Positions 1-12,960 of a stretch of DNA of 12,960 nucleotides are shown here, piece by piece. This DNA comes from Alphaproteobacteria bacterium TMED93 (GTDB lineage: Bacteria; Pseudomonadota; Alphaproteobacteria; TMED109), in assembly GCA_002171495.2 (NCBI GenBank), contig NHEU02000063.1, positions 1-12,960 of the forward strand, read 5' to 3'. The position numbers and the translations under genes are program-made. The first letter of the stretch is position 1; every line of letters begins with the position of its first letter. The notes under the pieces are model-generated. The model was not told where the DNA came from. It was given only the letters and a program-made list of their open reading frames with translations, and did not search any database.

Positions 1-4
1 AATT

Positions 5-214
5 ATGTCAAATTTAGTATATAAAAACTTAAAAAATAAACTTGAAGAAATGCATAGTAATAATTTTGCTGTTGAAATAGGCATTTATAACGATGATGAT
101 ATAATAATGGAAGAAAAACTTGTTCCATTAGGAAATTATCTTTATGATCCATTACCTTCCGCAAATGAGAAAAGCATTACTAAAATATTAAGTGCTAAAA
201 GTTATAAATATTAA
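5..214 (+). CDS. small hypothetical protein, possibly the 3' end of a longer gene
   Basis: The frame encodes 69 residues from an ATG at the very left edge, and it is open back to the first base, so the true start may lie outside the window. The product is hydrophilic, with an acidic stretch (YNDDDIIMEE) and a basic C-terminus. I see no signal peptide, membrane helix or familiar motif, and I do not recognise the family. It converges on rpoN with one base between the two stop codons, and its last codons form one arm of a perfect hairpin shared with the end of rpoN. That hairpin marks a real gene end, which is the best support that this frame is coding. No function can be assigned. Confidence 0.5.
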   Translation: MSNLVYKNLKNKLEEMHSNNFAVEIGIYNDDDIIMEEKLVPLGNYLYDPLPSANEKSITKILSAKSYKY

Positions 215-236
215 ATCAATTTTTAATATTTATAAC
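201..236. terminator. perfect 15-bp inverted repeat at the rpoN 3' end, probable terminator
   Basis: The arm GTTATAAATATTAAA (201-215) is exactly complementary to TTTAATATTTATAAC (222-236), with a six-base loop. It covers the last codons of both convergent genes, including the plus-strand stop and the rpoN stop. On the minus strand the stem is followed directly by TTTT, so it fits an intrinsic terminator for rpoN. On the plus strand there is no T tract after the stem, so termination of the small ORF is less certain. The stem is almost all A-T. Confidence 0.65.
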
Positions 237-1655
237 CTTATTTAAACGCATTAACCTTTTTCTTTCAGCCGAAGATGGAATATTGAGCATTTCTCTATAT
301 TTTGCTACTGTTCTTCTTGCAACATTTACACCCTTCTCTTTAAATATTTTAGAAATATTTTCATCACTATGAGGCTTATTTTCTTTCTCATTAGAAATGA
401 TTTCCTTTAACAATGTTCTTACAGTTTTAGCAGCATGAGCTTCATCATTTTCAGTTAAACCAACCGAACTACTAAAAAAATCTTTCATTTGAAAAAGCCC
501 CCATGGTGTCTGTAAAAGCTTTGATCTGGTAACTCTGCTTACTGTACTCTCATGCATCCCTATAGCACCAGCTACGTTTCTTAAAACTAAAGGTTTCAGG
601 TGCCCTGGTCCATTTTTAAAAAATTCTTTTTGCATTTTTAGAATTTCTACTGCTACTTTTAAAGTTGTTGAGTTTCTTTGTTCTATAGCTCTTAACAACC
701 ATTTAGCTGAATTAAATGCTTCAGAAACAAACTTTTTATCATTTTCATTCTTCTTTATTATATTATTTTTTACTTTATCTGCTAGACCTTCTTCTATTTT
801 AATAGCAGGCAAAGTCGATTTATTTAACTCCACTTTCCAACCTTTTTTAGTTTTTTCTATAACTACATCTGGCGGCTCTATTCTAAAATCATCATCAGAA
901 AATGAGGTAGCTGGTTTTGGGTTTAAACTTTTAATTATATTTATATATTCTGATAGTTTTACCTCATTAACTTTTGCAAGCTTGCATAGCTTTTGTATCT
1001 CTCCTTTAGCTAAGTATTCTAAATTATTGGTAACTATTTCAATGCTTTGATTGAATAGACCTTTTTCTTTTAATTGTAACCTTAAACACTCTCCAAGGTT
1101 TCTAGAGAACACGCCAGTTGGTTCTAATTTTTGTAGTTTCTCTAAAACATTTAATGTAATGTCTTTTTCTAAGTTATTTTTAGAGATAAATTCATCAATA
1201 TCAAAATTAATCCATCCTGTTGGCTCAATTAAATCTAAAATTAAAATTGCTATTTTTCTTTCTACTCCCTCAGGGATATCTAAAAGTATTTGTTCCATTA
1301 AGTGAGACCTTAACGTTTTTTTTGGTTCAGCTATACGATCCTCGATAGAAGAAATATCGTCATAAGAGCTACTTCTTTGCTTGCTTTGAAACCTTTCTTC
1401 CCATCTCTGATTATCTTTTTCATGATCTTCATTAAAGTCATCTTTATTGTTATTATCTTGTATCTTGGTAGTAACGTTTCTCGAAAGAATATCGCTTTTT
1501 TTATTTTCTAGAAAAGGATTTTTTTCTAACTCCTCTTCTATATAACTAGAAAGTTCTAAGTTTGAAAATTGTAGTAATTTTATAGCTTGTCTAAGTTGTG
1601 GTGTCATGACTATAGACTGACTATGTTTTATATTAAGACGTTGATTTAACTGCAT
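216..1655 (-). CDS. rpoN: RNA polymerase sigma-54 factor RpoN
   Basis: This is sigma-54, which directs core RNA polymerase to -24/-12 (GG-N10-GC) promoters and needs an AAA+ enhancer-binding activator to open them. At 479 residues it has normal length. Residues 1-50 are the glutamine- and leucine-rich activator region (SQSIVMTPQLRQAIKLLQFS). Residues 50-110 are a charged, low-complexity region II. A core-binding region follows, then the promoter-binding helix-turn-helix (VAGAIGMHESTVSRV), and finally the RpoN box ARRTVAKYRE at 446-455, which reads the -24 element. The ATG is preceded by an ideal AGGAGG (1661-1666). It is transcribed away from the small membrane-protein gene and ends in a strong hairpin. 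No enhancer-binding activator is encoded in the window. Its presence fits the -24/-12 sites seen before pomA and in the glycan island. Confidence 0.98.
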   Translation of the reverse strand: MQLNQRLNIKHSQSIVMTPQLRQAIKLLQFSNLELSSYIEEELEKNPFLENKKSDILSRNVTTKIQDNNNKDDFNEDHEKDNQRWEERFQSKQRSSSYDDISSIEDRIAEPKKTLRSHLMEQILLDIPEGVERKIAILILDLIEPTGWINFDIDEFISKNNLEKDITLNVLEKLQKLEPTGVFSRNLGECLRLQLKEKGLFNQSIEIVTNNLEYLAKGEIQKLCKLAKVNEVKLSEYINIIKSLNPKPATSFSDDDFRIEPPDVVIEKTKKGWKVELNKSTLPAIKIEEGLADKVKNNIIKKNENDKKFVSEAFNSAKWLLRAIEQRNSTTLKVAVEILKMQKEFFKNGPGHLKPLVLRNVAGAIGMHESTVSRVTRSKLLQTPWGLFQMKDFFSSSVGLTENDEAHAAKTVRTLLKEIISNEKENKPHSDENISKIFKEKGVNVARRTVAKYREMLNIPSSAERKRLMRLNKVINIKN

Positions 1656-1860
1656 AATAACCTCCTGTTTTCTATCAATCTGATACGTGAGGGATTAAAA
1701 ATCAAAGTTTTAATTTGACTCTAGAATTGGTCAACATAATGACTATAATTTTAAAAATTAATTACTGTTTTTCTAATACTTTTTTAATGTTTGTATAAAA
1801 AAGTTAAATTAAGTAAAATATTGTAAGTCAAATTTATGACAAGTATATCTAGGACAAAAA

Positions 1861-2136
1861 GTGCAAAATTGTAGAAGTTGTTTAATAATAAGATATTTTT
1901 TAATTGCGGTATTATTTATAATACTAATAGGTTTAGTATTTACTGATAAGACTCATTATTTAGCAATAATTAAACCTGACTATTTAGCATATTTAGTTTT
2001 AATTTTAGGTGCTTTTGTATTTATAATAAAGCTTTATCAATATTTAAGAAAGTTATCTATTTCTGACAAGTCTAACAAAATTGGGAATAGTTCCAGGAAA
2101 TCTTCCAAAAGTATGTCCAGTAAAAAAATTAACTGA
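1861..2136 (+). CDS. small membrane protein, two predicted transmembrane helices
   Basis: This 91-residue protein starts with GTG. Residues about 9-28 and 40-61 are strongly hydrophobic and should form two inner-membrane helices joined by a short polar loop. An N-terminal CxxC pair (NCRSC, Cys4 and Cys7) precedes the first helix. The last 27 residues or so are Ser/Lys-rich and are encoded antisense to the end of the convergent Lcl-domain gene, so this tail is probably a by-product of the overlap. An AGGA (1851-1854) lies seven bases before the GTG. A weak sigma-70-like pair, TTGTAA and TATATC with a 17-base spacer (1821-1849), would start transcription only a few bases before the gene. I do not recognise the family, and the function is unknown. 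Confidence 0.6.
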   Translation: MQNCRSCLIIRYFLIAVLFIILIGLVFTDKTHYLAIIKPDYLAYLVLILGAFVFIIKLYQYLRKLSISDKSNKIGNSSRKSSKSMSSKKIN

Positions 2137-2559
2137 CCAATAAAAATTTTTGTACCAAACATTTTTCTCTCCAGTCCAGAATGGTTCATAAGGAGTATTA
2201 GGAAAAAACTTAGAATTTATTTTTACTTTACCACATTCAAAACAAACTATACTTTCCAATTCTTTTCTAGTAGGAAGCCTCCAATCACCTTCTAACTGTT
2301 CCCTAGCTTTTTCTTTAGCTTGATTTACTTGGTCCATAGTTAATTTAATGGCAGTTCCCTCGCAAGTATTATTTTTCCAAACTTGCCCAACACTACATCT
2401 GAGCCAGAGTATATTATTTTGAAAATCTAAAACTAAGTGTTCTTTTTCCATGAAATAATTGTTGGATAAAGCTTTATTATTAGAATAAAAAGTATTAGAA
2501 ATTATTATATAAAGTAATATAATAAAGAAGTTTTTTAGGTAATTATGTATTTTTTTCAT
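2053..2559 (-). CDS. secreted Lcl C-terminal (DUF1566) domain protein
   Basis: This is a 168-residue exported protein. Residues 1-25 form a signal peptide (basic MKKIHNYLKN, then a hydrophobic stretch), so it should act in the periplasm or at the cell surface. The rest is one DUF1566/Lcl-type domain. It shows the typical opening (LVLDFQNNILWLRCSVGQ), the DWRLPTRKEL motif, FPNTPYEPFWTGE, a YWSVNFFTGH strand and the terminal FVRLVRNR. Cysteines at CSVGQVWKNNTC and CFEC could form disulfides. Domains of this type occur in adhesins and surface proteins, but the exact role is unknown. The canonical C-terminus shows the stop at 2053 is real, so the 84-bp antisense overlap with the membrane-protein gene is genuine on this side. 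It is divergent from pomA, with 71 bases between the start codons. Confidence 0.85.
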   Translation of the reverse strand: MKKIHNYLKNFFIILLYIIISNTFYSNNKALSNNYFMEKEHLVLDFQNNILWLRCSVGQVWKNNTCEGTAIKLTMDQVNQAKEKAREQLEGDWRLPTRKELESIVCFECGKVKINSKFFPNTPYEPFWTGEKNVWYKNFYWSVNFFTGHTFGRFPGTIPNFVRLVRNR

Positions 2560-2563
2560 TAAT

Positions 2564-2579
2564 TGGTCTCATAATTGCT
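2564..2579 (+). promoter_or_regulatory. candidate sigma-54 promoter of the pomAB operon
   Basis: TGGTCTCATAATTGCT has exact GG-N10-GC spacing (GG 2565-2566, GC 2577-2578) and a full TTGC -12 box, but its -24 box is TGGTCT rather than TGGCAC. The predicted start near 2590 leaves a leader of about 41 bases with a G5 Shine-Dalgarno-like run (2618-2622) before the pomA ATG. An exact TATAAT at 2595-2600 is a competing sigma-70 -10 element, though I see no good -35 at 16-18 bases. A 10-bp palindrome, TGGTTAACCA (2607-2616), lies in the leader and could be an operator. Confidence 0.5.
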
Positions 2580-2630
2580 AAGTAAGTTTAGAATTATAAT
2601 ATAAATTGGTTAACCACGGGGGTCAATAGT

Positions 2631-3407
2631 ATGGATATAGCATCTTTAATAGGTTTATTAGGAGCAGCAGGAATGATAGCTGGAGCAATGATTTCAGCAG
2701 GAGGACTGGGAATGTTTATAGATGTTCCTTCTATGCTTATTGTTTTTGGAGGAACATTTTTTTGTGTTATGTATAGATGTGAACTCCCACAGTTCTTAGG
2801 CCATTTTGGAGTAATGGGAAAAGTATTTATGCCTGGAAAAAGAAATGCGGAGGAATTAATTACAAGAGTTTCTGAATTAGCAACAATTGCAAGAAAAGAC
2901 GGTATGATGGCTTTAGAAGGTCAAGAGGTTCCTGATAAATTTTTTGAAAAAGGTTTGCAAATGTTAGTAGATGGAGCAGATGAAGCTAAACTTAATGAGC
3001 AAATGCAAATTGAATTGGCTGCAATGAAAAAAAGACATGAAATGAATCAAGCGGTTATAGGATCATGGATTGATATAGGACCTGCTATGGGAATGATAGG
3101 AACACTAGTTGGATTAGTTGCTATGCTTGGAAATATGGCTGACCCTAAAGCTATTGGACCTGCAATGGCCGTTGCTCTTTTAACTACATTATATGGTGCT
3201 ATGTTAGCAAACGTTATCTTTTTACCCATGAAAATTACTTTAGAACAAAATACTGCAAAAGAAGTGGTGTTTAGAGAAATGATTCTTTCATCTTTGAGAG
3301 CAATTTCAAGAGGAGAAAGTCCTAGAAATATTCAAGACCAATTACTAGCTAATCTTCCTCCTAAACAACAAGAAAAAATTGAAGCTGCTGCATCGGCAGC
3401 AGGATAA
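2631..3407 (+). CDS. pomA: flagellar motor stator subunit PomA (MotA family, sodium type)
   Basis: This is the A subunit of the flagellar stator, which with PomB forms an inner-membrane ion channel and pushes on the rotor protein FliG. It is 258 residues long, close to Vibrio PomA. Two helices lie in the first 50 residues. A cytoplasmic domain follows, with the charged residues known for rotor contact (Arg88, Glu96, Glu99), then two helices from about 150 to 200. The segment PAMGMIGTLVGLVAML and the following DPKAIGPAMAVALLTTLYGA are near-identical to my recollection of Vibrio PomA. Asp31, Thr158 and Thr186 fall at the same numbers as PomA residues linked to sodium conduction. This supports, but does not prove, a sodium-driven motor. 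It is the first gene of the operon, and pomB follows after 15 bases. Confidence 0.95.
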   Translation: MDIASLIGLLGAAGMIAGAMISAGGLGMFIDVPSMLIVFGGTFFCVMYRCELPQFLGHFGVMGKVFMPGKRNAEELITRVSELATIARKDGMMALEGQEVPDKFFEKGLQMLVDGADEAKLNEQMQIELAAMKKRHEMNQAVIGSWIDIGPAMGMIGTLVGLVAMLGNMADPKAIGPAMAVALLTTLYGAMLANVIFLPMKITLEQNTAKEVVFREMILSSLRAISRGESPRNIQDQLLANLPPKQQEKIEAAASAAG

Positions 3408-3422
3408 ATAAGAGGAGTATTA

Positions 3423-4580
3423 ATGGCTGTTTCAAAAGAAGCTGAAGAAGTAGTTGTAGAAGAAGGGTTTACTGAGGATGATTGTCCTAAGTGCAAACCT
3501 CCTGGAGCGCCTGCGTGGATGTCAACTTTTGCTGATATGGCAACATTATTAATGGCCTTCTTTGTTTTAATATTATCTTTTGCAGAATTTAATGTTCCAA
3601 AATTTAAACAAATTAGTGGTAGTTTAAAAAATGCATTTGGTATTCAAAGAATGGTACCAGTTGTAGAGCAACCAAAAGGAACTACTGTATTGAGTTTAAA
3701 CTTTAGCCCTTCACCAGCACCTGCTGTAACTGAAAATATAACACAACAAACAACTTTAGAGGAAAAACCAGAGGTAGAAATTCAAACAAAAACTAAAGAT
3801 GAAGACTTTAGTGAAGACACTAAAAAACTAGCAGAATCAATTAAAGAGGCTGTGGCTAGAGGCGATATAGAAATCGAAGTATTAGGTAAAAATGTTGTAA
3901 TGAATTTTACTCCTACTGATGCTGAACAAAAAGATTTACCTCAACTTTTACAAGAAACGTTAAATGCTATAGAAAAAGCCAAAGCAGCTGCAGGAAAATC
4001 TAATAAGGATGTGCTAGTTGGAGGTTTAGAAGAAAAATTAAAAGAACTATCAGAGGCAGCTGATCAAGCACAAGATGCTTTAAATCAAGATAAAAGTGAA
4101 AAAGAAGAGTTTAAAAAAGCAGAAGAAAAAGCAGAGCTGACTGAAGATGAATTAAAAGTTGCTTTAAAACAAGAAATCGGACAAGGGTTAGTTACTGTAG
4201 AAAAGAAAGAGGATAAAGTTATAGTTACAGTAGGTGCTGGTGGAGCTTTTCCTTCAGGCACTGCTAAACTTACTCCTCAAGCAAAAAGAATTATGGATAA
4301 CATTGCAAAAGTTAATTCAAAGGGTAAAAGTACAATTATGGTTACAGGTCATACCGATGATGTTCCATTAGTATTTGGTTCCCAGTATAGAGATAATTGG
4401 GATTTAGCTGCTGCTAGAGCAGCATCAGTTGTACAAAGCTTAGAAGATAGTGATGTAATCTCTCCTGGACGATTAGTTGCAACAAGTAAAGGAGAAACTC
4501 AACCAGTTGCATCAAATGCTACTAGTTCTGGAAGAAGTAAAAATAGAAGAATTGAGATTGAAATAAATTATGGAAAATAA
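3423..4580 (+). CDS. pomB: flagellar motor stator subunit PomB (MotB family, OmpA-like domain)
   Basis: This is the peptidoglycan-anchored B subunit of the stator. The acidic N-terminus contains CPKC (21-24). A single transmembrane helix (about 35-53, FADMATLLMAFFVLILSF) carries the ion-binding Asp38. The plug and linker follow, and the OmpA-like peptidoglycan-binding domain occupies about 255-384 (TGHTDDVP at 308-315, NRRIEIEI near the end). AGAGGAG at 3411-3417 is a good Shine-Dalgarno for the ATG. At 385 residues it is about 70 longer than Vibrio PomB. The extra length is in the linker, where residues 136-201 resemble residues 244-310, so part of the OmpA-domain entry appears duplicated. 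A long Ala/Glu/Lys stretch (203-240) is probably helical or coiled coil. The gene overlaps the next one by 11 bases. Confidence 0.95.
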   Translation: MAVSKEAEEVVVEEGFTEDDCPKCKPPGAPAWMSTFADMATLLMAFFVLILSFAEFNVPKFKQISGSLKNAFGIQRMVPVVEQPKGTTVLSLNFSPSPAPAVTENITQQTTLEEKPEVEIQTKTKDEDFSEDTKKLAESIKEAVARGDIEIEVLGKNVVMNFTPTDAEQKDLPQLLQETLNAIEKAKAAAGKSNKDVLVGGLEEKLKELSEAADQAQDALNQDKSEKEEFKKAEEKAELTEDELKVALKQEIGQGLVTVEKKEDKVIVTVGAGGAFPSGTAKLTPQAKRIMDNIAKVNSKGKSTIMVTGHTDDVPLVFGSQYRDNWDLAAARAASVVQSLEDSDVISPGRLVATSKGETQPVASNATSSGRSKNRRIEIEINYGK

Positions 4581-5169
4581 ATATTTTAAAGCTCCTCATC
4601 AAGGACCAAGTTGGTCTCATTTTAGAGGAAGAGATATACACAAAAAGAAATTATTTAATTCAAACCTACAAAATGAAAATAATATTGCTGAAAAAAAAGG
4701 AAAAAAAACTCCATTTTCTTGGATAATGGATACAATCAATCCACTAAATCACGTTCCAATTGTTAGTTCAATTAAAAATTTTATAACTAAATCAAATAAA
4801 CCTCTAGATGTTATTCAATCAGCTGTGGGTGGTTTTTTATTTGGGGGACCCTTAGGTATAATAAAAGGACTAGGTGGTTGGGCAGCAAATAAAATAACTA
4901 ATAAGTTCATTGCAAATAACATTGATAAAAAAAATTTGGATTTAGAGTCTAATTTAAAAAAGCCCAATAAAACCCATAAAGACTCTAAACTAAGTACTAA
5001 TGAACAAGTTTCTTTTAAAACAAATAATAATTTAATTTCTGGTGACTTGCAACTTACTAGTGCATATGTAAATAACTACGAAATATTAAAAAAAAACCAA
5101 TTAAGTCAAGTTGTAAAAAATTACTCAGAAATCAAGAGTCATAAAAATAGAATAAACATTTCAGCATAA
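4570..5169 (+). CDS. stator-operon protein of unknown function with an INPLNHVP glycine-rich core
   Basis: This 199-residue protein starts inside pomB (11-bp overlap), so it is likely translationally coupled and co-transcribed with the stator genes. The conserved-looking part is residues about 48-112: WIMDTINPLNHVPIVSSIKN, then a hydrophobic, glycine-rich segment AVGGFLFGGPLGIIKGLGGW that could be a membrane-dipping hairpin. The rest is Lys/Asn-rich and looks disordered. From memory, the pattern INPL.HVP.VS followed by GG.LFGGP.G occurs in alphaproteobacterial hypothetical proteins, but I cannot name a family. I see no signal peptide or catalytic motif. Operon position suggests a motor- or envelope-associated accessory role, which is inference only. 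Confidence 0.85.
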   Translation: MENKYFKAPHQGPSWSHFRGRDIHKKKLFNSNLQNENNIAEKKGKKTPFSWIMDTINPLNHVPIVSSIKNFITKSNKPLDVIQSAVGGFLFGGPLGIIKGLGGWAANKITNKFIANNIDKKNLDLESNLKKPNKTHKDSKLSTNEQVSFKTNNNLISGDLQLTSAYVNNYEILKKNQLSQVVKNYSEIKSHKNRINISA

Positions 5170-5188
5170 TATCCTTACCATTATCATA

Positions 5189-5419
5189 ATGATTTTAAAA
5201 AAAGGAAAAAATTTATTAAATATTTATGAGTTTAATAAAAACCTAGCAAAACATTTTTTTTGTAAAGTATTTCGAATTAAAAGTTTTTATCAACCCAGAT
5301 CTCATCAAGAGTCATTTTGCATAAACTTTAATAGCATTTAAAACCCTCCTAAGATTAATAAAATTATAGATTTTGATGGTAAGAATTTTGAGAAAAATAT
5401 TAAAAAAATTAAAAGTTAA
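5189..5419 (+). pseudogene. possible degraded small gene with one in-frame stop
   Basis: From an ATG at 5189 the frame reads 50 residues to a TAA at 5339-5341. It then continues in the same frame for 25 more codons to a second TAA at 5417-5419. The translation on both sides of the stop looks protein-like (SFYQPRSHQESFCINF before it, NPPKINKIIDFDGKN after it), and the stretch 5290-5350 is less AT-rich than ordinary spacer. I read this as a small gene broken by one nonsense change, or a short intact 50-residue gene. No Shine-Dalgarno is visible and I recognise no family. It could also be chance open frame in spacer DNA. Otherwise nothing is evident between 5170 and 5424. Confidence 0.3.
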
Positions 5420-5424
5420 AGATA

Positions 5425-6012
5425 TTATTCATTTATAAAAGTCTCTATCTCATTATCAGTTAATAAACAACAACTGGTAACTATAGAACTACTTTTTTCT
5501 TCTGCTGACAACCTTCTGTCATCAGTACTTAATTGTAAAAACATTACACACTCTACAGGTATTATTGTAAATTCGTCTTTCTCTAGATGAAAATTTTGAT
5601 GAACTACATCTTTTACAAATAAATCACTATTGCTAAATATTCTTACTGTTTCTCCATTTAATTCTACTCTTTCTAATATAACTACCTTCTTTTTAGGATC
5701 TTTGAAAACTTCTTTAACTTCCCCACTGTAAAGATGAGTTCTAATGATTTTTTTAGCTAGTTCTTCATTCTTAATTTTATATTTAATCTTTTTTGGCAAA
5801 TTTTCAAATGCCTTATTATTAGGAATATATATTATTTTTTTAAATTTAGTTTGTTCATTAAATAGTTTCTGATAATTTGCTATTTTTATTAATTCATAGA
5901 AAGTACTAAAATCTTTGTTTTCTTTTATTAGTTCTAAAAGAGTGTCCTTGGTATACCCCTTGAAAGAAGCTAATAAGAACGAAACTAATAATATAAATAT
6001 AAATTTAAACAT
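5425..6012 (-). CDS. secreted fasciclin (FAS1)-domain protein
   Basis: This 195-residue protein has an N-terminal signal peptide (MFKFIFILLVSFLLASFKGYT), so it should be exported. Residues about 24-160 form one FAS1 domain. It shows the opening LLELIKENKDFSTFYELIKIA, the central IYIPNNKAFENLPKKI (family consensus 'FaPtn.AF..lp'), and the H-containing RTHLYSGEV region (family 'yHvl.g.'). FAS1 domains mediate adhesion and protein-protein contact at cell surfaces. A C-terminal tail with adjacent cysteines (TSCCLLTDNEIETFI) follows. I see no Shine-Dalgarno before the ATG. It runs back to back with the glycosyltransferase gene at 6103, with 90 bases between them containing that gene's -24/-12 promoter. 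The substrate or partner is unknown. Confidence 0.8.
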   Translation of the reverse strand: MFKFIFILLVSFLLASFKGYTKDTLLELIKENKDFSTFYELIKIANYQKLFNEQTKFKKIIYIPNNKAFENLPKKIKYKIKNEELAKKIIRTHLYSGEVKEVFKDPKKKVVILERVELNGETVRIFSNSDLFVKDVVHQNFHLEKDEFTIIPVECVMFLQLSTDDRRLSAEEKSSSIVTSCCLLTDNEIETFINE

Positions 6013-6069
6013 AATTAATTTTATTAAAATTTTTATTACTTTTAAATGCTTTTTTTACTTTTTTCATTA

Positions 6070-6085
6070 TGGCATTTTAATTGCA
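6070..6085 (+). promoter_or_regulatory. sigma-54 (-24/-12) promoter of the first glycosyltransferase gene
   Basis: TGGCATTTTAATTGCA matches the sigma-54 consensus TGGCAC-N5-TTGCW at all but the last base of the -24 box. Spacing is exact: GG 6071-6072, ten bases, GC 6083-6084. With C as -12, transcription should start near 6096, seven bases before the ATG at 6103. The 12 bases TATGGCA(T/C)TTTA and the following ATTGCAAA are shared with the promoter of the paralogue at 11637, whereas the flanking spacer is not. Confidence 0.85.
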
Positions 6086-6102
6086 AATTCAATAATAATA
6101 AT

Positions 6103-7155
6103 ATGACAGAATATTCTTTAAGTATATGTATACCAAGTAAGAGAAGTCTAGAGGAGTCAAGAGCAAGTATTTCCTCTGCAATAGGTTTCTGTGATATTAC
6201 TGGTTCTGAATTAGTAGTTTCTGATAGTTCAGGAGAAAAAAATAAATCTGAAATGTGGAACAATATCCCTCTACCATTTATGAATTATTTAAAGAATGAA
6301 AATAAGAAAGAGTCTAAATGGAGTGATAATTGGTATAATGGCATTCAAAATTGTTCTGGGAACTTTATTGGTGTGGTAAGTGATGATGACATAATTGTTA
6401 ATTTAGAAAAAAGTGTAGTAGATTATAAGGAGATAAGTCAAACAGATTTAGCTGGAATTAAACCAATAATATCTCTCTGGAACTCAAAACAAGGTATTTA
6501 TGAATTAAATAATTTTAATATTAATGGAAATACAGCTATAGAAAGGATAAAGCAATATCACGACCTATCTGCGGGTAATAATACTACCTATTATTCCTTT
6601 TTTAAAAAAGAAATACTGAACGATATTTATAAATTATTAACATATCATCCTACTAAAGGAGGTTATCTAGATTGGCCTATAGCAAGGGCTTGTGTAGCAA
6701 GTGGGAAGGTCTTGACTGATGAAACAAAGCTTTTAGTATATAAAAATAATAATTGGTTTGGAGACCAAGAGTTTATTAATAAACAGGCTATGAAACTTTA
6801 TGAAGATTGTGACCTAGGTGTAATAGGATGTTATATGTCTGATCTTTTTCATGCTTTGGATACTTTTATATTAATTATGAGAAAAAAATCTAATGTACCT
6901 TTTGATGAAAAACTAGAGGCTGCAGAATATGCCCTTGATTTTCATCTTAATAGATTAATAGATAATTATAATAGAGGCCCGCATTTTTTTAAACAAGTTG
7001 CAAATGAAATAGAAAAAATCAATATTGAAGAAAATATAGCATTAAAATTAAAAAGCGCTTTAAACATATTAAAGGTACAGTTTCCAAATTTAGTTAACGA
7101 TTATTTATTATTTTATGAAAAATCTACAGAGTCTAAATGGGGAGATATTGATTAA
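6103..7155 (+). CDS. GT-A fold glycosyltransferase (family 2-like), first paralogue
   Basis: This 350-residue protein is predicted to transfer a sugar from a nucleotide donor. The N-terminus is GT2-like: beta strand YSLSICIPSKR, the nucleotide-contacting Asp41 in VVSDSSG, and the metal-binding DxD region SDDD at 93-96 within FIGVVSDDDIIV. The C-terminal half (about 150-350) is helical and has no motif I know. I see no membrane helix, so it is probably cytoplasmic. The frame is open back to 6046, but I place the start at 6103. The paralogue starts at the same MTEYSLSIC, and the -24/-12 promoter lies inside the would-be extension. There is no Shine-Dalgarno. The gene converges on the transketolase operon. 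Donor and acceptor are unknown; flagellin or another surface protein is a guess from context. Confidence 0.85.
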   Translation: MTEYSLSICIPSKRSLEESRASISSAIGFCDITGSELVVSDSSGEKNKSEMWNNIPLPFMNYLKNENKKESKWSDNWYNGIQNCSGNFIGVVSDDDIIVNLEKSVVDYKEISQTDLAGIKPIISLWNSKQGIYELNNFNINGNTAIERIKQYHDLSAGNNTTYYSFFKKEILNDIYKLLTYHPTKGGYLDWPIARACVASGKVLTDETKLLVYKNNNWFGDQEFINKQAMKLYEDCDLGVIGCYMSDLFHALDTFILIMRKKSNVPFDEKLEAAEYALDFHLNRLIDNYNRGPHFFKQVANEIEKINIEENIALKLKSALNILKVQFPNLVNDYLLFYEKSTESKWGDID

Positions 7156-7326
7156 TATAAGTATTTTTTTATAAGTATAACTTTGATACCAAATACTTTA
7201 TATTTTTCTAATATTCTTCTAAAACAAAGAAGTTATTTCCTATATTTGTATTATTTATTAAAAACTAAGTTCAAAAAAAGATCATTCTTGAAAAATTTAG
7301 TTACATATGGAATACGTACTTTTTAT

Positions 7327-7347
7327 ACTTATATATTAATTATAAGT
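7327..7347. terminator. AT-only hairpin at the 3' end of the transketolase operon, weak terminator candidate
   Basis: ACTTATA (7327-7333) and TATAAGT (7341-7347) form a seven-base-pair stem with a seven-base loop. On the plus strand it is followed by TTTTCATTTTTTTT, so it could end transcription coming from the glycosyltransferase gene at 6103. The minus-strand stop codon at 7336 lies in the loop. Only A-T and two G-C pairs hold it together. A second weak pair, AAGTATTT (7159-7166) and AAATACTT (7191-7198), lies just after the glycosyltransferase stop. Nothing else is evident in the 180-base convergent spacer. Confidence 0.3.
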
Positions 7348-8211
7348 TTTCATTTTTTTTAAAATATTCTCCTCTGAGGAAACCATATTCGTTGTCTCAA
7401 TAGGCAAAGCTAAACTTTGAATTTTTCTATTAGTGCCAGAAATTTGTAAAGATTCTATTAACCAGGAACCAAATCCACAATCATAGAGATGGTCTTCCAC
7501 AGTAATAATGCTGCTAAATTTGCTTGCAATAGACCTTTGTTTTTTTTTTTCACTCATACCCCATATAGGCAAAGTAAATATATCCTTATTTTTAAACCTT
7601 TCAATATTATTCATTACCCATTTTAAGCTAGTTCCTGTAGAGAGCACTACATTTTCATGACCTTTATTTAAAGACAAAGGGTACCATTTTCCTGGAATAA
7701 TGTTTTTTTTATTAACTGTATATTTATGTTCATTATTTATTCCTAATCTCAAATAAGAAGGTTGTGGATTTTTGGTTAAATAGTTTAATACACTTTTTAC
7801 TTCATTCAAGTCTCCAGGAGATGCTATTTTGAAGTTAGGCATCATCCTCATTAACCCGTAATCTTGTATAGCATGATGCGAATATCCTAAATTTCCATAA
7901 CCAACTCCTCCTCCTACGCTTACTACTGTAACAGGCAGATTATGGTAGTCTACATCATTTCTTATTTGTTCTGCACATCTAAAAGTAGGAAAGTTTGCAA
8001 TAGAATATGTAAAAACATGATATCCTTCAGATGCCAACCCTGCTGCTATACTTGTCATATTTTGTTCAGCTACACCTACATTAAGAAATCTATCAGGAAA
8101 ATAATTTTTAAACTTTTCTACAACATTGTAGCCAACATCCCCAACTAATAAAAAAATATTTTTATTTTCTTTAGCAAGTTCAGTCAAATGATTAATAAAT
8201 GTACGTCTCAT
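7336..8211 (-). CDS. transketolase-like enzyme, C-terminal (pyrimidine-binding) subunit
   Basis: This 291-residue subunit carries the second half of a split transketolase. Residues about 1-160 are the pyrimidine-binding domain. Glu49 in GVAEQNMTSIAAGLASEG corresponds to the family glutamate that activates the thiamine ring, and NYHNLP/VTVVSVGGGVGYG-type segments follow. Residues 170-291 form the transketolase C-terminal domain (STGTSLKWV, TVEDH). It pairs with the upstream ThDP-subunit gene, with which it shares a 4-bp ATGA overlap, and the two should form an alpha2beta2-type enzyme moving a two-carbon ketol unit. Its place behind an amino-sugar aminotransferase and a formyltransferase argues for a role in building a special sugar rather than in the pentose phosphate pathway. 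A 1-deoxyxylulose-5-phosphate-synthase-like activity cannot be excluded. Confidence 0.88.
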   Translation of the reverse strand: MRRTFINHLTELAKENKNIFLLVGDVGYNVVEKFKNYFPDRFLNVGVAEQNMTSIAAGLASEGYHVFTYSIANFPTFRCAEQIRNDVDYHNLPVTVVSVGGGVGYGNLGYSHHAIQDYGLMRMMPNFKIASPGDLNEVKSVLNYLTKNPQPSYLRLGINNEHKYTVNKKNIIPGKWYPLSLNKGHENVVLSTGTSLKWVMNNIERFKNKDIFTLPIWGMSEKKKQRSIASKFSSIITVEDHLYDCGFGSWLIESLQISGTNRKIQSLALPIETTNMVSSEENILKKMKTYN

Positions 8212-9020
8212 AAAATTAGCTCTTTTACTGCCTGATCAAATTCAATCTTATTAGGGTTTTTATAATGCCACTCTACCTTATTCTCCATAAATGATATTCC
8301 TTTTCCTTTTAAAGTATTAGCAATTATACATTTTGGTTTTCCTTTAGAAGACTTACAAGTTAGTAAAACTTGTTCTATGCTTTTATAATTATGCCCATCA
8401 ATCTCATACACATTCCAGCCAAAACTCAAAAATTTATCTTTCATAGGTTCTATACCTAGAGTATTTTCTACACTGTCAAAACTTTGTAACTTATTATAAT
8501 CAATTATTAATATTAAATTATCTAATTTATGGTGTGATGCAAAAAGAATAGCTTCCCAATTACTTCCCTCTGCCATTTCACCATCACTATTAATTACATA
8601 AATATAGTTTGAAAGTTTTTTTCTTTTTTTAGCGACAGCCAACCCACAAGCAATAGGTAATCCATGCCCTAAAGAACCAGTAGAAAATTCAACGCCTGGT
8701 ACTTTGTGAGAAGCATGAGCCATAAAATTTGAATTATCGCTACCATATTCTAATAACTTTCTTTTAGAAAAATATCCTACATTTGCCAAAACTGCATATA
8801 AAGCAGCAGCAGCATGACCTTTGCTTAAAATAAAAATGTCTCTATCCGATAAATAAGGCTTATTTGGATTAAATTTAATTATTTTTTTTCCATATAATAC
8901 TGCTAGTAAATCAACAATAGATAAGCAACTTGCAATATGAGAAGATTTTGAATTAAAAATCATTTTTAATAAATCTAATCTAATTTTATTAGCAAGCTTT
9001 TTTATTACTTTGTTTGACAT
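8208..9020 (-). CDS. transketolase-like enzyme, N-terminal (ThDP-binding) subunit
   Basis: This 270-residue subunit binds the thiamine diphosphate (ThDP) pyrophosphate and magnesium. Family histidines are present: His28 (SSHIASCLS), His69 (LSKGHAAAALYA) and His119 (GSLGHGLP). The ThDP motif is INSDGEMAEGSNWEA (from 143) ending in DYN (174-176), so Asp146 and Asn176 are kept. The usual first glycine of GDG is serine (Ser145). The length equals the N-terminal half of a full transketolase, and the C-terminal subunit follows with a 4-bp overlap, so the split is natural rather than a frameshift. It follows the formyltransferase gene after five bases. The exact ketol donor and acceptor are unknown; an amino-sugar or sugar-nucleotide precursor is inferred from the operon. 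Confidence 0.9.
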   Translation of the reverse strand: MSNKVIKKLANKIRLDLLKMIFNSKSSHIASCLSIVDLLAVLYGKKIIKFNPNKPYLSDRDIFILSKGHAAAALYAVLANVGYFSKRKLLEYGSDNSNFMAHASHKVPGVEFSTGSLGHGLPIACGLAVAKKRKKLSNYIYVINSDGEMAEGSNWEAILFASHHKLDNLILIIDYNKLQSFDSVENTLGIEPMKDKFLSFGWNVYEIDGHNYKSIEQVLLTCKSSKGKPKCIIANTLKGKGISFMENKVEWHYKNPNKIEFDQAVKELIL

Positions 9021-9025
9021 TTAAG

Positions 9026-9778
9026 TTAGTGATTAAGTGTTAAATTTATATAAACTTTTTTTCCTTCTTCTTCAAAATATGCAAAAGATTTTTTTCCAAA
9101 ACTTCTTGCCCTTAATATATTTATAAAGTCTTTTACAATTACTTTTTTATTTAAATCTATATGATCATATTTATTAACATCTTCTTTCTTTTTAAATGAA
9201 GAATATCTTTTTCTTTGCTTAAATGGTTTTATTTGGTCATTCTTAATTTTTTTCCAATTTTTTTTAAATAGTTTAACAATTTCAAATTGTAATCTTTTAT
9301 ATAAATCCTTAGCATTATCTGTAGCCATGCGGTCAACTTTTTTCTGGACCCATATTTTCCCTGTATCTGCACTTTCATTTAGCTCATGAAGGCTAACACC
9401 ACTTTGAGTGTTTTCTATTATATTATATACGTGCGGATACCAACCTCTGTAAGAAGGAAGCAGTGATGGATGAAAATTAATAGTTTTTTTTGACAATGAA
9501 TAAAGTTTTTTATTTAATAACCACGGCCAAAAAATTGTAATTACACAGTCAATATTAAGTTTTTTAAAAAAATCTATATGTTTATCAGTTTCGTAGCTTT
9601 TCCTACCATAAAATATTCTTTTATATTTTATACCCGCTAAGTCTATCATTTTTTTTTCTAAGCTAGATTCATCTCCAGTTAAATATAGAACTGAAATTTC
9701 AAGGTTTTTTTGTTTAGTAAGAAATTTTAAAACATCTAACCCTGGTTTATGGCTTACAAATAATGCAACTCTATACAT
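9026..9778 (-). CDS. formyltransferase of the sugar N-formyltransferase/Fmt type
   Basis: This 250-residue enzyme is predicted to move a formyl group from 10-formyltetrahydrofolate to an amine. The catalytic triad of the family is complete: Asn101 and His103 in NFHPSLLPSYRG, and Asp138 in ADTGKIWVQ. A reduced C-terminal domain ends in RARSFGKKSFAYFEEEGKKV, similar to the end of Fmt and sugar formyltransferases. It is shorter than housekeeping Fmt (about 310). That, together with its operon position between an aminotransferase and a split transketolase, favours a nucleotide-linked amino sugar as substrate over methionyl-tRNA. The frame is open to a TTG at 9793 that overlaps the upstream stop. 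I prefer the ATG at 9778 because AGGGA lies about seven bases before it. The gap to the upstream gene is then 11 bases. Confidence 0.88.
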   Translation of the reverse strand: MYRVALFVSHKPGLDVLKFLTKQKNLEISVLYLTGDESSLEKKMIDLAGIKYKRIFYGRKSYETDKHIDFFKKLNIDCVITIFWPWLLNKKLYSLSKKTINFHPSLLPSYRGWYPHVYNIIENTQSGVSLHELNESADTGKIWVQKKVDRMATDNAKDLYKRLQFEIVKLFKKNWKKIKNDQIKPFKQRKRYSSFKKKEDVNKYDHIDLNKKVIVKDFINILRARSFGKKSFAYFEEEGKKVYINLTLNH

Positions 9779-9789
9779 AAAATTCCCTA

Positions 9790-11475
9790 TCAATTAAAAT
9801 ATGAGTTTATTTTTTCACAAATATATTTAACTTCATTTTTTGTTAAATTAGTTCCACTTGGCAGGTTTAAAGAAGAACATCCAATCATTTTTGCAATATT
9901 ATTGGTTATATATTTTTTATTCCATATGGGATATTTGCTAATTGGACTAAAAACTGGTCTGCTATCAATATTATTTTTTTTTAAGTATTCAATTAATCTA
10001 TCTCTTTTTTTATAACTATTATTATTTATAGAAGCACTAACCATCCAATAATTAGAATAAGTATAATCTTTTTCTTCTAATAAAGATAAATAGATATTTT
10101 TTTGCAAAAATTCTTTATACCAATTAAAAATTCTCCTCTTCATCAATATCATATCAGTAACTCTTTCCAACTGACCTAAGACGAAGGCTGCCTGAATATT
10201 AGATATTTTATATTTTAAACCAGGACCATCAATCCAGAAGGTTTTATTAGGATTTCTTCCATGGTCAGATATTTTTTTAGCTATTTTATATAATTTTAGA
10301 CTATTAGTGCACAACATACCTCCCTCTCCAGCAACCATTAGCTTTGCGCCTTGAAAACTAAAGGCGGAAAAGTCTCCAACGGTTCCACATCTTAGGCCAT
10401 TGTAAGAAGATCCAATTGCAGGGGCTGCATCCTCAACTAAACTAATTTTATATTTTGATGATAACTTTTTTAGTTGAGTTAAATTAGCAGGATTTCCATA
10501 TAAGTGAACAGCAATTATTGCCTTTGTTTTTTTTGTAATTAATTTCTCTATTGAGAGTACATCTATGTTCCAACTATCTTTTTCAATTTCAGCAAAAATT
10601 GGCGTTCCTCCTAAATAAGATACTACTCTTGCTGTTGCAACCCATGTTATATCTGGAACTATTACTTCATCACCCTCTGAAATATTTAGCGACTGCATAG
10701 CTATATGTAACGCACCTGTACAGCTAGAAGTACTGATGGCATATTTTACTCCAATATATTTTGCAAAGTTTTTTTCTAAATCTAAAATAGAACTATTCCA
10801 ATTTTTATTCCAACCATGTTTCACTGCATCTAATGTTTTTAAAGATTCTGATAATGAAACAGATGGTCCAGCAGTAAGTATTATTTTTTTACCTATTTGT
10901 TGTTTCTCTCCCTGCCAATAAAAGTAATTATAAGGTTTGGTAAAAAATGCTGCATTGATATTTTTCTTAAAACCTAATTTTTTAAAGAATTGTTCTTTCT
11001 TAGAATTATTTTTTTCTATTAATATTTGAAAATTATTAATATAAAAGGTCTTTCTAAAATACTCTAATAAATTTATAACAGCATTACTTAAAATTTTATG
11101 AGATTTACCTCTAACATAATCAATTTTATTGATATAAATACTTTTTTTCTGATGTAAATAAATTAAACTAATTAATGCTAAAAAAGAACCTTCTTGATTA
11201 GCAACCACAAACCTTATATTAGATTTTTTGGATTTGTTCGTATTGTTAATATAGTGAAAGTTATAAAAAGTATTAAGGTCTAAACTTTGTAACTTAGTAT
11301 TAAAAGGAACTAAAAAATATTTTTTATTAAACACAATAGACTTCATCCAAAGCTCTTGTATATTAGAAATATTTTTAAAAAATAAAAAAAAATCCTTTTC
11401 TTTAGTCTTAGGCTTTTTTGATCTATCGTAATTATTTTTGGTTATAATATTATTTTTTTCATTCAAATGCAGCAT
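9790..11475 (-). CDS. fused GNAT acyltransferase-like domain and DegT/DnrJ/EryC1 sugar aminotransferase
   Basis: This 561-residue protein combines two domains. Residues about 85-175 look like a GNAT acyltransferase: strands around IRFVVANQEGSFLALI, an acyl-CoA loop remnant RGKSHK (122-127) and the typical end NNSKKEQFFKKLGFKK. Residues about 195-561 are a PLP-dependent DegT family aminotransferase, which converts an NDP-keto sugar to an amino sugar. It has SSCTGALHIA (251-260) for the PLP phosphate, Asp349 in VEDAAPAIGS, and the Schiff-base Lys378 in FSFQGAKLMVAGEGGM, closest in style to perosamine-type synthases. A TTG at 11490 would extend it five residues. However, it lies inside the -12 box of the promoter, and the predicted transcription start falls on the ATG at 11475, which I chose. 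It is the first gene of the four-gene operon. No sugar dehydratase is present in the window to supply its substrate. Confidence 0.88.
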   Translation of the reverse strand: MLHLNEKNNIITKNNYDRSKKPKTKEKDFFLFFKNISNIQELWMKSIVFNKKYFLVPFNTKLQSLDLNTFYNFHYINNTNKSKKSNIRFVVANQEGSFLALISLIYLHQKKSIYINKIDYVRGKSHKILSNAVINLLEYFRKTFYINNFQILIEKNNSKKEQFFKKLGFKKNINAAFFTKPYNYFYWQGEKQQIGKKIILTAGPSVSLSESLKTLDAVKHGWNKNWNSSILDLEKNFAKYIGVKYAISTSSCTGALHIAMQSLNISEGDEVIVPDITWVATARVVSYLGGTPIFAEIEKDSWNIDVLSIEKLITKKTKAIIAVHLYGNPANLTQLKKLSSKYKISLVEDAAPAIGSSYNGLRCGTVGDFSAFSFQGAKLMVAGEGGMLCTNSLKLYKIAKKISDHGRNPNKTFWIDGPGLKYKISNIQAAFVLGQLERVTDMILMKRRIFNWYKEFLQKNIYLSLLEEKDYTYSNYWMVSASINNNSYKKRDRLIEYLKKNNIDSRPVFSPISKYPIWNKKYITNNIAKMIGCSSLNLPSGTNLTKNEVKYICEKINSYFN

Positions 11476-11485
11476 GCTTATGATT

Positions 11486-11501
11486 AGCAATTAATATGCC
11501 A
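11486..11501 (-). promoter_or_regulatory. sigma-54 (-24/-12) promoter of the aminotransferase operon
   Basis: Read on the minus strand, 11501 to 11486 is TGGCATATTAATTGCT. It has exact GG-N10-GC spacing (GG at 11500-11499, GC at 11488-11487) and a full TTGCW box. With C as -12 the start site falls at 11475, the A of the aminotransferase ATG, so the message should be leaderless. It is divergent from the promoter at 11606, and 104 bases lie between the two -24 boxes. Confidence 0.82.
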
Positions 11502-11605
11502 TATACTGCTAAAAAAGCTCTCTTAAATCTTTCATATGTGTTTGTTGTGACTTTAATAAAAAAAGGTTTTGAAGCACTGATAATCTTTTTATAACTTTCT
11601 TTATA

Positions 11606-11621
11606 TGGCACTTTAATTGCA
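11606..11621 (+). promoter_or_regulatory. sigma-54 (-24/-12) promoter of the second glycosyltransferase gene
   Basis: TGGCACTTTAATTGCA matches the consensus TGGCAC-N5-TTGCW completely, with GG at 11607-11608 and GC at 11619-11620 (ten bases between). The predicted start near 11632 leaves a five-base leader before the ATG at 11637. The 104 bases between this and the divergent promoter (11502-11605) are AT-rich with no obvious palindrome that I can call an enhancer site. Confidence 0.88.
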
Positions 11622-11636
11622 AACTATTTTATTAAA

Positions 11637-12695
11637 ATGACTGAATATTCTTTAAGTATATGTATGCCAAGCAAAAGAGGTTTTGATGAGTCAAGAGCAA
11701 GTATTTCCTCGGCTATAAACTTTTGTGATAGTACAGGTTCTGAATTAGTGATATCAGATAATTCTGGAAGCTCTGATAAATTAAAAATGTGGAATCAAAT
11801 TCCTCTTCCTTTTATGAAATACTTAAGCAATAAAAAAAATGAAAATTTATTGTGGAGTGATAATTGGTATAACGGTATGAAGAATTGTTCTGGAAGTTTT
11901 ATAGGCATAGTGAGTGATGATGATATTTTAGTAAATATTGATAAAAGTGTTTTAGAATATAAAGACATAAAATATGAGGATATTGTAGGAATAAAACCTA
12001 TAATATCATTATGGAATTCACAAGTAGGCGTATACAAACAAAATAATTTCAATATAAATGCTAATACCGCAGTAGATAGAATAAAACAGTATCAAGACTC
12101 AAATAAAGGAAATAATACTAGTTATTTTACGTTCTATAGAAGTAAAATTATTAAGGATATCTTCAAATTATTAAAATATCATCCTACTCAGGGAGGTTAT
12201 ACTGATTGGTCTATAGTTTTAAGTTGTGTAGCAAGTGGAAAAATTCTAGTTGACCCAACAAAACAACTTATTTACAAAAATAGTAACTGGTTTGGAGACG
12301 CTGTTTATATAAAAAAACAAATAAGTAAACTTTATATAGAATGTGGTTTAGAAGAAAAAGGAGTTTTGATTGCCTCTCTACTTGATGCTTTAGATTCATT
12401 TATTTTAATTATGAGAGAAAGCTCAAATCTTGCTATTGATGAGAAACTTGAAGCAGCTGATTATGTATTAAATACTAAAATTAATCAATTTATTAATAAT
12501 TTTAATATTACTGTCTATCATAAATTTCCTGATGTTATTAAAAACAAAGTAGAAATTCTTAAAGCAGAAAATAAAATTGATAAAAAACTTGATATTTGCC
12601 TTGAAATAATATCCTCATTTTTTCCTTCATTAAAAGATAAATATAAAAAATTCTATAAATATTCTACAAATTTGGAATGGGGAAATTTAATTTAA
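11637..12695 (+). CDS. GT-A fold glycosyltransferase (family 2-like), second paralogue
   Basis: This 352-residue paralogue of the gene at 6103 aligns without gaps over the first 100 residues, with 72 identities by hand count. It keeps SLSICMPSKR, Asp41 in VISDNSG, and the metal-binding SDDD at 93-96. The middle is also close (GIKPIISLWNS, GNNTSYF, YHPTQGGYTDW, NWFGD), but the last 70 residues or so diverge, which suggests a shared donor type with a different acceptor or partner. Only a few bases separate the predicted start site from the ATG, and no Shine-Dalgarno exists. It is divergent from the aminotransferase operon and converges on a partial gene at the right edge. The short spacer (12696-12733) holds only an AT palindrome at 12696-12709. 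Biological acceptor unknown. Confidence 0.87.
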   Translation: MTEYSLSICMPSKRGFDESRASISSAINFCDSTGSELVISDNSGSSDKLKMWNQIPLPFMKYLSNKKNENLLWSDNWYNGMKNCSGSFIGIVSDDDILVNIDKSVLEYKDIKYEDIVGIKPIISLWNSQVGVYKQNNFNINANTAVDRIKQYQDSNKGNNTSYFTFYRSKIIKDIFKLLKYHPTQGGYTDWSIVLSCVASGKILVDPTKQLIYKNSNWFGDAVYIKKQISKLYIECGLEEKGVLIASLLDALDSFILIMRESSNLAIDEKLEAADYVLNTKINQFINNFNITVYHKFPDVIKNKVEILKAENKIDKKLDICLEIISSFFPSLKDKYKKFYKYSTNLEWGNLI

Positions 12696-12733
12696 AAATA
12701 ATATTATTTGATAATTATAAAATTTAAAATATC

Positions 12734-12960
12734 TTACTGGGATTTTATATTTTTATGATTAGTTTCATCATATCTATCTATAGCCGTGTTTATTAAATTT
12801 AACATATTATAGTCTAACAAAACGGATCTTCTAGCTTCTCTGATATTCATGATGTTAATTATATCTGGGTTATTTATTGCTTTATCAATAACCTCAAAAC
12901 TATCGCTATAATTATTAATATCTATTGAAATGAATGAACCTTTATCAAAATAACTATCAA
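12734..12960 (-). CDS. 3' end of a gene entering from the right edge, possibly a glycosyltransferase
   Basis: The minus strand has an open frame of 74 codons from the window edge to a TAA at 12734-12736, with no start codon needed inside the window. The translation includes YFDKGSFISIDINNYSDSF, then NIREARRSVLLDYNMLNL near the end. From memory, this pattern (FI.IDI.N followed by an EARR..L..YN helix) resembles the C-terminus of some surface-carbohydrate glycosyltransferases, for example family 10-like proteins, but the fragment is too short to be sure. Its presence suggests the glycan locus continues beyond the window. The frame looks coding: no internal stop and a balanced residue mix. Confidence 0.6.
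   Translation of the reverse strand, partial: DSYFDKGSFISIDINNYSDSFEVIDKAINNPDIINIMNIREARRSVLLDYNMLNLINTAIDRYDETNHKNIKSQ

What the first reader, a model, noticed from the sequence alone, without database searches (positions are those of the whole stretch)
6070..11637. A sugar-modification island in which every transcription unit has its own sigma-54 promoter
Three -24/-12 sites with exact GG-N10-GC spacing and TTGC boxes sit immediately before the three transcription units of the island: 6070 (+), 11501 (-) and 11606 (+). One is a full consensus match. Chance placement at all three gene starts is very unlikely. Sigma-54 commonly runs late flagellar genes, and rpoN and the stator operon are a few kb away, so the island may be a flagellum-timed glycosylation system. 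The promoters are seen directly; flagellin as target is inference.
Basis: partly seen in the sequence, partly recalled or inferred. Interest (0 to 1): 0.82.

Follow-up and report, generated by a model that had tools for sequence, protein, structure and literature searches.

The report
Sigma-54-driven flagellin sugar gene island
In an uncultured marine bacterium, a block of sugar-making genes beside flagellum genes carries the same special promoters as the flagellum genes, so the cell very probably makes sugars to decorate its tail while it builds the tail; this is a new case of a known arrangement.

Summary
All three -24/-12 sites match TGGCAYNNNNNTTGCW exactly (Markov shuffles of the window average 0.02). 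They recur before the same genes in same-genus genomes that keep the gene start (4 of 4, 3 of 3, 3 of 3, own genome included), while upstream flanks fall to 50-58% identity. In four relatives the motif occurs 56 times against 0 for the reversed pattern, largely before flagellar genes (flgB, flgG, fliG, fliK, fliS, large flagellin). In five genomes the activators found with a GAFTGA-type loop lie in the flagellar cluster. In relative G002 the island runs on to a flagellin gene and flgL-K-J-I-H; six of its eight units carry the site (two with one mismatch). A small flagellin unit and an epimerase unit lack it. Best reading: a flagellin-glycosylation island under the flagellar sigma-54 programme. 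That principle is published (Xanthomonas gigX, Helicobacter). New here: separate sigma-54 promoters for most units, predicted leaderless or near-leaderless mRNAs, lineage-restricted enzymes, and sigma-54 sites before TPR-fused GT41 and sulfotransferase genes. Against exclusivity: one exact site precedes a PII gene. Target, sugar and transcription starts are unproven.

The parts
6070..6085 (+). sigma-54 promoter of glycosyltransferase gene GT_A (predicted +1 6096, leader 7 nt)
   Evidence: exact TGGCAYNNNNNTTGCW; present before the orthologue in G001, G002, G003
11486..11501 (-). sigma-54 promoter of the degT-fmt-tktN-tktC operon (predicted +1 = 11475, the A of the ATG: leaderless)
   Evidence: exact motif; 16/16 identical in G002 and G003; distance 12 nt in 3 of 3
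11606..11621 (+). sigma-54 promoter of glycosyltransferase gene GT_B (predicted +1 11632, leader 5 nt)
   Evidence: full consensus; 15/16 identical in G002 and G003
6103..7155 (+). GT_A: GT2-like glycosyltransferase, paralogue of GT_B
   Evidence: 58% identical to GT_B; no Pfam match of its own at E<=0.001; family model has a GT-A fold
7336..8211 (-). tktC: C-terminal half of a split transketolase
   Evidence: PF02779 E 1.6e-27
8208..9020 (-). tktN: N-terminal half of a split transketolase
   Evidence: PF00456 E 1.7e-39; PDB 6yak, split-chain transketolase, E 4.7e-64
9026..9778 (-). fmt: sugar N-formyltransferase (ATG 9778 preferred over the listed TTG 9793)
   Evidence: PF00551 and PF18216; PDB VioF 4yfv E 1.3e-20; start by alignment with relatives
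9790..11475 (-). degT: DegT-family sugar aminotransferase with an N-terminal GNAT-like extension of about 190 aa
   Evidence: PF01041 E 2.2e-99, Acetyltransf_3 E 0.0013, below cut-off; PDB putative perosamine synthetase 3dr7 E 2.4e-68; extension found in only 2 further proteins
11637..12695 (+). GT_B: GT2-like glycosyltransferase
12734..12958 (-). C-terminal end of a GT10-like glycosyltransferase, cut by the contig end
   Evidence: 82% identical to a 310-aa protein of G002 with PF00852 E 2.8e-10
216..1655 (-). rpoN (sigma-54)
   Evidence: PF04552, PF04963, PF00309; RpoN box ARRTVAKYRE read in the translation (motif recalled)
2631..3407 (+). motA stator gene
   Evidence: PF01618
3423..4580 (+). 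motB stator gene
   Evidence: PF13677 and PF00691
2564..2579 (+). weaker sigma-54-like site before motA, two mismatches
   Evidence: TGGTCTCATAATTGCT in 4 of 4 same-genus genomes, 52-59 nt before the start

Best explanation
The window holds the stator/rpoN-side half of a flagellin-glycosylation island. Shown by sequence: near-consensus sigma-54 promoters stand before each of its three units and are conserved in congeners; the same motif precedes rod, switch, export, hook-length and flagellin genes; the activators found with an intact GAFTGA-type loop are encoded in the flagellar cluster; in G002 the island continues without break to a flagellin gene and flgLKJIH. Inferred: while the basal body is being built, the flagellar activators open these promoters through sigma-54. 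The cell then makes (i) a CDP-3,6-dideoxyhexose-type sugar (RfbF-RfbG-RfbH-like enzymes, in G002 next to a TPP enzyme; a TPP or split-transketolase step may add a two-carbon branch) and (ii) an N-formylated 4-amino sugar (DegT fusion plus VioF-like formyltransferase). The soluble GT-A-fold enzymes GT_A and GT_B transfer them to flagellins in the cytoplasm before export.
For: Exact sites against shuffles; conservation with drifting flanks; 56 motif matches against 0 for the reversed pattern in G001, G002, G003, G005 and 115 against 12 at up to one mismatch in the own genome; of the 18 exact sites of G002, 7 precede flagellar genes (flgB, flgG, fliG, fliK, fliS, large flagellin twice) and 4 precede island units; GAFTGA-type loops in 2 flagellar-cluster activators in each of G000-G003 and one in G005, absent from the NtrX-like protein of the four relatives; island contiguous with flagellin and flgL/flgK; enzyme assignments; no flippase, polymerase or exporter family among 16 island proteins scanned. 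In the more distant relative G005 the GT orthologue, rfbF and a NeuB-like gene also have sites, with one mismatch each, next to flagellins.
Against: No transcript, glycan or mutant data. One exact site in G002 lies 78 nt before a PII gene and one inside a clpP-like gene; one in G003 lies inside a tail-fibre-like ORF. PF00158 matches weaker than E 1e-40 were not inspected for the loop, apart from one in G000. G002 and G003 are nearly identical in the right half of the island, so '3 of 3' there is really two independent comparisons. The small flagellin of the island itself lacks a sigma-54 site. Genomes G000, G001 and G005 are 72-79% complete.
Confidence: 0.85

Rival explanations
1. The island makes an LPS O-antigen or capsule sugar and merely lies next to flagellar genes.
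For: CDP-dideoxyhexose, formylated amino sugar and DegT/transketolase genes are common in O-antigen clusters (recalled). The closest PDB matches of fmt and degT, VioF and perosamine synthetase, are such enzymes.
Against: No Wzx, Wzy, ABC exporter or ligase family among 16 scanned island proteins; promoters shared with the flagellum; position between motAB and flgLKJIH with a flagellin gene inside.
Confidence: 0.08
2. The sites are real sigma-54 promoters but answer a non-flagellar signal such as nitrogen.
For: An exact site 78 nt before a PII gene in G002; NtrX-like proteins are present in G001, G002, G003 and G005.
Against: The NtrX-like protein has no GAFTGA-type loop in 4 of 4 relatives inspected, so it should not activate sigma-54 (rule recalled); the intact activators lie between flagellar genes.
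Confidence: 0.05
3. The motif matches are chance or a by-product of AT-rich sequence.
For: Loose forms such as GG-N8-TTGC are common in the window (11 places), and a few exact matches lie inside genes.
Against: 0 of 2000 shuffles reach 3 exact matches; 56 against 0 in relatives; position before gene starts and conservation across species.
Confidence: 0.01

Closest known systems
Xanthomonas oryzae RpoN2/FleQ-regulated flagellin glycosylation island gigX1-gigX10 (passages of review PMC8657755; the primary paper was not held)
   Same: A multi-gene flagellin-glycosylation set placed in the RpoN-dependent class, ahead of the FliA-dependent flagellin.
   Different: Different class of bacteria. Here several units have their own -24/-12 site and the predicted leaders of four of them are 0-7 nt. 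How the gigX promoters are arranged was not seen by me.
Helicobacter pylori flaB-jhp0106 operon and epsilonproteobacterial RpoN-dependent glycosylation enzymes (passages of PMC5368276; PMC3930126)
   Same: A flagellin glycosylation gene driven by sigma-54 together with middle flagellar genes.
   Different: There one gene behind a flagellin promoter; in that paper only jhp0106, not pseB/C/G/H/I, fell strongly in the csrA mutant. Here the sugar-making genes themselves have sigma-54 sites.
Caulobacter FlmG, a TPR plus GT-B flagellin glycosyltransferase (passages of PMC7591256)
   Same: An alphaproteobacterial cytoplasmic flagellin O-glycosyltransferase; its TPR domain binds flagellins, comparable to the TPR-GT41 gene beside the G002 flagellins.
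   Different: GT_A and GT_B have no TPR part and a GT-A fold.
Plesiomonas legionaminic acid genes between polar flagellar regions (passages of PMC4481668)
   Same: Sugar genes located between flagellar regions in a bacterium with sigma-54 flagellar regulators.
   Different: Nonulosonic acid route; no NeuB-like gene was seen in the genus island, although one occurs in G005.

Membership tests
sigma-54 (-24/-12) promoter | GG-N10-GC with TGGCAY and TTGCW boxes | tested here: met
   3 of 3 window sites exact
sigma-54 (-24/-12) promoter | position before gene starts and conservation between species | tested here: met
   4 of 4, 3 of 3 and 3 of 3 orthologues, own genome included; sites 14-16 of 16 identical while flanks are 25-29 of 50 against G002
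sigma-54 (-24/-12) promoter | rpoN and a GAFTGA activator encoded in the genome | tested here: met
   rpoN in the window; two activators in G000
sigma-54 (-24/-12) promoter | transcription start 12 nt after the -12 C, dependent on sigma-54 | not testable with these tools
   needs RNA and genetics
sigma-54 (-24/-12) promoter | upstream activator-binding element | tested here: inconclusive
   7-mer search in 17 upstream regions: best ATGAGTC in 4 of 17, z 5.1 against a largest null of 4.2 in 20 shuffled sets
flagellin glycosylation island | sugar-nucleotide and glycosyltransferase genes at a flagellin/flagellar locus | tested here: met
   G002: motAB - island - flagellin - flgLKJIH
flagellin glycosylation island | co-regulation with the flagellum | tested here: met
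   shared sigma-54 motif; sequence evidence only
flagellin glycosylation island | flagellin shown to carry the glycan | not testable with these tools
   no protein data
Wzx/Wzy or ABC-type O-antigen/capsule cluster | flippase, polymerase or exporter genes in the cluster | tested here: not met
   no such Pfam family among 16 island proteins scanned
glycosyltransferase family 2 (GT-A fold) | GT-A fold | tested here: met
glycosyltransferase family 2 (GT-A fold) | curated Pfam GT2 cut-off | tested here: not met
   GT_B 20.1 bits against 23.3; GT_A no match at E<=0.001

The most novel reading that the evidence does not exclude
In this marine lineage sigma-54 is essentially a filament programme: besides the flagellum it drives a whole set of filament-modifying enzymes. 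These are the island plus TPR-fused enzymes (a GT41 O-GlcNAc-transferase-like protein beside three flagellins, two sulfotransferases, and in G003 a 2OG-Fe(II) oxygenase as second gene), so that flagellins would be glycosylated, sulfated and hydroxylated. The core island genes would be expressed from leaderless mRNAs made directly at sigma-54 promoters, one step ahead of a FliA-dependent small flagellin.
Probability: 0.27. Interest if true: 0.68.

Novelty: new variant of a known kind. Interest (0 to 1): 0.47.

Why it matters
It extends sigma-54-timed flagellin glycosylation, known from Xanthomonas and Helicobacter, to uncultured marine alphaproteobacteria with 1.3-1.7 Mb assemblies, and shows that promoter motifs alone can assign a sugar island to the flagellar programme. 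The separate promoters, predicted leaderless messages and TPR-fused sulfotransferase and oxygenase genes under the same motif give direct, testable predictions about filament chemistry in open-ocean bacteria.

Tried and rejected
Chance matches: rejected. O-antigen/capsule and nitrogen control: kept as weak rivals.

FliA (sigma-28)-like motif TAAA-N14/15-GTCGTNT, derived after the fact from the flagellin/epimerase intergenic region: it occurs as a divergent pair there in 3 of 3 genomes (G000, G002, G003), and fliA is encoded (FliA_WhiG 205.5 bits over the 189.6 cut-off). Genome-wide, however, it is NOT enriched: 5, 9 and 5 matches against 17, 30 and 21 for the reversed pattern. 'Sugar first, small flagellin later' is therefore a lead only. 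The large flagellin in G001, G002, G003 and G005 has two exact sigma-54 sites upstream, which also weakens a simple two-step timing.

Upstream activator element: 7-mer search inconclusive. Relatives of the glycosyltransferases outside the family: 46 proteins at E<=0.001, without genomic context; 1 of 385 class genomes at E<=1e-20, the own one; genome contigs gave three congeners and two rhizobial loci at 27-30% identity, whose ORF maps by my simple caller showed no recognisable flagellar genes but are unreliable in GC-rich DNA. The formyltransferase likewise: 1 of 385, the own one (the congeners were not in that sample). Paper searches for flagellin + N-formyl + transketolase, flagellin + sulfotransferase and FlmG with that exact phrase returned nothing; those for AEGEAN-169/HIMB59 flagella gave listings that I did not open; the sigma-54 + leaderless search was seen as a listing only. 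Names recognised by eye without an HMM: the clpP-like gene, the tail-fibre-like gene and flgJIH in G002. The rule that +1 lies 12 nt after the -12 C is recalled.

Full report
What is there. All match TGGCAY-N5-TTGCW; 0 of 2000 Markov shuffles of the window hold three such matches (mean 0.0235). The window is a complete 12,960-base contig of a 1.41-Mb, 75%-complete assembly.

Wider island. In G002 the same block continues with the GT10-like gene, an acetolactate-synthase-like TPP enzyme (422 bits, below the 538 equivalog cut-off), an epimerase, a HAD hydrolase, and three genes above NCBI's cut-offs for RfbH, CDP-glucose 4,6-dehydratase and glucose-1-phosphate cytidylyltransferase. Then come a 263-aa flagellin (PF00669 45.3 bits), a second epimerase with a 167-aa ORF, and flgL-K-J-I-H. 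In G000 the flagellin/flgL side is contig C49.

Conservation of the promoters. GT_A: exact site in 4 of 4 genomes with the gene start (G000-G003). DegT operon: 3 of 3. GT_B: 3 of 3. G001's contig ends inside degT, so it cannot be scored for the last two. Epimerase-344: 2 of 2 exact. TPP enzyme: 2 of 2 with one mismatch. RfbF: 3 of 3 with one mismatch. Flagellin-263 (G000, G002) and epimerase-311 (G000, G002): none. Against G002 the sites are 14, 16 and 15 of 16 identical while the 50 nt upstream are 25, 29 and 27 of 50. Against G001 and G003 the GT_A flank is still 45 of 52 and 39 of 50. G002 and G003 are nearly identical in the right half, so they count as one comparison there. In G005, another genus of the family, the GT orthologue, rfbF and a NeuB-like gene have sites with one mismatch, and the large flagellin has two exact ones.

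The regulon. Exact matches: 14, 18, 15 and 9 in G001, G002, G003 and G005, with 0 reversed-pattern matches in each; in G000, 115 against 12 at up to one mismatch. The 18 sites of G002, the most complete genome (97%): 4 island units; flgB, flgG, fliG, fliK, fliS and the large flagellin (two sites); a TPR-GT41 gene, two TPR-sulfotransferases (one site 119 nt upstream) and a TPR gene; a transglycosylase-like gene; a PII gene (78 nt upstream); and one inside a clpP-like gene. The last two speak against a purely flagellar regulon. In G003 one exact site lies inside a tail-fibre-like ORF.

Activators. PF00158 gave 5, 6, 6, 7 and 5 matches in G000, G001, G002, G003 and G005. GAFTGA-type loops (GAFTGA or GSFTGA) were found in two neighbouring flagellar-cluster genes in each of G000-G003 and in one in G005, whose second gene contains unread residues. 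The NtrX-like protein lacks the loop in 4 of 4 relatives. Matches weaker than E 1e-40 were not inspected, except one in G000 with no loop found. So the factors able to drive these promoters appear to be flagellar.

Leaders. With +1 placed 12 nt after the -12 C (recalled rule), 9 of 25 tabulated promoters have leaders of 0-7 nt and no Shine-Dalgarno-like motif: GT_A, degT, GT_B (two genomes each), the TPP enzyme, and the transglycosylase-like gene (two genomes). The other 16 have 11-107 nt, 8 of them with a Shine-Dalgarno-like motif. DegT is predicted leaderless in 3 of 3 genomes.

Co-occurrence. 5 of 116 relatives (own included) have the glycosyltransferase; all five have rpoN and flagellin genes. 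rpoN is found in 22 of 27 other family members; the five without are 54-61% complete. As rpoN is common, this is a weak test.

Known work. A review passage places ten flagellin glycosylation genes of Xanthomonas oryzae in the RpoN2/FleQ class, before FliA-dependent flagellin (PMC8657755). H. pylori jhp0106 falls 92% in an rpoN mutant (PMC5368276, abstract and passages). A review lists glycosylation enzymes among epsilonproteobacterial RpoN genes (PMC3930126, passages). FlmG's TPR domain binds flagellins (PMC7591256, passages). So the principle is known, and this is a variant.

Verdict. Observation confirmed, interpretation supported. Sigma-54 promoters: near certain from sequence. Flagellar timing: very likely. 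Flagellin as acceptor: likely, inferred. Exact sugars: speculative.

Noticed in passing
L110:6026-8962(+), L117:621-2630(-), L124:1149-3194(-), L127:3903-5501(+): Exact sigma-54 sites precede TPR-fused GT41 and sulfotransferase genes in G002; in G003 a TPR-2OG-Fe(II) oxygenase is the second gene after such a site. They are candidate filament modifiers.
   Followed up: partly
L047:12391-17733(-), L052:5141-10483(+), L122:3646-8178(-): Giant hook-region proteins: FlgK-like of 1780 aa in both G000 and G002, and an FlgE-like protein of 1510 aa in G002.
   Followed up: partly
window 9790-11475 (-): The N-terminal extension of about 190 aa on the DegT aminotransferase, weakly GNAT-like, was found in only two other database proteins.
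   Followed up: partly
L123:4392-4407(-): An exact sigma-54 site 78 nt before a PII gene in G002, although no NtrC-type activator with an intact loop was found among those inspected.
   Followed up: no
L113:2632, L114:919, L115:2678: A TAAA-N14-GTCGTTT motif also lies between the same two unknown ORFs in G000, G002 and G003.
   Followed up: no
G000 contigs C31/C57 and C5/C10: Several contigs of the assembly carry the same genes in opposite orientation (overlapping or redundant contigs), so genome-wide counts in G000 are slightly inflated.
   Followed up: no
L048 and L046/L047: G002 and G003 are nearly identical from degT rightwards but differ at GT_A and rpoN, which may point to recent exchange of part of the island.
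   Followed up: no
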